Assembly: GCF_028583725.1 (NCBI RefSeq)
Contig: NZ_CP110680.1
Coordinates: 434,001-498,000, forward strand
Length of the DNA: 64,000 nucleotides
From: Cellulomonas fimi
GTDB taxonomy: Bacteria; Actinomycetota; Actinomycetes; Actinomycetales; Cellulomonadaceae
Direction: 5' to 3'
The position numbers were made by a program, and so were the translations under genes. Within the stretch, counting starts at the first letter, position 1. Every line of letters starts with the position of its first letter. Below are positions 1 through 64,000 of this stretch, piece by piece. The notes beneath the pieces were generated by a model that was not told the DNA's origin, ran no database searches, and saw nothing but the letters and a program-made list of their open reading frames with translations.

Positions 1-718
1 GCGGCTCGACCCACACGCGGACCGGCTGGCGCGTCGCGGCCCGGACCTCGAGCCGCTCGACCCGTCGGGCGATCTCCGCCTGGAGGCGCGACACCCGCTC
101 CTCGAGCGGGTCCTGCCGTCGGGACAGCACCGCGAACACGCCGCCACCGAGCGTCGCCATCGGGTGCCCCTCGCCGAACGTCGCGGTCATCGCCGCACCG
201 ACCGCCGCCGACCGGGCTGCGCGCGAGAACGGGTCCACCGCGCCCGCGGCGACGTCGACCAGCACGAGGTGATGCGACTCGTGCGCCGGGAGGGCCGCAC
301 GGTCGCCGTCCTGGTAGGTCTCCGCGAGCCGCACGGCGAGGTACTGCCGCGTCGGGAGGCCGGACTCCGGGTCAAGCGACGTGCCGACCGCGACGGCCGC
401 CGCCTGGGCGTCCGCCCACCCGTCGCACAGCGCGCGCACCGCGAGCAGCGGGGGCTGGGCCACGCCACGCGAGCGGTACAGGCACGCGAGGTCGTCGATC
501 GTCTCCGCGATGCCGACGCCGTCGTGGCCCCGGGCGCGTCCGAGCTCGGCCGCGGCGAGCGTGGGGTCGCGGTCGCCGAGAACCGCGCCGGCCAGGTCGT
601 CGACCGCGGGGTGGTACCAGTCCGCGGGGCGCAGCCAGACCGAGCCGAGGCTCTCGTGCCGCCAGCGCTCGCGCAGCGCCACGCCCGCGGCGTCGTCCCT
701 GCCGATGTCTGTCGTCAC
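1..718 (-). CDS. Degenerate GGDEF-like protein, C-terminus cut by window edge
   Basis: The frame opens at GTG 718 and runs off the left edge without a stop, giving at least 239 residues. Residues about 118-130 read like the start of a GGDEF domain (SLDPESGLPTRQYLAVRL resembles the usual DxLTGLPNR motif). About 70 residues later the sequence LGGGVFAVL stands where an active cyclase has GGDEF, so the catalytic signature is missing. I infer a diguanylate-cyclase fold that has lost activity and may bind a nucleotide or a partner. It is divergent from the giant sigma factor at 923, with about 200 bp between them, so the two may be co-regulated. The function is not established. Confidence 0.6.
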   Translation of the reverse strand, partial: MTTDIGRDDAAGVALRERWRHESLGSVWLRPADWYHPAVDDLAGAVLGDRDPTLAAAELGRARGHDGVGIAETIDDLACLYRSRGVAQPPLLAVRALCDGWADAQAAAVAVGTSLDPESGLPTRQYLAVRLAETYQDGDRAALPAHESHHLVLVDVAAGAVDPFSRAARSAAVGAAMTATFGEGHPMATLGGGVFAVLSRRQDPLEERVSRLQAEIARRVERLEVRAATRQPVRVWVEP

Positions 719-922
719 GCCTGATGAGAGGGAGCCGCCCGCCTGCGGTGACGCGAGATGCGGAACTTTTCACCCACGCGATCGAGCGCTTTCCCCGTCG
801 CTCGCCGCCCGGAACCGCCGGACAATCACGTACGTTGCAATTGGGCGATTGCGGTCTGGACACCCGATCCATCCGTTGTGGCAGGCTGTGCGCTCGACGA
901 AGAACGCTGACGGGAGCAGGTC

Positions 923-3900
923 GTGGTGGCAAGCACGCGGCTCGGTGACGGCGTCACAGGGGACGCCGAGCTGATCGCTGCCGTGCGCACGGGTGACGCC
1001 GAGGCCTTCGGCGCCCTCTACGAGCGTCACGCGGGCGCCGCGTTCGTCGTCGCCCGCCAGTACACCGACTCGCACGCCGACGCCGACGACGTCGTCGCCG
1101 ACGCGTTCACCGCCGTGCACGGTGCGCTGCAGCGCGGCAACGGCCCCGAGTCCGCGTTCCGCGCCTACCTCTTCACCGTCGTGCGACGCACCGCCGCCGA
1201 TCGCCGGGAGAAGGCCCGGCGGGTGCAGCCGACGGACGACCTCGCGACCCTCGAACGCGGCACCGCATGGGCCGGCACCGCGGAGGAGCCCGCGCTCGAG
1301 GGGTTCGAGCGCGGCGTCGTGTCGCGGGCCTTCCACTCCCTGCCGGAGCGCTGGCAGGCCGTCCTGTGGCACTCCGAGGTCGAGGGGCTCTCGCCCGCCG
1401 AGATCGCCCCCGTCCTCGGCCTCACCGCCAACGGCGTCGCCGCGCTCGCCTACCGCGCGCGCGAGGGGCTGCGGCAGGCCTACCTCCAGCAGCACCTCCA
1501 GGACCCGCTCGACGAGGGCTGCCGCACCGTCTCGGGGAAGCTCGGCGCCTACGTGCGCGGCGGGCTCGGCACACGCGAGAACGCGCAGGTCGAGAAGCAT
1601 CTCGACGGGTGCGGCGACTGCCGGGCGCTCGTCCTCGAGCTCGGCGACGTCAACCACGGCATGCGGGCCGTCGTCGCACCGCTCGTTCTCGGCGTCGTCG
1701 GGCTCGGCGCCCTCGCCCACGTGCTCCCGGTCGGCGGCGGGATCGCCGCCGGGGCGGCCGCGCTCAGCGGAGGCGCCGGTGCCGGGGCCGCGGGCGGTGC
1801 CGGCGGTGCGGCCGGTGGTGCCGGCGGCGTCGCGGCCGGGGCGGGAGCCGCCACCGGGACCACCGCCGTCGTCGGGGCGACCGCGGGCACGGCCGCCACG
1901 GGCGGCGTCGCCGCCCTCCTGTCGTCGATCCCGCTCGGCGCCGTCGCCGTCGCGGCCGGCTCCGTCGCGGTCGCCGCGATCGCCGCCGTCGGGATCTACG
2001 GGCTCACCCGCGGCACCGACCCGGAGGCGCTGCCCGCCCCCTCGGTGTCCGTCCCCGCCGAGACCCCCACGCCCACCCCCGGCACCGACACCACCCCGGC
2101 GCCCACGCCGACCCCGACGCCGTCACCCACCGACGTCCCCGACCTCGACGAGTCCGGGGCGCTGCTCGCGGACGAGCAGCAGGACGGGACGCCACGCGTG
2201 CGGACCGGGCCGCGCACCACGACCGACGAGCAGACGCCCGACGGTGAGACCACCCCGCCGCCGCCCGCCCCCGCGGACGTCGACGTCGTGCTGCCCGAGG
2301 GCGGGCTCGTCCTCTCGGCGGGGATCGCCGGCCAGGAGCTCGCGTTCGGCGTGCAGAACACCGGCGGCACCGTCGCGACCGACCTCGTCGCCGAGGTCAC
2401 CCTGCCGGTCGGGGTGTCCGTCGACGGGATCGCCGACGCCGCGCTCGCGGGTCTCGCGCCCGGCCGGTTCGCCGTCACGACGGCCGCGGGCTGGGTGTGC
2501 GCCGACGGGACCGGCACCGGCGTCGTCCGCTGCACCCTCGCGACGCTCCCGCCGTCGTCCGTCGCCCGGCTCGTCCTGAGCGTCTCGATCGACGAGGCGT
2601 ACGACGGCGTGGACGCCGCCGTCGGGCTGCGCGTCGCGGGTGGCGGCATCCAGTACCGCCCCGCGCCCTTCCCGCTGCGCATCCAGGCGGCGCCCGCGCG
2701 GCTCGCGCTACGCAGCACCCCCGCGTCGCTCGCGCTGCTGTCCGGTCGCCCGACGCAGGTCGACCTCGACCTCGCGAACGTCGGGGGCTCGCCCGTCGGG
2801 CCGACCCCCGCGACGGCCACGCTGCAGCTCCCGGCCGGCGTGACCTGGGCACCCGTCGACGGCAGCGCGTGGGAGTGCGCCGACGGCGCCGCCGGCGTGA
2901 CGTGCCGGACCGACCGGATCGCGCCGCGGACCGCCGCGCCCCTGTCCCTGCTCCTCACCGCGGACGAGCCGGGGGCCGTCGGCGCCCGCACCCTCGGGCT
3001 CGACCTGCGCCCCACCGGCGTCCGGGCGCCCGAGCACCTCGAGCTCGGCTTCACGGTCCAGCGCCCGACACGCCTCGGGCTCACCGGCGACGTCGGGACG
3101 ACGCTGGCCCGCGGGCGTGCGTCGAGCGTCGCGCTCGCGGTCTCCAACCTGGGCGACGTCCAGGCACCCGGTCTCGTCGCCCGCCTGACGCGGCCCGCCG
3201 GCGCGGCGTGGCCCGCGACCCCCGTCGACGGCTGGACCTGCGACCCGACCGACACCGTCGAGATCACCTGCACGCACGACGTCCTGCCCGGCGGCGGGAC
3301 CGTCCCGCTCACCGCGCACCTCGACGCCCTGCCGGGTGCCGTCGGCGGGCTCGGCGACCTCGTCGTCCGCGTCGACGCGCCCGGGGCCGACGCCGCGCAG
3401 GAGCACCGCGTCGCCGTCAGCGCGACCGCGCCCGTCCTCACCGTCACGCCGCCCGTCGTCACCCTCACGGACTCGTCGCGGACCGGCACCGTCTCCTTCG
3501 CGGTCAGCGCCGCGGGCGGGGACACGGCCGCGGACGCCGACGACGTCGTCGCGACCCTCACCCTCCCGGCGGCCTTCACCGTCGACACCGAGGGCGGCGG
3601 CCCGACGACCGACAACTGCGTCGCCCTCGACGCGCGCCGGTTCCGCTGCGACGTCGGCGCGATCGCCGCGGGCGGCGCGTCCGAGGTGCTCGTCAACGTC
3701 CGCTGGTCCGGCAGCGCGCGCGGGGCCTTCGTGGCCGCCGCGACCGGCCCCGGCGCCGCCCCCGTGAGCGCGGCGACCGACGTCAGCACCTCGTCGGCCG
3801 GGCTCAGCCCGCGCGGCCGGTTCGAGGGCGGCTGGTCCGTCACCGAGGTCGGCGCACCGCTGCTCACCTGCCGCACCACGCTCACGACGTGCCTGCCCGC

Positions 3901-4777
3901 GCTGCAGAACGGCGACCGCGACAACAACAGCTTCGACATGGTCGAGCTCGACGAGGCCCCCGACCTGCCCGACGCGAACGGCACCCGTCCCGCCGTCCGG
4001 ACGTCGTCGTCGACCCAGCTCGACGTTCCCGCCGGACGCCAGATCGCCTTCGCCGGTCTCTACTGGTCCGCGAACATCGGCCCCGGTGACACCTGGAGCG
4101 GCGACCCCGCCGTCGTCCGGTTCCGCGGTCCGACCACGCCCTACCAGACGCTGCGCGCCGCCGACGGCGACGTCGACCGCGTCTCCGACAACGCCGGCCG
4201 GTCCTACTACCAAGCGTTCGTCGACGTCACGAGCCTCGTCGCCGCAGAGGGCGGCGGCACCTGGTCCGTCGCCGACGTCGCCGTCCGCGCGAGCAGCAAG
4301 GACCCCAACCGGTCCTACTACGCGGGCTGGTCGCTCGTCGTCGTCTACGCCGACCCGTCCAGCGACTCCACCGTCACCGTGTACGACGGCGCCGCATGGA
4401 TCGGAACCTCCGCCGCTCCGCCCGTCTTCGAGTTCGCCGCCGAGGCCGGGACCAGCGCGCGCCTCGGTGTCGTCGCCTGGGAGGGTGACCGCACCGCCGT
4501 CGGCGACCGTCTGCTGCTCGACGGCAACCGCCCGCTCGTGCCCGTCCGGTGGGACGGCAGCACGCCCGGCTCGGGCGCCGGCAACGCCTTCGACTCGACC
4601 GCGCACGGGTGGAGGTGGCCGAACTCGCTCGGCCTCGACGCCAAGGCGTTCGCGCCCGTGCGGCTGTCCGGCGACGTCTCCTCGCTGTCCGCGACGACGA
4701 GCGGCGACCAGTACCTGATCGGCGTCGTGACCCTGCGCACCGAGCCCGTCGTCGCCTCGGAGCGCGCGGCGGGCTGA
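923..4777 (+). CDS. ECF sigma factor fused to zinc-finger, membrane and large Ig-like ectodomain
   Basis: The protein has 1284 residues, against about 200 for an ordinary ECF sigma factor. Residues 15-95 form sigma region 2 and 125-190 region 4 with its helix-turn-helix. Residues 200-233 look like a zinc anti-sigma module: C200, then H226-x3-C230-x2-C233. Hydrophobic stretches follow at about 248-268 and 336-360, separated by a Gly/Ala-rich run. Then come a Pro/Thr linker (about 370-455), several Ig-like DUF11-type repeats each carrying a Cys pair, and an unrecognised C-terminal domain from about residue 970. The start is GTG with GGGAGCAGG just upstream. A GGAAC box at 811 with GTT at 834 could be a self-regulated ECF promoter, but the 18-nt spacing is loose. 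I infer a sigma factor tethered to the membrane by its own sensor. Fused ECF types are known in Actinobacteria, but this ectodomain is unusual. Confidence 0.85.
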   Translation: MVASTRLGDGVTGDAELIAAVRTGDAEAFGALYERHAGAAFVVARQYTDSHADADDVVADAFTAVHGALQRGNGPESAFRAYLFTVVRRTAADRREKARRVQPTDDLATLERGTAWAGTAEEPALEGFERGVVSRAFHSLPERWQAVLWHSEVEGLSPAEIAPVLGLTANGVAALAYRAREGLRQAYLQQHLQDPLDEGCRTVSGKLGAYVRGGLGTRENAQVEKHLDGCGDCRALVLELGDVNHGMRAVVAPLVLGVVGLGALAHVLPVGGGIAAGAAALSGGAGAGAAGGAGGAAGGAGGVAAGAGAATGTTAVVGATAGTAATGGVAALLSSIPLGAVAVAAGSVAVAAIAAVGIYGLTRGTDPEALPAPSVSVPAETPTPTPGTDTTPAPTPTPTPSPTDVPDLDESGALLADEQQDGTPRVRTGPRTTTDEQTPDGETTPPPPAPADVDVVLPEGGLVLSAGIAGQELAFGVQNTGGTVATDLVAEVTLPVGVSVDGIADAALAGLAPGRFAVTTAAGWVCADGTGTGVVRCTLATLPPSSVARLVLSVSIDEAYDGVDAAVGLRVAGGGIQYRPAPFPLRIQAAPARLALRSTPASLALLSGRPTQVDLDLANVGGSPVGPTPATATLQLPAGVTWAPVDGSAWECADGAAGVTCRTDRIAPRTAAPLSLLLTADEPGAVGARTLGLDLRPTGVRAPEHLELGFTVQRPTRLGLTGDVGTTLARGRASSVALAVSNLGDVQAPGLVARLTRPAGAAWPATPVDGWTCDPTDTVEITCTHDVLPGGGTVPLTAHLDALPGAVGGLGDLVVRVDAPGADAAQEHRVAVSATAPVLTVTPPVVTLTDSSRTGTVSFAVSAAGGDTAADADDVVATLTLPAAFTVDTEGGGPTTDNCVALDARRFRCDVGAIAAGGASEVLVNVRWSGSARGAFVAAATGPGAAPVSAATDVSTSSAGLSPRGRFEGGWSVTEVGAPLLTCRTTLTTCLPALQNGDRDNNSFDMVELDEAPDLPDANGTRPAVRTSSSTQLDVPAGRQIAFAGLYWSANIGPGDTWSGDPAVVRFRGPTTPYQTLRAADGDVDRVSDNAGRSYYQAFVDVTSLVAAEGGGTWSVADVAVRASSKDPNRSYYAGWSLVVVYADPSSDSTVTVYDGAAWIGTSAAPPVFEFAAEAGTSARLGVVAWEGDRTAVGDRLLLDGNRPLVPVRWDGSTPGSGAGNAFDSTAHGWRWPNSLGLDAKAFAPVRLSGDVSSLSATTSGDQYLIGVVTLRTEPVVASERAAG

Positions 4778-4924
4778 CCGGCCCGGCGCCGGGCCGACCG
4801 GCCCGCTCGTGGGTCCGTGCCCACCCTGCCCGGGGTCGGCGCCGCGCCGTCGCGCGCTGCCGGTCGCGGCCGAGCTGCCGGTGCCGTTCGTGGCCGGGCG
4901 GCGGTCGCCCTGGCCGTGAGCGGG

Positions 4925-5590
4925 TCAGTCGGCGGGCTCGACGACCGCGGCGACCGCGGCCTCGACCGGCACGACGCCCTCCGTGAGCTCCAGGACGAGT
5001 CCCGCGGTGAGCGGCGCGTGCAGGACCGCCGCAAGCACTTCCGCGACGTCGGCGCGCGGGATCGAACCCCGCGGCACGTGCGCGTCGAGCCGGACATGCC
5101 CCTGCGCGTCGTCGTCGGTGAGCCCGCCGGGCCGCACGATCGTCCAGTCGAGGTCGCGGGACCGCAGGTCCTCCTCGCTCGCCGCCTTCGCGCGCAGGTA
5201 CGCGGCGAACACGTCGTCCGTGCCGTCCGGCGGCTCCGACGTCGCCCCCATCGACGACACCAGGACGTACCGGCGCACGCCCGCGAGCTCGGCGCCGTCC
5301 GCCAGCAGCGCGGCCGCGGCCCGGTCGACCGTGTCCTTGCGCTCGACGCCGCTGCCCGGGCCCGCGCCCGCCGCGAACACCACCGCGTCCGCGCCCGCGA
5401 CCGCCTCGGCGACGTCGCGCGCGTTGGACCGCTCCAGGTCGAGGACCACCGCCTCCGCGCCGTCGTCCGTCACGTCCTGGACGTGCCCGAGCTGCCGCAC
5501 CAGTGCGACGGGGACGTCGCCCCGCGCCGCGAGCGCGCGCGACAGATGGCGCGCGACCTTCCCGTGACCGCCGGCGATCGCGATGCGCAT
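4925..5590 (-). CDS. NAD(P)-binding atypical short-chain dehydrogenase/epimerase-like protein
   Basis: This 221-residue protein starts MRIAIAGGHGKVARHLSRAL, a Rossmann GxxGxxA nucleotide-binding loop at residues 7-13. VVFAAGAGPGSG in the middle and a conserved YVLVSSMGA strand match the NmrA/YwnB-like branch of the extended SDR superfamily. The Tyr-x3-Lys catalytic pair of classical SDRs is not evident, so it may be a redox sensor or a reductase of unknown substrate. It stands alone, 147 bp after the sigma factor stop on the opposite strand. The family assignment is sound; the substrate is unknown. Confidence 0.8.
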   Translation of the reverse strand: MRIAIAGGHGKVARHLSRALAARGDVPVALVRQLGHVQDVTDDGAEAVVLDLERSNARDVAEAVAGADAVVFAAGAGPGSGVERKDTVDRAAAALLADGAELAGVRRYVLVSSMGATSEPPDGTDDVFAAYLRAKAASEEDLRSRDLDWTIVRPGGLTDDDAQGHVRLDAHVPRGSIPRADVAEVLAAVLHAPLTAGLVLELTEGVVPVEAAVAAVVEPAD

Positions 5591-5821
5591 GCCCTCGACG
5601 GTAAGGCGGGCCCGTCGCGGCGGCGACCCGAGCCGGCGCGCCGCCGGGGTGTCGCGCTGCCGGACCTCCCTGGTCCCCCAGACCGGTGGTCGGCCCGGCA
5701 GCGCGGGCGTCGACCGCGTCCCCCGAGCCGTCGACGACGCGCGATGCTGGCACCCGGCGCGGGTGGGTCCAAGAGGCAGCGGCGAGCGTCTCAGGATGCG
5801 GAGCGGCCGCCTGCCTCCGGG

Positions 5822-6457
5822 TCAGACGATGCCGTAGAGGCGGTCGCCCGCGTCGCCGAGGCCGGGGACGATGTACGCCTTGTCGTTGAGCCGCTCGTCG
5901 ACGGCCGCCACGACGATCTTCACGTCGGCGCGGTCGCCCACGAAGTCCTCGACGACCTTGAGCCCCTCGGGCGCGGCCAGCAGGCACACCGCGGTGACGT
6001 CGCGCGCGCCGCGGGCGAGCAGGTAGTCGATGGCCGCGACGAGCGTGCCGCCGGTCGCGAGCATCGGGTCGAGCAGGAAGCACTGGCGGCCGGACACGTC
6101 GTCGGGCAGCCGGTTCGCGTACGTGACCGCCTCGAGCGTCTCCTCGTCGCGCTGCATCCCGAGGAACCCGACCTCCGCGGTCGGCAGCAGCCGCGTCATG
6201 CCGTCCAGCATCCCGAGGCCCGCGCGCAGGATCGGCACGACCAGCGGCCGCGGGTCGGCGAGCTTCACGCCCGTCGCGGTCGTCACGGGCGTCTCGATCT
6301 CGACCGTGTCGACGTGCACGTCCCGCGTCGCCTCGTACGCGAGGAGCGTGACGAGCTCGTCGACGAGCAGCCGGAAGGTCGGCGACGGCGTGCCCTTGTC
6401 CCGCAGGACCGTGAGCTTGTGGGCGACGAGCGGGTGGTCCGCGACGTGCAGGCGCAT
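5822..6457 (-). CDS. upp: Uracil phosphoribosyltransferase
   Basis: The protein (211 residues, normal for the family) converts uracil and PRPP to UMP in pyrimidine salvage. The PRPP-binding loop DPMLATGGT is at residues 130-138, and the uracil-binding C-terminus [15 protein letters not shown] is intact. I chose ATG 6457 ([11 protein letters not shown]) over GTG 6463 because a GTAGG Shine-Dalgarno lies 8 nt upstream of the ATG and homologues begin at this point. It is divergent from tadA by about 80 bp. A uracil permease gene elsewhere in the window (37338) would supply the substrate. Confidence 0.95.
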
Positions 6458-6539
6458 GCGCACAACCTACCGGCAGTCCCACCAGGTGGACGTGGCGTAG
6501 GTCCCCGCGGTGGGCGTGTGCTGCGTCATCATGGCGGGC

Positions 6540-7037
6540 ATGACGGACGGTCCCCGCCGGGCGGTGCAGCCCGCCGACGCGTGGGCGATGGGCCTGGCGC
6601 TCGACGAGGCCCGCCGCGCGGTCGCGACCGGCGACGTGCCCGTCGGTGCCGTGGTCGTCGGCCCCGATGGCGACGTGGTCGCGCGCGGCCGCAACGTGCG
6701 CGAGGCCACCGGCGACCCGACCGGGCACGCCGAGGTCGTCGCGCTCCGCGCCGCGTCCGACCGGCTGGGGCGGTGGCGGCTCGACGACTGCACGCTCGTC
6801 GTGACGCTGGAGCCGTGCCTCATGTGCGCGGGGGCTCTGGTGCTGGCGCGGGTCGCGCGGCTGGTGCTCGGTGCGTGGGACCCGAAGGCCGGCGCGTGCG
6901 GGTCGCAGTGGGACGTCGTCCGCGACCGCCGCCTCAACCACCGCGTCGAGGTCGTCGGGGGAGTGCGCGCCGACGAGTGCGGGCTCCTCCTCCAGCGCTT
7001 CTTCGAGACCCACCGCGACGGCGTCCCGCGCCTCTGA
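6540..7037 (+). CDS. tadA: tRNA adenosine(34) deaminase
   Basis: This is a 165-residue cytidine/adenosine deaminase fold. The zinc ligands and catalytic Glu are visible as HAE (63-65) and PCLMC (92-96), the TadA arrangement. TadA converts A34 of tRNA-Arg(ACG) to inosine. ATG 6531 and GTG 6510 are also in frame; 6540 gives the usual N-terminal length. The spacing from upp suggests divergent promoters rather than an operon. Confidence 0.93.
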   Translation: MTDGPRRAVQPADAWAMGLALDEARRAVATGDVPVGAVVVGPDGDVVARGRNVREATGDPTGHAEVVALRAASDRLGRWRLDDCTLVVTLEPCLMCAGALVLARVARLVLGAWDPKAGACGSQWDVVRDRRLNHRVEVVGGVRADECGLLLQRFFETHRDGVPRL

Positions 7038-7196
7038 CCGGCGCGCGGAACCGTCGACCTTCGAGCGGTGGCTCGCTGCCCCGCCGCGTTCGGTCCGCGC
7101 CTCGGCAGCGTCGACCCGGGCCTCGGTACCGCTTCCGGCGGCTGTCCGGTCACCATGCCCGGCTGGACGGCGACGGGCACCGTCGCGCGGTTCTCG

Positions 7197-8039
7197 TCAG
7201 AGACTCTGCGCGAGCGTCGTCAACGTCTCGGAGGTCCCCGCGTGCAGGGTGACCGTCGCGTGGCGGTCGCCGCGGGTCGTGCCGCGGTTGACGATCACGA
7301 CCGGCTTGCCCGTCTGGGCCGCGTGCCGCACGAACCGCAGGCCGGACTGGACCTGGAGCGACGACCCGGCGACCAGGAGCGCGTCACCGTCGTCGACCAT
7401 CGCGTAGGCCCGCTCCACCCGCTCCCGGGGGACCGTCTCGCCGAAGTAGACGATGTCCGGCTTGAGCATCCCGCCGCACACCGCGCAGTCCGCCACGACG
7501 AAGTGACTGGTCCGCTCGACGACCGCGTCCGCGTCGGGCGCGATCTCGACGTCGGCGACCTCGTCGGCGAAGTGTGGGTTGAGGTCCTCCAGCCGCTGCG
7601 CGAGCTCCGTGCGCGAGATGACGTGGTGGCAGCTCAGGCAGACCACCCGGTCGTAGCGCCCGTGCAGGTCGATGACGTTCCGCGAGCCCGCGGCCTCGTG
7701 CAGGAGGTCGACGTTCTGCGTGATGACGCCTCGAACGGTGCCGTTGCTCTCCATCTGCGCGAGCGCCAGGTGACCGGCGTTCGGCTGCGTGCGGCCCACG
7801 TGCCGCCAGCCGACGTGATTCCGGGCCCAGTAGTGCCGGCGGAACCGCTCGTCGCCCGTGAACTGCTGGAACGTCATCGGCGTGCGCGGCGGCGAGTCCG
7901 GGCCGCGGTAGTCGGGGATCCCCGAGTCCGTCGAGACGCCCGCCCCGGTCAGCACCGCGAGGCGCCGGCCGCGCAGCACGTCGACCACGTCGGCCAGGGT
8001 GCCCGCGGGGTCGAGGACGGCATCGCTCACGTCTCCCAC
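7197..8039 (-). CDS. cobB: Sir2-family NAD-dependent protein deacylase
   Basis: The protein has 280 residues. It shows the sirtuin NAD-binding motif TGAGVSTDSGIPDYRG (31-46), TQNVD (109-112), catalytic His in DLHGRY (H127), and two Cys pairs (CLSC at 135-138 and CAVC later) for the structural zinc. It should remove acyl groups from lysines using NAD. The start is uncertain between GTG 8039 and GTG 8030. It lies convergent with tadA and divergent from the tRNA-Ser gene, whose 5' end is only 67 bp away. Confidence 0.92.
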   Translation of the reverse strand: MGDVSDAVLDPAGTLADVVDVLRGRRLAVLTGAGVSTDSGIPDYRGPDSPPRTPMTFQQFTGDERFRRHYWARNHVGWRHVGRTQPNAGHLALAQMESNGTVRGVITQNVDLLHEAAGSRNVIDLHGRYDRVVCLSCHHVISRTELAQRLEDLNPHFADEVADVEIAPDADAVVERTSHFVVADCAVCGGMLKPDIVYFGETVPRERVERAYAMVDDGDALLVAGSSLQVQSGLRFVRHAAQTGKPVVIVNRGTTRGDRHATVTLHAGTSETLTTLAQSL

Positions 8040-8106
8040 CGTAAGCGCCCGGTTGGCGAGGGGCCGATTCGGAGCATCGGCCCCGACCGGGTACTCTTCT
8101 CCGCGA

Positions 8107-8196
8107 GGTAGCGTGTCCGAGCGGCCTAAGGAGCACGCCTCGAAAGCGTGTGTGGGTGAAAGTCCACCGTGGGTTCAAATCCCACCGCTACCGCCA
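8107..8196 (+). tRNA. tRNA-Ser (anticodon CGA)
   Basis: The acceptor arm GGTAGCG (8107-8113) pairs with CGCTACC (8186-8192), followed by a G discriminator and an encoded CCA (8194-8196). The anticodon stem CACGC/GCGTG encloses the loop CTCGAAA with CGA at 8141-8143. The T loop TTCAAAT is normal, and the long variable arm is typical of a class II (Ser) tRNA. Confidence 0.97.
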
Positions 8197-8199
8197 GTC

Positions 8200-8241
8200 G
8201 AAGGGTCCCACCCGCAGCAGCATGCGGATGTGGGGCCCTTC
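8200..8241. terminator. Terminator hairpin after tRNA-Ser
   Basis: GAAGGGTCCCAC (8200-8211) pairs with GTGGGGCCCTTC (8230-8241), a 12-bp stem with one G-U pair. It sits between the tRNA 3' end and the stop of the convergent lipoprotein gene at 8267, so it may serve both. There is no real T tract, which is normal at this GC content. Confidence 0.7.
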
Positions 8242-8266
8242 GTCGTTCCCGGCACATGCTGAGCGC

Positions 8267-8803
8267 TCAGTCGGGGAGAGCGGGGACCTCTTCCCCTTCG
8301 CACGCCCACGGCAGCATCGAGACGAGCAGGTTCGAGACGTCGGTCAGCCCGTCGCGCCCGTCGACCGGTCCGACGAGCCCGACCCTCAGGATGTTGTCCC
8401 CGCACTGCCACGTCGCGACGCTCGAGCCTTCGGCGTGCTCGGCCCAGCCTTCCCCGTCGGCATCGGCGGAGATCGGCACGGCACCGCGACCTGTCCGCAC
8501 GTCCTGCGGGCTCGGGCCGCTGCCCGGGCCGCCGTAGGTGACCATCAGTCGCGCGTCGTCGCCGCGCTCGGCAAAGCACTGGAAGGTCGCGTGGCCCAGC
8601 CCGGGTTCCCAGGAGTTGGTCGTCTCGACCTCGGCCGGGCCGCCGAGGGCGAGCTCGACGCCGGTCTGCGGGACCCCGGGGCAGATCCAGGGGGCTTCGG
8701 CGAGCGTGGGTACGGGCGAGTCGTCCGGGGTGCTGCATCCGGCCAGCAGAGCCAGCAGGGCCAGCGCGCCGGCGCCCGTCAGGGCCGCACGGGTGTTCCT
8801 CAC
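8267..8803 (-). CDS. Secreted lipoprotein of unknown function
   Basis: This 178-residue protein has a lipoprotein signal: hydrophobic residues 8-21, lipobox LLAGC with Cys23, then a short Ser/Pro/Asp spacer. Four more Cys residues in the exported part (WICPG, FQCFAE, WQCGD, PWACEG) could form two disulphides, a pattern like DUF3558-type actinobacterial lipoproteins, though I cannot confirm the family. Its GTG start overlaps the stop of the preceding gene (GTGA), so translation is coupled. It is the last gene of a three-gene operon. Confidence 0.75.
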   Translation of the reverse strand: MRNTRAALTGAGALALLALLAGCSTPDDSPVPTLAEAPWICPGVPQTGVELALGGPAEVETTNSWEPGLGHATFQCFAERGDDARLMVTYGGPGSGPSPQDVRTGRGAVPISADADGEGWAEHAEGSSVATWQCGDNILRVGLVGPVDGRDGLTDVSNLLVSMLPWACEGEEVPALPD

Positions 8804-10791
8804 TGGGCCGACCTCGTCCCGGAGGCGAACTCCGCGTTCATGTCCGGCAGGATCGCTGTCGCGCGTTCACCGGTGTCACCGGACTTCATCCACGCCACGA
8901 AGGCGTCGCGCACCTCCGGGTCGGAGGCCCTGTCGGCGTCGAACGCCCCGCCGGTGAACCACGGGTAGGTCTGGTCGTCGTTGTCGCGCATCGCGTCGTC
9001 GGGCAGCAGGCCGCGTTCGGCCATCGCCATGACCATCGCCATCTGCACGTCGAGCAGCGCGACCTGCTCGACCGTGTGGCGTGCTCCGCTGACCCGGGCC
9101 TCGTTCTCGGTCCAGGACGAGGTGACCGCCTCGATGCCCGCGGACTTGGCCTGGTCGGCCAAGAAGGAGGTGACGGCACCGCCGGTGGGGATGAGGTCGA
9201 TGAGGTCGGTCGCGGCGCCGAGGAACGCCTGGACGTGCGCGTCGGTCTCGGCGGCCTGGGCGGTCAGGCCGAGGGTCATGGAGCGCACGATGAATCCTTG
9301 CAGGGCGGCGGACTGGTTCGCGGCGGCCTGCGCCGCGCCGAAGTCGTCGCCCGCGGCCCAGGCGTCCACTCCGGCGGCCATGCGGGCGGCGTTGAAGGCC
9401 GCGGTGGCTTCGCCGAGGGTGCTCGCGGCGGCGGGGTCGGTCATCACGTCGCGGAGGACGGTCCGCAGGTGGACGTCGGCGAACACGGCTGAGGGGGGCA
9501 GGTCCACGTCCCACACGGCGTTGCTGGGTGGCTCGGCGCTGCTCTGCGCGCGACCGATCGCGACCTGGTTGATGTCGACGACGTACGCGGCGAGCAGGTG
9601 TCCGAGGCTGTCCTTGCCGGCGTCGCCGAAGCTCCCGGCGTCGGCCAGGGCGCGGACCGTCGCGGTCGCGACCGCAGCGGCGTCCGCGGCCCGCGGGTGG
9701 CCGTAGGTGTGCAGGGCGGTGGCGGCGACGTCGAGCGCGCGGCCGGCGGTGTCGCCGTCGTCGGCGTACCAGGACCGGCGCACGACGTGCTCGACGCGTG
9801 CGGTGGTCGCGGGTCCGCCGCCGTCGGGGTTGAAGAACGTGAGGGTGGCCTGCGGGTCGCGCGCGAGCTGCCCGAGCGCGCTGACCAGCGGGTCGTAGCG
9901 GGGCTGGTCCTCGGTGCCGAGCCGCCAGTCGAGCACGCCGGGCTGCTCGATCCAGTGGTTCTCGGTCTCGGTGCGTTCGAGCTCGACCAGCCCGGACGCC
10001 ACGTCGACGAGGAACGTCCCGTCGTAGCGGCCGTGGCCGAGGACCTGGGCCAGCGCCCACCCTTCGCCGGTGTGCCCGGCGGCGGCTTCGACGAGGCCGT
10101 CGGCGTAGTCGCGGGGGAAGGCGTCGGTCGCCGAGTACACGCCCAGGCCGCGTCCGAGGGCGGCGACGACGTCGTCCTGCAGGATCCGCAGGTGCTCGAC
10201 CGTCGAGGTGCCCTCCCGCCAGAGGCCGTCGTCGTCGAACGAGGACCGCGCGTCGCGCTCGTAGGCGGCCAGCAGGTCCTTGAGGACGATCGGCACCTCC
10301 AAGGTGCCGCGGGGGCCGAGCGTGTCGAAGAGCCCCTGCATGACCTGCGCGTCCTGGCTGTAGGTGCCCAGCAGCGCCGCGAGCCGGTCGAGCTGCTCGA
10401 CGTCGCTGCGGTCGACGCGCTGGGAGTACGGGTCCAGTCCGGTCAGGCGTGTCGCGAGCTGCCCGCCGAGCAGCCGGCGGACCTCCTCGATCGAGTCGCC
10501 GTTCGGCATCGACAGGGTGACGACGCCGCTCGTCGACCCGTGCAGCGACCGGCCGGCCTCGGCCTGGTCGGCGAGCTCCATGAGATCCACGCGGGCGCGC
10601 AGGTCGCCGCGCAGCCGCACGATCGTGTCCAGGTTCCGGTCGAGCTCGAGCGCCGTGCGCGAGGGGGACAGCTGCGCGCGTCGCGTCGCCTGCTCCACCC
10701 GGGGCCACCCGCCCCGGGCGCGGCGGGTGAACATCTCGAGCTCGGACAGTGCCTCGCGCAGCACGCCGAGGTCCATCGACGCGAGGCCCAT
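8800..10791 (-). CDS. Large cytosolic-looking protein, DUF6571-like, of unknown function
   Basis: The protein has 663 residues, mostly helical by composition, with no signal peptide. Starting at ATG 10791 places the A of ATG inside the TGA of the upstream gene, so the start is coupled. The N-terminal 80 residues have a helical hairpin character with a GGWP turn, and a later stretch near residue 560 (LIDLIPTGGAVTSFLADQ) is hydrophobic. The arrangement after a short WXG100-like gene and before a lipoprotein resembles actinobacterial loci with DUF6571-type proteins, which I recall only loosely. No catalytic motif is recognisable. I infer a partner or cargo of an ESX/type VII-like route, with low certainty. 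Confidence 0.5.
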   Translation of the reverse strand: MGLASMDLGVLREALSELEMFTRRARGGWPRVEQATRRAQLSPSRTALELDRNLDTIVRLRGDLRARVDLMELADQAEAGRSLHGSTSGVVTLSMPNGDSIEEVRRLLGGQLATRLTGLDPYSQRVDRSDVEQLDRLAALLGTYSQDAQVMQGLFDTLGPRGTLEVPIVLKDLLAAYERDARSSFDDDGLWREGTSTVEHLRILQDDVVAALGRGLGVYSATDAFPRDYADGLVEAAAGHTGEGWALAQVLGHGRYDGTFLVDVASGLVELERTETENHWIEQPGVLDWRLGTEDQPRYDPLVSALGQLARDPQATLTFFNPDGGGPATTARVEHVVRRSWYADDGDTAGRALDVAATALHTYGHPRAADAAAVATATVRALADAGSFGDAGKDSLGHLLAAYVVDINQVAIGRAQSSAEPPSNAVWDVDLPPSAVFADVHLRTVLRDVMTDPAAASTLGEATAAFNAARMAAGVDAWAAGDDFGAAQAAANQSAALQGFIVRSMTLGLTAQAAETDAHVQAFLGAATDLIDLIPTGGAVTSFLADQAKSAGIEAVTSSWTENEARVSGARHTVEQVALLDVQMAMVMAMAERGLLPDDAMRDNDDQTYPWFTGGAFDADRASDPEVRDAFVAWMKSGDTGERATAILPDMNAEFASGTRSAQ

Positions 10792-11153
10792 CACACCGCC
10801 CGGGAGCGGGCCGACAGGGACGCCTGCTCGGTCTTCCACCGCAGGTGCGGCTGCGCCTCCACGTCGATCTGCACCGGCTCGTCGTCGCGCCTCGCGTCCG
10901 CGTCGTCACGCAGCCCGACGACGGCCCCGCGCCACGCCAGACCCGCCTCGGCGAGGTCGGCGAGGAAAGCCGCGCGTGCCGTGCTGCCGGACGCCGTCCA
11001 CGCGTCCGCGATCATCGCCGCGACGCCTGCCACGGGGTTGCCGGGCCCCGCTCCCGCGTCGTGCAGGAGGTCGTCCGCCTGTGCGCACACGTCGCCGAGC
11101 GCGCGGCGGTAGACGTTCGTGCGCAGGTCGCCGGCCGTGCCGGTCACGCTCAC
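10791..11153 (-). CDS. Small WXG100-like protein
   Basis: This is a 120-residue protein with two predicted helices around an AWTASGSTARAAF segment, close to the Trp-x-Gly pattern followed by an amphipathic helix seen in WXG100/ESX proteins. The start is GTG 11153 (VSVTGTAGD) or GTG 11159. Its TGA overlaps the ATG of the 663-residue gene by one base. It is the first gene of the three-gene operon. The call rests on pattern and context only; the canonical WxG triplet is not exact. Confidence 0.5.
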   Translation of the reverse strand: MSVTGTAGDLRTNVYRRALGDVCAQADDLLHDAGAGPGNPVAGVAAMIADAWTASGSTARAAFLADLAEAGLAWRGAVVGLRDDADARRDDEPVQIDVEAQPHLRWKTEQASLSARSRAV

Positions 11154-11257
11154 GAGCACACCCCCTGTCCGGATGATCCGCATCGGACCGTACCGGAACC
11201 GCACCACCGCTCGCGGGCGGTGTCGACCCCCTCGACTCGTTCGGGTGAGCCCGTCCG

Positions 11258-12289
11258 TCAGGCGGACTCGCGGACCACGAGGGTGATGGCCTCGGAGCGG
11301 GGCGGGCGCGGGGGCGTCCCGCCGGCGAGGCGTCGCAGGACGGCGGCGGTGAGGTAGTCCATGACCGCGTCGGCGTTCTGGCGGACGGTCGTCAGGGGTG
11401 GGTGCGCGAAGGGGGCCAGGGGGGTGTCGTCGACGCCGATGATCGCGAGGTCCGTGGGGGCGGTCAGTCCCAGTGCCCGCATGCCGGCGAGGAGCGCGAA
11501 GGCCATGTCGTCGTTGTACGCGCACACGGCCGTCACCGCGGGGGACTCGGCACGCCAGGCGGCGACGGCGTCGGCCGCACCGGCGACGTCCATCGGCACG
11601 ACGCGCGTCGACGGCTCGGACAGCCCGAGCTCGAAGGCGGCGGTGCGGACGCCGTCGAGGCGCAGGTCGCGGAAGACGGCGACGCGGGGGTCGTCGGGCA
11701 GGCCGTAGCCGATGTGCCGGTGGCCGGTGGCGGCGAGGTGCTGGAGCTGGGTCGCGCCGATCAGCGTGTGCGAGACGGTGAGGACGCCCTGGACCGAGCG
11801 CCGCGGGCGGACGAGGGCGCTCACGACGGGGATGCCGGCGTCCTCCATGGCGCGCTGCTCGGTGTCGTCGAGCCCGTCGAGGCTGACGACGGCGGCGGGC
11901 GCGACGGTCCGCCACAGCCCGGACAGCGCCGAACCGCCCGTGGTCCGACGCACGAACAGCGACAACCCGTGCGCCTGGAGGCGCTCCGTCAGGCCCTCGA
12001 CCAGGCCGACGACGGCGGGGCCGATCGGCCAGTCGGGGAGCAGGAACAGCACGACGTCGGAACGACCGGTCCGGAGTGCGCGCGCAGCGCCGTGCGGCGT
12101 GTACCCCAGGCGTTCGATCGCCTCCTGCACGCGTTCGCGGGTGTGCGCCGGGATCGTCTGACCTGGGGTGTTGTTCAGGACGTAGCTCACGGTGGCCTGC
12201 GAGACGCCGGCTTCCCGGGCGACATCCGTCGCCGTGACGCGGCGACGTGCGGTTCCGTCTGCTGCCGACGCGCGTCTTGACGGGGCCAT
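11258..12289 (-). CDS. LacI-family transcriptional regulator
   Basis: The protein has 343 residues. The N-terminal helix-turn-helix (about 17-62) reads TATDVAREAGVSQATVSYVLN, the LacI signature, followed by the hinge helix GAARALRTGRS and a periplasmic-binding-like sugar domain ending in the HPPLTTVRQ strand typical of the family. It is divergent from an MFS transporter and a GH3 beta-glucosidase, with a perfect palindrome in between (12303-12325). It is therefore the likely local repressor, released by a beta-glucoside or disaccharide. Confidence 0.93.
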   Translation of the reverse strand: MAPSRRASAADGTARRRVTATDVAREAGVSQATVSYVLNNTPGQTIPAHTRERVQEAIERLGYTPHGAARALRTGRSDVVLFLLPDWPIGPAVVGLVEGLTERLQAHGLSLFVRRTTGGSALSGLWRTVAPAAVVSLDGLDDTEQRAMEDAGIPVVSALVRPRRSVQGVLTVSHTLIGATQLQHLAATGHRHIGYGLPDDPRVAVFRDLRLDGVRTAAFELGLSEPSTRVVPMDVAGAADAVAAWRAESPAVTAVCAYNDDMAFALLAGMRALGLTAPTDLAIIGVDDTPLAPFAHPPLTTVRQNADAVMDYLTAAVLRRLAGGTPPRPPRSEAITLVVRESA

Positions 12290-12302
12290 GCGGGGAACTT
12301 TA

Positions 12303-12325
12303 ACGTATCAGCGGCACTGATACGT
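12303..12325. promoter_or_regulatory. Palindromic operator, probably for the LacI regulator
   Basis: ACGTATCAG (12303-12311) and CTGATACGT (12317-12325) are perfect 9-bp inverted arms around CGGCA. The site is 14 bp from the regulator start codon and 60 bp from the transporter start, so one bound repressor could control both directions. The odd 5-bp centre lacks the CG-centred even symmetry of most LacI sites. Confidence 0.65.
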
Positions 12326-12385
12326 AAAAGTGGGTCGAATCACCGGCCCGCCACCCACAGTCCCCCTCCTCCTCCGGAGTCCCCC

Positions 12386-13711
12386 ATGGCCACGAACCCC
12401 TACGGCACCACGCCGACCACGACGGCCGCCGCGGTCGCCTACGACGTGCTCGAGCCCCGCGAGCGTCACTGGTTCAGCGAGCCGACCCGCAAGGTCGGCC
12501 CGCGCTTCACGATCGCGCTCTTCGTCGCGCAGCTCGTCTTCTTCGTCGCACTCCTCGGCCCGGCCATCGTCGGCATCGCGGTCAAGGTCGACTCGATCGT
12601 CCCCGAGGCCCAGCGGACCTCCGCGGTCGCGCTCGTCGCCGGGTTCGGCGCGGCGGCGGCGTTCGTCGCGAACGTGCTGTTCGGCCGCCTGTCCGACCGG
12701 ACGACGTCCCGCTGGGGTCGACGCCGGCCCTGGATCGTCGGCGGCACCGTCGTCATGACGCTGGCCTTCGTGATCATGGCGCTCGGCACGAACGTCGCGA
12801 CGGTCACCCTCGGCTGGTTCCTCGCGCAGATCGGCGCCAACGCGACGCTCGCACCGTTCGTCGCGACGCTCGCCGACCAGGTGCCGAAGGTGCAGCGCGG
12901 CAAGATCGCCGCGGCGCTCGGCATGGCGCAGAACATCGGCATCTACGGCGGCACGCTCGTCGCGCAGTTCTTCCAGGACGACCTGCTCATCATGTTCGTC
13001 GGGCCCGCGGTCCTCGCGATCGTCGCGATGGGCGTCTACGCGTGGGTGCTGCCCGACCAGGTGCTGCCCGGCACGCCCGAGCGCATGTCGCTGCGCGAGT
13101 GGGTCACGACGTTCTGGGTGAACCCGCGCCGGCACCCCGACTTCGCGCTCGCGTGGTGGTCCCGGTTCCTCATCGTGCTCGCGACGTTCATGTTCACGAC
13201 GTTCCGGCTGTTCTACATGCAGGACCGGATCGGGCTCGACGCGGGCGACGCCGTCGCGGCCGTGTCGACGGGCGTGCTCATCTACACGCTCGTGCTCGTC
13301 GCGGTCTCGCCCGTCGCGGGCTGGATCTCCGACCGGACTGGCCGCCGCAAGGTGTTCGTCGCGGGGTCCACGCTCATCTTCGCGATCGGCACGCTCATGC
13401 TCACGCAGGCCGGCACCGTCGGGCAGTTCTACGCCGTCGAGGCGATCCTCGGCCTGGCGTACGGGATCTACGTCGGCGTCGACCTCGCGCTGGTCGTCGA
13501 CGTGCTGCCCAACCCCGACGACTCCGGCAAGGACCTCGGCGTCTTCAACATGGCCAACGCGATCCCGCAGACGCTCGCGCCCGCGCTCGGCGGTGTGCTG
13601 CTCGCGGTCAACAGCGCCGTGAACCAGAACTACGACCTGCTGCTGTGGGTCGCCGGCATCGCGAGCGTCATCGGCGCGCTCGTCATCATCCCGATCAGGA
13701 AGGTCCGCTGA
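12386..13711 (+). CDS. MFS sugar transporter
   Basis: This 441-residue membrane protein has about 12 hydrophobic segments and the MFS loop motif FGRLSDRTTSRWGRRRPW after segment 2, with a second SDRTGRRK copy between segments 8 and 9. The GRRRPW form is common in the GPH/sucrose-type cation symporters. A GGAG Shine-Dalgarno precedes the ATG. It is followed 55 bp later by a GH3 beta-glucosidase, so it probably imports short beta-glucosides that are then split in the cytoplasm. Confidence 0.88.
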   Translation: MATNPYGTTPTTTAAAVAYDVLEPRERHWFSEPTRKVGPRFTIALFVAQLVFFVALLGPAIVGIAVKVDSIVPEAQRTSAVALVAGFGAAAAFVANVLFGRLSDRTTSRWGRRRPWIVGGTVVMTLAFVIMALGTNVATVTLGWFLAQIGANATLAPFVATLADQVPKVQRGKIAAALGMAQNIGIYGGTLVAQFFQDDLLIMFVGPAVLAIVAMGVYAWVLPDQVLPGTPERMSLREWVTTFWVNPRRHPDFALAWWSRFLIVLATFMFTTFRLFYMQDRIGLDAGDAVAAVSTGVLIYTLVLVAVSPVAGWISDRTGRRKVFVAGSTLIFAIGTLMLTQAGTVGQFYAVEAILGLAYGIYVGVDLALVVDVLPNPDDSGKDLGVFNMANAIPQTLAPALGGVLLAVNSAVNQNYDLLLWVAGIASVIGALVIIPIRKVR

Positions 13712-13766
13712 GCGCCGCGGCCACCCCCGCCACGCCCGGAACCCGAACACCCCAGGAAGGACCGAC

Positions 13767-16025
13767 ATGACCGTCACCGACACCACCCGCGCCACCGACG
13801 AGAGCGCGATCCGCGCCCGCGTCGACGAGCTCCTCGCCGACATGACGATCGAGGAGAAGGCCGGCCAGCTCACCCAGTACTTCGCGTTCGACCTGCCCGA
13901 GGGCGAGGCGGCCGTGAGCGACCTGCCGCAGAAGCCCGGCGAGGTCGACGACGCGCTCGCGTGCGGTGGCGCCGGCTCGCTGCTGTTCGTCAACGAGGCC
14001 GCCCGCACCAACCGGCTCCAGCGGCAGGCCGTCGAGGGCTCCCGCCACGGGATCCCGGCGTTGTTCGGGTACGACGTGATCCACGGGCTGCGCACGATCC
14101 TGCCCGTGCCGATCGCGCTCGCTGCGTCGTGGGACCCGGACACGATCGAGCGCGGCCAGGCCGTCGCGGCGCGCGAGGCCCGCGCGGTCGGCATCCACTG
14201 GACGTTCGCGCCGATGGTCGACATCGCGCGCGACCCGCGCTGGGGCCGCATCGTCGAGGGCGCGGGCGAGGACCCGTACCTCGGATCGGCGGTCGCGGCG
14301 GCGCAGGTGCGCGGGTTCCAGGGCGAGTGCCTCGGCACGCCCGAGCGCGTCGTCGCCGGTCCGAAGCACTTCGCCGGGTACGGCGCCGCGATCGGCGGGC
14401 GCGACTACGACGAGGTCGACCTGTCGGACCAGCAGCTCCGCAACGTGTACCTGCCGCCGTTCAAGGCCGCGGTCGACGCGGGCGCGGGCAACATCATGAC
14501 CGCGTACATGCCGCTCAACGGCGTCCCCGCGACGGCGAACGAGTGGCTGCTCAAGAACGTGCTGCGCGACGAGTGGGGCTTCGACGGCTTCCTCGTGAGC
14601 GACGCGAACGCGGTGCGCAACCTCACGACGCACGGCTACGCGGCCGACCTCGCCGACGCCGCCGCGCGCGCCGCGTCGGTCGGGCTCGACCTGGAGATGG
14701 CCATCTCCGACCCGGCGTACGCGCACCTCCCGCAGGCCGTCGCGGACGGTCGCGTCAGCATCGAGGCCGTCGACGCGTGCGTGCGCCGCATCCTCGAGGT
14801 CAAGCTGCGGCTCGGCCTGTTCGACGACCCGTTCGTCGACGAGGACCGCGCGCGCGAGGTGCTCGCCGACCCTGCGCACCGCCAGGTCGCCCGCGAGGCC
14901 GCGCAGCGCTCGGCCGTCCTGCTGCGCAACGAGGGCCACCTGCTGCCGCTCCAGGCGGACGCGCTCAGCTCGGTCGCCGTCGTCGGCCCGCTCGCCGACT
15001 CGAAGCGCGACACGCTCGGCCCGTGGGTCTTCGACTACGACCTCGACGAGACGGTCACGGTCCTCGACGGGCTGCGCGCGCGGCTCGGCGACACCGCCGA
15101 CGTCCGGTACGCGCCGGGCGTCCGCCCCGCGCAGCGCACCTTCCCGTCGATGTTCGAGATGTTCCCCGGCAACGCGACGCCCGACCCGGAGAACTTCGAC
15201 GACGAGGCCGAGCTCGCGCGCGCCGTCGAGGTGGCGCGCAGCAGCGACGTCGCCGTCGTCGTGGTCGGCGAGTGGCAGGGGATGATCGGCGAGGCCGCGT
15301 CGCGGTCGTCGCTCGAGCTCCCGGGACGCCAGCTCGAGCTGCTCCAGGCCGTCGCCGCGACCGGCACGCCCGTCGTGCTGCTCGTCATGAACGGCCGCCC
15401 GCTCGACCTGCGCTGGGCCGCCGAGAACGTGCCGGCGATCCTCGACGTCTGGTACCCCGGCACGCAGGGCGGGACGGCGGTCGCGGACCTGCTGCTCGGC
15501 GACGTCGCCCCCGGCGGCAAGCTGCCGTTCTCGTGGCCGCGGACCGTGGGCCAGGTGCCGATGATCTACTCGCACACGACGTCGTTCGAGCCGCAGAACC
15601 AGGGTCGCCGCTACTGGGACGAGGAGAGCACGCCGCTGTTCCCGTTCGGCTTCGGGCTCGGCTACGGCGAGTTCGCCTACGACGACCTGCGCCTGGACAC
15701 CGAGACGCTGCCGCGCGACGGGCGTCTGACCGCCTCCGTGACGGTCACCAACACCGGCGCGCACGACGGCGACGAGGTCGTGCAGCTCTACCTGCACCAG
15801 CGTCACGGCCGCGCCGCGCGACCCGTCCGGGAGCTCAAGGGCTTCCGCCGCGTGCACCTCGCCGCGGGGGAGTCGCAGACGGTGACGTTCGAGGTCGGGC
15901 CCGACGAGCTGCGCTACTGGAGCGCCGCCGCGCGCGACTGGGTCGTCGACGTCACGACGTTCGACGTCGGCATCGGCGGCGACAGCACCGTGCCGCTGAC
16001 GGCGTCGTTCACCACGACGGCCTGA
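13767..16025 (+). CDS. bglX: GH3 beta-glucosidase
   Basis: The protein has 752 residues without a signal peptide, so it acts in the cytoplasm. The (beta/alpha)8 domain carries HGLRTILPVPIALAASWDP and KHFAGYGA signatures, and the nucleophile Asp lies in GFLVSDANAV at about residue 279. The second alpha/beta sandwich domain and a C-terminal fibronectin-III-like domain (VTVTNTGAHDGDEVVQLY) complete the usual BglX layout. It hydrolyses terminal beta-glucosyl (or xylosyl) residues. It is cotranscribed with the transporter 55 bp upstream, under the divergent LacI regulator. Confidence 0.93.
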   Translation: MTVTDTTRATDESAIRARVDELLADMTIEEKAGQLTQYFAFDLPEGEAAVSDLPQKPGEVDDALACGGAGSLLFVNEAARTNRLQRQAVEGSRHGIPALFGYDVIHGLRTILPVPIALAASWDPDTIERGQAVAAREARAVGIHWTFAPMVDIARDPRWGRIVEGAGEDPYLGSAVAAAQVRGFQGECLGTPERVVAGPKHFAGYGAAIGGRDYDEVDLSDQQLRNVYLPPFKAAVDAGAGNIMTAYMPLNGVPATANEWLLKNVLRDEWGFDGFLVSDANAVRNLTTHGYAADLADAAARAASVGLDLEMAISDPAYAHLPQAVADGRVSIEAVDACVRRILEVKLRLGLFDDPFVDEDRAREVLADPAHRQVAREAAQRSAVLLRNEGHLLPLQADALSSVAVVGPLADSKRDTLGPWVFDYDLDETVTVLDGLRARLGDTADVRYAPGVRPAQRTFPSMFEMFPGNATPDPENFDDEAELARAVEVARSSDVAVVVVGEWQGMIGEAASRSSLELPGRQLELLQAVAATGTPVVLLVMNGRPLDLRWAAENVPAILDVWYPGTQGGTAVADLLLGDVAPGGKLPFSWPRTVGQVPMIYSHTTSFEPQNQGRRYWDEESTPLFPFGFGLGYGEFAYDDLRLDTETLPRDGRLTASVTVTNTGAHDGDEVVQLYLHQRHGRAARPVRELKGFRRVHLAAGESQTVTFEVGPDELRYWSAAARDWVVDVTTFDVGIGGDSTVPLTASFTTTA

Positions 16026-16048
16026 CACCACCGCGCCCGACACGACGG

Positions 16049-16079
16049 ACCCCCGCACGCCGACCCGGTGTGCGGGGGT
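16049..16079 (+). terminator. Terminator after GH3 gene
   Basis: ACCCCCGCAC (16049-16058) pairs with GTGCGGGGGT (16070-16079), a perfect 10-bp stem 23 bp after the GH3 stop. Confidence 0.75.
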
Positions 16080-16115
16080 GCCGCGCTGCGGGGCCGCGCC
16101 GGTCCCGGTCCGCCG

Positions 16116-16669
16116 TCATCCGGTGGTGCCGCGCGCGGCGCCCGCCTTCCAGTCGACGACCTGCACGGGCACCACGAGCACCGGGCGGTGCTGGTGGTGC
16201 GAGAGGTGCACGGCGACGGAGCCCTCGACGAGCTCCCGCACCCGGGCGCCGGGGCCGGGCGCGCGCGTGCCGACGACGAACCCGGCGGCGTCGACGGCGC
16301 GGGCCAGGTGCGTGAGGGAGCGGTCGACGCGTCCCGCGAGGTAGCGGAAGTGCCAGGGGACGTCGGCGCCGGCGAGCGTCCGGGCGAGGGCCGCCTCGAT
16401 CGCACGGGACCGGTCCCGCCACGAGTCGTCGACGCCGTCGGGGTCGATCGCCTCGTGCTCGACGGTGCCGTCGGGGTGCTCCTCGCCCGGGTAGCGGGAG
16501 CCGTCGACGTACGCGAGTAGAGCGCCGACGCGCGGGCCGACCGCGCCCACTCGAGCGCGGTGAGCACGACGAGCGGGGGCTGGTCGGGCACGACGCCCAC
16601 GACGAGCGGGTGGCCGGCGAGCGGCACCATGCGCGACGGGCCGGGTTGCGGGACGTCGTGGGCTCGCAT
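16116..16669 (-). pseudogene. Universal stress protein gene with a frameshift
   Basis: From ATG 16669 (GAGG 6 nt upstream) the first frame gives GHPLVVGVVPDQPPLVVLTALEWARSARAS, a UspA N-terminus. It then loses sense near 16535. The -1 frame resumes UspA-like sequence at once (LLAYVDGSRYPGEEHPDG) and runs to TGA 16116 with the C-terminal HLSHHQHRPVLVVPVQ strand. The join lies in the GC-rich stretch around 16530-16545 and could be repaired by one added base. It is either a recent loss of function, a sequencing error, or less likely programmed shifting. The 554-nt span is not a multiple of three, as expected. Confidence 0.75.
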
Positions 16670-16705
16670 CGCGACCTCGTCTCCGGTGACGGACCTCTCG
16701 CGAGA

Positions 16706-17257
16706 CTACCGGCGGGGTCCGTGCACCGACGGCGGCCAGCGGTGCCGCCGCCACGCGTCCCACGTCGCGAACCCGGGCGGCGGGTCGTCGACGGGTGCGC
16801 TGCCGTCGAGCTCGTCGGGCGTCGGCACGTCGATCGCGGCGGCCCACGCGGCGAGCTCGTCGTCGGACATGTGCCACGTCGTGTGCGGCTCCTCCGCGTG
16901 GCGGCGGTCGAGCCGTCGACGCTGCTCGTCGGGTGCCAGCGCGAGGTAGCGCAGCTCGACGACGGCGCCCCGGTCGGCGGCCGCCTGCCGCAGCGCGGAC
17001 CGCTCGTCGCGTGACCAGAGGCCGAAGTCGAGGACGACGTCGGTGCCGAGCTCGAGGGCGCGCAGCGCGATCTCGACGAGCCGGCCTTCGATGACGGCGG
17101 TCGCGCCCCGGGGGTTGTCGTGGCCGTAGAGGGCCTTGACCCACTCGTCCTTCGTCAGGCGGAGCGCGTGCCGCTCGACCTCGATGCGTCGCGCCTCGGT
17201 CGTCTTGCCCGTGCCGGGCAGCCCGACGGTGAGGTAGAGGGTCGGTCGGGTCGTCAT
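16706..17257 (-). CDS. P-loop AAA-type kinase/ATPase
   Basis: The protein has 183 residues starting at ATG 17257, preceded by a GAGGAGG Shine-Dalgarno. Walker A is GLPGTGKT at residues 12-19, followed by KDEWVKALYG and VVLDFGLWSRDER, the pattern of small zeta-toxin/polynucleotide-kinase-like ATPases that phosphorylate a small molecule or nucleic acid. The substrate cannot be read from the sequence. It stands just upstream of the broken universal stress protein gene on the same strand. Confidence 0.8.
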   Translation of the reverse strand: MTTRPTLYLTVGLPGTGKTTEARRIEVERHALRLTKDEWVKALYGHDNPRGATAVIEGRLVEIALRALELGTDVVLDFGLWSRDERSALRQAAADRGAVVELRYLALAPDEQRRRLDRRHAEEPHTTWHMSDDELAAWAAAIDVPTPDELDGSAPVDDPPPGFATWDAWRRHRWPPSVHGPRR

Positions 17258-17416
17258 CGTCCTCCTCGGGGCCGCGTCGTCATCCTCCCCGACGCGCGCC
17301 CCGCGGGCAGCCCTCGGGAAGAGCTCCGACCTCCGGTCGACGCCCGGGACGGTCGCGCGTCGAGGGACCAAGGCCCCGCCGCCGTCGGCGGTCTCCCGGC
17401 ACGCGGCCGCGCCCGC

Positions 17417-17443
17417 TCAAGTCGGGCCCGTGCGTGCCGATGC
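17417..17443 (+). promoter_or_regulatory. Flagellar/WhiG-type (sigma-28) promoter candidate
   Basis: TCAAG at 17417-17421 and GCCGATGC at 17436-17443 are 14 nt apart and resemble the sigma-28 family consensus (TAAA, N15, GCCGATAA). Seven nt separate the second box from the GTG start at 17451. A close copy precedes the other DUF2510 gene at 18353. Such short spacing would make the transcript leaderless. Confidence 0.5.
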
Positions 17444-17450
17444 TGGAGAC

Positions 17451-17642
17451 GTGGCCAGAAGGAAGATCCCCGCGGGCTGGTACCCCGACACGCGTCGGCG
17501 TGGGCAGCACCGGTGGTTCGACGGGCGGGAGTGGACCGAGCACACGATGCCGACGTCGGCCGTGCCCGGTCCTCCGCCGCCTGGTCCTCGCCCTGGTCGC
17601 ACGCGCCGTGGGGTCGTCGCGGGCCCGCCGTCCGTGGTCTGA
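17451..17642 (+). CDS. Small DUF2510 protein
   Basis: This 63-residue protein is almost entirely a DUF2510 motif: PAGWYPDTRRRGQHRWFDG followed by REWTEHT, the aromatic-rich element found at the N-terminus of many actinobacterial membrane proteins. It ends in a basic Pro/Arg tail with no membrane segment, so it may be a reduced relative of such proteins. The GTG 17451 start is supported by the upstream promoter motif and a GGAG 3 nt upstream. The function is unknown. Confidence 0.6.
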   Translation: MARRKIPAGWYPDTRRRGQHRWFDGREWTEHTMPTSAVPGPPPPGPRPGRTRRGVVAGPPSVV

Positions 17643-17692
17643 TCGTCCGGGCGGTCGCGCGTCCGGGCGCGGCCCCGACCCCGGAGGACGCC

Positions 17693-18313
17693 ATGGCGAC
17701 GCTCGTCTCGACCCTGTTCATCTCGCTCGACGGTGTCGCGGAGATCGACCCCGCGTGGCACTTCCCGTACTTCGACGAGCGGATGGGGCAGGCGGTCGGC
17801 GAGGACTACGAGGACGTCGACGTGCTGCTGCTCGGACGCGTCACGTACGACAGCTTCGCGGGGGCGTGGCCCGACCGGGAGGCCGCGGGCGGTGACGACG
17901 CGCCGTTCGCGGCGACGCTCGGGGACACCCGGAAGGTCGTCGCGACGCGCGGTGACCAGGACCTCGGCTGGCGCAACGTCGAGAAGGTCGACGGGGACCT
18001 CGTCGCGGCGGTGACCGCGCTCAAGGCGGACCCGGCCGTCGGCAAGATCCTCGTCCCCGGCTCGCTGTCGGTGGTCCGGCAGCTCCTCGCGGCCGGGCTC
18101 CTCGACGAGCTCCGCCTGCTCGTGCACCCGGTCGCCGCACGCAGCGGGGAGCGGCTGTTCGACGAGGGCGAGCCGATCTACCCGCTGCGGCTGCTCGCGT
18201 CGGAGGCCCTGCCGACGGGTGTCGTGCGGCTGATCTACGCGCCCGCCGAGCTGCCGGGCACCGCCGGGTACGAGGACGTCGTCGACAAGGTGCCGGGCGC
18301 GGGCCAGGACTGA
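17693..18313 (+). CDS. Dihydrofolate-reductase-like (RibD C-terminal) protein
   Basis: The protein has 206 residues with ATG 17693 and a GGAGG 6 nt upstream. The start MATLVSTLFISLDGVAE and the segments LLLGRVTYDSFAGAWPD and ILVPGSLSVVRQLLAAGLLDEL match the RibD_C/YwjB branch of the DHFR fold, which binds NADPH. Most such proteins in Actinobacteria have no known substrate. It lies between the two DUF2510 genes, 50 bp after the first. Confidence 0.88.
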   Translation: MATLVSTLFISLDGVAEIDPAWHFPYFDERMGQAVGEDYEDVDVLLLGRVTYDSFAGAWPDREAAGGDDAPFAATLGDTRKVVATRGDQDLGWRNVEKVDGDLVAAVTALKADPAVGKILVPGSLSVVRQLLAAGLLDELRLLVHPVAARSGERLFDEGEPIYPLRLLASEALPTGVVRLIYAPAELPGTAGYEDVVDKVPGAGQD

Positions 18314-18317
18314 CCGC

Positions 18318-18345
18318 TCAAGTCGGGCCGTCCGGACGCCGACGA
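18318..18345 (+). promoter_or_regulatory. Second flagellar/WhiG-type promoter candidate
   Basis: TCAAG (18318-18322), 15 nt, then GCCGACGA (18338-18345). The segment CGCTCAAGTCGGGC is shared with the site at 17417. The distance from the second box to the ATG at 18353 is again 7 nt. Confidence 0.5.
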
Positions 18346-18352
18346 CCCGGGC

Positions 18353-18868
18353 ATGAGCCAGCACGCCCCCGGGTGGTACGCCGACGGTGCGACGCCCGGC
18401 GTCCTGCGCTGGTTCGACGGCGCCGCCTGGACCGAGCACACGACCCCGCAGCCGCCGCCCGCACCCGCGGTGCCCGCGACCGGTTACGGCGCGCCCGCCT
18501 ACGCCGGCGGCGGCTTCGGGGCGCCGACCTACTCCGGCGGCGGCTTCGGGGCACCGACCTCCGCGGGCGCCGCGTACGCCTACGCCGCGGCGCCGGTCAC
18601 CACCGACGAGCACGGTCCCCGGAACGCGATGCACTGGCTCGTGCCCGTCGGCCGCTCGTGGCAGTCGATCCTCGCGGGCTACCTCGGGCTGCTCGCGCTC
18701 GGGATGTGGGTGCTCGGGCCCTTCGCGATCGGCGTGGGCGGGTGGGCACTGGTCCGGGCCCGCTCGGGCGGGCACGGCAGCGGTCGCGGGGTCTTCGGCG
18801 TCGTCGGCGGTCTCCTCGGCACCGCGGCGATGATCTGGTTCGTGGCGTCGGGGGCGATGAACGGCTGA
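18353..18868 (+). CDS. DUF2510 membrane protein
   Basis: The protein has 171 residues. Residues 5-30 are the DUF2510 motif ([19 protein letters not shown] then AAWTEHT). A Gly/Ala/Tyr/Pro-rich linker follows with two copies of GGGFGAPT. Two membrane helices (about 100-125 and 140-165) carry a basic loop between them. The N-terminus is expected in the cytoplasm. The role is unknown; the start is set by the shared promoter motif. Confidence 0.75.
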
Positions 18869-18947
18869 CGCGGCGCGCCGTGCGTCGGCGGGCGGGCGGG
18901 CGGCGTGGTTCCTACGATCAAGCCGACCGCTCGCGAAGGAGACCGGC

Positions 18948-19286
18948 GTGATCGACCTGACAGCCCTGGCGGACCGGCACCTCGAGAGTGCCCGTACCGA
19001 CCCGCACGGCCGCAGCGCGGAGCTCGTCGCGCACGACGGCGAGCTGCGGCAGACCGTCCTCGCGCTCACCGCGGGCTCGCGGCTGGGCGAGCACAACTCC
19101 CCGGCGGCGGCGACGCTGCAGGTCCTGCGCGGGCGCGTGCGCGTCGAGTCGGCGGACGTGCAGGCGGAGCCCGCGGCCGGCGAGCTGTGGGTGCTGACCC
19201 ACGAGCGGCACGCGGTCGTCGCGCTGGAGGACAGCGTCTTCCTGCTGACGACGGTGACCGGCGTGGACCGCGGCACCTACGCCTGA
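18948..19286 (+). CDS. Small cupin-domain protein
   Basis: This 112-residue single-domain protein matches a cupin: LTAGSRLGEHNSPAAATLQVLRG (motif 1 with one His) and AAGELWVLTHERHAVVALED (motif 2). A GGAG Shine-Dalgarno is 6 nt upstream. The metal ligands are incomplete relative to classical cupins, so it may bind a ligand without catalysis. It is convergent with the GntR regulator. Confidence 0.75.
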   Translation: MIDLTALADRHLESARTDPHGRSAELVAHDGELRQTVLALTAGSRLGEHNSPAAATLQVLRGRVRVESADVQAEPAAGELWVLTHERHAVVALEDSVFLLTTVTGVDRGTYA

Positions 19287-19296
19287 CGCCGGCGCG

Positions 19297-20016
19297 TCAC
19301 AGCAGCGACGCCGCGTACTCCTCGGCGCTCAGCAGGTGCGCGGCCATGTGGATCCGCGCGCGGTCGACGTCCCGCGCCTCGAGCGCCGCGAGGATCGCCC
19401 GGTGCTCGGCCTGCGCGGTCCGCACCGCGCCGTCCTCCCGGATCGCGCGCCACAGTCGGGTGCGCGCGGTGCTGCCCGCGAGCGAGTCGAGCAGGCCGGC
19501 GAGGACGGGGTTGCCCGACGCGCGGTGGATGACGTCGTGGAACCGCAGGTCGGCGTCGATGATCGTCGTCAGGTCGTGGTCGGGGTCGTCCAGCAGCGCG
19601 TCGACCGAGTCGAGGAGCGCGCGCAGCTCGGCGAGCGTCGCGTCGTCGATCTCGACCGCCGCACGCCCGACGCCCTCGACCTCCAGCACGCGCCGGACCC
19701 GGGCCAGGTGCACCGCGTCGTCGCGTCCGGGCAGGTCGGCGAGGAAGCCGACGGGTTCGAGCAGACGGCCCGCGTCGAGCGACGTGACGTAGGTGCCGTC
19801 GCCGCGCCGGGTGCCGAGGACGCCGAGCAGGACGAGCGCGCGGACCCCCTCGCGCAACGGGCCGCGGGAGACGCCGAGCCGCGCGGCGAGGACCTTCTCG
19901 ACGGGCAGCCGGGAGCCCGGTCCGAGCTCGCCGGACAGGATCATCTGCTTGATGCCCTCGATGACGACGTCCGTCTGGGAGGCCGTCGGGTGGGGCGCCG
20001 GGCCGCGCGCAGGCAC
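19297..20016 (-). CDS. GntR/FadR-family transcriptional regulator
   Basis: The protein has 239 residues. The winged helix (15-75) shows IKQMILSGELGPGSRLPVEK and LGVSRGPLREGVRAL, followed by the helical FCD ligand domain with FHDVIHRASGNP and EHRAILAALEARD, whose His residues bind a metal in FadR-type proteins. FCD regulators usually respond to sugar acids or organic acids. No obvious target operon is adjacent; the convergent cupin and the divergent SRPBCC gene are the nearest. Confidence 0.92.
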   Translation of the reverse strand: MPARGPAPHPTASQTDVVIEGIKQMILSGELGPGSRLPVEKVLAARLGVSRGPLREGVRALVLLGVLGTRRGDGTYVTSLDAGRLLEPVGFLADLPGRDDAVHLARVRRVLEVEGVGRAAVEIDDATLAELRALLDSVDALLDDPDHDLTTIIDADLRFHDVIHRASGNPVLAGLLDSLAGSTARTRLWRAIREDGAVRTAQAEHRAILAALEARDVDRARIHMAAHLLSAEEYAASLL

Positions 20017-20227
20017 CGAGCCATCGTAGTGAGGGCCCGTCGGCGGGCGCCGTCACCCGTGGGGGCGAGGGGCGCGAGGGCACTCGTCCGGCGCAACGGC
20101 GCGCCGCGCTGAGAGCCCGCTGAGCCGCGGGTGCGGCCGCACCCCGACCCGCCCTAGCGTCGGCGGCAGGTCGCGGGGACACGTGGCGCAGGCGGTGCCA
20201 CGACGCCCGGCCGGTCAGGGGGCGGCG

Positions 20228-20797
20228 ATGAGCGTGGCGGAGGTCTGGGGCGCGCGTCCCGACGAGGTGGCCCGCCGGTACGCGTGCGACGACGAGGCCG
20301 CCGACCACCCGGTGCGGCTCGTGCGGGCGGTCGCCGTGCCCGCGCCGCGCGACGTCGCGTTCGGGTGGCTGTGCCAGCTGCGGCTCGCGCCGTACAGCTA
20401 CGACCTCCTCGACAACGGCGGCCGGCGCAGCCCGCGGTCCCGCACCGTCGACCCGTCGGAGCTGACCCCGGGCACGGCGATGATGCGGATCTTCGCGCTC
20501 ACGTCCGTCGAGCCGGGGGCCCACCTCACGATGCGGATCGTCGACCGGCGCGCGCTCGCGCTGTTCGGGCCGGTGACCGTGACGTACGCGGTGCACGACG
20601 ACGGGCCGGGCCGGTCGCGCTACGTCGCCGTCCTGCGCATCGGCTCGCGACGGCAGGGTCGGCTGGTCCGGGCCGGTCGCGCGCTGCTCGCGTGGGGCGA
20701 CCTCGTGATGATGCGCAAGCAGCTCCTGACGCTGGCCGCGCTCGCGGGCCGGGAGGCGCGGCAGGCGCCCGTCAGGCCCGCGAGCGACCCGCGCTGA
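20228..20797 (+). CDS. SRPBCC-superfamily protein
   Basis: The protein has 189 residues from ATG 20228. FGWLCQLRLAPYSYDLLDNGG and an alternating beta/alpha pattern ending in a long C-terminal helix match the START/SRPBCC lipid- or hydrophobe-binding fold common in Actinobacteria. GTG or other upstream starts (20183) are possible. Its last 26 nt overlap the convergent PAP2 gene. Confidence 0.75.
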   Translation: MSVAEVWGARPDEVARRYACDDEAADHPVRLVRAVAVPAPRDVAFGWLCQLRLAPYSYDLLDNGGRRSPRSRTVDPSELTPGTAMMRIFALTSVEPGAHLTMRIVDRRALALFGPVTVTYAVHDDGPGRSRYVAVLRIGSRRQGRLVRAGRALLAWGDLVMMRKQLLTLAALAGREARQAPVRPASDPR

Positions 20798-21506
20798 CCG
20801 CGTCGCCCGCTGACCGCCCGGGTCGCACGTCACGCCGCAGGTAGCCCCACGCGAGGACCGCGCACGCGACGCCGTTGACGAACCCCATGGCCACGTCGGT
20901 GAGCGAGTGCATGCCCCGGTACATCCGACCGACCCCCACGGCGAACGGCACGAGCACGCACAGGATCGTCGCGACCCACCGCAGCACGGGGTTGCCGATC
21001 CGCTGGCACAGCGCGGCGAGCGTCAGGTAGAACGCGGTCGCGGCACCCGTGTGGCCGCTCGGGTACGACGACGTCGGCGGGGAGACGTCGAGCTGCTCGA
21101 CCTCGGGCCGGGTGCGGCCGACGACCAGCGCGGACGTGAGGAAGACGATCGCCTGCAGCGACACCGCGAGGCCCGGCACGACCGCGAACCACCACTGCTT
21201 GGTGCGCCACCAGATCAGCCCGATCGCGAGCGCGCACGCGCCGATGATGAACTCGGTCTGGCCGATCCCGGACAGCACCGTGGTGAGCGTGTTCAGCGCG
21301 TCGGTGCGGCGGCTGACGAACCACTCGTTGACGCCCGCCTCGGACGGCAGGTTGCCGAGCGGCCCGACGATCAGCAGGCCGACGCCGACGATCAGTAGCC
21401 ACAGCCCGACGGCCGGCAGCAGCGCGCGGCGGGACAGGTCGTGCCAGAACTGGCGGGACGTCGGGGCCGACGTGTCCAGCTCGTAGCGGTGCAGGAACTC
21501 GTGCAC
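20772..21506 (-). CDS. PAP2-family membrane phosphatase
   Basis: The protein has 244 residues and about six membrane helices. The three acid-phosphatase motifs are present as VVGRTRPEVE, SYPSGHTGAA and RMYRGMHSLTDV, the last giving the catalytic His and Asp. Such enzymes dephosphorylate undecaprenyl diphosphate or phosphatidic acid outside the membrane. The GTG start abuts the stop of the second PAP2 gene with no gap, so both are one transcript. Confidence 0.9.
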   Translation of the reverse strand: MHEFLHRYELDTSAPTSRQFWHDLSRRALLPAVGLWLLIVGVGLLIVGPLGNLPSEAGVNEWFVSRRTDALNTLTTVLSGIGQTEFIIGACALAIGLIWWRTKQWWFAVVPGLAVSLQAIVFLTSALVVGRTRPEVEQLDVSPPTSSYPSGHTGAATAFYLTLAALCQRIGNPVLRWVATILCVLVPFAVGVGRMYRGMHSLTDVAMGFVNGVACAVLAWGYLRRDVRPGRSAGDAVSAGRSRA

Positions 21507-22310
21507 TCAGGGCTCCTCACGGGGGACGGGCGTCCCGGCGGTGCGCCGGGCGGCGGGGGACGGGGTGGCCGGCGTGACGTCGTCGTCGCGTCGGGCCGGC
21601 TCGGGCACGGCGTCGCCGCCGTGCGGCACGTCGGGGACGTCCGCGGGCGGCGGGGTGTCGGCGCCCCAGCCGCGGTAGCCGACGTAGGACGCACCCGCGA
21701 TGGCGACGCCCAGGAGGATCCCGGCGACGACGTCGGACGGGTAGTGCACACCGAGCATCACCCGGTCGGCCGCGGTGACGACGACCGCGAGCCCCGCGAC
21801 CGCGGGCACCACGACGCGTCCGACGCGGCCGAGCAGGGGCCAGACGAGCAGGGTGAGCGTGACGGCCACGACGGCGGTGTTGGTCGCGTGGCCGGACGGG
21901 AAGCTGGACCCGGGCGCGTGCTCGACGGCGTCCTCGACGACGGGCCGGGCGCGCTGCACGAGTCCCTTCGCGGCGAGCTGGAGGACCCACCCGGCGAGCA
22001 GCGTGCCGACCGCCCACAGCGCGCGCGTGCCGAGCCGGTGCCGCCGCCACACCCACAGGCACACCAGCGCCCCGGCCGCGTTGACGAACACCGCGCGGAA
22101 CGCCTCCTGCCACACGACGAGTGCCGTGCGCAGCGTCGGGTCGGCGCGCGTGACGTCGGTCGCGGCGGCGATCACGGCCTCGTCGAACCGCACGACGGCG
22201 GTCACCTGGGCGCGCACCAGGAACGCGAGCACGACCACGGGCAGCGCGACGACGGCACCCAGCGTCGCGGCGCGCACGAGGGCGCGGCGGCGGACGGTGG
22301 TGGCGCGCAT
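21507..22310 (-). CDS. PAP2-family membrane phosphatase
   Basis: This second PAP2 protein has 267 residues. Its motifs are KGLVQRARP, SFPSGHATNTAV and RVMLGVHYPSDVVAG. A Pro-rich, charged C-terminal tail of about 50 residues lies in the cytoplasm. It is the first gene of a two-gene operon and differs enough from its neighbour that recent duplication is unlikely. It probably acts on lipid carrier diphosphates. Confidence 0.9.
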   Translation of the reverse strand: MRATTVRRRALVRAATLGAVVALPVVVLAFLVRAQVTAVVRFDEAVIAAATDVTRADPTLRTALVVWQEAFRAVFVNAAGALVCLWVWRRHRLGTRALWAVGTLLAGWVLQLAAKGLVQRARPVVEDAVEHAPGSSFPSGHATNTAVVAVTLTLLVWPLLGRVGRVVVPAVAGLAVVVTAADRVMLGVHYPSDVVAGILLGVAIAGASYVGYRGWGADTPPPADVPDVPHGGDAVPEPARRDDDVTPATPSPAARRTAGTPVPREEP

Positions 22311-22361
22311 GCGGTGAGGGTAGGTGCGCGGACGCGCGCGCGCCCGGCGAGACGGTGGGGG

Positions 22362-23249
22362 TCAGCCGACGGTGGTCACGACGGTGCCCGCGGGCGCCTG
22401 CCAGAGCACGTCGAGCACGTCGTCGGTCACCCGCACGCACCCGTTCGACACGGCCCCGCGACCGCGCAGGGTCGTCGTGTGGATCGCGGTGACCGCCGTG
22501 CCCGTGGGCTTGTCGTAGTGGTCGATCGTCTCGCTCTGGGTCGAGAGCGGCAGGACGCGCGGGGTCGTCGTGCCGGGCTCCGACCAGCGCAGGCCGAGCA
22601 GGAACGCCAGGCCGTGCGGGGTCGGTGTCGCGGGTGCACCCGTGGCGACGACGGGGAACGTGCGCACCGACGTGCCGTCGTCGACGGTGAGCGTCTGGGC
22701 GGCGACGTCGACGACGACCGACCAGTCGGTGCCCGCGGGCATGAGGTCGTCCGCGCGGACCCACCCCGTGCGCCCGTTGACCTGCGCGCGGTCGTCGCGC
22801 GGGAGCGCCCCCCTCGTCGCGAGCAGCACGCGGACCCAGCCGGGGGACTCGTCGACGACGGGCAGGACGTTCGCGGCGCCGAGCACGTCGGTCGGCAGCA
22901 CGCCGACGGCCGGCCCGCCGACGCTCGCGTGGACCGCCGTGGGCTCCGACACGACGACCGTGCGCCAACGCCCCAGTGACGGGTCGTCGTTCTCGAGCGG
23001 CGTGAGCCCCTCGCTGCCGGGCAGGCCGGGCACCACGTGCAGCACGTCGACCACGGGCAGCGTCGTGAGGTCGACGGGTGCCGGGGGTGGGGGCGCGGCG
23101 ACCTTGGCGACGGCGACCGGTGCGGCGAGCACGACGGGCTGCGGTGCGGTGGCGGCGCCCGCGTCGGCGCACCCCGTCAGGCCCACGACCAGCGCGACCA
23201 CGGCGGCCGCACCGGCCGCGCGGCGGCTGTCGGCGACGGGCGTGCGCAC
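22362..23249 (-). CDS. L,D-transpeptidase lipoprotein
   Basis: The protein has 295 residues from GTG 23249, with GGAGG 6 nt upstream. The signal ends in a lipobox VVGLTGCADAG, so it is anchored on the outer face of the membrane. After a low-complexity Ala/Pro/Val linker and an SH3-like segment (about 130-190), the YkuD domain ends with the active site GAVSNGCVRV, Cys at about residue 271. It should form 3-3 crosslinks in peptidoglycan or attach proteins to it. Confidence 0.92.
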   Translation of the reverse strand: MRTPVADSRRAAGAAAVVALVVGLTGCADAGAATAPQPVVLAAPVAVAKVAAPPPPAPVDLTTLPVVDVLHVVPGLPGSEGLTPLENDDPSLGRWRTVVVSEPTAVHASVGGPAVGVLPTDVLGAANVLPVVDESPGWVRVLLATRGALPRDDRAQVNGRTGWVRADDLMPAGTDWSVVVDVAAQTLTVDDGTSVRTFPVVATGAPATPTPHGLAFLLGLRWSEPGTTTPRVLPLSTQSETIDHYDKPTGTAVTAIHTTTLRGRGAVSNGCVRVTDDVLDVLWQAPAGTVVTTVG

Positions 23250-23314
23250 GGGGACCTCCGGGACGGGGAGATCCCATCGTCCGCCAGACGCGGCCCCCGC
23301 GGCAAAGGGGTGCG

Positions 23315-23857
23315 TCAGATCGCGGTCGCGTCCCCGATCCGGTGGTAGGTGCGGTCGTGGTAGACGAGCGGCGTGACCTCGTCGGTCGTGCCGTGCGCGA
23401 GCGCCCGGACGGACACGAGGTAGGAGCCGCCGACGGGCGTGCGCTGCACGACGCGGCCGCGCACCCACGAGACGGCACCGTCGATCACGGGCTCGCCCGA
23501 CGGCAGCGCCGACCAGCCGCCGGCGGCGAACCGGTCGATCCCGCTCGTGGCGAACCGGGCCGACACGTCGTCCTGCGCGCCGGACAGGAAGCTGATCGCG
23601 AGCGTCCGGGCGCGCGAGACGGCGGGCCACGACGACGACGTCGACGCGAGCGAGAACGCGAGCAGCGGCGGCGCGGCGGACACGGAGATGACGGACGTCG
23701 CGGTGAAGCCGACGAGCCGCTCGCCGTCGCGGAGCGTGACGACCGCGACTCCGGCGGGGTGGCGGCGGAACACGTCCTTGTACGCGTCGGGCGTGAGCTG
23801 CTCCTCGTCGTGCAGCGCGAGGTCGGCGTCGAGGGCGCGCAGGATCTCGGCGGTCAT
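23315..23857 (-). CDS. Flavin reductase (FMN-binding split-barrel)
   Basis: The protein has 180 residues. FRRHPAGVAVVTLRDGERLVG then FTATSVISVSAAPPLLAFSL is the flavin-reductase-like split-barrel signature, and the C-terminus VYHDRTYHRIG fits. ATG 23857 overlaps the stop of the upstream FMN reductase (ATGA). Members reduce free FMN for a monooxygenase or act directly on small molecules. It is the second gene of a SAM-riboswitch-controlled operon, so a role in organosulphur use is likely. Confidence 0.88.
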   Translation of the reverse strand: MTAEILRALDADLALHDEEQLTPDAYKDVFRRHPAGVAVVTLRDGERLVGFTATSVISVSAAPPLLAFSLASTSSSWPAVSRARTLAISFLSGAQDDVSARFATSGIDRFAAGGWSALPSGEPVIDGAVSWVRGRVVQRTPVGGSYLVSVRALAHGTTDEVTPLVYHDRTYHRIGDATAI

Positions 23858-24432
23858 CGCAGCGCCTCCGCGAGGTCGGCGGCGTCGCGGACGGCGCGAC
23901 GCAGCGGTTCGGCCGCCCGGTCGAGCCACCGGTCGACGACGGCGTCGAGGGCTGCCGGATCCCGCAGGTCCGTCTCGGTGACGACGAGCGCCCGCGTCGG
24001 GACGGTCGCGCCGAGCTCGACGAGCAGGGGCCGCAGGTGCACCTCGCCGACGAGCGCGTGCGCGGGGGAGCCCGTGACGACGAGCGGGACCCCGACGACC
24101 CCGGCCAGCCCGTCGGGCCCGTACCCGTCGAGGAACGCCTTGAGCAGGCCCGTGTACGACGCCTTGTAGACGGGCGTCGCGACGACGAGGACACCCGCCG
24201 CGGCGACGGTCCGCAGCGCCGCGTCGGCGGCCGGGCGCTCGGCGGCGAACAGCTCGCCCGCGACGTCGGCGAGGTCGACCGTCGTGACCCCGTCGGTCGT
24301 GGGACCGGCGGGGTCGGCGCCGAGGTGGGGCAGCAGGCGGCCGGCGACGTGCTCGGCCGTGCTGCGGGTGCGGGAGGCCGGGCGCGGGTTGCCCACGAGG
24401 GCGACGACGCTCGGACCAGTCAGGTGGCTCAC
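23854..24432 (-). CDS. NADPH-dependent FMN reductase (SsuE/MsuE type)
   Basis: The protein has 192 residues with a flavodoxin-like fold: VVALVGNPRPASRTRSTAEH binds the FMN phosphate, and VVATPVYKASYTGLLKAFLDG is the conserved SsuE/MsuE-family core. GTG 24432 has GAAGGAG 7 nt upstream. A SAM-IV-class aptamer lies directly upstream, which ties the gene to sulphur metabolism: such reductases supply FMNH2 to desulphonating monooxygenases. No monooxygenase gene is nearby in this window. Confidence 0.88.
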   Translation of the reverse strand: MSHLTGPSVVALVGNPRPASRTRSTAEHVAGRLLPHLGADPAGPTTDGVTTVDLADVAGELFAAERPAADAALRTVAAAGVLVVATPVYKASYTGLLKAFLDGYGPDGLAGVVGVPLVVTGSPAHALVGEVHLRPLLVELGATVPTRALVVTETDLRDPAALDAVVDRWLDRAAEPLRRAVRDAADLAEALR

Positions 24433-24478
24433 GGTGCGGCTCCTTCACGTTCACGCTTGCCGCACCGGGCGGTGCGGC
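24432..24478 (-). promoter_or_regulatory. Translational expression platform of the riboswitch
   Basis: On the transcript, GCCGCACCG occurs twice: arm 1 at 24478-24470 and arm 3 at 24440-24432, the latter touching the start codon. Arm 2, CGGTGCGGC (24467-24459), is complementary to both, so arm 1:arm 2 and arm 2:arm 3 hairpins exclude each other. The second would cover the Shine-Dalgarno spacer and the first base of GTG. Arm 1 also overlaps the 3' strand of an extended aptamer P1. Confidence 0.7.
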
Positions 24479-24564
24479 CTGGTCATCTCCCGGAGCACCC
24501 CGTCGTGGAGGGGTTGCTGACCAGCGAGCCGGGGCTTGCGTGCTGGTGCTCGTGACCTGGCCGC
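24475..24564 (-). ncRNA. SAM-IV-class riboswitch aptamer
   Basis: The leader shows the conserved SAM-IV blocks in order: GGTCACGAGCACCAGC, AAGCCCCGGC, GCTGGTCAGCAACCC, CTCCACGACGGGGTGC, TCCGGGAGATGACCAGG. Closing helix P1 pairs GCGGCCAGGTCA with TGACCAGGCCGC, with one A-A mismatch. CCAGC pairs with GCTGG and GAGCAC with GTGCTC. Known SAM-IV and SAM-I/IV aptamers in Actinobacteria sense S-adenosylmethionine and repress sulphur genes. The exact class should be set by a covariance model. Confidence 0.85.
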
Positions 24565-24696
24565 GGTTTCTACCAGCGGTCGTGGCGGCGGCAAGGGGTC
24601 GGCGGACGTCTTCTCGATATACGGACAAGAACGGTCGGGATTTCGCGGCGCCGTGCGGGGAGGGCGCCGGCCTCGTCGCCGTGCCACGATCGCCGC

Positions 24697-25503
24697 ATGA
24701 CGGACGTCGGCGACGCGCACGTGCTCCCCGCGACCGCCGTGACCAACCTGCGCGACCTCGGCGGCCGCGCGACCGCGGACGGCGGGACCGTCGCGCGCGG
24801 TGTCGCGTTCCGCTCGGCCGAGCTCACGTCGGACGGTGTCGCGGACGACCCCGCCCTCGCCGCGCTCGGCCTCCGGACGGTCGTCGACCTGCGCACGGCC
24901 GCTGAGCGGGAGGCCCGCCCCGAACGGCTGCCCGCGGGTGCGCGGCTCGTCGAGCTCGACGTGCTCGCCGACCTCCCCGGCGCCGCCGCAGCCCAGGCGG
25001 CGACGCTGCTCACCCGCCCCGCGGCCCTGCTCGAGACGCTCGACGGCATGGACGTCGCCGAGCAGATGCGCGCCACGTACCGGCGGCTCGTCTCGGCACC
25101 GGCGGCGCTCGCGGGCTACGCGGCGTTCGCGCGGACCGTCCTCGACGCGCAAGGCACGCCGGTCCTGTTCCACTGCACGGCCGGCAAGGACCGCACGGGC
25201 TGGGCCGCGACGGTGCTGCTCCTCGCGGCGGGCGTCGACGAGGACGGCGCGATGGACGAGTTCCTCGCCGTGAACCCGGCGGTCCGGGCCACGTTCGCAC
25301 CGCTGCTCGCACAGCTCGACGCGGCAGGCGGCGACGCGACGCTCGTCACGCCGTTCCTCGAGGTGCGGCCCGACTACCTGCGGGCCGCGCTCGACACGAT
25401 GCAGGCCCGGTTCGGCTCGTTCGACGGGTACCTCGCCGACGGCCTCGGTCTCACGCCCGTCGAGGTCGAGGCCCTGCGCCGCACGCTCCGCGCCGACGCC
25501 TGA
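24697..25503 (+). CDS. Tyrosine/serine protein phosphatase
   Basis: The protein has 268 residues. The phosphatase loop HCTAGKDRTG is at about 159-168 (Cys160, Arg166), and the N-terminal NLRDLGG motif is the hallmark of the Tyr_phosphatase_3 family that includes mycobacterial PtpB and its lipid/protein dual-specificity relatives. It is cytoplasmic. It stands alone, divergent from the riboswitch operon by about 130 bp. Confidence 0.92.
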   Translation: MTDVGDAHVLPATAVTNLRDLGGRATADGGTVARGVAFRSAELTSDGVADDPALAALGLRTVVDLRTAAEREARPERLPAGARLVELDVLADLPGAAAAQAATLLTRPAALLETLDGMDVAEQMRATYRRLVSAPAALAGYAAFARTVLDAQGTPVLFHCTAGKDRTGWAATVLLLAAGVDEDGAMDEFLAVNPAVRATFAPLLAQLDAAGGDATLVTPFLEVRPDYLRAALDTMQARFGSFDGYLADGLGLTPVEVEALRRTLRADA

Positions 25504-25624
25504 GACCCGCCGCGCGCGGGGGTTCGTCCGGTTGGTCCGTTCGAGTGGTCCGGTATGTCCGATGTTGCCGGGCCCCCGACGTGCACTGACGATGGACCGA
25601 CCCGGGCCGACGGAAGGCGGACGC

Positions 25625-27508
25625 ATGCACGAGGACGAGCTGGTCTCCCCCATCCGCAAGGGTGCGCACGACATCGCGCTCGACCGCGAGCGCATGCGGC
25701 GTCGACGCGTGTACCGGCTCGCGGCCGTCGTGCTGGCGGCCGAGGCGTACGTGATCGTGAGTGCGCTGCTCGGCCGGAGCCCGCTCCCGGCCCTGCCGGA
25801 GGTCGACCCGCTGATCCTCGTCCCCGTGCTGTTCTTCGCCGCGCTGCTCGTGCTGCTCGTCGGCACGCAGGTCGGCTCGGCGCGCTCGCCGCACCTCACG
25901 TACCGCCCCGAGCAGGTTGACGTGCGCCTGGACGACGTCATCGGGATCGACCCGGTGAAGGAGGACGTGCGCCGCTCGATCGACCTGTTCCAGACGCACC
26001 GGCGGTTCGCCGACCAGATGGGCGGCACGCCGCGCCGCGGCCTGCTCTTCGAGGGGCTGCCGGGCACGGGCAAGACGATGACCGCGAAGGCGATGGCCGC
26101 CGAGGCCGGCGTGCCGTTCCTGTTCGTGTCCGCGACGTCGTTCCAGTCGATGTACTACGGCGCGACCGCGCGCAAGATCCGCGCGTACTTCCGGGCGCTG
26201 CGGCGGGCGGCGCGCACCGAGGGCGGCGCGATCGGGTTCATCGAGGAGATCGACGCGATCGCGATGCGTCGCGGCGGCCTGCTCGCGTCGTCGTCGCGCA
26301 CGGTCGTCGGGGCGGCGACGGCGGGGACGCCCGGAGTCGTCACGAACGCCGCGATCAGCGAGGGCACGGGTGGCGTCGTCAACGAGCTGCTCGTGCAGAT
26401 GCAGTCGTTCGACGAGCCGACGGGCGGCGACAAGGTCTACAACCGGCTGGTCGCCGCGGTGAACCTGTTCCTGCCGGCGACGCGTCAGATCCGCCAGCGT
26501 CGTCCCGGACGCGCCCCGATCCTGCTCATCGCGGCGACGAACCGCGCCGACTCGCTCGACCCCGCGCTGCTGCGCCCGGGTCGGTTCGACCGCCGGCTCA
26601 CGTTCTCCGCGCCGGACGCGCACGGCCGCCGCGCGCTCGTCGACCACTTCCTGGCCCGCCGCGCGCACGACGCCGAGCTCGACGACCCCGTCGCCCGGGA
26701 CCGTGTCGCGGCGTCGACGAACGGCTGGACACCCGTGATGATCGAGCACCTGCTCGACGAGGCGCTGGTCAACGCGCTGCGCCGCGGCTCGCTCACGATG
26801 TCGTTCCAGGACGTCGAGACGGCCCGCATCACCGAGATGGTCGGCATCGGCCAGCCCGTCCGCTACACGCGCGCCGAGCAGGAGCTCATCGCGACGCACG
26901 AGGCGGGCCACGCCGTGACGGCGTGGCTGGTCGCCCCGAACCGGTCGCTCGAGGTCCTCACGATCATCCGTCGCGGCGAGGCGCTCGGGCTGCTCGCGCA
27001 CGGCGACTGCGAGGAGGTCTGGACGCGGTCGCAGGGCGACCTGCGCGCGCTCGTGCAGATCGCGATGGGCGGCTGGGTCGCGGAGGAGCTGTTCTTCGGC
27101 CAGACGACGACCGGCCCGGCCAGCGACCTGGCGGCGGCGACGCGGACCGCGGCGCAGATGGTCGGGGCGGCGGGCATGACGGGGTCGCTCGTGTCGTTCC
27201 TCGCGACGGAGAAGCCGCTGGTCGACGCGGTGGTGAGCGACGAGCGCGCCCGCGAGCAGCTCGAGCAGGTGCTGGAGGACGCGCGCGCGACCGTCCGGCG
27301 GCTGCTCTCCCGGCACCGGTACCTGGTCGAGGCGCTGCGTGACGCGCTGCTGGAGAGGCACGAGCTGCTGGGTCGGGAGATCACGGACGTGCTGGTCGCC
27401 GCGCACGAGGCCGCGACGCGCGGCGCCGACGCGGTGGTCCCGCAGCTCGCCGACGAGCCCTCCCGCCCGACTCCCGCCGCCGTGCCGCTGGGCGGTCCGA
27501 CCGCCTGA
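25625..27508 (+). CDS. Divergent FtsH-like membrane AAA protease
   Basis: The protein has 627 residues from ATG 25625 with GGAAGGCGG upstream. Two membrane helices (about 30-50 and 58-78) precede the AAA domain: Walker A GLPGTGKT (about 144-151), a Walker B-like GFIEEID where the usual first acidic residue is Asp, and a second region of homology with NRADSLDPALLRPGRFDRR. The M41 zinc motif HEAGH is at 425-429, and TTGPASDL supplies the third ligand. An insertion of about 45 residues lies between Walker B and the arginine-finger strand. It should degrade membrane or misfolded proteins but is a paralogue, not the housekeeping FtsH. Confidence 0.85.
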   Translation: MHEDELVSPIRKGAHDIALDRERMRRRRVYRLAAVVLAAEAYVIVSALLGRSPLPALPEVDPLILVPVLFFAALLVLLVGTQVGSARSPHLTYRPEQVDVRLDDVIGIDPVKEDVRRSIDLFQTHRRFADQMGGTPRRGLLFEGLPGTGKTMTAKAMAAEAGVPFLFVSATSFQSMYYGATARKIRAYFRALRRAARTEGGAIGFIEEIDAIAMRRGGLLASSSRTVVGAATAGTPGVVTNAAISEGTGGVVNELLVQMQSFDEPTGGDKVYNRLVAAVNLFLPATRQIRQRRPGRAPILLIAATNRADSLDPALLRPGRFDRRLTFSAPDAHGRRALVDHFLARRAHDAELDDPVARDRVAASTNGWTPVMIEHLLDEALVNALRRGSLTMSFQDVETARITEMVGIGQPVRYTRAEQELIATHEAGHAVTAWLVAPNRSLEVLTIIRRGEALGLLAHGDCEEVWTRSQGDLRALVQIAMGGWVAEELFFGQTTTGPASDLAAATRTAAQMVGAAGMTGSLVSFLATEKPLVDAVVSDERAREQLEQVLEDARATVRRLLSRHRYLVEALRDALLERHELLGREITDVLVAAHEAATRGADAVVPQLADEPSRPTPAAVPLGGPTA

Positions 27509-27615
27509 CGTGCGGCCCGGTTCCGTCGGCTCCGTCAGCGGAAGGCGGAGGGCGCGCGCGGTCGACGGTGGTGCGGCGCGGCGGGTGGCCGCCGATCGCG
27601 TTAGCGTGCGTGACC

Positions 27616-28548
27616 GTGCCCGAGGGTCATACCGTCCACCGCATCGCCCGCCAGCTCGCCGCCGACTTCGCCGGTTACCGGCTCGCGGTGTCCTCCCCGC
27701 AGGGCCGCTTCGCTGCCGGTGCCGCACGCCTCGACGGGCGGGTCCTGACCGAGGTGGCCGCGGTCGGCAAGCAGCTCTTCGCGACGTTCGAGGGCGGCGA
27801 CGTGCTGCGCGTGCACCTCGGGCTGTACGGCGCGTGGGACTTCTACGGCGACATCTCGCCGATCGTCGACGGCCAGGACGCACGCGGGTCGATGGGCGCA
27901 CCCCGGCTGCGGCGGGCGGTGCGGATGGGCGAGGACGAGCGCGAGTCGCCCGCCGCCGAGGGTGGGCTCGTCGCGACGTTCCCGCCCGACCCGGTCGGCG
28001 CGGTGCGCGTGCGGCTGGCGACCGAGAGGTCCGTCGCCGACCTCCGGGGGCCGTCCGCGTGCGAGGTGCTCGACCCGTCGCAGGCGCAGGCCGTCGTCGA
28101 CCGTCTCGGCCCCGACCCGGCGTCGACCGACGACCTCGACGCGGCGGGGGACGTCGTCGTCGAGCGGATCACGTCGCGCGGCGTCGCGGTCGGGCAGCTC
28201 CTCATGGACCAGTCCGTCGTCGCGGGGATCGGCAACATCTACCGTGCCGAGCTGCTGTTCCGCGCGCGTCTCGACCCGCACACCCCGGGCCGGCGCGTCC
28301 CGCGGGACGTCGCCCGCGCGCTGTGGGACGACTGGGCGGTGCTGCTTCCCGACGGGATCCGCACCGGGGTCATGCTGACGCGCGAGGACCTCGACGACGC
28401 CGGCCGGGCCCGGGCGATCGCCGACCCGACCGAGCGGCACTGGGTGTACGGCCGCGCGGGCCTGCCGTGCCGGGTCTGCGGCACCCCGGTCGTCGTCGAG
28501 GAGATGGCGGGCCGCAAGCTCTACCTCTGCCCGGTCTGCCAGCGCTGA
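27616..28548 (+). CDS. Fpg/Nei-family DNA glycosylase (Nei2-like)
   Basis: The protein has 310 residues. GTG 27616 puts Pro2 and Glu3 at the N-terminus (PEGHTVHRIARQL), as required for the Schiff-base mechanism; PEGHT marks the Nei rather than the Fpg branch. The helix-two-turn-helix MDQSVVAGIGNIYRAELLF and a C-terminal zinc finger (CRVC then CPVC) are intact. It removes oxidised bases and cuts abasic sites. It is convergent with the DUF1684 gene. Confidence 0.93.
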   Translation: MPEGHTVHRIARQLAADFAGYRLAVSSPQGRFAAGAARLDGRVLTEVAAVGKQLFATFEGGDVLRVHLGLYGAWDFYGDISPIVDGQDARGSMGAPRLRRAVRMGEDERESPAAEGGLVATFPPDPVGAVRVRLATERSVADLRGPSACEVLDPSQAQAVVDRLGPDPASTDDLDAAGDVVVERITSRGVAVGQLLMDQSVVAGIGNIYRAELLFRARLDPHTPGRRVPRDVARALWDDWAVLLPDGIRTGVMLTREDLDDAGRARAIADPTERHWVYGRAGLPCRVCGTPVVVEEMAGRKLYLCPVCQR

Positions 28549-28564
28549 CGGGACGGAGCCGGCG

Positions 28565-29230
28565 TCAGTCCGTCGTCGGGTCGGGGAGGGGGAAGGTCCG
28601 CTCTCCGACGGGCAGGTCGACGGGGACGGTGTTCGCGCGCGTCGCGAGCGGGCACGCCCACGACGGGTCGTACGCGCACGACGGGTTGTAGGCGAAGTTC
28701 AGGTCGACGACCAGCAGGCCGTGCGAGGTGCCGAGGTCGGCGCCCTTGATGGTGTCGAGCACGTACCGCCCGCCGCCGAACGTCCCGCCCGGCTTCCCGC
28801 CGCTCGCGTCGCGGACGGGCACGAACAGCCCGCCGCCGTAGGACCGCAGAGCCCAGACGGCGAGGGACCCGACGTCGGGCAGGTCGACGACGCCGACACG
28901 CTCGAACGGGACGACACCGTCGGTGCCGGTGGTGACGTCGAGCCGCTGCGGCTCGGCCGGCCGGACCTCGACCTCGAACCGGTACGCGGCGTCGTAGCGC
29001 GCGACCTCGAGCCCGGCGAACGAGGCGCGCGTCGGGCCGTCGAGCGGGGACGCGGGGTGCTCGGCGAACAGCTCGTCACGCCGCTGCACCCACACGGCGT
29101 GCGCGGCGGGCGGGTCGTCGGCGGCGATCCGCCGCACGGCGGCGTACGTCTCGGCCACGCGGCGTCGCCAGTCGGCGACGGCGAGCGCGTCGGCGGCCCG
29201 GGCGGACGAGGTCAGCGGTCGGTGGGGCAC
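28565..29230 (-). CDS. DUF1684 protein
   Basis: The protein has 221 residues from GTG 29230. The N-terminal helix with WRRRVAETYAAVR and the C-terminal block GRYVLDTIKGADLG, FNFAYNPSCAY-like DLNFAYNPSCAYDPSWACP and PVGERTF match DUF1684, a family of unknown function often fused or adjacent to metabolic enzymes. A Cys pair in the NPSCAYDPSWACP segment is conserved. It is divergent from the LLM oxidoreductase. Confidence 0.8.
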   Translation of the reverse strand: MPHRPLTSSARAADALAVADWRRRVAETYAAVRRIAADDPPAAHAVWVQRRDELFAEHPASPLDGPTRASFAGLEVARYDAAYRFEVEVRPAEPQRLDVTTGTDGVVPFERVGVVDLPDVGSLAVWALRSYGGGLFVPVRDASGGKPGGTFGGGRYVLDTIKGADLGTSHGLLVVDLNFAYNPSCAYDPSWACPLATRANTVPVDLPVGERTFPLPDPTTD

Positions 29231-29353
29231 CCCTCCACCCTCGCACGCGCCCCCGACCCCCCGCCCGCGCAGTCGGCCCCTGACCGGCCCTCTCACCCAC
29301 CGCGCGCGGGCGCCGCGGCGCGCGGGCGGCGCGGCGCGTGTGAGGGTGGGGGC

Positions 29354-30298
29354 ATGGATCTGCGCATCTTCACCGAGCCCCAGCAGGGGGCCACGTACGA
29401 CGACCTGCTCGCGGTGGCGAAGGCCACCGAGGACCTGGGCTTCGACGCCTTCTTCCGGTCCGACCACTACCTGACGATGGGCGGCGACGGCCTGCCCGGA
29501 CCGACGGACGCGTGGACGACGCTCGCGGGGCTGGCGCGCGAGACGAGCCGCATCCGGCTGGGCACGCTCGTGTCGTCGGCGACGTTCCGCCACCCGGGGA
29601 TCCTCGCGATCCAGGTCGCGCAGGTGGACCAGATGTCGGGCGGCCGCGTCGAGCTGGGGCTGGGCACGGGGTGGTTCGCGCAGGAGCACGCGGCGTACGG
29701 GATCCCGTTCCCGGAGAAGCGGTTCGGCATCCTCGAGGAGCAGCTCGCGGTCGTCACCGGCCTGTGGGGCACGCCCGTGGGGGAGACGTTCGACCATGCG
29801 GGCGCCCACTACACGTTGACGGACTCCCCGGCGCTGCCGAAGCCCGTCCAGCAGTCGCCGCTCGACCCGTCGAAGGCCGGTGTGCCGGTGATCGTCGGCG
29901 GCAGCGGCCCGCGTCGCACGCCGGCGCTCGCGGCGCGGTACGCGGCGGAGTTCAACCTCGCGTTCCCGGCGTTCGACGAGGTCGAGGCGAAGCTCGCGAA
30001 CGTGGACCGTGCGCTGGAGGAGGCGGGCCGCGCAAAGGAGAGCCTGGTCCGCTCGGCGGCCCTCGTGCTGTGCGTCGGGTCGGACGAGGCGCAGATCGCA
30101 CGCCGCGCGCAGGCGATCGGCCGCGAGGTCGACGAGCTGCGGGAGCACGGGATCGCGGGCACGGTCGACGAGGTGGTTGACCGCCTGGGACGGCTGCGCG
30201 AGCAGGGCGTGTCGCGGGTGTACCTGCAGGTCCTGGACCTGCAGGACCTCGACCACCTGGACCTCGTCGCGCGCGAGGTGGTGCCGCGCCTGGGCTGA
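29354..30298 (+). CDS. LLM-class F420-dependent oxidoreductase
   Basis: The protein has 314 residues with ATG 29354. MDLRIFTEPQQ, FRSDHYL, RIRLGTLVSSATFRHPGIL and GRVELGLGTGWFAQEH are the luciferase-like TIM-barrel signatures of the F420-dependent group in Actinobacteria. The substrate is unknown. The 417-bp gap that follows separates it from the glucan synthase operon. Confidence 0.88.
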   Translation: MDLRIFTEPQQGATYDDLLAVAKATEDLGFDAFFRSDHYLTMGGDGLPGPTDAWTTLAGLARETSRIRLGTLVSSATFRHPGILAIQVAQVDQMSGGRVELGLGTGWFAQEHAAYGIPFPEKRFGILEEQLAVVTGLWGTPVGETFDHAGAHYTLTDSPALPKPVQQSPLDPSKAGVPVIVGGSGPRRTPALAARYAAEFNLAFPAFDEVEAKLANVDRALEEAGRAKESLVRSAALVLCVGSDEAQIARRAQAIGREVDELREHGIAGTVDEVVDRLGRLREQGVSRVYLQVLDLQDLDHLDLVAREVVPRLG

Positions 30299-30715
30299 CG
30301 AGCCCGATCGGGTGGGCCGGGTCCCCCGCAGGTGAAACCCGTTGCCCGGAGCGACGTCCCGCGTCTCGCGCCCTGAGACATGGGACCTCTCTCCGTGGAC
30401 GTCACACGGGTGGCCTGGGCCGACGCCGCCACGCATGGCCACCTGCCCGTTCGTCCTGCGCGTTCATCTCCGGTTCGCCCGATCCGACCCGAACTGTGAC
30501 CCGGCGCACACCGGGCGCGCGTGGACTAACCGGGCATACGTCCGTACGTTCGAAGACATCACGGGGCGGCGACGCCCGCCGGGAACCCACCCGACGCAAC
30601 CGGGTTCCTGCGGCGCCTCCCGCTTCTCGTGGGCCCGGCGCCAGCGTCGCCGTCGCAACGGAGGGTTCTGTCACGAGCCCTCCGCTCGACCGGACGACCA
30701 CCATGGGGGCGCTAC
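30299..30715 (+). promoter_or_regulatory. Long leader region of the glucan synthase operon
   Basis: No credible gene is present. The one clear structure is a hairpin, GGAACCC (30582-30588) with GGGTTCC (30602-30608), about 110 bp before the synthase start. I do not recognise a c-di-GMP or c-di-AMP riboswitch. The promoter is presumably here, but I cannot assign its boxes. Confidence 0.4.
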
Positions 30716-32428
30716 GTGGCCACAACTTTCGACAGGCTCGTGATCGAGCCGCGCAGGACCGAGTCCGAGCGGATCAGACCGACCCGCACACCCGAGAACA
30801 ACGAGGCCCAGAGCCCGTCGCTGCTGCTGCTCGTGCTGCTGGCGGCGACCGGCGTCATCGTCTACGCGGTCTTCCTGCTCAACCCGGCCAACCGGGGTGA
30901 CTGGCTGCCGTACGTGATGGTCATGCTCGCGGAGACGGTGCTCGTGGTCCACGCGCTGCTGGCGATGTGGACCGTGCTGTCCAGCGGGCACAACCCGCGC
31001 AACTTCGGGTTCCACCTCGCGCAGGACAGGCTGTACGACATCGCGGAGATCGTCCGCGACAAGACCGAGAAGCGTCCGCAGGACTGGCGGATGTACCTCC
31101 AGGAGTGGCCGATCAGCGTCGACGTCTTCATCACGACGTACGGCGAGGACCTGGACACCATCCGACGCACCGTCACGGCGGCCGTCGCCATGCAGGGCCG
31201 CCACGACACCTACGTGCTCGACGACGGCCGCAGCGACGAGGTCCGCGACCTCGCCGCCGAGCTCGGGGCCCGCTACGTGCGGCGCCTGTCGAGCAACGGC
31301 GCGAAGGCCGGCAACATCAACCACGCGCTGTCCCTGACCCGCGGCGACTTCTTCGTCGTGTTCGACGCGGACTTCGTGCCGAAGCCCGAGTTCCTGCACG
31401 AGACGGTGCCGTTCTTCGCGACGGACGACGTCGCGTTCGTGCAGACCCCGCAGACGTACGGCAACCTGCACACGATCATCTCCCGCGGCGCCGGCTACAT
31501 GCAGGCCGTGTTCTACAAGTTCGTCCAGCCGGGCCGGAACCGGTTCAACGCCGCGTTCTGCGTCGGCACCAACGTGATCTTCCGCCGCGCCGCGATCGAC
31601 TCCATCGGCGGCATCTACTCCGACTCGAAGTCGGAGGACGTGTGGACGTCGCTCATGCTCCACGAGAAGGGCTGGCGGACGATCTACATCCCCACGACCC
31701 TCGCCGTGGGTGACACGCCCGAGACCGTCGAGGCGTACACGAAGCAGCAGCTCCGCTGGGCGACCGGCGGCTTCGAGATCATGCTCACCCACAACCCGCT
31801 CTCCCGGAAGCGTCGCCTGACGATGGACCAGCGGCTCATGTACACGGTGACCGCGACGCACTACCTCACGGGGATCGCACCGCTGCTCCTGCTGCTCGTG
31901 CCGCCGCTGCAGATCTTCTTCGACCTCACCCCGATGAACCTGTCGATCACGCCCGGCCAGTGGGCGCTGTACTACGCCGGGTTCTACGTCATGCAGATCA
32001 TCCTGGCCTTCTACACGCTCGGCTCCTTCCGGTGGGAGGTGCTGCTGCTCGCGTCCGTGTCGTTCCCGATCTACACGAGGGCCCTGGTCAACGCGATCTT
32101 CCGCAAGGACCAGAAGTGGCACGTCACCGGCCAGAAGGGCGCCTATCGCTCGCCGTTCGCCTTCATGCAGCCGCAGGTCATGTTCTTCGTGTTCCTGCTG
32201 CTCACCACCGTCGTCGGCGTCTGGAAGGACCTCGGCAACGGCTACCTGAGCCTCGCGCTCGCCTGGAACGCGACGAACACGCTGATCCTCGGCGGTTTCG
32301 TCATCACCGCCTGGAAGGAGGGGCACGCCGGCCGTCTCGCGGCCCGCGCCGCCCGCGCCGACCAGGAGTCCACCCGTCGCAACGACGCGGCCGACCCGAA
32401 GCTCGCACTCACCGGAGGTGCCGCATGA
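30716..32428 (+). CDS. Processive GT2 glycosyltransferase (cellulose/curdlan-synthase-like)
   Basis: The protein has 570 residues from GTG 30716. Two N-terminal membrane helices (about 27-47 and 56-80) precede a cytoplasmic GT-A domain with TTYGED, the UDP-sugar DxD in VVFDADF (about 215-219), SEDVWTSL and the processivity motif QQLRW (about 344-348). At least four more helices follow, as in BcsA and curdlan synthase. There is no PilZ domain. The next two genes overlap it by 4 bp each: a membrane-fusion-like adaptor and a GH81 endo-beta-1,3-glucanase. The hydrolase suggests the product contains beta-1,3-glucosyl links. I infer a UDP-glucose-dependent exopolysaccharide synthase. Confidence 0.88.
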   Translation: MATTFDRLVIEPRRTESERIRPTRTPENNEAQSPSLLLLVLLAATGVIVYAVFLLNPANRGDWLPYVMVMLAETVLVVHALLAMWTVLSSGHNPRNFGFHLAQDRLYDIAEIVRDKTEKRPQDWRMYLQEWPISVDVFITTYGEDLDTIRRTVTAAVAMQGRHDTYVLDDGRSDEVRDLAAELGARYVRRLSSNGAKAGNINHALSLTRGDFFVVFDADFVPKPEFLHETVPFFATDDVAFVQTPQTYGNLHTIISRGAGYMQAVFYKFVQPGRNRFNAAFCVGTNVIFRRAAIDSIGGIYSDSKSEDVWTSLMLHEKGWRTIYIPTTLAVGDTPETVEAYTKQQLRWATGGFEIMLTHNPLSRKRRLTMDQRLMYTVTATHYLTGIAPLLLLLVPPLQIFFDLTPMNLSITPGQWALYYAGFYVMQIILAFYTLGSFRWEVLLLASVSFPIYTRALVNAIFRKDQKWHVTGQKGAYRSPFAFMQPQVMFFVFLLLTTVVGVWKDLGNGYLSLALAWNATNTLILGGFVITAWKEGHAGRLAARAARADQESTRRNDAADPKLALTGGAA

Positions 32429-33156
32429 CCTGGGCCAGCCGCATCCGACTCGTCGTCGGCGTGATCGTCGTCGCGATGATCGCCGCGCTCGCGACGTACC
32501 AGCTCAACGAGACCCGGGGGGTCGCGACGAGCGACTCCGCGCAGATCCTCGCCCGCACGTACAGCGTCGGGACCCCGTACTCGGGTCTCGTCGTCGACCA
32601 GAAGGTCGACGTGGGCGACACCGTGAAGACGGGCGACCCCCTGTTCGTCATCGACTCCGCGACCCTGCAGTACGACATCCGCAACGGCTTCGCCCGCCAG
32701 GCGACCGAGGCCACCCAGATCGACCCCGACGGCAAGCTCGTCATCCTCGCGACGGGCGACGGCACGGTCACCAAGGTCGGCTCCGAGCGCGGCACGTTCG
32801 TGCAGTCGGCGTCCGAGCTCGCCACCGTCCAGCGCGCCGGCACGCTCTACGTGCAGGCCGAGTACCGGCTGTCCGCCAAGGAGTACGCCCGCGTCCCGGA
32901 CGGCGCCGACGTGACCGTCGTGCTGCCCGACCAGCGGGAGATCGCCGCGACGGTCGAGCGGAACGACGTCGAGACCGTCGGCGGGCAGGCGCAGGCCGTC
33001 TTCACCATCACGGGCGACGAGCTCGTGGAGGGTGACGGTGACGGGCTCGTCTCGGCCGGCACCCCCGTGACCGCGGAGCTCCACCTCACGAACGACGGGG
33101 TGGTCACCCGCACCGCCGACTCCGTCAAGACCTACCTGAAGGGCCTCTTCGGATGA
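32425..33156 (+). CDS. Membrane-fusion (HlyD/biotin-lipoyl-like) adaptor of the glucan operon
   Basis: The protein has 243 residues. One N-terminal membrane helix (about 7-27) is followed by an external lipoyl-like beta domain (SGLVVDQKVDVGDTVKTGD), a second half GDGTVTKVGSERGTFVQ, and a beta-barrel region with DGADVTVVLPDQ. The long coiled-coil hairpin of classical HlyD is absent. ATGA overlaps join it to the genes on both sides. In Gram-negative mixed-linkage glucan and alginate systems a similar adaptor assists export. In a cell without an outer membrane it more likely guides the chain through the wall zone or holds the GH81 partner. Confidence 0.8.
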   Translation: MTWASRIRLVVGVIVVAMIAALATYQLNETRGVATSDSAQILARTYSVGTPYSGLVVDQKVDVGDTVKTGDPLFVIDSATLQYDIRNGFARQATEATQIDPDGKLVILATGDGTVTKVGSERGTFVQSASELATVQRAGTLYVQAEYRLSAKEYARVPDGADVTVVLPDQREIAATVERNDVETVGGQAQAVFTITGDELVEGDGDGLVSAGTPVTAELHLTNDGVVTRTADSVKTYLKGLFG

Positions 33157-35306
33157 CGGCACGCACCACGGACCACCCGCCCCTGTCCCCGCCCGCACCG
33201 GCGCCCCGTCGCCGCCGCTGGCTGATCGCCGGGATCGCCGCCCTCGCGGTGGTGACCCTCGCCGCGGTCGTCGTGCTCGTCGGCCCGTGGGGGCGCAGCG
33301 CCCCCGCGGCCGGCGGGTCCGGCGGCGGTTCCGCACCGGACGCCCCGGTCGCCGGCCCGCCCGACGCCCGCACCCCGGAGGTCGACACGGCCGCGCTGAC
33401 GGCCGGCGTCGAGCAGAAGGCCGTCGGCAAGATCGCGCCCGTGCGCCTCGCCGAGGGCGTCGTCCCGCCGACGAACCGCTGGTACAGCGGGCTCGTGTTC
33501 GGCGACGAGCCGCAGCCGGTCTTCGCGCAGCCGGTCTCGTTCGCGCTCACCGACACCGGCTTCACGCTCGGCCTGCCGGACCCGGTGGCCAGCGACAAGG
33601 CGGTCGTCGCACCGCACGTCCCGGCCGTGACCGTCGACGCTGGCGCCGCGTCCGCACAGGTCAGCGCCGCCGACCCCGTCAGCGTGACCGTCGACCTGCT
33701 CGACGCGACCGGCGCGGTGCTGGGACACGTCGTCCTCGCCGAGGGCTCGCCGTTCGTCAGCCTGACGGCCGAGCGGGACCTCACGCTGGACGCGACCGCC
33801 GAGGGCAGCTCGTTCTCGGGCGGCGGCGACGGCGAGCCGGCGACAGCCACCGTCGTGGGCACCGACTGGGCGCTCGTCGGCGCCGAGGGCGGCTCGACCA
33901 CCCTCGCCGCGGGCGACACCGCGACCTGGTACCCCGTCCCGCAGGACGCCGACGCCGACGCGGCCGCCGCGCTCGCGACCGCCGCCGCCGACCCCGTCAC
34001 GGGGGTCGACGTGACCTACGGCGTGGACGACGACGTGGCCCGCACGACCCTCACGTACAACACCGCGGGCGGCACGCCGTCGGCCTACGTGCTCGCGCCG
34101 CACCAGCGCACCGGCACCCAGCCGGAGCGCGACGGCTGCGACCTGGGCACCTACCCGAGCGTGTACGGCACGCTCGAGCTCTGCGCCGGCTCGCACCTGT
34201 CGGCGTTCGCGCCCACCGTGCGGCCCACGGGCGCGCTCGACCTCGACGGCGTCCCCGACGACCGTCGGACCGCGATCGTCGACGCCCTGCGCGCCGACGT
34301 CGCGGCCACCGAGCCGTTCCCGTCGGACACGTACTTCGGCGGGAAGGCGCTGTTCCGCGCGGCGTCCCTCGTGACGCTGGGCGAGCAGCTCGGCGCCGAC
34401 GACGTGGTGGCCGACCTGCGCACCCGGACGACCGACGCGCTGCGCGAGTGGGCGGAGCCCGACGGCTGCGCCGAGCGGGACGCACGCTGCGTCGTCTACG
34501 ACGCGGCCGCCCGGTCCGCGATCGGCCTCACGCCCTCGTTCGGGTCGGACGAGCTCAACGACCACCACTTCCACTACGGGTACCTCCTCGCGGCGGCCGG
34601 CCTCCTGTCGGCCGACGACGAGTCGCTCGCGGAGGACCTCGCGCCGGTCATGGACCTGCTCGCCGCCGACATCGCCTCGGCCACCCCGACGGACGAGCTG
34701 CCGCAGCTGCGGTCGTTCGACCCGTGGTTCGGGCACTCGTGGGCGTCGGGCACGTCGCCCTTCGCGGACGGCAACAACCAGGAGTCGTCCTCGGAGGCCG
34801 TCAACGCGTGGAACGGCCTCGGGCTGTGGGCGCAGGCGTCCGGGCAGGACGACCTCGCGACGCAGGCGGCGTGGATGACCTCCACGGAGGCCGCGTCGGC
34901 GCGCGCGTACTGGACGGCGCCCGACCTGGACGACCCCGCGCTCGACGGGTTCGGCCACGAGGTGTTCTCGATCAGCTGGGGCGCGAAGCGTGACTACGCG
35001 ACGTGGTTCAGCCCTGAGCCGTCGGCGATCCTCGGCATCCAGCTCATCCCCATGGGCCCGGTGCAGATGTCGCTCGCGACCGGCGTCGACCCGGAGCGGA
35101 TCTCGGCCGCCGTCGAGGAGTCCGGGTTCACCGGGCCGCTCGCCGACTACGTCGTGACGTACTCCGCGCTCGCGGGGGAGGACGCGGCGGAGAAGGCGTG
35201 GACGACGGCCACCGGGCTGTCGGAAGACGCGATCGACGACGGGTCGTCCCGCGCGTCGATGCTCGCGTTCATCGCGTCCGCGCAGGCGCACCCGCCCCGC
35301 AGCTGA
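33153..35306 (+). CDS. Membrane-anchored GH81 endo-beta-1,3-glucanase
   Basis: The protein has 717 residues. A basic N-terminus and a single hydrophobic helix (about 18-40) without a clear cleavage site suggest an external enzyme held in the membrane. A Gly/Pro/Ala linker follows. GH81 signatures are strong: PTNRWYSGLVFG, FGSDELNDHHFHYGYLL (catalytic Asp near 469) and DPWFGHSWASG with DGNNQESSSEAVNAW (catalytic Glu near 545). It should cut beta-1,3-glucan. Because it is translationally coupled to a glucan synthase, I infer that it edits or releases the polymer made by that synthase rather than feeding on foreign glucan. Confidence 0.9.
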   Translation: MTARTTDHPPLSPPAPAPRRRRWLIAGIAALAVVTLAAVVVLVGPWGRSAPAAGGSGGGSAPDAPVAGPPDARTPEVDTAALTAGVEQKAVGKIAPVRLAEGVVPPTNRWYSGLVFGDEPQPVFAQPVSFALTDTGFTLGLPDPVASDKAVVAPHVPAVTVDAGAASAQVSAADPVSVTVDLLDATGAVLGHVVLAEGSPFVSLTAERDLTLDATAEGSSFSGGGDGEPATATVVGTDWALVGAEGGSTTLAAGDTATWYPVPQDADADAAAALATAAADPVTGVDVTYGVDDDVARTTLTYNTAGGTPSAYVLAPHQRTGTQPERDGCDLGTYPSVYGTLELCAGSHLSAFAPTVRPTGALDLDGVPDDRRTAIVDALRADVAATEPFPSDTYFGGKALFRAASLVTLGEQLGADDVVADLRTRTTDALREWAEPDGCAERDARCVVYDAAARSAIGLTPSFGSDELNDHHFHYGYLLAAAGLLSADDESLAEDLAPVMDLLAADIASATPTDELPQLRSFDPWFGHSWASGTSPFADGNNQESSSEAVNAWNGLGLWAQASGQDDLATQAAWMTSTEAASARAYWTAPDLDDPALDGFGHEVFSISWGAKRDYATWFSPEPSAILGIQLIPMGPVQMSLATGVDPERISAAVEESGFTGPLADYVVTYSALAGEDAAEKAWTTATGLSEDAIDDGSSRASMLAFIASAQAHPPRS

Positions 35307-35319
35307 CGCACCGTCCGCA

Positions 35320-35338
35320 GGTGACGCCTCGCGTCACC
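35320..35338. terminator. Short hairpin between convergent genes
   Basis: GGTGACGC (35320-35327) and GCGTCACC (35331-35338) form an 8-bp stem with a 3-nt loop, between the GH81 stop and the stop of the GT87-like gene. It could end both transcripts. Confidence 0.55.
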
Positions 35339-35346
35339 GCATGCCG

Positions 35347-36792
35347 TCAGACGGCGTCGCTCGCCTCGTGCAGCGGCGCCGTCTGCGGCGTCCGGGGGCC
35401 GGTCGCCCCCGCGGGCGCGGGCGTCGCCAGCTCACCGGACCCACCCGTGGGCGCCGACGGCCCGCCGGTCGCCGCGGTGGCGTCCGCGGTCGTCGGCGCA
35501 CCGGCTCCCGGCGCATCGCCCGCCGCGGGCGGCAGGTCGTGCGCGGGCGGCCGCAGCAGGGCGCGGGCGGTCGTCACGAGCAGCACGACGAGCGCGACGT
35601 TGCGGGCCGCGAGGACGGCGGTGACGAGCAGCCCGCCCCCGAGGATCTGGTCGTACCCCCACGGGAAGACGACCTGCGTCGCCGCGGCGACACCGGCGAC
35701 GGTCCACGCGGTCGTCCGCCAGCCCGGGAGCCGCAGCGCGAGCGCGACCGCGACCGGCGGCGCCAGCCACCCGACGTACTGCGGCGACCCGACCTTGTTG
35801 AAGACGATCGTCGCGAGCACCAGCAGCAGGGCCCCGCGCACGACGAGCTCGCGCTGCGCGACCGCGTCCTCCCAGAACCGGTCCCCGAGGTGCCGCCGAC
35901 GCCACCACAGCAGCGCGGCGCACGCCGCCAGTCCGACGAAGAACAGCGCGCCGAGCGCGTCGGCCGCGCCCGCCGTGCCGGGGCCGGACACCTCCCAGGT
36001 GACGATCGGCTCGTTGAGGTGGCGGCGCACGGTGTCGCTGAACACGCCGACCAGCACCCACGGCGTCGCGCCGACGGCCTCGATCTGGAGCCCACGGTCC
36101 TCCTGCTCACCGAGGAACGACGCCACGTGCGCGCCGCCGCCGAGCGCCAGCACGGCCCCGACGACGACGACGCTGACGACGGCCGCGGGCAGCACGACGT
36201 CCCGCCACGGCCGGCGCACCGCCACGACCACCGCGAGCAGCAGCGCACCCGGGGCGACCTTGATCCAGGCGGCGACGGTGAGCAGCACCGACGACACCCG
36301 CGGGTGGCGCAGCGTGACGGCGAGCGCGACGACGACCAGGGGCGCGACGACGGCGTCGAGCCGGCCCATCGCGATGGGACCGAGGAGCGCGAGGAACCCG
36401 ATCCACCACCAGGCGCCCGTCGTCGTGCGCGGCTCGTGCGGCCGGCGGCCGCCGGTCCCGGCGGGACGCGCGAGCCGCGGCGCGTGCAGCAGGACCCCGA
36501 GCGCGGCGGCGTCGAGCGCGGTGACGAGCACGGACCAGGTGACGGCGTACGCGGGGCCGGTCCACTGACCGGTCGCGGCGGCGGCGAGCATCGGGCCGAT
36601 CGCGCCGACCGGGTACACCCAGTCGCCGGACAGGACGGGCCACTGCCCCTCGTGCACGCCGAGCCACATCCAGTAGCGGTAGAGCTCGAGGTCCCAGAAC
36701 GCCTTCTGCGGGATGAGCACGACGCCGACGTACGCCAGCCAGGCGTGCACGGCGAGGAACGCGACCCAGACGGCCGTCAAGGAGCGCAGCAA
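35347..36792 (-). CDS. GT87-like (DUF2029) polyprenol-linked mannosyltransferase
   Basis: This 481-residue membrane protein has about 10 hydrophobic segments. The FWDLELYRYW motif in the first external loop carries the acidic residue expected of GT-C enzymes, and GRLDAVVAPLVVVAL, AWIKVAPGALLL and NKVGSPQYVGWLAPP are conserved DUF2029 segments. Such enzymes add mannose from a polyprenol donor to lipoglycans. A Pro/Ala/Thr-rich cytoplasmic tail follows. The start is TTG 36792 or possibly CTG 36801, which has GGAGG 5 nt upstream. Confidence 0.8.
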   Translation of the reverse strand: MLRSLTAVWVAFLAVHAWLAYVGVVLIPQKAFWDLELYRYWMWLGVHEGQWPVLSGDWVYPVGAIGPMLAAAATGQWTGPAYAVTWSVLVTALDAAALGVLLHAPRLARPAGTGGRRPHEPRTTTGAWWWIGFLALLGPIAMGRLDAVVAPLVVVALAVTLRHPRVSSVLLTVAAWIKVAPGALLLAVVVAVRRPWRDVVLPAAVVSVVVVGAVLALGGGAHVASFLGEQEDRGLQIEAVGATPWVLVGVFSDTVRRHLNEPIVTWEVSGPGTAGAADALGALFFVGLAACAALLWWRRRHLGDRFWEDAVAQRELVVRGALLLVLATIVFNKVGSPQYVGWLAPPVAVALALRLPGWRTTAWTVAGVAAATQVVFPWGYDQILGGGLLVTAVLAARNVALVVLLVTTARALLRPPAHDLPPAAGDAPGAGAPTTADATAATGGPSAPTGGSGELATPAPAGATGPRTPQTAPLHEASDAV

Positions 36793-36917
36793 GCGGTGCA
36801 GGGGAGCCTCCGGCGGCCGTGCGGGACGAGGGCGGACGAGCGGCCCCAGGCTATAGCGGCGTCACGACGGCCGTGTCGGGGTTCCACACCGGTCGCGTCC
36901 GCGACGGCACGCGGACG

Positions 36918-36953
36918 GTCCGGCCCGCACGGCGCCGGGCGTGCGGGCCGGAC
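36918..36953 (-). terminator. Terminator of the small Pro-rich gene
   Basis: GTCCGGCCCGCAC (36918-36930) pairs perfectly with GTGCGGGCCGGAC (36941-36953), 11 bp beyond the stop of the gene at 36964. Confidence 0.75.
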
Positions 36954-36963
36954 GGGGGCCGGG

Positions 36964-37188
36964 TTACTCCTGGATCGGGCGCGCCGGTGGCGGCGGGACG
37001 GCCGGGCCGGCGCCGACGACCGGCACCACGCGCGGCGTCGAGTCGTCGATGTAGCTGCTGTCCTGCGTCTCGGCGTCGTCGGGCGCGGGCGCCGCGTGCG
37101 GCGCGGTGTCGCGGACCGGGTCGGGTGCGCCGCCGGGGATGACGCCGGACGGTGCGGGGCGGGTCTCGGGGACGTCGGGCTCGGTCAT
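36964..37188 (-). CDS. Small Pro/Ala/Asp-rich hypothetical protein
   Basis: This 74-residue protein has no recognisable domain and is probably disordered: it is rich in Pro, Ala and Asp with a central DSSYIDDSTPRVVPVV segment. ATG 37188 has a GAGGAG Shine-Dalgarno and a strong terminator follows, so I treat it as a real gene. It is divergent from the uracil permease. Function unknown. Confidence 0.55.
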   Translation of the reverse strand: MTEPDVPETRPAPSGVIPGGAPDPVRDTAPHAAPAPDDAETQDSSYIDDSTPRVVPVVGAGPAVPPPPARPIQE

Positions 37189-37337
37189 CGTGGACTCCTC
37201 CTCGGCAGGTGGGTCGCGCTCTTCAGGGTCACCGTGGCACGTGGGACCGCGGTCCGCGCGTCGAGCGCCGCAGGGGCCGTACCCTGCGGTGCAGCCGGCG
37301 CCGGGAGGTGGCCGGGACGACGTGACGGGAGCGGTCG

Positions 37338-38648
37338 ATGGCGGGTCTGGGCTGGGCGGTGCACGGGGACGGGCGGAACGTGCGACCGGGGGCGGTCGTC
37401 GCCCCGGACGAGCGGCTCACGTGGCCCCGGACCGTCGGGATCGGCCTGCAGCACGTGGTCGCGATGTTCGGCGCGACGTTCGCGGTCCCGCTCATCACGG
37501 ACTTCTCGCCGCAGACGACGCTCTTCTTCTCCGCGATCGGCACGGTCGCGTTCCTGCTGATCACCCGCAACCGGCTGCCCAGCTACCTCGGGTCGAGCTT
37601 TGCGTTCATCGCCCCGGTCGTGGCCGCCACGGCGAGCGGCGGCCAGTCCGTCGCCGTCGGCGGCATCCTCGTCACGGGCCTGGTGCTCGCGGCGGTCGGT
37701 GCCGTCGTGCACGTCGCGGGGTCGCACTGGATCGAGGTCGTGATGCCGCCGGTCGTGACCGGTGCGATCGTCGCGCTCATCGGCTTCAACCTGGCGCCCG
37801 TCGCGTGGGGCTCGGTCCAGAAGGCGCCGCTGACGGCGGTCGTCACGCTCGGGGCGATCGTCCTGACGACGGTGCTGTTCCGCGGCATCCTCGGCCGCCT
37901 GTCGATCCTCGTCGGCGTCCTGGTCGGCTACGCCGCGGCGCTGCTGCAGGGCCAGGTCGACTTCACGCGGTTCCGCGAGGCCGCCTGGGTGGGCCTGCCG
38001 CCGTTCACCGCACCGTCCTTCGACGTGGAGATCCTCGGCCTGTTCGTCCCCGTGGTGCTCGTCCTCGTCGCCGAGAACGTCGGCCACGTGAAGTCCGTCG
38101 CCGCGATGACGGGCCGCGACCTCGACCCGCTCACGGGCCGCGCGCTGTTCGCCGACGGGGTCGCGACGTCGCTCGCGGGCCTCGGCGGCGGCTCCGGCAC
38201 GACGACCTACGCGGAGAACATCGGCGTCATGGCTGCGACGCGCGTGTACTCGACCGCCGCGTACTGGGTCGCCGCGGGTGGCGCTCTGGTGCTGAGCCTG
38301 TCGCCGAAGTTCGGCGAGCTGATCAAGACGATCCCCGACGGGGTGCTCGGCGGGGCGACGACGATGCTCTACGGCATGATCGGCCTGCTCGGCGCACGCA
38401 TCTGGATCCAGGCCCGCGTCGACTTCTCGAACCCCGTCAACCTGGTCCCGGCCGCGATCGCGCTGGTCGTCGGTGTCGCCAACTACACGTGGGTCGTCGG
38501 GGAGCTCCGCTTCGAGGGCATCGCGCTCGGCACCGCCACCGCGATCGGGCTCTACCACCTCATGCGGGTCGTGGCGCGCTGGCGCGGGACGGGCGCCGAG
38601 CCCGCGACCCCGACGTCGGTGCCCGTCGCCGAGTCGCCGCGCGACTGA
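37338..38648 (+). CDS. uraA: NCS2-family uracil/xanthine permease
   Basis: The protein has 436 residues and about 12-14 membrane segments. GIGLQHVVAMFGATFAVP at the N-terminus, VLVLVAENVGHVKSVAAMTGRD and LGGGSGTTTYAENIGVMAATRV are diagnostic of the UraA branch of NCS2 transporters. It imports uracil with a proton, which fits with upp elsewhere in the window. ATG 37338 has GGGAG upstream. Confidence 0.93.
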   Translation: MAGLGWAVHGDGRNVRPGAVVAPDERLTWPRTVGIGLQHVVAMFGATFAVPLITDFSPQTTLFFSAIGTVAFLLITRNRLPSYLGSSFAFIAPVVAATASGGQSVAVGGILVTGLVLAAVGAVVHVAGSHWIEVVMPPVVTGAIVALIGFNLAPVAWGSVQKAPLTAVVTLGAIVLTTVLFRGILGRLSILVGVLVGYAAALLQGQVDFTRFREAAWVGLPPFTAPSFDVEILGLFVPVVLVLVAENVGHVKSVAAMTGRDLDPLTGRALFADGVATSLAGLGGGSGTTTYAENIGVMAATRVYSTAAYWVAAGGALVLSLSPKFGELIKTIPDGVLGGATTMLYGMIGLLGARIWIQARVDFSNPVNLVPAAIALVVGVANYTWVVGELRFEGIALGTATAIGLYHLMRVVARWRGTGAEPATPTSVPVAESPRD

Positions 38649-38669
38649 CCCGGACCGGGCGCGGAGGGG

Positions 38670-39341
38670 TCAGCCCTGCGGGGCCTGCTCCTCCGTGCCC
38701 TCGACGGGCGCCTCCGCGCCGTCTGCCGCGGGCGTCTCCGGCTCCGGGGTCTCGATGGCGGCCTGGTCGAGCGGCACGCAGCCCTCGGGCGCCACGAGCG
38801 GCACGGACGGGTCGAGCACGACCTGGTCGGCGGGCGTGAGCTCCGCGAACTGCGTGCCGAGCGTCAGGTCGACCGACGGGTCCTCCCGCACGACGAGGTG
38901 CAGGTCCTCGCCCTCCAGCTGTGCGGCCAGGGTGTACGCGGCGGCCGCACCGGCCACGCCGAACGAGATGCGGGCCACCCCGTCGAAGGCGGGCTGCGTG
39001 TTGCCCGAGCCCGCGACGACGAACCCGCGCTGCGTGAGCTCCGCGGCCGCGCCGCCCGCGAGGCCGACACGGCTGGTGCTGTTGAGCACGGTGATCGTCA
39101 CCTGGTTGTACGCCAGCGGCAGCGTGCCCGCGGGCGGGCACGGGTCCGGGTCGGGGACCGGCGGCGGGGGCGCGGTGCTGAAGCCGCGCGCCACGAACGG
39201 CAGGTTCACGCTGCCCGTGTAGACGGCCGTCGCGCCGAGGCCCGCGACCGCGAGCCCGGCGAGCAGCACCCCGAAGATCACGGCCTGCCGCTCGTGCATG
39301 TGCCGGCGGCGCAGCGCCCGGGCTCGGTCGAGGTCGCTCAC
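38670..39341 (-). CDS. LytR_C-domain membrane protein
   Basis: The protein has 223 residues from GTG 39341. One membrane helix (about 20-42) follows a basic N-terminus. The external part begins ITVLNSTSRVGLAGGAAAELTQRGF, the LytR_C core found at the end of LytR-CpsA-Psr wall-polymer ligases; here it stands without the catalytic domain. The C-terminus is acidic and Pro-rich. The start overlaps the stop of the upstream gene (GTGA), so the two are coupled. Confidence 0.85.
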   Translation of the reverse strand: MSDLDRARALRRRHMHERQAVIFGVLLAGLAVAGLGATAVYTGSVNLPFVARGFSTAPPPPVPDPDPCPPAGTLPLAYNQVTITVLNSTSRVGLAGGAAAELTQRGFVVAGSGNTQPAFDGVARISFGVAGAAAAYTLAAQLEGEDLHLVVREDPSVDLTLGTQFAELTPADQVVLDPSVPLVAPEGCVPLDQAAIETPEPETPAADGAEAPVEGTEEQAPQG

Positions 39342-39787
39342 GGCTCGACCGTCTCCGTGGTCGCACCGGCCTCGCCGCTCGCAGCGGTCGCGCTGGTCGT
39401 GTCCGCCGTGGCGGTCACGGGGGTCGCGACGGCCGTGAGGTCGTCGGCCGGCTCGCCGCCCGGCTCCTCCGCCGCCGCCGCGCCCGTGCCCGACTCGACG
39501 ACCAGCACGCGCGCGTGCAGGACCGCACGCTGCTGGAGCGCGGCCCGCACGGCGCGGTGCAGCCCGTCCTCGAGGTACATGACGCCCTTGTACTGCACGA
39601 CGTGCGCGAACAGGTCGCCGTAGAACGTGGAGTCCTCGGCGAGCAGCGCGTCGAGGTCGAGCGTGCGCTTGGTCGTCACGAGCTGGTCGAGGCGCACGAC
39701 GCGCGGCGAGACCTCGGCCCACTGCCGGGGGCTCTCGTACCCGTGGTCCGGGTAGGGCCTGCCCTCGCCCACCGCCTTGAAGATCAC
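39338..39787 (-). CDS. ParB/sulphiredoxin-fold small protein (often labelled VapB-like)
   Basis: The protein has 149 residues. Residues 1-95 contain VRLDQLVTTKRTLDLDALL and YLEDGLHRAVRAALQQR; the DGxHR motif is the nucleotide-binding signature of ParB/Srx-fold domains. Similar actinobacterial proteins are sometimes labelled VapB-type antitoxin, but no toxin gene is beside it. The last 50 residues are a low-complexity Thr/Ala/Glu tail. It is coupled to the LytR_C gene and is divergent from the ABC transporter. Confidence 0.6.
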   Translation of the reverse strand: MIFKAVGEGRPYPDHGYESPRQWAEVSPRVVRLDQLVTTKRTLDLDALLAEDSTFYGDLFAHVVQYKGVMYLEDGLHRAVRAALQQRAVLHARVLVVESGTGAAAAEEPGGEPADDLTAVATPVTATADTTSATAASGEAGATTETVEP

Positions 39788-40011
39788 GGTGGGCAGTCTA
39801 GGTGGGTCGGGCCGTCGGGCGAGCCGCGTCCACGATTCCTGTCCGGTATCACCCGGTGGGAGGTGCGGGTCGCGACGACGGGGCGAGGGCGCGTCCGCCC
39901 CCGGTCGGACGCGCGGGCGTCCGTGGTCGGACCGCGGTCGGCGTCGACGTTCCGCACGGCGGGACCGCCGGGGGACGCGCGTCGGACCGCGGCCCCGGCA
40001 CGCTGGACGCC

Positions 40012-40734
40012 ATGAGCACCCCTGCGACCGGCGCCGTCCCCGTGGCCGGCGGTACGGCCACCACCGTCCGTGTGTCCGCCCGCGGCCTCGTCAAGCGGTT
40101 CGGCGAGACGACCGCCCTGGCCGGCGTCGACCTCGACCTCGCCGACGGCGAGGCGCTCGCCGTGACCGGCCCGTCCGGGTCGGGCAAGTCGACGCTGCTG
40201 CACTGCCTGGCCGGCATCCTCGTGCCCGACGCCGGGACCGTGACGTTGCGCGGCCGACCCGTGCACGCGCTCGACGAGCGCGAGCGGTCGCTGCTGCGCC
40301 GCTCGCACTACGGCTTCGTCTTCCAGAACGGGCAGCTCCTGCCCGAGCTCCCGGCGGTCGAGAACGTCGCCCTCCCCGCGATGCTCAAGGGCACACCGCG
40401 CCGCGAGGCGACCGAGCTCGCCACCCGCTGGCTGCACTCGCTCGGGCTGGCGGGCATGGAGGGCCGCCGTCCCGGTGAGCTCTCGGGCGGTCAGGCGCAG
40501 CGCGTCGCCGTCGCGCGGGCCCTCGTGACGCAGCCCGACGTGGTCTTCGCCGACGAGCCCACGGGCGCGCTCGACCAGGCCAACGGGTTCGAGGTCATGC
40601 GGCTGCTCACGCAGGCGACCCGGTCGGTCGGCGCGTGCCTCGTCGTCGTGACGCACGACCCGCAGGTGGCCGCGTGGTGCGGCCGGCGCATCGAGGTCCG
40701 CGACGGGCGCGTCGTCGACGAGGTGCGGCTGTGA
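40012..40734 (+). CDS. ABC transporter ATP-binding protein
   Basis: The protein has 240 residues. Walker A GPSGSGKST is at 53-61, followed by the Q-loop FQNGQLLPEL, signature LSGGQAQRVAVARAL and Walker B VVFADEPTGALD. It belongs to the LolD/MacB/BceA-like group that pairs with FtsX-type permeases. The permease gene starts inside its stop codon (GTGA). Confidence 0.95.
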   Translation: MSTPATGAVPVAGGTATTVRVSARGLVKRFGETTALAGVDLDLADGEALAVTGPSGSGKSTLLHCLAGILVPDAGTVTLRGRPVHALDERERSLLRRSHYGFVFQNGQLLPELPAVENVALPAMLKGTPRREATELATRWLHSLGLAGMEGRRPGELSGGQAQRVAVARALVTQPDVVFADEPTGALDQANGFEVMRLLTQATRSVGACLVVVTHDPQVAAWCGRRIEVRDGRVVDEVRL

Positions 40735-42086
40735 ACGCCGTCGTCGCGCTCGCGCCCCACCTGCGCCGTGCGGGCGGCCGTGACACCCGCGTGACCACCG
40801 CGCTGTCGGTCACCGCGTTCGCGGTGTCGACCGCGCTCACGCTGTCCGTCGTCGGCGGGCTGCTCGGGTTCGCCGAGCGTGCGGCGCACCCCGCGGACGC
40901 CCTCCAGCGCGAGCTCGGCATGCTGTACGTGCAGCTCGCGTGGACCGCCCTCATCCTGCTCGTCGTCCCGCTGGTCACCCTCGCCGGTGCCGCCGCGCGC
41001 ATGGGGGTCGCCCGGCGCGACGCCCGGCTCGCGACGCTGCGGCTGCTCGGCGCGACCCCGCGCGAGGTCGTCGCGCTGTCGCTGCTCGAGACGTGCGTGC
41101 AGGGGCTCGTCGGCGCCGTGATCGGCGTGCTCGGCTACGTCGCGCTGCTGCCGGTGTGGGCGCTCGTGCCGTTCCAGGGCGGCACGTTCTCCGTCGGCGA
41201 GCTGTGGGTCGGGCCGCTCCCGGTGCTCGCCGTGCTCGTCGCGGTCCCCGTGCTGGCCGCCGTCAGCGGGTTCGTGTCGCTGCGCCGGGTCGTCGTGTCG
41301 CCGCTCGGCGTCGCGCGCCGCACCACGCCGCCCGGGCTCAAGGTCGTGCGCGTCGTCGTCCTCGCCGCCGCGCTCGTCGGCTTCGCGATCGCGACCGCCG
41401 CCGCCGGACGCCTCGCCGCGGCCCTCGTCGCCGTCCTGCTCGGGTTCCTCGCCGCCGGGTTCGGGGCGATGAACCTCGTCGGGCCCTGGGTGCTCGGGAT
41501 CATGGGCCGCGTCCAGGCGCGCCGCGCCCGCACCCCCGTCCGGCTGCTCGCGGCCCGCCGCCTCGCCGACGACCCGCGCGGCGCGTGGCGCGTCGTCGGC
41601 GGGCTCGGGCTCGCGGGCTTCGTCGCGGGCGCGCTCGCGGTCCTGCCGATGTTCACGTCGGGCCAGCAGGTCGACCGGCAGGGGGAGATCCTCGACGACG
41701 ACCTCGTCACCGGCGCGATGCTCACGCTCGTCATCGCGTTCCTGCTCGCCGCGGTGTCCGCCGGGATCCAGCAGGCGTCGACGGTGCTCGACCGGCGCCG
41801 CGAGTACGCGCTCGCGCACCTCGCGGGGATGCCCGTCGAGCTGCTCGACGCCGTCCGTCGCCGCGAGGTGACCGGGCCGATGGTGCGCGTCGCCGGCGGG
41901 TCGTCGCTCGTCGCCGTCGTCATGCTGTCGCCGCTGTTCAAGACGGCCGCGTTCGCGGACTGGCGCGGCATCGCCCTGCTCGTGGGGTGCCTCGTCGGCG
42001 GTTGCCTGCTCGTCCTCGCCGCGACCGAGACCAGCCGCCCGCTGCTCCGCTCGGTCCTCGCCGAGCCGCTGGTCCGCGCGGACTGA
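40731..42086 (+). CDS. FtsX-like ABC permease
   Basis: This 451-residue permease has about eight to ten membrane segments. The cytoplasmic loop RRDARLATLRLLGATPREVVALSLLE is the typical FtsX coupling region. There is no large extracellular domain, which argues against a MacB or BceB type. Together with the upstream ATPase it forms an exporter or a mechanotransmission complex of unknown substrate, perhaps antimicrobial resistance. Confidence 0.88.
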   Translation: MNAVVALAPHLRRAGGRDTRVTTALSVTAFAVSTALTLSVVGGLLGFAERAAHPADALQRELGMLYVQLAWTALILLVVPLVTLAGAAARMGVARRDARLATLRLLGATPREVVALSLLETCVQGLVGAVIGVLGYVALLPVWALVPFQGGTFSVGELWVGPLPVLAVLVAVPVLAAVSGFVSLRRVVVSPLGVARRTTPPGLKVVRVVVLAAALVGFAIATAAAGRLAAALVAVLLGFLAAGFGAMNLVGPWVLGIMGRVQARRARTPVRLLAARRLADDPRGAWRVVGGLGLAGFVAGALAVLPMFTSGQQVDRQGEILDDDLVTGAMLTLVIAFLLAAVSAGIQQASTVLDRRREYALAHLAGMPVELLDAVRRREVTGPMVRVAGGSSLVAVVMLSPLFKTAAFADWRGIALLVGCLVGGCLLVLAATETSRPLLRSVLAEPLVRAD

Positions 42087-42113
42087 CCGCGCGTCCTGCC
42101 GGGGCGGCGCGCG

Positions 42114-43013
42114 TCAGACGATCTCCGTCACCGACACGACGTCGCGGCCGGGGCGCTCCCGCGCCCACGCGTCGAGGAGCTCGCGGACGGCCGTGCGTGT
42201 GCCGCTCAGCCCGAACGTGCGGTCCGGCGACCACTCGTCGGTCTCCTCGTGGTCGTGCCCGGGACCGGGGCGCCCGGTCGAGCAGGCGACGCAGAGGCGC
42301 CGGACGGTGGCCGTCCAGTCCTGGGCCTCGACCTCGACGATCGCGGCGGCGTCCCGCAACGCGGTCGTGCACGCGGCGGACGGCGCCGTGACCTCGGCGG
42401 TCCACGACGGCACCGTCGACCGTTCGAGCACGGCGATCTCGTCGAAGACGGACACCCACCGGCGCCCGTCGAAGCGCTCACCGTGCGGGACCCCGTCGAC
42501 GAGGAGCACGTCGCCGAAGCGGTGCGCGCTCGGGGGCGTCGGGACGCTGACCACCCGGACGTGCGCCGGGGACAGCCGACGGGCCCAGACGACCTCGGCC
42601 GCGGGACCGCCGGAGCCGTCGTCGTCGGGGTTGAGACGGACGGGGACGTGCCCGAGCGGGAGCTCGACCGGCCCGTCGCCGTCGGGCACGTCGACACCGT
42701 AGGCGCGCCAGGCCCGGCGCGCCTCGGCCCAGTCGCCCAGGGCGGTCGCCGCGATGCCGAGGTTCCACGCCGCCGGCTCGTCCTGGGTACGCCTCGCCAG
42801 CGTGAGCGCTCGGCTGTTGCACCGCGCGCTCGCCGGCCAGTCCCGCCGTGCCTTGGCGTACAGGCCGAGGTTGAACCAGGTCGCCCCGTCGTCCGGGTGC
42901 TGCTCGACGAGGCGACGCGCGAGCCGCTCCGCGCCGGCGGCGTCCCCGTCGGCGTCGAGGGCCAGGTACTCCTGCCGCAGGCGCCCGACGGACGCGGCCC
43001 GCCTCCATCCCAT
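42114..43013 (-). CDS. TPR-containing hypothetical protein
   Basis: The protein has 299 residues from ATG 43013. Residues about 15-90 contain two tetratricopeptide-like helix pairs (DGATWFNLGLYAKARRDWPAS, AAWNLGIAATALGDWAEARRAW). The rest is an uncharacterised alpha/beta region ending with a Cys pair (LCVAC) and a GHDHEETDEW segment. A regulatory or scaffolding role is possible; no catalytic motif is seen. Confidence 0.7.
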   Translation of the reverse strand: MGWRRAASVGRLRQEYLALDADGDAAGAERLARRLVEQHPDDGATWFNLGLYAKARRDWPASARCNSRALTLARRTQDEPAAWNLGIAATALGDWAEARRAWRAYGVDVPDGDGPVELPLGHVPVRLNPDDDGSGGPAAEVVWARRLSPAHVRVVSVPTPPSAHRFGDVLLVDGVPHGERFDGRRWVSVFDEIAVLERSTVPSWTAEVTAPSAACTTALRDAAAIVEVEAQDWTATVRRLCVACSTGRPGPGHDHEETDEWSPDRTFGLSGTRTAVRELLDAWARERPGRDVVSVTEIV

Positions 43014-43095
43014 GGGCGCTGATGGTGGCACACCCGCGACCACCACCGGGGTTCCCGGTCGGCACGTCACCCGCTCCGCCGATCGCCTCCGGGCG

Positions 43096-44247
43096 TCAGC
43101 GGAGCGTCCAGCGCAGGGCGTGCGTCGAGCCGTCAGGGGCCAGGACGGTGCCCATGACGTACCGGCCGGCGACCGCCTGCGCGGTGACGGCCCCGTCGAT
43201 GCCGGCGCCGAGGTCGACGAAACGGCCGCCGTCGAGCAGGAACGCGCTCGTGCGCGACGGGTCCGACGCCGGCGTGAACGAGCCGACGACGCGGTGGTGG
43301 TCGTCGAGGGCGGTCGCGTGGGTCGCCGCGTCCGCAGGGCCGAGCGGGACGTACCGCGTGCCGTCCCAGAGGTGCGCGCGCTCGGTCCCGGACGCGTCGG
43401 ACCGCAGGTTCAGGACGGCGTGCCCGTGCTCGTCGACGGCCACGGGCAGCGCCTCGCCGATCCCCGGCGGCAGGCCGAGCCACGTCTGCACACCCGCCCG
43501 CCACAGGAACGGCCCGCCCTCGTACGCCGTGCCCAGCACCCAGCCCGAGTCCGACAGGTCGACGACGGCGTTGCCGCCGAAGACGAACGGGTCGCCGATC
43601 GGTGTGAACGTGCCCGCCGACCACAGGTAGCCGAGCTCGAAGCTCTCCGGGCCGAGCCCGATGCCCAGCACCCGCCCGCGGTCGTCCAGGTCGACGAGCC
43701 GGCTGCTCGGCCCGGCGAAGCCCGGCACGGGGCCGAGGTCGACGCGGGTGCCACGCGTCCAGACGAACGGGTTCGAGCTGAAGTCGCCGTCGAACGTCAG
43801 GACGCTCCCGGAGACCTGGCCCTTCGCGTTCACCTGCTGTGCCGCAACCTCGCCGAGCGGCTCGGTGCCCCGCCGGGAACGCAGCTCCGACGTGGGCGGC
43901 CCGCCCGCGAGGTCGGTGACCTGCACGACGACCTGCCCGCGGTCGTTCACGTCGAGCGCCGCGGCGCTGTCGGCGGTCGGCGTGAGGTCGGTCATCCGCC
44001 CGTGCTGCCAGGAGAACGCGTGCCAGCGCCCGTCGGCCGTGAGGGAACGCCCGACGACGTGCCCGCGCGCGTTCACCGCGAGCGGCACGGTGTGCGCACC
44101 GCCCAGCGAGCCCAGGTCGACGACGTGCGGTCGCCCGTGCCCGCCGTGCGTCACCGCGGGCGGCGCCGCCCCGGCCGGTGCGACGACGAGCGCCGCGGGC
44201 AGCAGGACGGCGGCCGCGAGGGCCGTCAGGAGTCGTCGACGCAGCAT
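43096..44247 (-). CDS. Secreted HAF-repeat beta-propeller-like protein
   Basis: The protein has 383 residues from ATG 44247. A signal peptide (hydrophobic 7-25, cleavage near AGAAPP) is followed by repeated units of about 45 residues with the pattern DLGSLGG...AVNARGHVVGRS...HAFSWQHGRMTDL, the HAF repeat. It is probably an extracellular beta-propeller of unknown function. It is convergent with nothing and sits divergent from ychJ. Confidence 0.8.
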   Translation of the reverse strand: MLRRRLLTALAAAVLLPAALVVAPAGAAPPAVTHGGHGRPHVVDLGSLGGAHTVPLAVNARGHVVGRSLTADGRWHAFSWQHGRMTDLTPTADSAAALDVNDRGQVVVQVTDLAGGPPTSELRSRRGTEPLGEVAAQQVNAKGQVSGSVLTFDGDFSSNPFVWTRGTRVDLGPVPGFAGPSSRLVDLDDRGRVLGIGLGPESFELGYLWSAGTFTPIGDPFVFGGNAVVDLSDSGWVLGTAYEGGPFLWRAGVQTWLGLPPGIGEALPVAVDEHGHAVLNLRSDASGTERAHLWDGTRYVPLGPADAATHATALDDHHRVVGSFTPASDPSRTSAFLLDGGRFVDLGAGIDGAVTAQAVAGRYVMGTVLAPDGSTHALRWTLR

Positions 44248-44388
44248 GCGGACCGCCCCCCGGTCTCGTCGCCCCACCGGTGGGTCCCGCGGGGCTCGGC
44301 CCGTCGCCCCGGTGCGCGGACCGGTCCTCCCGTCCTAGCCCTCGGGCCGGGCGGGGACAACGGGCGCGCGGGGTGATATCCCCGGTGC

Positions 44389-44787
44389 ATGACCACGACG
44401 CGTCCCGCCGACGACGCCCGCTGCCCGTGCGGCACCGGCCTGACCCTGGGGGAGTGCTGCGGTCCGCTGCTCGACGGGCGCGCGGCGCCGACGGCGGAGG
44501 CGTTGATGCGCTCGCGGTTCACGGCGTTCGCGGTGGGTGACGCGGCCTACCTGCGGGAGACGTGGCACGTCTCGACGCGCCCGCGCGCGCTCGTGCTCGA
44601 CGACGACGTCGAGTGGCGCTCGCTGGAGGTGCGGTCGACGTCGGCGGGCGGCCCGTTCGACGACGCGGGCGTGGTGGAGTTCGTCGCCCGCTACCGCGAG
44701 GGCGGGGTGCGCGGCGCGCTGCACGAGACGAGCCGGTTCGTGCGCGAGGGCGGCCGCTGGTTGTACGTGGACGGGACGACCGGCTGA
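44389..44787 (+). CDS. YchJ-family protein with SEC-C motif
   Basis: The protein has 132 residues. The N-terminus CPCGTGLTLGECCGPLL is a zinc-binding SEC-C motif, and MRSRFTAFAVGDAAYLRETW followed by FVARYREGG is the NTF2-like YchJ core. The family is widespread and of unknown role. It ends 15 bp before a strong bidirectional terminator shared with the cold-shock gene. Confidence 0.9.
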   Translation: MTTTRPADDARCPCGTGLTLGECCGPLLDGRAAPTAEALMRSRFTAFAVGDAAYLRETWHVSTRPRALVLDDDVEWRSLEVRSTSAGGPFDDAGVVEFVARYREGGVRGALHETSRFVREGGRWLYVDGTTG

Positions 44788-44801
44788 CGGCGGCGGACAC
44801 G

Positions 44802-44837
44802 ACGAGGCCCCGGCCGCTGCTGCGACCGGGGCCTCGT
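44802..44837. terminator. Bidirectional terminator between ychJ and csp
   Basis: ACGAGGCCCCGG (44802-44813) pairs perfectly with CCGGGGCCTCGT (44826-44837). It lies between the two convergent stop codons. Confidence 0.8.
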
Positions 44838-44862
44838 GCTCAGAGCGTCTGTGGGGAGACGA

Positions 44863-45066
44863 TCAGAGGGGCGTGATGTTCGACGCCTGCGGGCCCTTGG
44901 GGCCCTGCGTCACGTCGAACTGCACCTTCTGGTTCTCCTCGAGCGAGCGGTAGCCGCTCGTCTGGATGGCCGAGTAGTGCGCGAAGACGTCGGGTCCGCC
45001 GTCCTCGGGGGCGATGAAGCCGAAGCCCTTCTCCGCGTTGAACCACTTCACGGTGCCGACAGGCAT
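44863..45066 (-). CDS. cspA: Cold-shock protein (copy 1)
   Basis: This 67-residue OB-fold protein has RNP1 KGFGFI and RNP2 VFAHY. It binds single-stranded RNA and DNA as a chaperone. It differs from the second copy at 46519 by only six residues. A conserved leader block is found 28-72 nt upstream of both start codons. Confidence 0.95.
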
Positions 45067-45093
45067 GTTCTCTCTCTTCTCACGTGCGGTACT

Positions 45094-45138
45094 GACAACC
45101 CCGAAGACCGGGACCGGTGATCACGGTGGTCGTCGTCC
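45094..45138 (-). promoter_or_regulatory. Conserved csp leader/promoter block (copy 1)
   Basis: On the plus strand the block begins GACAACCCCG and contains CCGGGACCGGTGATCACGGT, followed by GTCGTCCG. The same elements in the same order occur at 46755-46800 ahead of the other csp gene. Its position suits a promoter plus 5' UTR element. Confidence 0.6.
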
Positions 45139-45272
45139 GACACCGGCAGGGGTCCTGACGGCGAACGTGACAAGCGAGGCAACGCGACTACGGGAAGAGG
45201 GTACGCGAGAGAGCCCTCCGTGGCACTGCCCTTCTTCGCACCGTCTCACCCGGTCAGACGAGGACGGACGGG

Positions 45273-46373
45273 TCAGACCCGGTGGGCCGCCACCATCGGG
45301 CACACGAAGGGGTCACGGTCGGCGAGCCCGACGGTGTTGAGGTGACGCACCACGATGGCGTACGACCTGGCCAGGGACACCTGCGTGTAGGGGATCTGGT
45401 GGGTCGCGCAGTACTCGCGGACGATCGGCGCGACGCGGCGCAGGCTGATCGACGGCATCGACGGGAACAGGTGGTGCTCGACCTGGTGGTTGAGCCCGCC
45501 CATGACGACGTCGAGCCAGCGCCCGCCGCGGATGTTGCGGCTGGTCAGCACCTGGCGGCGCAGGAAGTCGATGCGCGAGTCCTTGGGGACCAGCGGCATG
45601 CCCTTGTGGTTGGGCGCGAACGACGCGCCCATGTAGAGACCGAAGAGCCCGAGCTGGACGGCGAGGAACACGGCGGCCTTGCCGGGCGACATCACGGCGA
45701 GGACGAGTGCGAGCCAACCGCCGAGGCGGACGGTGAGGAACAGAGCCTCGACCCACCGGCGCTGCATCGGGCCGGGCTGGGTGAGCCGCTTGACGCTCGA
45801 CACGTGCAGGTCGAGGCCTTCGAGCAGGAGCAGCGGGAAGAAGAACCAGCCCTGCCGCGCGAGGAACCAGCGGGCGAGCGGGGAGCGGCGCTTCTCGACG
45901 TCGCCGGGCGTGAACGACAGCACGGGGAGGTCGATGTCCGGGTCGGCGTCGACTTGGTTCGGCTTGGCGTGGTGCCGGGTGTGCTTGCGCTGCCACCAGC
46001 CGTAGGACAGCCCGACGAACAGGTCGGCGAGCACGAGGCTGGCCCAGTCGTTGGCGCGGCCGGAGCGGAAGATCTGCTTGTGCGCGGCGTCGTGGCCGAG
46101 GAACGCGATCTGGGTGAACACCACGGCGGCGACGGCCGCGACGGCGACCTGCCACCAGGAGTCACCGAGGAGCACGATGCCGGCGACGAGGCCCGCGACG
46201 GCGACGACGGCGCCGCTGAGCCGCGCGGCGTAGAAGCCGTAGCGGCGGCGCATGTACCCGGCCTCCTGGATGGTGCGGGTCAGCGCGGTGAAGCTGCTGG
46301 TGGGGTGGGGGCGCTCGGCGGTGAGAGTGCCTGCGCGGGAGCCGGCGGGGCCGGCGGGGCTGGTCTGGGTCAC
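45273..46373 (-). CDS. Membrane fatty acid desaturase (copy 1)
   Basis: The protein has 366 residues from GTG 46373. The three di-iron histidine boxes are FLGHDAAH, KHTRHH and NHQVEHHLFPSMP, with membrane segments between them. It inserts a double bond into acyl chains of lipids or acyl-CoA. It is about three-quarters identical by eye to the desaturase at 57486 and lies between two cold-shock genes on the same strand, which suggests cold-induced membrane adaptation. Confidence 0.92.
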   Translation of the reverse strand: MTQTSPAGPAGSRAGTLTAERPHPTSSFTALTRTIQEAGYMRRRYGFYAARLSGAVVAVAGLVAGIVLLGDSWWQVAVAAVAAVVFTQIAFLGHDAAHKQIFRSGRANDWASLVLADLFVGLSYGWWQRKHTRHHAKPNQVDADPDIDLPVLSFTPGDVEKRRSPLARWFLARQGWFFFPLLLLEGLDLHVSSVKRLTQPGPMQRRWVEALFLTVRLGGWLALVLAVMSPGKAAVFLAVQLGLFGLYMGASFAPNHKGMPLVPKDSRIDFLRRQVLTSRNIRGGRWLDVVMGGLNHQVEHHLFPSMPSISLRRVAPIVREYCATHQIPYTQVSLARSYAIVVRHLNTVGLADRDPFVCPMVAAHRV

Positions 46374-46467
46374 GGTGGTCCGTCTCTGCCCCGTGCGGGG
46401 CCGGTCGCGTGCGGGGGGGAACGGGCAGGAGTGCGCGGCGGTCGGCGACCGCGCCCGGGTACGACGC

Positions 46468-46499
46468 GGGCGCCCCGGCACAGTCGTGCTGGGGCGCCC
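46468..46499 (-). terminator. Terminator of second csp gene
   Basis: GGGCGCCCC (46468-46476) pairs with GGGGCGCCC (46491-46499), with GCAC/GTGC pairing inside the loop. It lies 20 bp beyond the csp stop at 46519. Confidence 0.75.
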
Positions 46500-46518
46500 G
46501 GTCAGGTGCGGCGCTGGG

Positions 46519-46722
46519 TCAGGCCGGCGTGATGTTCGAGGCCTGCGGGCCCTTGGGGCCCTGCGTGACGTCGAACTGCACCTTCTGGTTCTCCTCGAGC
46601 GAGCGGTAGCCGCTGCTCGCGATGGCGGAGTAGTGCGCGAAGACGTCGGGGCCGCCGTCGTCGGGGGCGATGAAGCCGAAGCCCTTCTCGGCGTTGAACC
46701 ACTTCACGGTGCCCAGGGGCAT
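46519..46722 (-). CDS. Cold-shock protein (copy 2)
   Basis: The protein has 67 residues with KGFGFI and VFAHY motifs intact and is nearly identical to the copy at 44863 (start MPLGTVKW instead of MPVGTVKW). A terminator separates it from the desaturase, so each csp gene has its own transcript. It shares the conserved leader block with copy 1. Confidence 0.94.
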
Positions 46723-47191
46723 GATGCTCTCTTCTCTGTCGGTGTGTGGTGCTAGACAACCCCGGGTGTCCGGGACCGGTGAATCACGGTGTGTCGTCCG
46801 TCCGCTGCCGAGAGATTCTCGAGAACGTCGTGCCGGGGTCGCCCCGCGGCGGTGATGACAACTGCGACTACCCCTCCACCGTACGGCACGTCGCGCGATT
46901 CCGGGCGACCGGTGCCGGATGTGTGCACGACGGGCACGCGGCGGGCACGTCGTGCGTGGAGGGCCCGACGGGTCGACGCGCGGTCGCGGACCGGTCGGGG
47001 CCGACCGGATGCGCGGCGGACAGCGGTTTCCGCAGCGTGGTGACGCTCCCACCCGCAGTATCCGTCGAATCGCCCGTCGGGGCTTCAACCGGGACGGACT
47101 GCCGGGGTACGGTCGCGGACAGGCCTGGGGCAACGGCGCCCCGGCCGCTCTTGCCGTCCGGGGAGCCCTAGCGCTTTGAAAGGATTCAAGG
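46723..47191. other. Divergent promoter region between csp and PL11 genes
   Basis: This 469-bp stretch has no credible gene. It holds the csp leader block (46755-46800) and presumably the PL11 promoter. AGCGCT at 47170-47175, 17 bp before the PL11 start, resembles the core of a LacI-type operator, but it is too short to assign. Confidence 0.4.
46755..46800 (-). promoter_or_regulatory. Conserved csp leader/promoter block (copy 2)
   Basis: On the plus strand: GACAACCCCG, then CCGGGACCGGTGAATCACGG, then GTCGTCCG. It aligns with 45094-45138 apart from one inserted A and a few changes, while the flanking sequence differs. Confidence 0.6.
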
Positions 47192-49783
47192 ATGAGTCTT
47201 CCCCGTCTCCACGGCCGCCTCGCGGCAGCCACCGGGACCGCAGCCCTGCTCGTCGGCTGCCTCGCCGTGCCGTCCGTCGCCGCCCCCGGGGCGCCCGCGA
47301 CGGGTGCGCAGGGCGGGAAGCACGACGGGCCCGACCGCCTCACGCTCGAGCGGCTCGACCGCGGCCTCGTCGCCGCGACCACCGGCCAGGGCGTCTTCCT
47401 GTCGTGGCGCCTGCTCGCCCCCGAGGTCACGGGTGCCACCGCCACCGGCCAGACCGGCCCCGACTTCGCCGTCTACCGCGACGGCACGAAGATCGCCACC
47501 GTCTCCGACTCCACCAACTACCTCGACGCCGCCGGCACCGCGACGTCCCGCTACCGCGTCGCGGCGGTCGTCGACGGGGTCGAGGTCGACGGCACCGACG
47601 CCACGCCGTGGGCGCAGGCGTCGGTCGACCTCCCCCTGCACAAGCCCGCCGACGGCGTCACGCCCGTCGGTGAGGCCTACACGTACTCCGCGAACGACAT
47701 GAGCGTCGCGGACGTCGACGGCGACGGCGCCTACGAGTACGTCGTCAAGTGGGACCCGTCGAACTCCAAGGACGTCAGCCAGATCGGGTACACGGGCAAC
47801 GTGTACGTCGACGCGTACGAGCTCGACGGCACGCAGCTGTGGCGCATCGACCTCGGCGTCAACATCCGCGCCGGCGCGCACTACACGCAGTTCCCCGTCT
47901 ACGACTTCGACGGCGACGGCAAGGCCGAGCTCATGATGAAGACGGCACCGGGCTCGAAGATCACGACGTACCGCACCGACGGCTCGGTGAAATCGGAGAA
48001 GTACATCAGCATCCCGAAGGACGACCGCAAGGCCGGCGTCACCGACACCGTCGACTACCGGCTCAGCAAGCAGGGGTACTACGAGCACGTCGTCGCGATG
48101 TTCCGCGGCTGGGCCGACCGGCCCGAGGTCACGTCCGGGCAGTGGCCCGCGACCCTCGAGGAGGCCTTCGGCATCGCGCCGCAGTACACCTACCCGCTGT
48201 CCGACGCCGACGCCCGCGCGCTCACCGACTACTTCATGGACGTCTACGCGCCGAGCCGCAGCGCGCGCAACGTGCTGCGCAACTTCGAGGGCTTCATCGT
48301 CGACGGCCCCGAGTACCTCACGGTCTTCGCCGGCGACACCGGCAAGGAGCTCCAGACCGTCGACTACAAGCCGGGCCGCGACGACGACGGCCTGCTGTGG
48401 GGCGACTACGCGATGGCCCGCATCGAGCCCGGCAACCGCGTCGACCGGTTCCTGTCCGGCGTCGGCTACTTCGACGGGAAGACCCCGTCGGCGGTGTTCG
48501 CGCGCGGCTACTACACGCGCACGACCGTCGTCGCGTACGACTGGGACGGCAAGAAGCTCCAGGAGCGGTGGTACGTCGACTCGGGTCACGTGCCGCTGAC
48601 CAACCCGTTCAACGACGGCCCGCACGGGCGCGACGGGACCGACCCCGAGTTCGGCACGATCACGACGCAGGGCTTCCACTCGCTGTCGGTGGCCGACGTC
48701 GACGCCGACGGCCGCCACGAGCTCGTCTACGGCGCCGCGACGATCGACGACGACGGCTCGCTGCTGTACTCGTCGTTCGACACGCTGCCCGCGGGCAGCG
48801 CGGACCCGGGGGCGAACGTCCGCCTGGGCCACGGCGACGCGATGCACGTGACCGACATCGACCCCGACCGCCCCGGCCTGGAGATCTTCACCGCGCACGA
48901 GGGCGGCACGTTCGCGCCCTACGGCATGGCGATGCGCGACGCCGCGACGGGCGAGGTCCTGTTCGGCGTCTACTCCGGCCGCGACACCGGCCGCTCGATG
49001 GTCGGCGACGTGCTGCCCGGCACGCGTGGCCTGGAGGCGTGGGCGTCGCTGCCCGGCGGCTCGAACTCGCTCGGCCTGTACTCGGCGGCGGGCGTGCTCA
49101 CGCCCGGTCCGATCCCCGGCACCAACCAGTCGATCCGGTGGGCCGCGGACGGCACCACGCAGATCGTCAACGGGTCCGGCGACCAGGACGTCACGATCGA
49201 CGACTGGAACCGCGGCCGCCTGCTCACCGCGACCGGCACCCGTGCGAACAACGGCACCAAGGGCAACCCGTCGCTCGTCGCCGACGTCCTCGGCGACTGG
49301 CGCGAGGAGCTCCTCGTCCGCACCGCCGACTCCTCGGCGATCCGGGTCTTCGTGTCCACCGAGGTGACGAGCCACAAGCTCGCGACCCTCATGCACGACC
49401 CGCAGTACCGGGCCGAGGTCGCGCGCCAGCAGACGACGTACAACCAGCCGTCGTACCCCGGCTTCTACCTCGCGTCCGACACCGACTACACACAGGTGCC
49501 CGTCGCGGACTTCTGGGCGCCCGGCAGCATCGACGCCCTGGAGTCCGCCGTGAAGGCACGGATCGACGCCCGCGAGATCCGCGGACCCGTCGCCGCCGTC
49601 CTGCTCGCCGCCGTCAAGACCGCCGACGTGGCGGCCGACCACGGCAACGAGAAGGTCGCCGTGAAGTCGCTCGAGGCGTTCGTCACGGCGCTCACGCCGC
49701 GGTCGCGGGTCTCGACGGTCTCCGACGGCGCCCGCGTCGCGCTCACGCACCAGGCCGAGCAGGTCGTCGCGATGCTCGACTGA
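47192..49783 (+). CDS. PL11 rhamnogalacturonan lyase
   Basis: The protein has 863 residues. A signal peptide (cleavage near SVAAPG, residue 30) sends it outside. An N-terminal fibronectin-like domain with LSWRLL and DFAVYRDG leads into the eight-bladed propeller with repeated calcium loops ([36 protein letters not shown]), matching YesW/YesX-type lyases. It cleaves the rhamnose-galacturonate backbone of rhamnogalacturonan I by beta-elimination. The last 85 residues form a helical FIMAH-like domain that probably binds carbohydrate or the cell surface. The gene ends directly at the left end of an IS110 element. Confidence 0.92.
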
Positions 49784-50035
49784 CTGTGAGGATCTCGACG
49801 CAGCCTTGATGGGTGCGGTGGGCTGTGGCTCGGTGACTGCGCGTGTGACCCTTCGTCTGACTGGTCTCGTGCCTTGGAGCGGACTTGTCCGCGTGTGGTT
49901 GCCGGCCCCGGCCCGACCGGAGTTGCTGGCCTGATCAGGAGCTTGACCGCACCGTTGCAGCGGTGCGTGTCCCGTCACAGTCCTGCCGTCTCCGACCGGA
50001 CCGGAACCTACGTTCCCCCGGTTCAAGGAGATGAA
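49784..50035 (+). ncRNA. Candidate bridge RNA of the IS110 element
   Basis: The 250-nt noncoding stretch upstream of the transposase contains clear hairpins, GCGGAC/GTCCGC (49879-49892) and CGCACCG/CGGTGCG (49948-49967), and GC-poor, T-rich single-stranded parts unlike nearby intergenic DNA. In characterised IS110-group elements this region encodes the bridge RNA, whose two loops pair with target and donor DNA. I did not identify the guide loops, so this is inference from position and structure. Confidence 0.5.
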
Positions 50036-50039
50036 CGCG

Positions 50040-51089
50040 ATGCCCAGTCTTGCCGAACTCGTCGACGTCGTCATCGGGGTCGACACTCACAAGCACACGC
50101 ACACCGCCGCGGTCGTGGCCGCGACCACCGGTGGGGTGTTGGCCGAGGTCACGGTCGCGACCGACCCGGCCGGCTACGACCAGCTGCTGCGGTGGGCTGG
50201 CGGCCACGGTGGCGCGCGGGTGTGGGCGTTGGAAGGCGCCGGGGGCTATGGCGCTGGCCTGGCCCGCCACCTGTGCGCCGCTGGTGAGCAGGTCATCGAG
50301 CTCGACCGGCCGGCTCGTGCGGCGCGTCGCCATGGCGCGAAGTCCGACTCGTTGGACGCGGCCCGCGCGGCCCGGGAGGCGTTGGGGCGCCAGCACCTGG
50401 CACAGGTCAAGACCGACGGGCCGCGCGCCCACCTGGCCGCGTTGATGGCCGCGCGTCGCTCCGCGGTCGAGGCCGCCACGCTCGCGCAACGTCAGCTGCA
50501 CGCGCTGGTGGTCGCCGCCCCGGAGGTCCTGCGGGCGGCATTCCGCGGCCGGTCGACGGCAACGATGACCACGACCGCCGCACGGCTGCGCGCACGGCCC
50601 GCCTGGGACGGCCACACCGCGACGACCGCCACGGTGCTGCGCGCCCTGGCCCGACGCGTGATCACGCTGCAAGCCGAGGCCCGCGGGCACGAACAGGCCA
50701 TGGCCGTGATCGTGCGGGCCTGGCGCCCGGACCTGCTCGAGGCGCCCGGCGTCGGGGTGATCGTCGCCGCCCAGGTCCTGACCAGCTGGTCCCACCCGGG
50801 CCGGATCCGATCCGAGGCCGCGTTCGCGATGCTCGCCGGCACCGCACCCATCCCCGCCTCCTCCGGGCTGCGCACCCGCCACCGCCTCAACCGGACCGGT
50901 GACCGCCAGCTCAACCGCGCCCTGCACGTCATCGCCCTGTCCCGCACCCGCTACCACCAGCCCACACGCGACTACATCGAACGCCGCCGCGCGCAGGGCA
51001 AGACCGACCGCGAGATCCGCCGCTGCCTCAAGCGCTACATCGCCCGCGACCTGTTTCGACAGCTCGAACACGGCCCACAACCGGCTTGA
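50040..51089 (+). CDS. IS110-family transposase
   Basis: The protein has 349 residues from ATG 50040, which has AAGGAG 9 nt upstream; ATG 50031 abuts that site. The N-terminal RuvC-like DEDD domain shows VIGVDTHKHTH, WALEGAGGYG and AKSDSLDAA. The C-terminal Transposase_20 domain has LLEAPGVGVIVAAQVL and APIPASSG, holding the catalytic Ser. All parts are present and no stop or shift is seen, so it looks active. Its sequence composition fits the host. Confidence 0.95.
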   Translation: MPSLAELVDVVIGVDTHKHTHTAAVVAATTGGVLAEVTVATDPAGYDQLLRWAGGHGGARVWALEGAGGYGAGLARHLCAAGEQVIELDRPARAARRHGAKSDSLDAARAAREALGRQHLAQVKTDGPRAHLAALMAARRSAVEAATLAQRQLHALVVAAPEVLRAAFRGRSTATMTTTAARLRARPAWDGHTATTATVLRALARRVITLQAEARGHEQAMAVIVRAWRPDLLEAPGVGVIVAAQVLTSWSHPGRIRSEAAFAMLAGTAPIPASSGLRTRHRLNRTGDRQLNRALHVIALSRTRYHQPTRDYIERRRAQGKTDREIRRCLKRYIARDLFRQLEHGPQPA

Positions 51090-51170
51090 CGATCCATAGG
51101 AGCGTCCGACCCACCCGGCCGGCACCCCTCCGCCGGCCACGCCGCCGGACCTCCTCCTCCGGCGGCCCGG

Positions 51171-51201
51171 GCGCCCGGGACCCCGACCAGGTCCCGGGCG
51201 C
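51171..51201 (+). terminator. Terminator, probably once that of the PL11 gene
   Basis: GCGCCCGGGACC (51171-51182) pairs perfectly with GGTCCCGGGCGC (51190-51201), a 12-bp stem. It lies 82 bp past the transposase stop and, if the IS were removed, would fall shortly after the PL11 stop. Confidence 0.65.
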
Positions 51202-51268
51202 TCGGTCGTCCGGGTGGCGTCGCGGCGAACCCGCCCCGACCGGCCGGCGGCAGCCCTACGATCCGGGC

Positions 51269-51817
51269 GTGGACCCGCTGCTGCCCCCGCCCGACGACCC
51301 CGCGACGCCGGTCCGGGAGTGGACGTCCGACGCGGGGTACGTCGCACGCGTGTCCCGCGTCCTCGTGCGGCAGGCGTTCTGGACGCGGCGCATGCTCGTC
51401 GTCGTCGCGGCCGTCCTGCTCGCTGTCGTCGGCCTGCTCGTGGTCGCCGACTTCGACCCGGTCGCCGTCCTCGTCGGGCTCGTCGCGGGTCTGCTGGTGG
51501 TGGTCGTCCTGCCGGCCGTCCTGGGCTGGCAGATGCGTCGCCAGTTCGGCCGGGCGATCCCGCCCGGGAGCGTGTTCCGCGCGGCCGTCACCTCCGACGC
51601 GCTGTGGGTGGACGGTCCGCTGGGATCGTCGTCGACGTCGTACGCGGCCTACCGCGCCGTGACCCGGCGCGAGGACGTCGTGGTGCTGCAGCACCGGCAC
51701 GGTCGCATGCTCGCGGCGCTGCCCGCGGCGCTCTTCCCCGGCGCGGACCTCGACCTGCTCCAGCAGCACATCGAGGCAGCCGGCCCCGGTGCGGGCACGG
51801 CGGTGCGCACGTCCTGA
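51269..51817 (+). CDS. YcxB-like membrane protein
   Basis: The protein has 182 residues from GTG 51269. Two membrane helices (about 45-63 and 68-90) are followed by a cytoplasmic domain with GPLGSSSTSYAAYRAVTRRED and a final LFPGADLDLLQQHI helix, the pattern of YcxB-domain proteins of unknown function. It is convergent with the UBP zinc-finger gene. Confidence 0.7.
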   Translation: MDPLLPPPDDPATPVREWTSDAGYVARVSRVLVRQAFWTRRMLVVVAAVLLAVVGLLVVADFDPVAVLVGLVAGLLVVVVLPAVLGWQMRRQFGRAIPPGSVFRAAVTSDALWVDGPLGSSSTSYAAYRAVTRREDVVVLQHRHGRMLAALPAALFPGADLDLLQQHIEAAGPGAGTAVRTS

Positions 51818-51844
51818 CCGGACCGCCGCTGGCGGAGCGTCGGA

Positions 51845-52186
51845 TCAGTGGATGAGGTCGCGCCAGTTCTCCGGCACACGGTCGCGGGGGGCCGGCGGGC
51901 GCTGCGCGTCGGGCCGGGACTCGGGCGGGGCGAGGTCCGGTCCGTCCACCGGGGCGTTCTCCTCGTAGTCCCACCACCACGACTCACCGGGCTCGAACGA
52001 GCGCATGTAGCGGTGGCCCGTCTCGCGCCAGTGCGCGGTCGCGTGCTGCGCGGGGGACGTGTCGCAGCAGCCGACGTGGCCGCAGTGCGCGCAGCGGCGC
52101 AGGTGCACCCACCACCCGCCGTCGGCCTCGCACTCGGCGCAGCCGGTGCCGCTCGGCGGGACGGTGGTGTCGACGTCGATGCTCAC
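51845..52186 (-). CDS. UBP-type zinc-finger protein
   Basis: This 113-residue protein is a ZnF-UBP domain: CAECEADGGWWVHLRRCAHC, then GCCDTSPAQHATAH and GHRYMRSFEPGESWWW supply the Cys/His ligands. In eukaryotes the domain binds a free ubiquitin C-terminus; bacteria lack ubiquitin, so the ligand here is unknown. The start is coupled to the histidine kinase stop by GTGA. It is the third gene of the redox-signalling operon. Confidence 0.88.
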   Translation of the reverse strand: MSIDVDTTVPPSGTGCAECEADGGWWVHLRRCAHCGHVGCCDTSPAQHATAHWRETGHRYMRSFEPGESWWWDYEENAPVDGPDLAPPESRPDAQRPPAPRDRVPENWRDLIH

Positions 52187-53631
52187 GAGGCCTCCGGTGG
52201 GGTGAGGGGCAGGCGGACGAGGAAGCGGGTGTCGCCGGGCTGCGACGTCACGCGGAGGTCGCCGTGGTGCTTGCCGACGACGATCCGCCACGAGATGTCG
52301 AGGCCGAGCCCGGTGCCGGACCCGACGGGCTTGGTGGTGAAGAACGGCTCGAAGACGCGGTCGACGATCTCGGGCGGGATGCCGGGACCGGTGTCGGCGA
52401 TCTCGACCTCCAGCCAGTCGTCGACGCGGCGCGTGGTGATCGTGAGACGGCGCTCGGCGCTGTCCGCCATCGCCTGGCGCGCGTTGTCGATCAGGTTGGT
52501 CCACACCTGGTTGAGCTCGGCGCCGTGCACGAGGACGGGCGGCAGCGACCGGTCGTAGTGCCGGACGACGTCGATGCCCTGGAGCTTCGCGTCGAGCATC
52601 GTGAGGGTGCTGTCGAGCAGGACGTGCACGTCCGCCTGCTGCTGCGGGGCGCGGCCGATCTGCGAGTACTGCTTCGCGGCCTCGACGAGGGTCGAGATGC
52701 GGCTCGTCGCGTCCTCGACCTCGTTCATCAGCAGCTCGGTCTCGAGCGTGTACCCGAGCCAGTGCGCGGCGCCCGCGACGACGTTCTCGGGGATCCCGCC
52801 GACGTGGTCCTCGAGCCACTGCGGGTCGATCCCCGCCTCGACGAACGAGTGCGCCATCTCGGAGTTGTCGCCGACGCCGTGGTCGTCGAGCCAGTCCGCG
52901 ACGTCGTCCTCGCGGTCCGACGCCTCCAGCGCCGACATCGGCGGGCGCCCGCGCGCCTCCTCCAGCGCGGCGACGGCCTTCTCCTGCAGCTCGATGATCT
53001 GCACGAGCTCGTCGCGGTCGTACGCACCCGACGCGACGAGCGCGAGCTTGCTGCGCATCCGGGCCACCCGCTCGCGCAGGGTCGCGGTCGCGCGCGTCGC
53101 CGCCGACGCCGGGTTGTTGAGCTCGTGCGTCAGGCCCGCCGACAGCGACCCGAGCGCGAGCAGGCGCTCCCGCTGGGCGGTGGCCGTCTGCATGCTCTTC
53201 TGCCCGAAGAACAGCCCCTCCAGCAGGTGCATCGCCATGGGGAACCACGTGTGCATGACCTCGGAGAAGTCCGCGGCGGGCAGCACGTAGAACCGCGACG
53301 GCGTCAGGACGCGCAGCGAGTGCAGGTAGCTGCGGGCCTCCTCCTGCTGCAGGTACGCGTGCCACGCGCCCGCGTACACGCCGACCTGCGACGTGCGGCT
53401 GATCTCGATGTCGTCCGTGCCGACCCGCCGGTACAGCGCGAGCGACCCGTCGAGCAGGACGTAGAACGCGTCGGCGGGCTCGCCCTCGCGGAACACGAAG
53501 CCGGGCTCCTGCCGCTCGACGTGCCCGCGCGAGCACAGGAACAGCAGCTGCTCGTCGTCGAGCTTGTCGAACAGGAAGAGCGTGCGGAGCTCCGCGATGT
53601 CGCAGGGCAGACGGTCGGGTGTGGTCGTCAC
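52183..53631 (-). CDS. Cytoplasmic histidine kinase with N-terminal cNMP-binding-like domain
   Basis: The protein has 482 residues. Residues 15-130 are a cyclic-nucleotide-binding-like domain (GFVFREGEPADAFYVLLDGSLALYRR). The phospho-acceptor His169 lies in AGLTHELNNPASAA. The HATPase shows NLIDNARQAM, DTGPGIPPEI and GTGLGLDIS. There is no membrane segment. GTG 53631 overlaps the stop of the REC-flavoprotein gene, and its own stop overlaps the zinc-finger gene. It probably phosphorylates the REC domain of that flavoprotein. Confidence 0.92.
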   Translation of the reverse strand: MTTTPDRLPCDIAELRTLFLFDKLDDEQLLFLCSRGHVERQEPGFVFREGEPADAFYVLLDGSLALYRRVGTDDIEISRTSQVGVYAGAWHAYLQQEEARSYLHSLRVLTPSRFYVLPAADFSEVMHTWFPMAMHLLEGLFFGQKSMQTATAQRERLLALGSLSAGLTHELNNPASAATRATATLRERVARMRSKLALVASGAYDRDELVQIIELQEKAVAALEEARGRPPMSALEASDREDDVADWLDDHGVGDNSEMAHSFVEAGIDPQWLEDHVGGIPENVVAGAAHWLGYTLETELLMNEVEDATSRISTLVEAAKQYSQIGRAPQQQADVHVLLDSTLTMLDAKLQGIDVVRHYDRSLPPVLVHGAELNQVWTNLIDNARQAMADSAERRLTITTRRVDDWLEVEIADTGPGIPPEIVDRVFEPFFTTKPVGSGTGLGLDISWRIVVGKHHGDLRVTSQPGDTRFLVRLPLTPPEAS

Positions 53632-55352
53632 AGCTGCTCCAGGTACCGGTGGACGAGCATGACCGCCATCGCTCCCTCGCCCACGGCGGACGCGACGCGC
53701 TTGGCCGACTCGGCACGGGCGTCGCCCGCGACGAACACCCCGGGTCGGCTGGTCTCCAGGTGGTAGGGCGGCCGGTCGAGCGGCCAGCCGCTCGGCGGTC
53801 GGCCCTCGTCGAGCAGGTCGGGTCCGGCGAGCACGAACCCGCGGGGGTCGCGCGCGACCGTCCCGTCGAGCCAGTCGGTACGCGGGACCGCGCCGATGAA
53901 CACGAACAGGTGGCTCGTCGGCACCTCGTGCTTCTCGCCCGTCGTCGAGTCGCGCAGCACGAGGCGTTCCAGGTGGTCGTCGCCGATCGCCTCGACCACC
54001 TCGCAACAGGTGCGCACGTGCACCTTGGGGTTCGCCTCGATCTGCTCGACCAGGTAGTGCGACATCGACGCCGACAGCCCCTCGCCGCGCACGACGAGCG
54101 TCACCGAGCGGGCCGTGCGGGACAGGTGCATCGCCGACTGCCCCGCCGAGTTCGCGCCGCCGACGATGTACACGTCCTGGTCCGTGCACGCCGGCGCCTC
54201 GGTCAGCGCCGATCCGTAGTAGACGCCGCGCCCGGTGAGCGCCGCGAGCCCCGGACCGTCGAGCTCGCGGTACGAGACCCCGTTCGCCAGCAGCACGGTG
54301 TGCGCACCCACGACGCTGCCGTCGCCCAGCCGCACGTGCCGCGCGGCGCCGTTGACCTCGAGCGAGACGACGTCCGCCGCCAGCACGATCTCGGCGCCGA
54401 ACCGCAGCGCCTGCCGCCGCGCCCGCTCGGTGAGCTGCGCGCCCGACACCCCGTCCGGGAAGCCGAGGTAGTTCTCGATCCGTGAGCTCTGCCCCGCCTG
54501 ACCGCCCGTCGCGACGCGCTCGATGAGCGCCGTGCGCAGCCCCTCCGACGCCCCGTACAGCGCCGCCGACAGCCCTGCGGGCCCGCCGCCCACGACCACG
54601 AGGTCGTAGAAGTCCGTCGCGGGCGTCGTCGTCAGCCCGACCCGTGCGGCCAGCGTCGCGTCGTCCGGCGACCGCAGCGGCTCGCCCTCGGGCGTCACGA
54701 CGAGCGGCACCGCCGACTCGTCCGCGCCCGCTGCCTCCAGCAGCCGGCGCCCCTCGGGCGAGTCTGACGAGAACCACCGGTACGACACCTGGTTGCGCGC
54801 CAGGAACTCCCGCACCTCCGACGACCGCGCCGACCAGCGGTGCCCGACCACCTTCGCCTGCGGCACCGGTGCCGGCGCGCTCGCGGCCCACGCGTCGAGC
54901 TGCGCGTCGATCACCGGGTACAGCTTCTCCTCCGGCGGCGCCCACGGCTTGAGCAGGTAGTGGTCGAGGTCGACGACGTTGACCGCGTCGATCGCCGCCT
55001 CGGTGTCCGCGTACGCGGTCAGCAGGATGCGTCGGGCGGTCGGGAACAGGTCCATCGCCTGCTCCAGGAACTCGATGCCCGTCATCCCGGGCATGCGGTG
55101 GTCGGCGAGCAGCACCGCGACCTGCTCGCCGCGCAGCTTGAGCTCGCGCAGCGCCTCCAGGGCGGCGTCACCCGACTCGGCGCGCACGATCCGGTAGCGG
55201 GAGCCGTACCGGCGGCGCAGGTCGCGCGCGACCGCCCGGGAGACGGCCGGGTCGTCGTCGACGGACAGCAGCGCGGGGCGCGGGGCGGCGTCCTCGGCGG
55301 GGGGCGCCGCCGGGTCGCGGTCGATGGTGAGGGCCGGGGTGCTCGACGTCAC
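53628..55352 (-). CDS. Response-regulator/thioredoxin-reductase-like flavoprotein fusion
   Basis: The protein has 574 residues. Residues 27-150 are a receiver domain with DDD (32-34), phospho-acceptor Asp84 in LLADHRMPG and the conserved Lys in YLLKPW. A thioredoxin-like segment follows (VSYRWFSSDSPEG, about 190-245). The rest is a two-dinucleotide-domain flavoprotein: VVVGGGPAGLSAALYGASEG for FAD and VYIVGGANSAGQSAMH for NADPH. Where thioredoxin reductase has CxxC, this protein has YYGSAL, so the usual dithiol is missing. It is the first gene of the trio and likely couples phosphorylation to electron transfer. Confidence 0.92.
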   Translation of the reverse strand: MTSSTPALTIDRDPAAPPAEDAAPRPALLSVDDDPAVSRAVARDLRRRYGSRYRIVRAESGDAALEALRELKLRGEQVAVLLADHRMPGMTGIEFLEQAMDLFPTARRILLTAYADTEAAIDAVNVVDLDHYLLKPWAPPEEKLYPVIDAQLDAWAASAPAPVPQAKVVGHRWSARSSEVREFLARNQVSYRWFSSDSPEGRRLLEAAGADESAVPLVVTPEGEPLRSPDDATLAARVGLTTTPATDFYDLVVVGGGPAGLSAALYGASEGLRTALIERVATGGQAGQSSRIENYLGFPDGVSGAQLTERARRQALRFGAEIVLAADVVSLEVNGAARHVRLGDGSVVGAHTVLLANGVSYRELDGPGLAALTGRGVYYGSALTEAPACTDQDVYIVGGANSAGQSAMHLSRTARSVTLVVRGEGLSASMSHYLVEQIEANPKVHVRTCCEVVEAIGDDHLERLVLRDSTTGEKHEVPTSHLFVFIGAVPRTDWLDGTVARDPRGFVLAGPDLLDEGRPPSGWPLDRPPYHLETSRPGVFVAGDARAESAKRVASAVGEGAMAVMLVHRYLEQL

Positions 55353-55484
55353 CCGGGCATCGTGCCTCGCGATCGGCCCGCTGTCAGCGGGGGCGCCGAA
55401 TCCCGTCTTCGCGCCGGTCGCGCTGTGACGGGTGCCTCGGGCGCTCCGGCTGACGGCGGGGCTCGTCGCGGGTTCCCGGCGGCG

Positions 55485-55682
55485 CCGGACGACGGCCGTG
55501 GCGAGCGGGGTCGACAGGCGACGGGCGGGACGTCAGTCGCGCAGCCCCCAACGGCGCCAGACGACGACGGCCGTGACGACCAGGATCGGCAGGACGACGG
55601 ACGGGACGTCAGTCGCGCAGTCCCCAGCGGCGCCAGACGACGACGGCCGTGGCGACCAGGATCGGCAGGACGACGAGCGACT
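55485..55682. repeat. 76-bp tandem repeat of the CPBP gene 3' end
   Basis: Units 55531-55606 and 55607-55682 are about 90% identical with a period of exactly 76 bp, each starting CGTCAGTCGCGCAG. A third, degraded partial copy covers about 55485-55530. The innermost unit forms the last 25 codons of the CPBP gene; the others lie beyond its stop. Confidence 0.85.
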
Positions 55683-56445
55683 CCGGACGGGCCGCGAAGG
55701 CGAGCGGTGCGTCGATGCGGACGACGCCCGGGTCGAGGAGCGCGAACGCGACCGCGTTGGCGAGGCCGTGCTCGACGACCGCCGGCCACACGCTGCCCGT
55801 CCGGGCCCGCATGACGCCGAGCACGACGGCCATCGCGAGGACCGCGACCGTGAACAGCGGGATCTGCAGCGCGAGCGGCACGTCGGTGTACTCGGAGCCC
55901 ATCGCGAGGATGTACGGCACGTGCCAGACGGCCCACAGCGCGCCGACCGCGAGGTGCCGCCGCAGCCCGCGCACACCGAGTGCCTGGAGCCGCGGCTCCA
56001 GGTACCCGCGCCAGCCCCACTCCTCGAACAGCGCGAACAGCGTGCGCGCGACCAGGCCGGTCGCGACGAGCGTGCCGAACAGCGACAGCCCGCCGTCGCC
56101 CGCGTGGACGCGGCCCGTCAGGGCCCCGACCAGCAGCGCGACCGCGCTCGCCGCAGGGATCCACAGCGCGCCGAAGACGTACCAGCCGCGCTCGCGGCCG
56201 ATCCCCAGGCCCGCGTCGGCCCAGCCGTCGCGGCCGAGCGTGCGCAGCGCGACCGCCATGAGGATCGGGCTCAGGACGAACAGCAGCGCGCCGGGGCTCG
56301 TCGACTTGTCCTCCGCGCCGGCGAGCGCGAGCCCGCCGAGGACGGACAGGACCATGACGCCGACGGCGTAGATCGTGACGTTGCGCCACGACGCGGGTCG
56401 GGGCGTACGGGTGCCGGCGGGACGTGCGGCGGTGGACGTGGACAT
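55609..56445 (-). CDS. CPBP-family intramembrane metalloprotease
   Basis: The protein has 278 residues from ATG 56445 with GGAG upstream. About eight membrane helices carry the CPBP (Abi/CAAX-protease) motifs: LFEEWGWRGYL with the Glu pair, WHVPYI, and a final VEHGLANAV with His. It should cleave within the membrane. It lies downstream of padR, but a large hairpin separates the two. Its stop lies in a tandemly duplicated segment, so an alternative C-terminus has been copied downstream. Confidence 0.88.
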   Translation of the reverse strand: MSTSTAARPAGTRTPRPASWRNVTIYAVGVMVLSVLGGLALAGAEDKSTSPGALLFVLSPILMAVALRTLGRDGWADAGLGIGRERGWYVFGALWIPAASAVALLVGALTGRVHAGDGGLSLFGTLVATGLVARTLFALFEEWGWRGYLEPRLQALGVRGLRRHLAVGALWAVWHVPYILAMGSEYTDVPLALQIPLFTVAVLAMAVVLGVMRARTGSVWPAVVEHGLANAVAFALLDPGVVRIDAPLAFAARPESLVVLPILVATAVVVWRRWGLRD

Positions 56446-56542
56446 GACGGGTCTCCTCGTGCGGTGCGGTGCGGATGCGGTGCCGATGCGGTGCGGAGGT
56501 CCGCCCCCGGACCCGCCACGCGGCCGAAGGGTCAGCGACACA

Positions 56543-56601
56543 GGCGACCCGGGTCTCGTGACCGGAACGGCTGCCGAACCGGTCACAGACCCCGGGTCGC
56601 C
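56543..56601 (-). terminator. Large hairpin after padR
   Basis: GGCGACCCGGG then TCTCGTGACCGG (56543-56565) pairs with CCGGTCACAGACCCCGGGTCGCC from 56579 to 56601, about 22 bp with two single-base bulges. It lies about 50 bp past the padR stop. Confidence 0.75.
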
Positions 56602-56652
56602 GCGCGCCGCGCGCAGGCGTGTGGGGGAGAGGGGGGGCGAGAGGGTGGGGCG

Positions 56653-57201
56653 TCAGGCCTCGTCGAGCTCGGTGAGGAGGTCCTCGATCCAGGTGAGCTC
56701 GGCGCGGGCGTGGACCAGGCCGTTGGACAGCGTGGCGAGCCGCAGGCGGATCGGGAGCGGGACGTCCCCGCCCGCCTGCGCGAGGGCCTGGTCGTTGAGA
56801 TGGCGGGTGTGCTCGAGGACGGCGACGAGCTCGCGGGCCTCGGCGGCGCGCTCGTGCAGCACCGCGCGTGCCTGCTCGACGCCGAGGCGCCCGACGAAGA
56901 ACAGGCGGACGAGGAACGACTCGCGCGACGGCACGTACTCGACGGGGGAGGCGAGCCAGCGGTCGAGCTCGGCCTCGCCCGCGGGGGTGATGGAGTGCTC
57001 GCGCCGGTCGGGGCGGCCCTCCTGCGGGATGGTGCGGACGTCGACGAGCCCGTCGGCGGCCAGGACGGTGAGCGTGCGGTAGATCTGCGCCTGGTCGGCC
57101 GGCCAGAAGTGCGCGACCGACTCCTCCATGTGCTTGCGCAGGTCGTAGCCCGTCATCGGTGCGACCGAGAGGAACCCGAGCACGGCGTGCTTCAGCGACA
57201 T
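56653..57201 (-). CDS. PadR-family transcriptional regulator
   Basis: The protein has 182 residues from ATG 57201. The winged helix shows SLKHAVLGFLSVAPMTGYDLRKH and QIYRTLTVLAADGLVDV, and a C-terminal helical dimerisation part follows (subfamily 2). PadR proteins repress stress and detoxification genes and often themselves. An AT-rich imperfect inverted repeat lies directly upstream. The CPBP protease downstream may be a target, although a hairpin lies between. Confidence 0.92.
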   Translation of the reverse strand: MSLKHAVLGFLSVAPMTGYDLRKHMEESVAHFWPADQAQIYRTLTVLAADGLVDVRTIPQEGRPDRREHSITPAGEAELDRWLASPVEYVPSRESFLVRLFFVGRLGVEQARAVLHERAAEARELVAVLEHTRHLNDQALAQAGGDVPLPIRLRLATLSNGLVHARAELTWIEDLLTELDEA

Positions 57202-57212
57202 GTTCCGACCAT

Positions 57213-57247
57213 AGATGACACGTCTTATATATGACAAGACATCTATC
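57213..57247 (-). promoter_or_regulatory. padR promoter with overlapping inverted repeat
   Basis: The most AT-rich patch in the window. Read on the gene strand, TTGATA is followed 16 nt later by TAAGAC (or TATATA nearby), a plausible housekeeping promoter. AGATG and CATCT half-sites flank it symmetrically (57213 and 57243), as expected for PadR autorepression. Confidence 0.55.
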
Positions 57248-57485
57248 AAACGACGCGCGCGCGGCCCTTCATACGACGCACGGACGCGGCCGCGCGCGGG
57301 GTCACCGTCGGTCGGCGTCGAGATCGCGCGCGACGCGTGACGCGTCGAACGGGGGGAACGCGCGAGCGCGAGCACGGATCGCACTGACGACGTCGGGCGC
57401 CGTGGGGTGGGTGGCCGGGACCTCGTGCACGGTGATCGTCACGGCCATGCCGACACGGTATCGACGCCCGGTCGGCGGTGGGTGG

Positions 57486-58577
57486 TCAGGCGCGGTAGGC
57501 CGCCGTGATCGGGCAGGCGAACAGGTCGCGGTCCGGGCGGCCGACGGTGTTGAGGTGGTCGACGATCATCCGGTACGAGCGCACCAGCGACACCTGCGCG
57601 TAGGGGATGCCGCGCGCCTCGCAGTAGGCGCGGACGATCGGCTGCGCCCGGCGCAGCGTCGCGCGGGGCATCGACGGGAACAGGTGGTGCTCGACCTGGT
57701 GGTTGAGGCCGCCCATGAGCACGTCGACCCACCGGCCGCCGCGGATGTTGCGGCTCGTCAGCACCTGGCGGCGCAGGAAGTCGACGCGCGCGTCCTTGGG
57801 CAGCAGCGGCATGCCCTTGTGGTTGGGCGCGAACGACGCGCCCATGTAGAAGCCGAACAGCGCGAGCTGGACGACGGCGACGACGAGCGCCTTGAGCGGC
57901 GACATCACCGCGAGGACCAGCGCAGGGGCGCCGACGAGGCGGACGGTCAGCAGCGCGATCTCGACGCCGCGACGCTCCAGCGGCTCGCGCGACAGCACGC
58001 GCCGGACCCCGGCGACGTGCAGCGCGACACCCTCGAGCAGCAGCAGCGGGAAGAAGAAGAACCCCTGCCGGGCCAGGTACCAGCGCGACAGCGCCGACTC
58101 GCGCCGGGCGATCTGCTCGGGCGTGAACGACAGGACCTTCATGTCGATGTCGGGGTCCGTGCCGACCTTGTTCGGGTTGGCGTGGTGGCGCGTGTGCTTG
58201 TGCTGCCACCAGCCGTGGCTCAGGCCGACGAACAGGTTCGCGAGGACCAGGCTGGCCCAGGTGTTCGCGCGGCCCGACGCGAAGATCTGCCGGTGCGCGG
58301 CGTCGTGGCCGAGGAACGCGACCTGCGTGAGGACGACGGCGGCGACGACGGCGACCGCGACCTGCCACCACGAGTCGCCGACCAGCACGACCGCGGCGAC
58401 GAGGCCCGCCATCGCGACGACCGCTCCGGAGAGGCGTGCGGCGTAGTGGCCGGGTCGGCGGGCCATGAGGCCGGCGGCCTGCACGGCGTGCGCGAGCTCG
58501 GTGAAGTCGCTGACCGCGCGGCGGCGCGAGCCGGCGGAGCCGTCGACGGGCGAGGCGGGGAGGGCGGTCGTGCTCAT
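57486..58577 (-). CDS. Membrane fatty acid desaturase (copy 2)
   Basis: The protein has 363 residues from ATG 58577. Histidine boxes FLGHDAAH, KHTRHH and NHQVEHHLFPSMP are the same as in copy 1 at 45273, and most of the sequence between them matches. The N-terminal 40 residues differ. No cold-shock gene is next to this copy, so the two desaturases are probably under different control. Confidence 0.92.
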   Translation of the reverse strand: MSTTALPASPVDGSAGSRRRAVSDFTELAHAVQAAGLMARRPGHYAARLSGAVVAMAGLVAAVVLVGDSWWQVAVAVVAAVVLTQVAFLGHDAAHRQIFASGRANTWASLVLANLFVGLSHGWWQHKHTRHHANPNKVGTDPDIDMKVLSFTPEQIARRESALSRWYLARQGFFFFPLLLLEGVALHVAGVRRVLSREPLERRGVEIALLTVRLVGAPALVLAVMSPLKALVVAVVQLALFGFYMGASFAPNHKGMPLLPKDARVDFLRRQVLTSRNIRGGRWVDVLMGGLNHQVEHHLFPSMPRATLRRAQPIVRAYCEARGIPYAQVSLVRSYRMIVDHLNTVGRPDRDLFACPITAAYRA

Positions 58578-58906
58578 GGGCTGTCCGTCCAGTCGGTCCG
58601 GGCGCGGACGCGGCGAGGCGCGAGGCGACGGAGTCTCGGGCACACGTCGCCGGATCGCCCTGGCTCGACGGATACGACGAAGGCCCCGGCCGGGTCGGCG
58701 GTCGAGGCCCGTGCTGTGAAGTCACTCCCACGGTACGTCAGAGACGGTGCTCGTGTGCGGTGAACCGTCCACCGGTCACACGCGTGCCCGCGTGCCCCGC
58801 GACGTCTCCGCACGACGGACGCGTTCCGCACGACGGGAGTGCTCCGCACGACGGGAGCCCCGGGCCGTCGCGACCCGGGGCTCCCGTCGTGCCGGGATGT
58901 CGTACG
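58578..58906. other. Noncoding region with short repeats before the GH53 terminator
   Basis: No credible gene. It contains the upstream region of the desaturase and three copies of CCGCACGACGG at about 20-bp spacing (58809, 58827, 58845), the last of which is the left arm of the GH53 terminator. Confidence 0.5.
58846..58892 (-). terminator. Strong terminator after GH53 gene
   Basis: GCACGACGGGAGCCCCGGG (58846-58864) pairs perfectly with CCCGGGGCTCCCGTCGTGC (58874-58892), a 19-bp stem 14 bp beyond the GH53 stop. Confidence 0.85.
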
Positions 58907-61630
58907 TCAGGCGGTCGCCCGACCTGCGCCGGCCCGCCGCCGCGTCGCGACGACGACCGCCGCACCGCCGAGCAGGAGGAGCAGCACGCCCGTCGCGACC
59001 GGCGCCGCGAGGTCAGCGCCCGTCGTGGCGAGCGATGCGCCCGCGACCCGGATCTCGACCTGCGCGAGCACCACTCCCGAGGCGTCGCGCACCTGCAGGT
59101 GGTGGAGACCGGGCGAGAGCGTCGTCGGGATCGTGACCGTCGCCGTCGCCGTGCCGCCCACGACCGGGACGGTCGCGAGGCGCTGGTACGTGCTGGCGAC
59201 GCCGACCTCGACCTGCGTGCCGGCGACGCCGGTGACCGTCACGGTGACGGTGTCGCCGGGTCGGACCGTGGTCCGGCTCGCGGTGATCGCCGGACTGCCC
59301 GACGACGGCGACGCGGTCGGGGCGGGCGTCGTCGTCGGGCCCGACGTCGGCGTGGTCGTGGGCGTGCCCGTCGGGTCGTGCGAGGGCGTGGGCGTCGCCG
59401 TGGTCGTGACGGTCGGCGTCGGGGTGGGCGTCGCCGCGGGCTCCAGCCCGTCGACCGCGCCCGTCACGAGAGCGGTCACGTCGTCGACGTCCTGCTGTGT
59501 CGGCTGTCCGGCCGCGAGGATCACGCGACCCGACGCGACCGCGTCGTCGAGCACCGCGAGCGACGCCGGCGTCCACGCGTCACGGTCGACCGCGTCGGCG
59601 TCGGCCAGTGCCGCCTCCAGGGCGGCGGTGTCGACCGTGGTGGCCGCGACCGACGGCTCGAGCCGCACGTTGTCGATCACGCCCCACGCGGGTGCGTCGA
59701 GGCTCAGCCACGCGCCGACCTTCACCAGCCCGTCGTCGCCGACGACCACGTCGGGCACGGTGAACGTCGTCGGCTTGTTCCAGCCTGCGAGCCACACGGG
59801 CGTGGACCGGGTGCCGCTCGTCTCGTTCCAGGCCCAGATGGTGAGGTCGGTGCCGGTCTGGTCGCCGCCGTGCAGCGTGGCCGACAGCGTGTACGTGCCG
59901 GCGGGGACGCCCGTGAGCTGCTGGCTGAGGTCGACCGTGAACGGCGTGCCCGCCCAGAACGCGACCGCGCGCGTGCCGTCGGTCGCGTTGCCCGTCGTCT
60001 TGATGGCGTTGTCGCCCGACGCGACCGAGTACGTGAGGTCCCACATGCTCGTGTCGGCGTCCTCGAAGGACCCGTTGACGACGACGTTCTCCGCGCGGAC
60101 GCGGACCGTGGCGACCGTGTCGACGCCCGTCGACGTACGGCCCGGGATGCTGTACGTGCCGGTCCCGCGGATCCAGCTGAGCGCGCCGCCCCACGTGACG
60201 GACGCGGTCTCCTCCGTGCCGTCGTTGTACCGGACGGTGATCGTCGACGGCAGCGTCACGGGGTCGCCGAGGCGGACGTCGACGACGGGCTTCTCGACGG
60301 ACGTGGGGACACGCTCGGTCGTCGCGCCGGTGCGGACGTACCGGAACACGTCGAGGGACTCGAGCGGGGTGCCGTCGAACGCGAACAGCGCCTGGTTGTC
60401 CCACGCGGAGCCGCCGTGCCAGTCGCGCGCGTCCTCGTCGTACGCGCCCGCGTAGCTCGACGCCCAGCCGGAGCCGAACTGCTCCCACAGGGCGTTCTGC
60501 GACGCCCAGTCCGACGGACCGCCGACGGGCAGCCACGCGGGCTCCCAGTAGAAGACGCCGATGCCCGCGTCGCCCACGGCGTGCACGGCCGCGATCACGT
60601 CGCGCACCAGGTCGGCCTGGCCCTGGACGCTGATCGGGTAGACGGGCGTCGTGGAGGTGTTGATCGTGTTGCCGTGCTGGTCGCCGTTGTCGGTCGTGTA
60701 CGCCCACGACGTCTCGGCCACCATGACCTTCTTGTCGTAGGTGTCGGCGACGTGCTTCAGGACGCTCGTGAGGTTCGTCAGCGAGCCGTGCCACATCGGG
60801 TACCACGAGCTCGCGAACACGTCGTAGTCGACACCCGCCCGGTCGAGGATGCCCGCGTAGCTCGCGTACCGGCCGTTCTCGGGGTTGGTGAAGTGCAGCG
60901 CGACGAGCGCGTCGTCGCCGTAGTCGGACGCGCGGACGGCCGCGGACCCGGCCTCGTAGACGGCGACGCACGGCGCCCACGACGCGTCCGTGGCGCTCCC
61001 GGACTCGCAGCGGATGCCCGCGATCCCGTTGTTCGACTCGTTGCCGATCTGCACCATGCCGACGTCGACGCCGGCCGCCGAGAACGCGTCGAGCGTGTCG
61101 GCGGTGAAGTCGCCCGCGGCGTCGGCGCGCTCGGCGTCGGTCAGGTCCGCCCACGCCTTCGGCACGTGCACCTTGGCCGGGTCGGCCCAGAAGTCGGAGT
61201 AGTGGAAGTCGACGAGCACGCGCAGCCCGGCCTCGGTCGCGCGGCGGCCGATCTCGACCGCACGGGGGACGTCGACCGTCCCGCCGCCGTAGCCGTTCCC
61301 GTCGGCGTCGTACGGGTCGTTCCAGACACGCACGCGGACGTAGGTGATGTCGTGGTCGGCGAGCACCTCGAACAGGTCGGCCTGCTGCCCGTCGGCGTCG
61401 CGGAACACGGTGCCGCTGTCCTCGAGCGACAGCACGGAAGACACGTCGACGCCGGCGGCGAAGTCGGCGGGCAGGCCGTCGACCTTCTCCACGAAGATGC
61501 CCGCGTCGACGGGGCCGGTGTCCTCGGCGGCGGCGGACAGGGCGGTGGGCGCGAGGATCGCCGCACCGACGGCGATCGCGGCGGTGGTCGCTCGCGCGGC
61601 ACGCGTCGAGCGGGATCTGGTGGGCGTCAT
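58907..61630 (-). CDS. ganB: Wall-anchored GH53 endo-beta-1,4-galactanase
   Basis: The protein has 907 residues. A signal peptide (about 1-36) is followed by the GH53 domain (about 45-400): acid/base Glu198 in VQIGNESNNG and nucleophile near Glu306 in VMVAETSWAYT. Next come a BIg_4-type Ig domain (GDPVTLPSTITVRYNDG), a galactan-binding CBM61-like domain (VVNGSFEDADTSMWDLTYS), a helical FIVAR-like segment, a Pro/Thr linker and a final Ig-like domain. The C-terminus is LATTGADL, a hydrophobic helix and a basic tail, a sortase E-type LAxTG signal. It hydrolyses arabinogalactan I, a side chain of pectin. Confidence 0.92.
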   Translation of the reverse strand: MTPTRSRSTRAARATTAAIAVGAAILAPTALSAAAEDTGPVDAGIFVEKVDGLPADFAAGVDVSSVLSLEDSGTVFRDADGQQADLFEVLADHDITYVRVRVWNDPYDADGNGYGGGTVDVPRAVEIGRRATEAGLRVLVDFHYSDFWADPAKVHVPKAWADLTDAERADAAGDFTADTLDAFSAAGVDVGMVQIGNESNNGIAGIRCESGSATDASWAPCVAVYEAGSAAVRASDYGDDALVALHFTNPENGRYASYAGILDRAGVDYDVFASSWYPMWHGSLTNLTSVLKHVADTYDKKVMVAETSWAYTTDNGDQHGNTINTSTTPVYPISVQGQADLVRDVIAAVHAVGDAGIGVFYWEPAWLPVGGPSDWASQNALWEQFGSGWASSYAGAYDEDARDWHGGSAWDNQALFAFDGTPLESLDVFRYVRTGATTERVPTSVEKPVVDVRLGDPVTLPSTITVRYNDGTEETASVTWGGALSWIRGTGTYSIPGRTSTGVDTVATVRVRAENVVVNGSFEDADTSMWDLTYSVASGDNAIKTTGNATDGTRAVAFWAGTPFTVDLSQQLTGVPAGTYTLSATLHGGDQTGTDLTIWAWNETSGTRSTPVWLAGWNKPTTFTVPDVVVGDDGLVKVGAWLSLDAPAWGVIDNVRLEPSVAATTVDTAALEAALADADAVDRDAWTPASLAVLDDAVASGRVILAAGQPTQQDVDDVTALVTGAVDGLEPAATPTPTPTVTTTATPTPSHDPTGTPTTTPTSGPTTTPAPTASPSSGSPAITASRTTVRPGDTVTVTVTGVAGTQVEVGVASTYQRLATVPVVGGTATATVTIPTTLSPGLHHLQVRDASGVVLAQVEIRVAGASLATTGADLAAPVATGVLLLLLGGAAVVVATRRRAGAGRATA

Positions 61631-61676
61631 GACACTCCGTCGGGTCGAACGCGGGTCGCACACGCGCGGTCCACGC

Positions 61677-61707
61677 TGTGCACGGTCCCAGCCTGGGACC
61701 GTGCACA
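61677..61707. promoter_or_regulatory. Perfect 31-bp palindrome upstream of GH53
   Basis: TGTGCACGGTCCCAG (61677-61691) and CTGGGACCGTGCACA (61693-61707) are perfect 15-bp inverted arms around a single C. It is 47 bp upstream of the GH53 start. With a 1-nt spacer it suits a dimeric operator better than an RNA hairpin. Confidence 0.6.
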
Positions 61708-61836
61708 AGATACGTCAGGAAGCCCTGGTCAGCGCAAGGGCGTGTCCATCGACGAGACCCAACCGTGACCGTTCACAGCGTGCGATCGGGTGAGACGGCG
61801 CCGGACCGTCGTCCGTCCGGACGACGCGGCGTCGCT

Positions 61837-61855
61837 CGGGCGGCGGTGCCGCCCG
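61837..61855 (-). terminator. Hairpin after the SHOCT gene
   Basis: CGGGCGGC (61837-61844) and GCCGCCCG (61848-61855) form an 8-bp stem just past the stop at 61861. A second palindrome, CGTCGTCCG/CGGACGACG (61807-61826), lies a little further on. Confidence 0.5.
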
Positions 61856-61860
61856 CGGGA

Positions 61861-62349
61861 TCAGGCGCCCGTCAGCAGGCGCGCCTTCGCCGCCTCGAAC
61901 TCCGCGTCCGACAGGTGGCCCGCCGCACGGAGCGACCCCAGCCGCTCCAGCCGCTCCAGCAGGTCGCCCTCACCTTCGGGGCCGGGGGTACCCGCCGCCG
62001 CGTCGGCCGGCTCCGCGACGGGCGCGGGCGCCTCGGGCGGAGCCGTCACGATGGAGAACGGCCGCTTCGCCGCCGCCGCCTCCTCCTCGCGCTTCTCCTC
62101 GAACGCGTGGTACCCCTCGCGGGCCGCGTCGACCGCGCCCTTGCCCGCGACGACCGCCCCGTTCGCGAGCGCGACGCCCGTCTCCGCGGCGAACGCCACG
62201 GCCTCGCCGCTGCGCGCCGTCAGCATCGACTTCGTCTCGTCGCTCACGGGGAGGAAGCCGATGCCCTTGCTGAGCCCGCGGTGCACGTCCCGCGCGAACC
62301 CGTGCCGCTGCAGCCGGGCGTCGAGGTTCGAGCGCGTCTCGTCGGTCAT
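61861..62349 (-). CDS. SHOCT-domain protein
   Basis: The protein has 162 residues. The N-terminal half is helical without a membrane segment. The C-terminal 30 residues (LLERLERLGSLRAAGHLSDAEFEAAKARLL) form a SHOCT helical hairpin, an oligomerisation or nucleic-acid-binding motif. The function is unknown. It precedes the GH53 leader on the same strand, with hairpins between. Confidence 0.8.
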   Translation of the reverse strand: MTDETRSNLDARLQRHGFARDVHRGLSKGIGFLPVSDETKSMLTARSGEAVAFAAETGVALANGAVVAGKGAVDAAREGYHAFEEKREEEAAAAKRPFSIVTAPPEAPAPVAEPADAAAGTPGPEGEGDLLERLERLGSLRAAGHLSDAEFEAAKARLLTGA

Positions 62350-62437
62350 GTCGCCTCCGTCGTCGTCCGTGGCCGCAGCCCACGGCTGCGTGCGGTCGTC
62401 CGCGTCAATCTAGGCCACCGTCCGCGACGACGCCGCG

Positions 62438-63448
62438 TCACCGATCGACGCGCGGTGACAGGGGCACGTCCGTGGCGTCGTCACCGAACCCGAGCGCGCA
62501 CAGCACCTCCGACGTCCCGTCGGCCTCCCCGGTGAGCTCGACGAGCGCGCCCGGTCCCGCGTCGTCGAACACGCTGCGAGGGATCGTCAGCTCCGGCACC
62601 TGGGTCACGTCGTCCGCCCAGGCGGCACCGTCACGGAACGTGACCGTCGAGCGCCACGCCGCGTCACCGTCCGCCCCGACGACCGCCACGTCGAGCGTCG
62701 TCCCGTCCGGTTCGGCGCCGGGGGCGAGCGTCCACGACAGCACGACCGGCGGACGCGCCGGCGACAGCCGCCGGACGCCGAGCCGCGTGACCCAGACGTC
62801 CCCGGGCTCGCGTCCGGACAGGGTCGCGAGACCCGAGGCGTGGTCGGGGACGAGCGTGCACTCGACCCTCGTCTCGCCGCTCTCCGTCACGGCGGGCGCG
62901 AGCACCAGGGCCCCGGCGGTGGCGGTCGCGACGCCGACGACCACCGGCACCGGCACGTCCACCCGGGCGCGCACGACCACCGTCCGCACGACCGAGTCGG
63001 CGAACGTCTGCCGCCGCGGGTGCCACAGCGGTCGCAGCCAGCCGACGAGCAGGATCCAGTCGAGCGCGTGCAGCAGGTCCCGCAGCACCGTGACCGGCAG
63101 CCCCGCGGGCGCACCGTCGCGCTCCCGGACCACGCGGACGCCGACCATCGCCTTGCCCGGCGTCATCCCGGTGAACGCCTGGAGCACCAGCAGCAGGACC
63201 ACCGCCGCGCACGTCCACCACGAGAACCGCCCGTCCGGTTCGATCACCGGCACCCCGGTCGGCGGCAGCACCGGCACCGGCCGGAACGGCACCGGCACGA
63301 ACGACCCCGTCGCGAGCCACGCGACCGCCGCGACGAGCAGCCCGTCCGCGACCGACGCGACGGCCCGCCGCCACCAGTGCGCGTTCCTCGGGCCCGCGGG
63401 ATCGCTCGGCGCGGAACCGGTCGTCGCCGTCGCCTCGGTCGTCGTCAC
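62438..63448 (-). CDS. RDD-family membrane protein
   Basis: The protein has 336 residues from GTG 63448. The RDD domain spans about 20-165: WWRRAVASVADGLLVAAV, FTGMTPGKAMVGVRVV and VLRDLLHALDWILLVG. A further hydrophobic segment (about 170-190) leads to a C-terminal beta-rich external part with an isolated Cys pair. RDD proteins are of mixed function, some being ion transporters. It follows the partial gene at the window edge on the same strand with a 40-bp gap. Confidence 0.8.
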   Translation of the reverse strand: MTTTEATATTGSAPSDPAGPRNAHWWRRAVASVADGLLVAAVAWLATGSFVPVPFRPVPVLPPTGVPVIEPDGRFSWWTCAAVVLLLVLQAFTGMTPGKAMVGVRVVRERDGAPAGLPVTVLRDLLHALDWILLVGWLRPLWHPRRQTFADSVVRTVVVRARVDVPVPVVVGVATATAGALVLAPAVTESGETRVECTLVPDHASGLATLSGREPGDVWVTRLGVRRLSPARPPVVLSWTLAPGAEPDGTTLDVAVVGADGDAAWRSTVTFRDGAAWADDVTQVPELTIPRSVFDDAGPGALVELTGEADGTSEVLCALGFGDDATDVPLSPRVDR

Positions 63449-63488
63449 GCGCGGATCGTCCCACCGTCGATCCGGCGACGCGGGGCTT

Positions 63489-64000
63489 TCACGACGTCGT
63501 CGTCGTGCCGACCTCCAACCGCAGGATCCGCCCGTCCAGGAGCCCGACGGCGAGCCGTCCCGGTCCGCAGGGGGTGACGGAGAGAGGGACGACGGGTGAG
63601 CCGTGCACCTCGAGCTCGACGGCCTCGACCAGAGCGCCTGTCGTGGCGTCGGCGCGCACGAGCCACCCGTTGGAGGTCGTGAGCACGACGACGCCCTCCT
63701 CGTGCACGGCGTCCGTCGCGACTCCCGGCAGGTCCAGCGTCCAGCGAGCCGCGCCGTCGGGGTAGTCGCGTCGGACCGCGAACGGGCTGTGACTCCCGGA
63801 GCCCGCGTGGATCTCGCCGCAGTGGACGACGCCGGTACCGAGCTCGTCGTCGACGTAGACACCGGGACCACCGAACAGGTGGCGCTGCTCGGTCCCCTGC
63901 CAGTCGAGGGGGAAGAGCCGCTCCAGCACGGGCCCGCCCTCGGCGACGACGACGCGGGCGACCCACTTGTCGAGGTGGGGCTTCCTCGCGTCGGAGCCGA
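63489..64000 (-). CDS. Partial gene, beta-propeller-like hypothetical protein
   Basis: The frame is open to the right edge, so the N-terminus is missing; at least 170 residues are present. Repeats such as GVVHCGEIHAGSGSH, GVVVLTTSNGWLVRADATTGALV and GRLAVGLLDGRILRLEVG look like blades of a PQQ/WD-type beta-propeller. No signal can be judged. GTG 63929 could be an internal start but upstream codons (KPHLDKWVARVVVAEGG) read naturally as protein. It probably forms an operon with the RDD gene. Confidence 0.55.
   Translation of the reverse strand, partial: GSDARKPHLDKWVARVVVAEGGPVLERLFPLDWQGTEQRHLFGGPGVYVDDELGTGVVHCGEIHAGSGSHSPFAVRRDYPDGAARWTLDLPGVATDAVHEEGVVVLTTSNGWLVRADATTGALVEAVELEVHGSPVVPLSVTPCGPGRLAVGLLDGRILRLEVGTTTTS

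Follow-up and report, generated by a model that had tools for sequence, protein, structure and literature searches.

In the bacterial cellulose system (BcsA-BcsB-BcsZ), the GH8 hydrolase BcsZ is linked to the cellulose synthase. Systems of a synthase plus a hydrolase are already known in monoderm bacteria, and the first-pass annotation, which knew of no characterised system of the present kind in a monoderm, somewhat overstated the novelty of the locus analysed here. The cellulose-synthase-like enzymes CslA-GlxA of Streptomyces and CcsA of Clostridia work with a radical copper oxidase or with other hydrolases, and are not known to pair with an HlyD adaptor and a GH81 enzyme. The curdlan of Cellulomonas flavigena has been known for decades, and none of the papers that we found establishes a gene set for it. 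The curdlan passages of the 2013 genome paper call unclear how C. flavigena reuses this polymer, and give two GT2 proteins, both 35-39% identical to CrdS of Agrobacterium (PMC3544764). The same passages name distant curdlan-synthase homologues of C. flavigena, C. fimi and C. gilvus that are, by position, the synthases of the operon described below (PMC3544764), which also tempers the claim of novelty; that of C. flavigena is Cfla_3154.

The operon lies in the window, i.e., the whole stretch of 64,000 nucleotides that was analysed. The host is a soil bacterium, and many actinobacterial relatives carry the same unit. The features are:

30629 (or 30716)..32428, forward strand: processive GT2 synthase gene (open reading frame, motifs, predicted fold)
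32425..32428, forward strand: ATGA stop/start overlap at the synthase-adaptor junction (80 of 88 distinct single-copy operons)
32425..33156, forward strand: one-helix HlyD-type adaptor gene (243 aa; Pfam and fold)
33153..33156, forward strand: ATGA stop/start overlap at the adaptor-GH81 junction (NTGA at the stop in 80 of 88 operons)
33153..35306, forward strand: gene of a GH81 endo-beta-1,3-glucanase of 717 aa with a putative membrane anchor (or signal) at the N-terminus (Pfam and catalytic residues)

We confirmed the coordinates, the strand and the 4-bp overlap at each junction. The synthase frame is open from a GTG at 30629 (599 aa); an in-frame GTG at 30716 (570 aa), near the point where many orthologues begin to align, is the likelier start. 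The overlaps are a conserved trait: ATGA at the stop codon was found in only 45 of 583 other open reading frames of the same loci, compared with the 80 of 88 synthases. At the adaptor stop we counted 45 GTGA, 32 ATGA and three TTGA, whereas these three kinds together occurred in 142 of the 583 control frames. A scan for promoters and terminators gave no promoter-like site and one terminator-like site (0.7 expected).

The first-pass annotation had made its reading depend on conservation of the neighbourhood beyond a single strain, and the neighbourhood is indeed widely kept. We detected the synthase in 94 of the 221 genomes of the family (E ≤ 1e-60; absent from 127 at this threshold) and the GH81 lineage of the operon in 96 (E ≤ 1e-90). 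Both occur together in 92 genomes, every pair within 7 kb, and in the two genomes with the synthase only, contig ends interrupt the locus. In 97 of 101 loci all three genes are present together and share a strand, across genera that range from Cellulomonas to Microbacterium and Demequina. A chance neighbourhood is ruled out by this linkage (92/94) and by the conserved overlapping starts. The distances between synthases and between GH81 enzymes are correlated (Mantel r 0.906, 90 operons, a value reached in 0 of 999 permutations), which is equally expected from shared descent alone. Four genomes of the family have the operon-type GH81 lineage and lack the synthase, showing that this hydrolase can stand alone. 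Among 396 genomes of the phylum searched for GH81, six had a match, and the three of these that also had a synthase-like match carried the two on different contigs or more than 700 kb apart. Hence, the linkage is not general to the phylum. Overall, a real, coupled synthase-adaptor-hydrolase system is well supported.

The synthase is a processive GT2 of the cellulose-synthase superfamily, with D,D,D,QxxRW motifs and a GT-A core with transmembrane helices. The processive motifs and BcsA-like architecture proposed at first pass hold up well: every one of the 98 distinct orthologues has DDG, DADF, SED and the Q, R and W of QxxRW unchanged, and the predicted model (pLDDT 86.5) is nearest to solved BcsA, followed by plant CesA, CslF6 and hyaluronan synthase. 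BcsA is also the best sequence match in the PDB (E 4e-52). The protein scores 259.8 bits with the NCBIfam model of CelA (TIGR03030), below the curated cut-off of 699.1, and 71.8 and 46.4 bits with those of PgaC and NodC. It has a gating-loop-like WHVTG and a short tail after the last helix, with no PilZ domain at E ≤ 1 in Pfam. The search for BcsB found nothing in the operon (its sole match, E 0.55, lies at 52 kb), and CrdC likewise had no counterpart at E ≤ 1, either in the window or in seven related loci. The synthase lacks both the FFCGS/TED of BcsA (present in 4/4 BcsA-type rows) and the FCCGS/TED of BgsA. It has instead FCVGT...SED (V, G, T and SED in all 98 orthologues, F in 97, C in 86, with S in 12), which is common to the CrdS homologue, the single CrdS-type row of the comparison. 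This signature may contribute to setting the linkage.

The phylogeny places the synthase outside a 10-row proteobacterial clade of BcsA, BgsA and the CrdS homologue (support 100/99), where the one CrdS homologue is weakly placed (83/34). The tree has one far outgroup row (PgaC) and one root, and several rows have long branches or odd composition; its rows exclude hyaluronan synthase and RiGT2, and the CslA-GlxA/CcsA enzymes are not placed by name. It does not decide the product. The grouping with hyaluronan synthases or unrelated GT2 enzymes that the first-pass annotation had considered damaging is not observed, since PgaC stands apart, the CelA score far exceeds those of NodC-type models and the nearest fold is BcsA. 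Synthases of the hyaluronan, PNAG or NodC type are thus ruled out by the tree and the model scores. Membership in the BcsA family is ruled out too, given the missed TIGR03030 cut-off and the lack of PilZ and BcsB. The parallel once drawn with cellulose or mixed-linkage synthases fails at the family level, as the synthase falls outside their clade.

The adaptor was correctly described as a one-helix, membrane-fusion-like protein. It matches HlyD_3 of Pfam above the cut-off (39.8 vs 22.2 bits), and its predicted structure has one transmembrane helix and a barrel-sandwich fold, with matches to ZneB, MacA, EmrA, MexA and AcrA. A helix of only eight residues (79-86) replaces the alpha-hairpin of other membrane-fusion proteins.

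The third gene product has a clear GH81 C-terminal domain (PF17652, 160.1 bits, cut-off 25.6) and an N-terminal domain under the cut-off (PF03639, 19.7 vs 25.6 bits). Its best PDB match is the GH81 structure 6fop (E 9.8e-54), in a phmmer alignment that begins at residue 100. Residues D470, E544 and E548, aligned with BH0236, are invariant in 94/94 sequences; we presume the acid/base roles among them. The catalytic motifs are therefore intact, as first annotated, whereas the hydrophobic stretch at the N-terminus could be either the uncleaved anchor then proposed or a signal peptide. We found no carbohydrate-binding module in this enzyme with Pfam. The GH81s of the operons fall in a clade of their own, which also contains four stand-alone enzymes and is distinct from the long GH81s found elsewhere in the same genomes. 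To our knowledge, endo-beta-1,3-glucanase is the sole activity reported for GH81.

We propose, with a rough probability of 0.58, that this is a synthase-dependent exopolysaccharide system of monoderm actinobacteria, whose genes serve to make, export and trim a curdlan-like glucan rich in beta-1,3 links. In favour of this, C. flavigena, long known as a curdlan producer, carries the operon intact. As its fold and motifs resemble those of BcsA, the synthase would build the polymer from UDP-glucose on the cytoplasmic face and pass the chain along a channel of its own in the membrane. The adaptor, held by its one helix, may be located at the exit, on the outer side of the membrane, where it would guide or cap the chain; its lack of a hairpin for reaching an outer membrane would fit a monoderm host. 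By analogy with BcsZ and cellulose, the anchored GH81 might cut the emerging or misfolded chain. The polymer probably has runs of beta-1,3-linked glucose, because this is the only linkage that GH81 enzymes are reported to cut as endo-glucanases. A sister synthase in genome G692 (38.9% identity by BLAST, residues 69-561) is in an operon of the same gene order, where the adaptor is followed by a GH16 in the place of the GH81; no further operon of the GH16 type was found in the 13 genomes searched in that family (1/13). We consider it sound to infer beta-1,3 links in the product from the GH81 and from this GH16. The earlier claim that the operon makes and trims a beta-1,3 glucan thus stands as regards the coupled system, and as regards the product it leans on the hydrolases.

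The strongest competing explanation, which we consider unlikely, is that the product has another linkage, i.e., that it is cellulose or a mixed beta-1,3/1,4-glucan from which GH81 removes occasional beta-1,3 stretches, or in which it has another role. Neither the fold nor the motifs of the synthase fix the linkage, its best models are those of cellulose synthase (TIGR03030, PDB match and fold), and HlyD-type partners also accompany the mixed-linkage synthases BgsA, according to the sections of PMC9495663 on these proteins. Yet the TIGR03030 cut-off is missed, the synthase is outside the BcsA/BgsA clade and has neither of the corresponding signatures, and the GH81 enzyme characterised in the relevant part of PMC9609564 did not hydrolyse barley beta-glucan or CMC, although minor activity is reported there for some others.

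A slightly less probable alternative is that the curdlan of Cellulomonas comes from a second CrdS-like GT2, the operon making a different wall or biofilm glucan. We found this second protein in the four genomes searched (by position Cfla_2615, Celf_3585 and Celgi_0939, and G000:C1:2900361-2902028), so C. flavigena curdlan could come from it. The CrdS homologue finds both proteins, which fits the 35-39% identities to Agrobacterium CrdS given for the pair in the curdlan passages of PMC3544764, and the local identity in the first segment is higher for the second GT2 (39-44%) than for the operon synthase (35-36%). Moreover, the three operon genes are also present and open in C. gelida, for which the exopolysaccharide account in PMC3035266 reports no curdlan. 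Conversely, the match of the CrdS homologue to the second GT2 is weaker than that to the operon synthase (106 vs 166 bits, G000). The second GT2 has a BcsA-like FFCGS/TED and a long insert; in the host genome it adjoins a GAF-SpoIIE gene, and a scan of its neighbours there showed neither a hydrolase nor an adaptor. It is very improbable that the GH81 mainly scavenges fungal or plant beta-1,3-glucan and follows the synthase by an accident of shared regulation: the host genome does have two further GH81s that look degradative (one with FN3 and CBM6), and the lineage stands alone in four genomes, but the 92/94 linkage, the overlapping starts, the separate clade, the lack of a detected carbohydrate-binding module and the distribution of the lineage (13 of 25 genera, including all 10 with the synthase) argue otherwise.

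Several observations count against the curdlan reading: the reportedly curdlan-negative C. gelida, the second CrdS-like GT2, the position outside the clade of the CrdS homologue, the stand-alone GH81s, the 127 synthase-less genomes and the single GH16 case. We put forward only tentatively, at somewhat less than even odds, that the operon is the Cellulomonas curdlan locus and that its synthases are an actinobacterial line of beta-1,3-glucan synthases that arose separately from proteobacterial CrdS, with a translationally coupled adaptor at the exit and an editing GH81 (GH16 in the sister line). If so, the operon hydrolase would be a readable label of the polymer linkage, and one locus could both make and cut curdlan. 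The operon is a testable candidate for the curdlan genes of Cellulomonas. It would allow the way in which an editing hydrolase cooperates with its synthase and adaptor to be compared in a monoderm, and would provide a curdlan-type synthase independent of the one from Agrobacterium that is used industrially.

Among known systems, the operon resembles Bcs in the fold, the D,D,D,QxxRW motifs, the gating-loop-like WHVTG and the linkage of hydrolase and synthase, and differs by the lack of PilZ or BcsB matches, the GH81 in place of a GH8, the HlyD-type adaptor and the missed CelA cut-off. The CslA-GlxA and CcsA enzymes are likewise actinobacterial or monoderm cellulose-synthase-like proteins working with extra enzymes. 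RiGT2 of Romboutsia ilealis is another monoderm GT2, BcsB-independent and producing a (1,3;1,4)-beta-glucan with 1,3 links; the sections of its report considered here mention no GH81 or HlyD partner (PMC10374906). BgsBA of Sinorhizobium/Rhizobium also combines a synthase lacking a detectable PilZ with an HlyD-like protein, BgsB, and a BgsB/CrdA profile matches the adaptor remotely (probability 94.7%, 115 columns). BgsBA is, however, a two-gene operon without a hydrolase, BgsA belongs to another clade, and the short tail of the operon synthase lacks the c-di-GMP-binding C-terminal part described for BgsA in the sections of PMC9495663 on this protein. Agrobacterium crdASC (CrdS, CrdA, CrdC) differs in its clade, in its CrdC (unmatched in the operon), in gene order and in the 484-residue CrdA homologue, compared with a hairpin-less adaptor of 243 aa; the monoderm host and the added GH81 set the operon further apart. 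The order of the crdASC-homologous locus L120 is HlyD, GT2 and a third gene; five of the 11 published crd primers match it better than unrelated loci (2-4 mismatches, in the right genes) and six do not, so L120 is a crdASC homologue rather than the published operon. What the two systems share is a GT2 synthase adjoining an HlyD-family protein, the FCVGT...SED signature and 35-36% synthase identity.

The three genes lie where the first-pass annotation had placed them, all on the forward strand, and an ATGA overlap occurs at both the synthase-adaptor and the adaptor-GH81 junction:

30629-32428, +, GT2 synthase ORF with Pfam GT2 domains (in-frame GTG also at 30716)
32425-33156, +, adaptor, Pfam HlyD_3 (39.8 bits, cut-off 22.2)
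33153-35306, +, GH81 hydrolase, Pfam GH81 C-terminal domain (160.1 bits, cut-off 25.6)

The best PDB matches were BcsA for the synthase (E 4e-52) and the GH81 enzyme 6fop for the hydrolase (E 9.8e-54), whose GH81 N-terminal domain scored 19.7 bits, below the Pfam cut-off. A GT87-type glycosyltransferase (35347-36792, -) is convergent with the operon, and a relative is found no more than 2.5 kb away in 37 of the 98 loci having GH81. The long upstream ORF (28565-30442, -) has a DUF1684 domain confined to its last ~150 residues; the remainder is probably an over-long reading frame.

We counted translational coupling from the stop context alone, because start codons were picked mechanically. Among 88 distinct single-copy operons the synthase stop reads ATGA in 80, GTGA in three and otherwise in five, and ATGA is found at the stop of 45 of 583 other long ORFs from the same loci. 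The adaptor stop reads NTGA in 80 of the 88 operons (GTGA 45, ATGA 32, TTGA 3), against 142 of the 583 control ORFs.

The synthase is present in 94 of the 221 genomes of the family and 10 of its 25 genera (E ≤ 1e-60); whole-length matches end at 1e-239, and all weaker ones come from a single split gene, as its two fragments. Operon-type GH81 occurs in 96 family genomes (E ≤ 1e-90). The two are found together in 92, always at most 7 kb apart (by handle, contig and position). Two genomes have the synthase without GH81, both at a contig end (G070, G144), and four have GH81 without the synthase (G012, G015, G017, G039; loci L244-L247). All three genes are on one strand in 97 of the 101 fully read loci, a set that is partly redundant since the same genomes occur in two collections. 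The others are interrupted by contig ends (L053, L067, L094) or, in L138, have a synthase in two pieces (G158:C1:359986-361709) adjoining an intact adaptor and GH81. The operon is complete in 50 of 52 named loci and in 34 of 35 family-sample loci. Named carriers include Cellulomonas, Sanguibacter (cut), Actinotalea, Cryobacterium, Curtobacterium, Lacisediminihabitans, Frondihabitans, Microbacterium and Demequina, with MAGs named Friedmanniella, Propionibacteriaceae and Nanopelagicales. Synthase matches were found in 52 of 396 genomes of the order-level sample (E ≤ 1e-100), and all five loci inspected outside the family encode the adaptor and GH81 (synthase identity 55-68%). The phylum-level sample gave matches in 29 of 396 genomes (E ≤ 1e-40), with identities of at most 44% except for the window's own. 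Three of the 101 loci have two synthase-adaptor pairs and a single GH81 (L108 and L118 of Demequina, and L137 of genome G175), perhaps for two polymers or a hetero-complex.

Both enzymes have conserved active sites: D198, D199, D246, D248, E336, D337, Q373, R376 and W377 are invariant in all 98 distinct synthases, and D470, E544 and E548 in all 94 distinct operon GH81s. The latter align with NDHHFHYG and NNQESSSEA of the GH81 BH0236; their acid/base roles we take to be those of the GH81 literature. Of the 94 GH81s, 77 have a 19-residue segment of strong hydrophobicity ahead of the catalytic part, and in 88 the flank before this segment is the more positively charged. Since A-x-A follows shortly after it in 39, a cleaved signal peptide is possible.

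The four stand-alone GH81s share a clade with the operon enzymes (100) and are nested within it, a pattern that loss of the neighbouring synthase would produce. The long GH81s of the window's and other genomes form another clade (100). The window's genome encodes two further GH81s, one with FN3 and CBM6. Eight Cellulomonas loci (L070, L071, L072, L073, L074, L092, L104, L115) encode another GH81 (28-29% identity) immediately after the operon; the three of these eight placed in the tree group with the CBM6-bearing enzyme.

The operon synthases are monophyletic (100/100) in a tree of 65 rows. Next to them stand the synthase of genome G692 (100/98) and then three rows from other genomes of the class (97/85). 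BcsA, BgsA and CrdS-type rows from Proteobacteria fall in a clade of their own (100/99). Downstream of the sister synthase in G692 (L207:7379-10934) come a one-helix adaptor and then a membrane-anchored GH16 bearing the EVDILE motif. At the related locus of G381, the next in the tree (L219:5288-8097), the last 4 bp of the synthase are shared with a GH26-domain gene. The hydrolase slot therefore seems to vary by lineage, the GH16 and GH26 cases coming from one genome each.

The CrdS-type reference, L120, is an Agrobacterium plasmid operon of an HlyD protein, a GT2 and a third gene. We regard it as homologous to crdASC on the strength of published crd primers, from the excerpts used of PMC4327974 and PMC3293034: five of 11 fall in its corresponding genes with 2-4 mismatches, one exactly at the start of the first gene; the other six fit L120 no better than unrelated loci. 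The acceptor-site signature of the operon synthase, FCVGT...SED, is as in L120; four BcsA-type rows have FFCGS...TED and BgsA has FCCGS...TED. The operon synthase has a gating-loop-like WHVTG, and a Pfam search found no PilZ domain in it. Unlike the window synthase, the related actinobacterial GT2s of L216, L220 and L221 have a C-terminal PilZ domain. The model of the synthase (pLDDT 86.5, pTM 0.85) matched BcsA, then plant CesA, CslF6 and hyaluronan synthases. Tree, signature and fold do not fix the linkage. Should the operon GH81 act on what the operon makes, this product would contain contiguous beta-1,3 links; the GH16 of the sister operon also points to beta-1,3, the substrate range of GH16 being broader.

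Searches with the L120 CrdS gave two strong matches in each of C. flavigena, C. fimi and C. gilvus: the operon synthase (35-36%) and one second GT2. The tags Cfla_3154, Celf_3456 and Celgi_1506 occur together, within the open PMC literature, only in a 2013 genome paper (PMC3544764). Relative gene positions and tag numbers differ by no more than 0.015. Given this agreement and the CrdS matches, the operon synthase is most likely Cfla_3154 in C. flavigena, where all three operon genes are open, and Celf_3456 and Celgi_1506 in C. fimi and C. gilvus. In its retrieved part, that paper counts GH81 among the enzymes degrading beta-glucan in the three species, calls it unclear how C. flavigena reuses its own curdlan, and draws no connection between GH81 and the synthase. 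The second GT2, a rival candidate for the curdlan synthase, lies in the window's genome at G000:C1:2900361-2902028 (L239:7302-9239, -); it has a BcsA-like FFCGS/TED signature with a long insert between, and overlaps the end of a GAF-SpoIIE phosphatase gene. According to the excerpt used of PMC3035266, citing Kenyon et al. 2005, curdlan is made by C. flavigena and not by C. gelida. The intact operon of C. gelida is the main result against the curdlan reading, although a silent operon in that species would account for it.

The adaptor gave no convincing match in plain BLAST. A profile of 34 adaptors matched a profile of BgsB/CrdA-type proteins with 94.7% probability over 115 columns. Its model (pLDDT 87.6) has a TM helix and a membrane-fusion barrel-sandwich, and only an 8-residue helix occupies the position of the hairpin. 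We found no description of the operon in the open PMC literature. Synthase-adaptor and synthase-hydrolase pairs are already known kinds; what is new is the combination of a GT2, a hairpin-less adaptor and a GH81 in monoderms.
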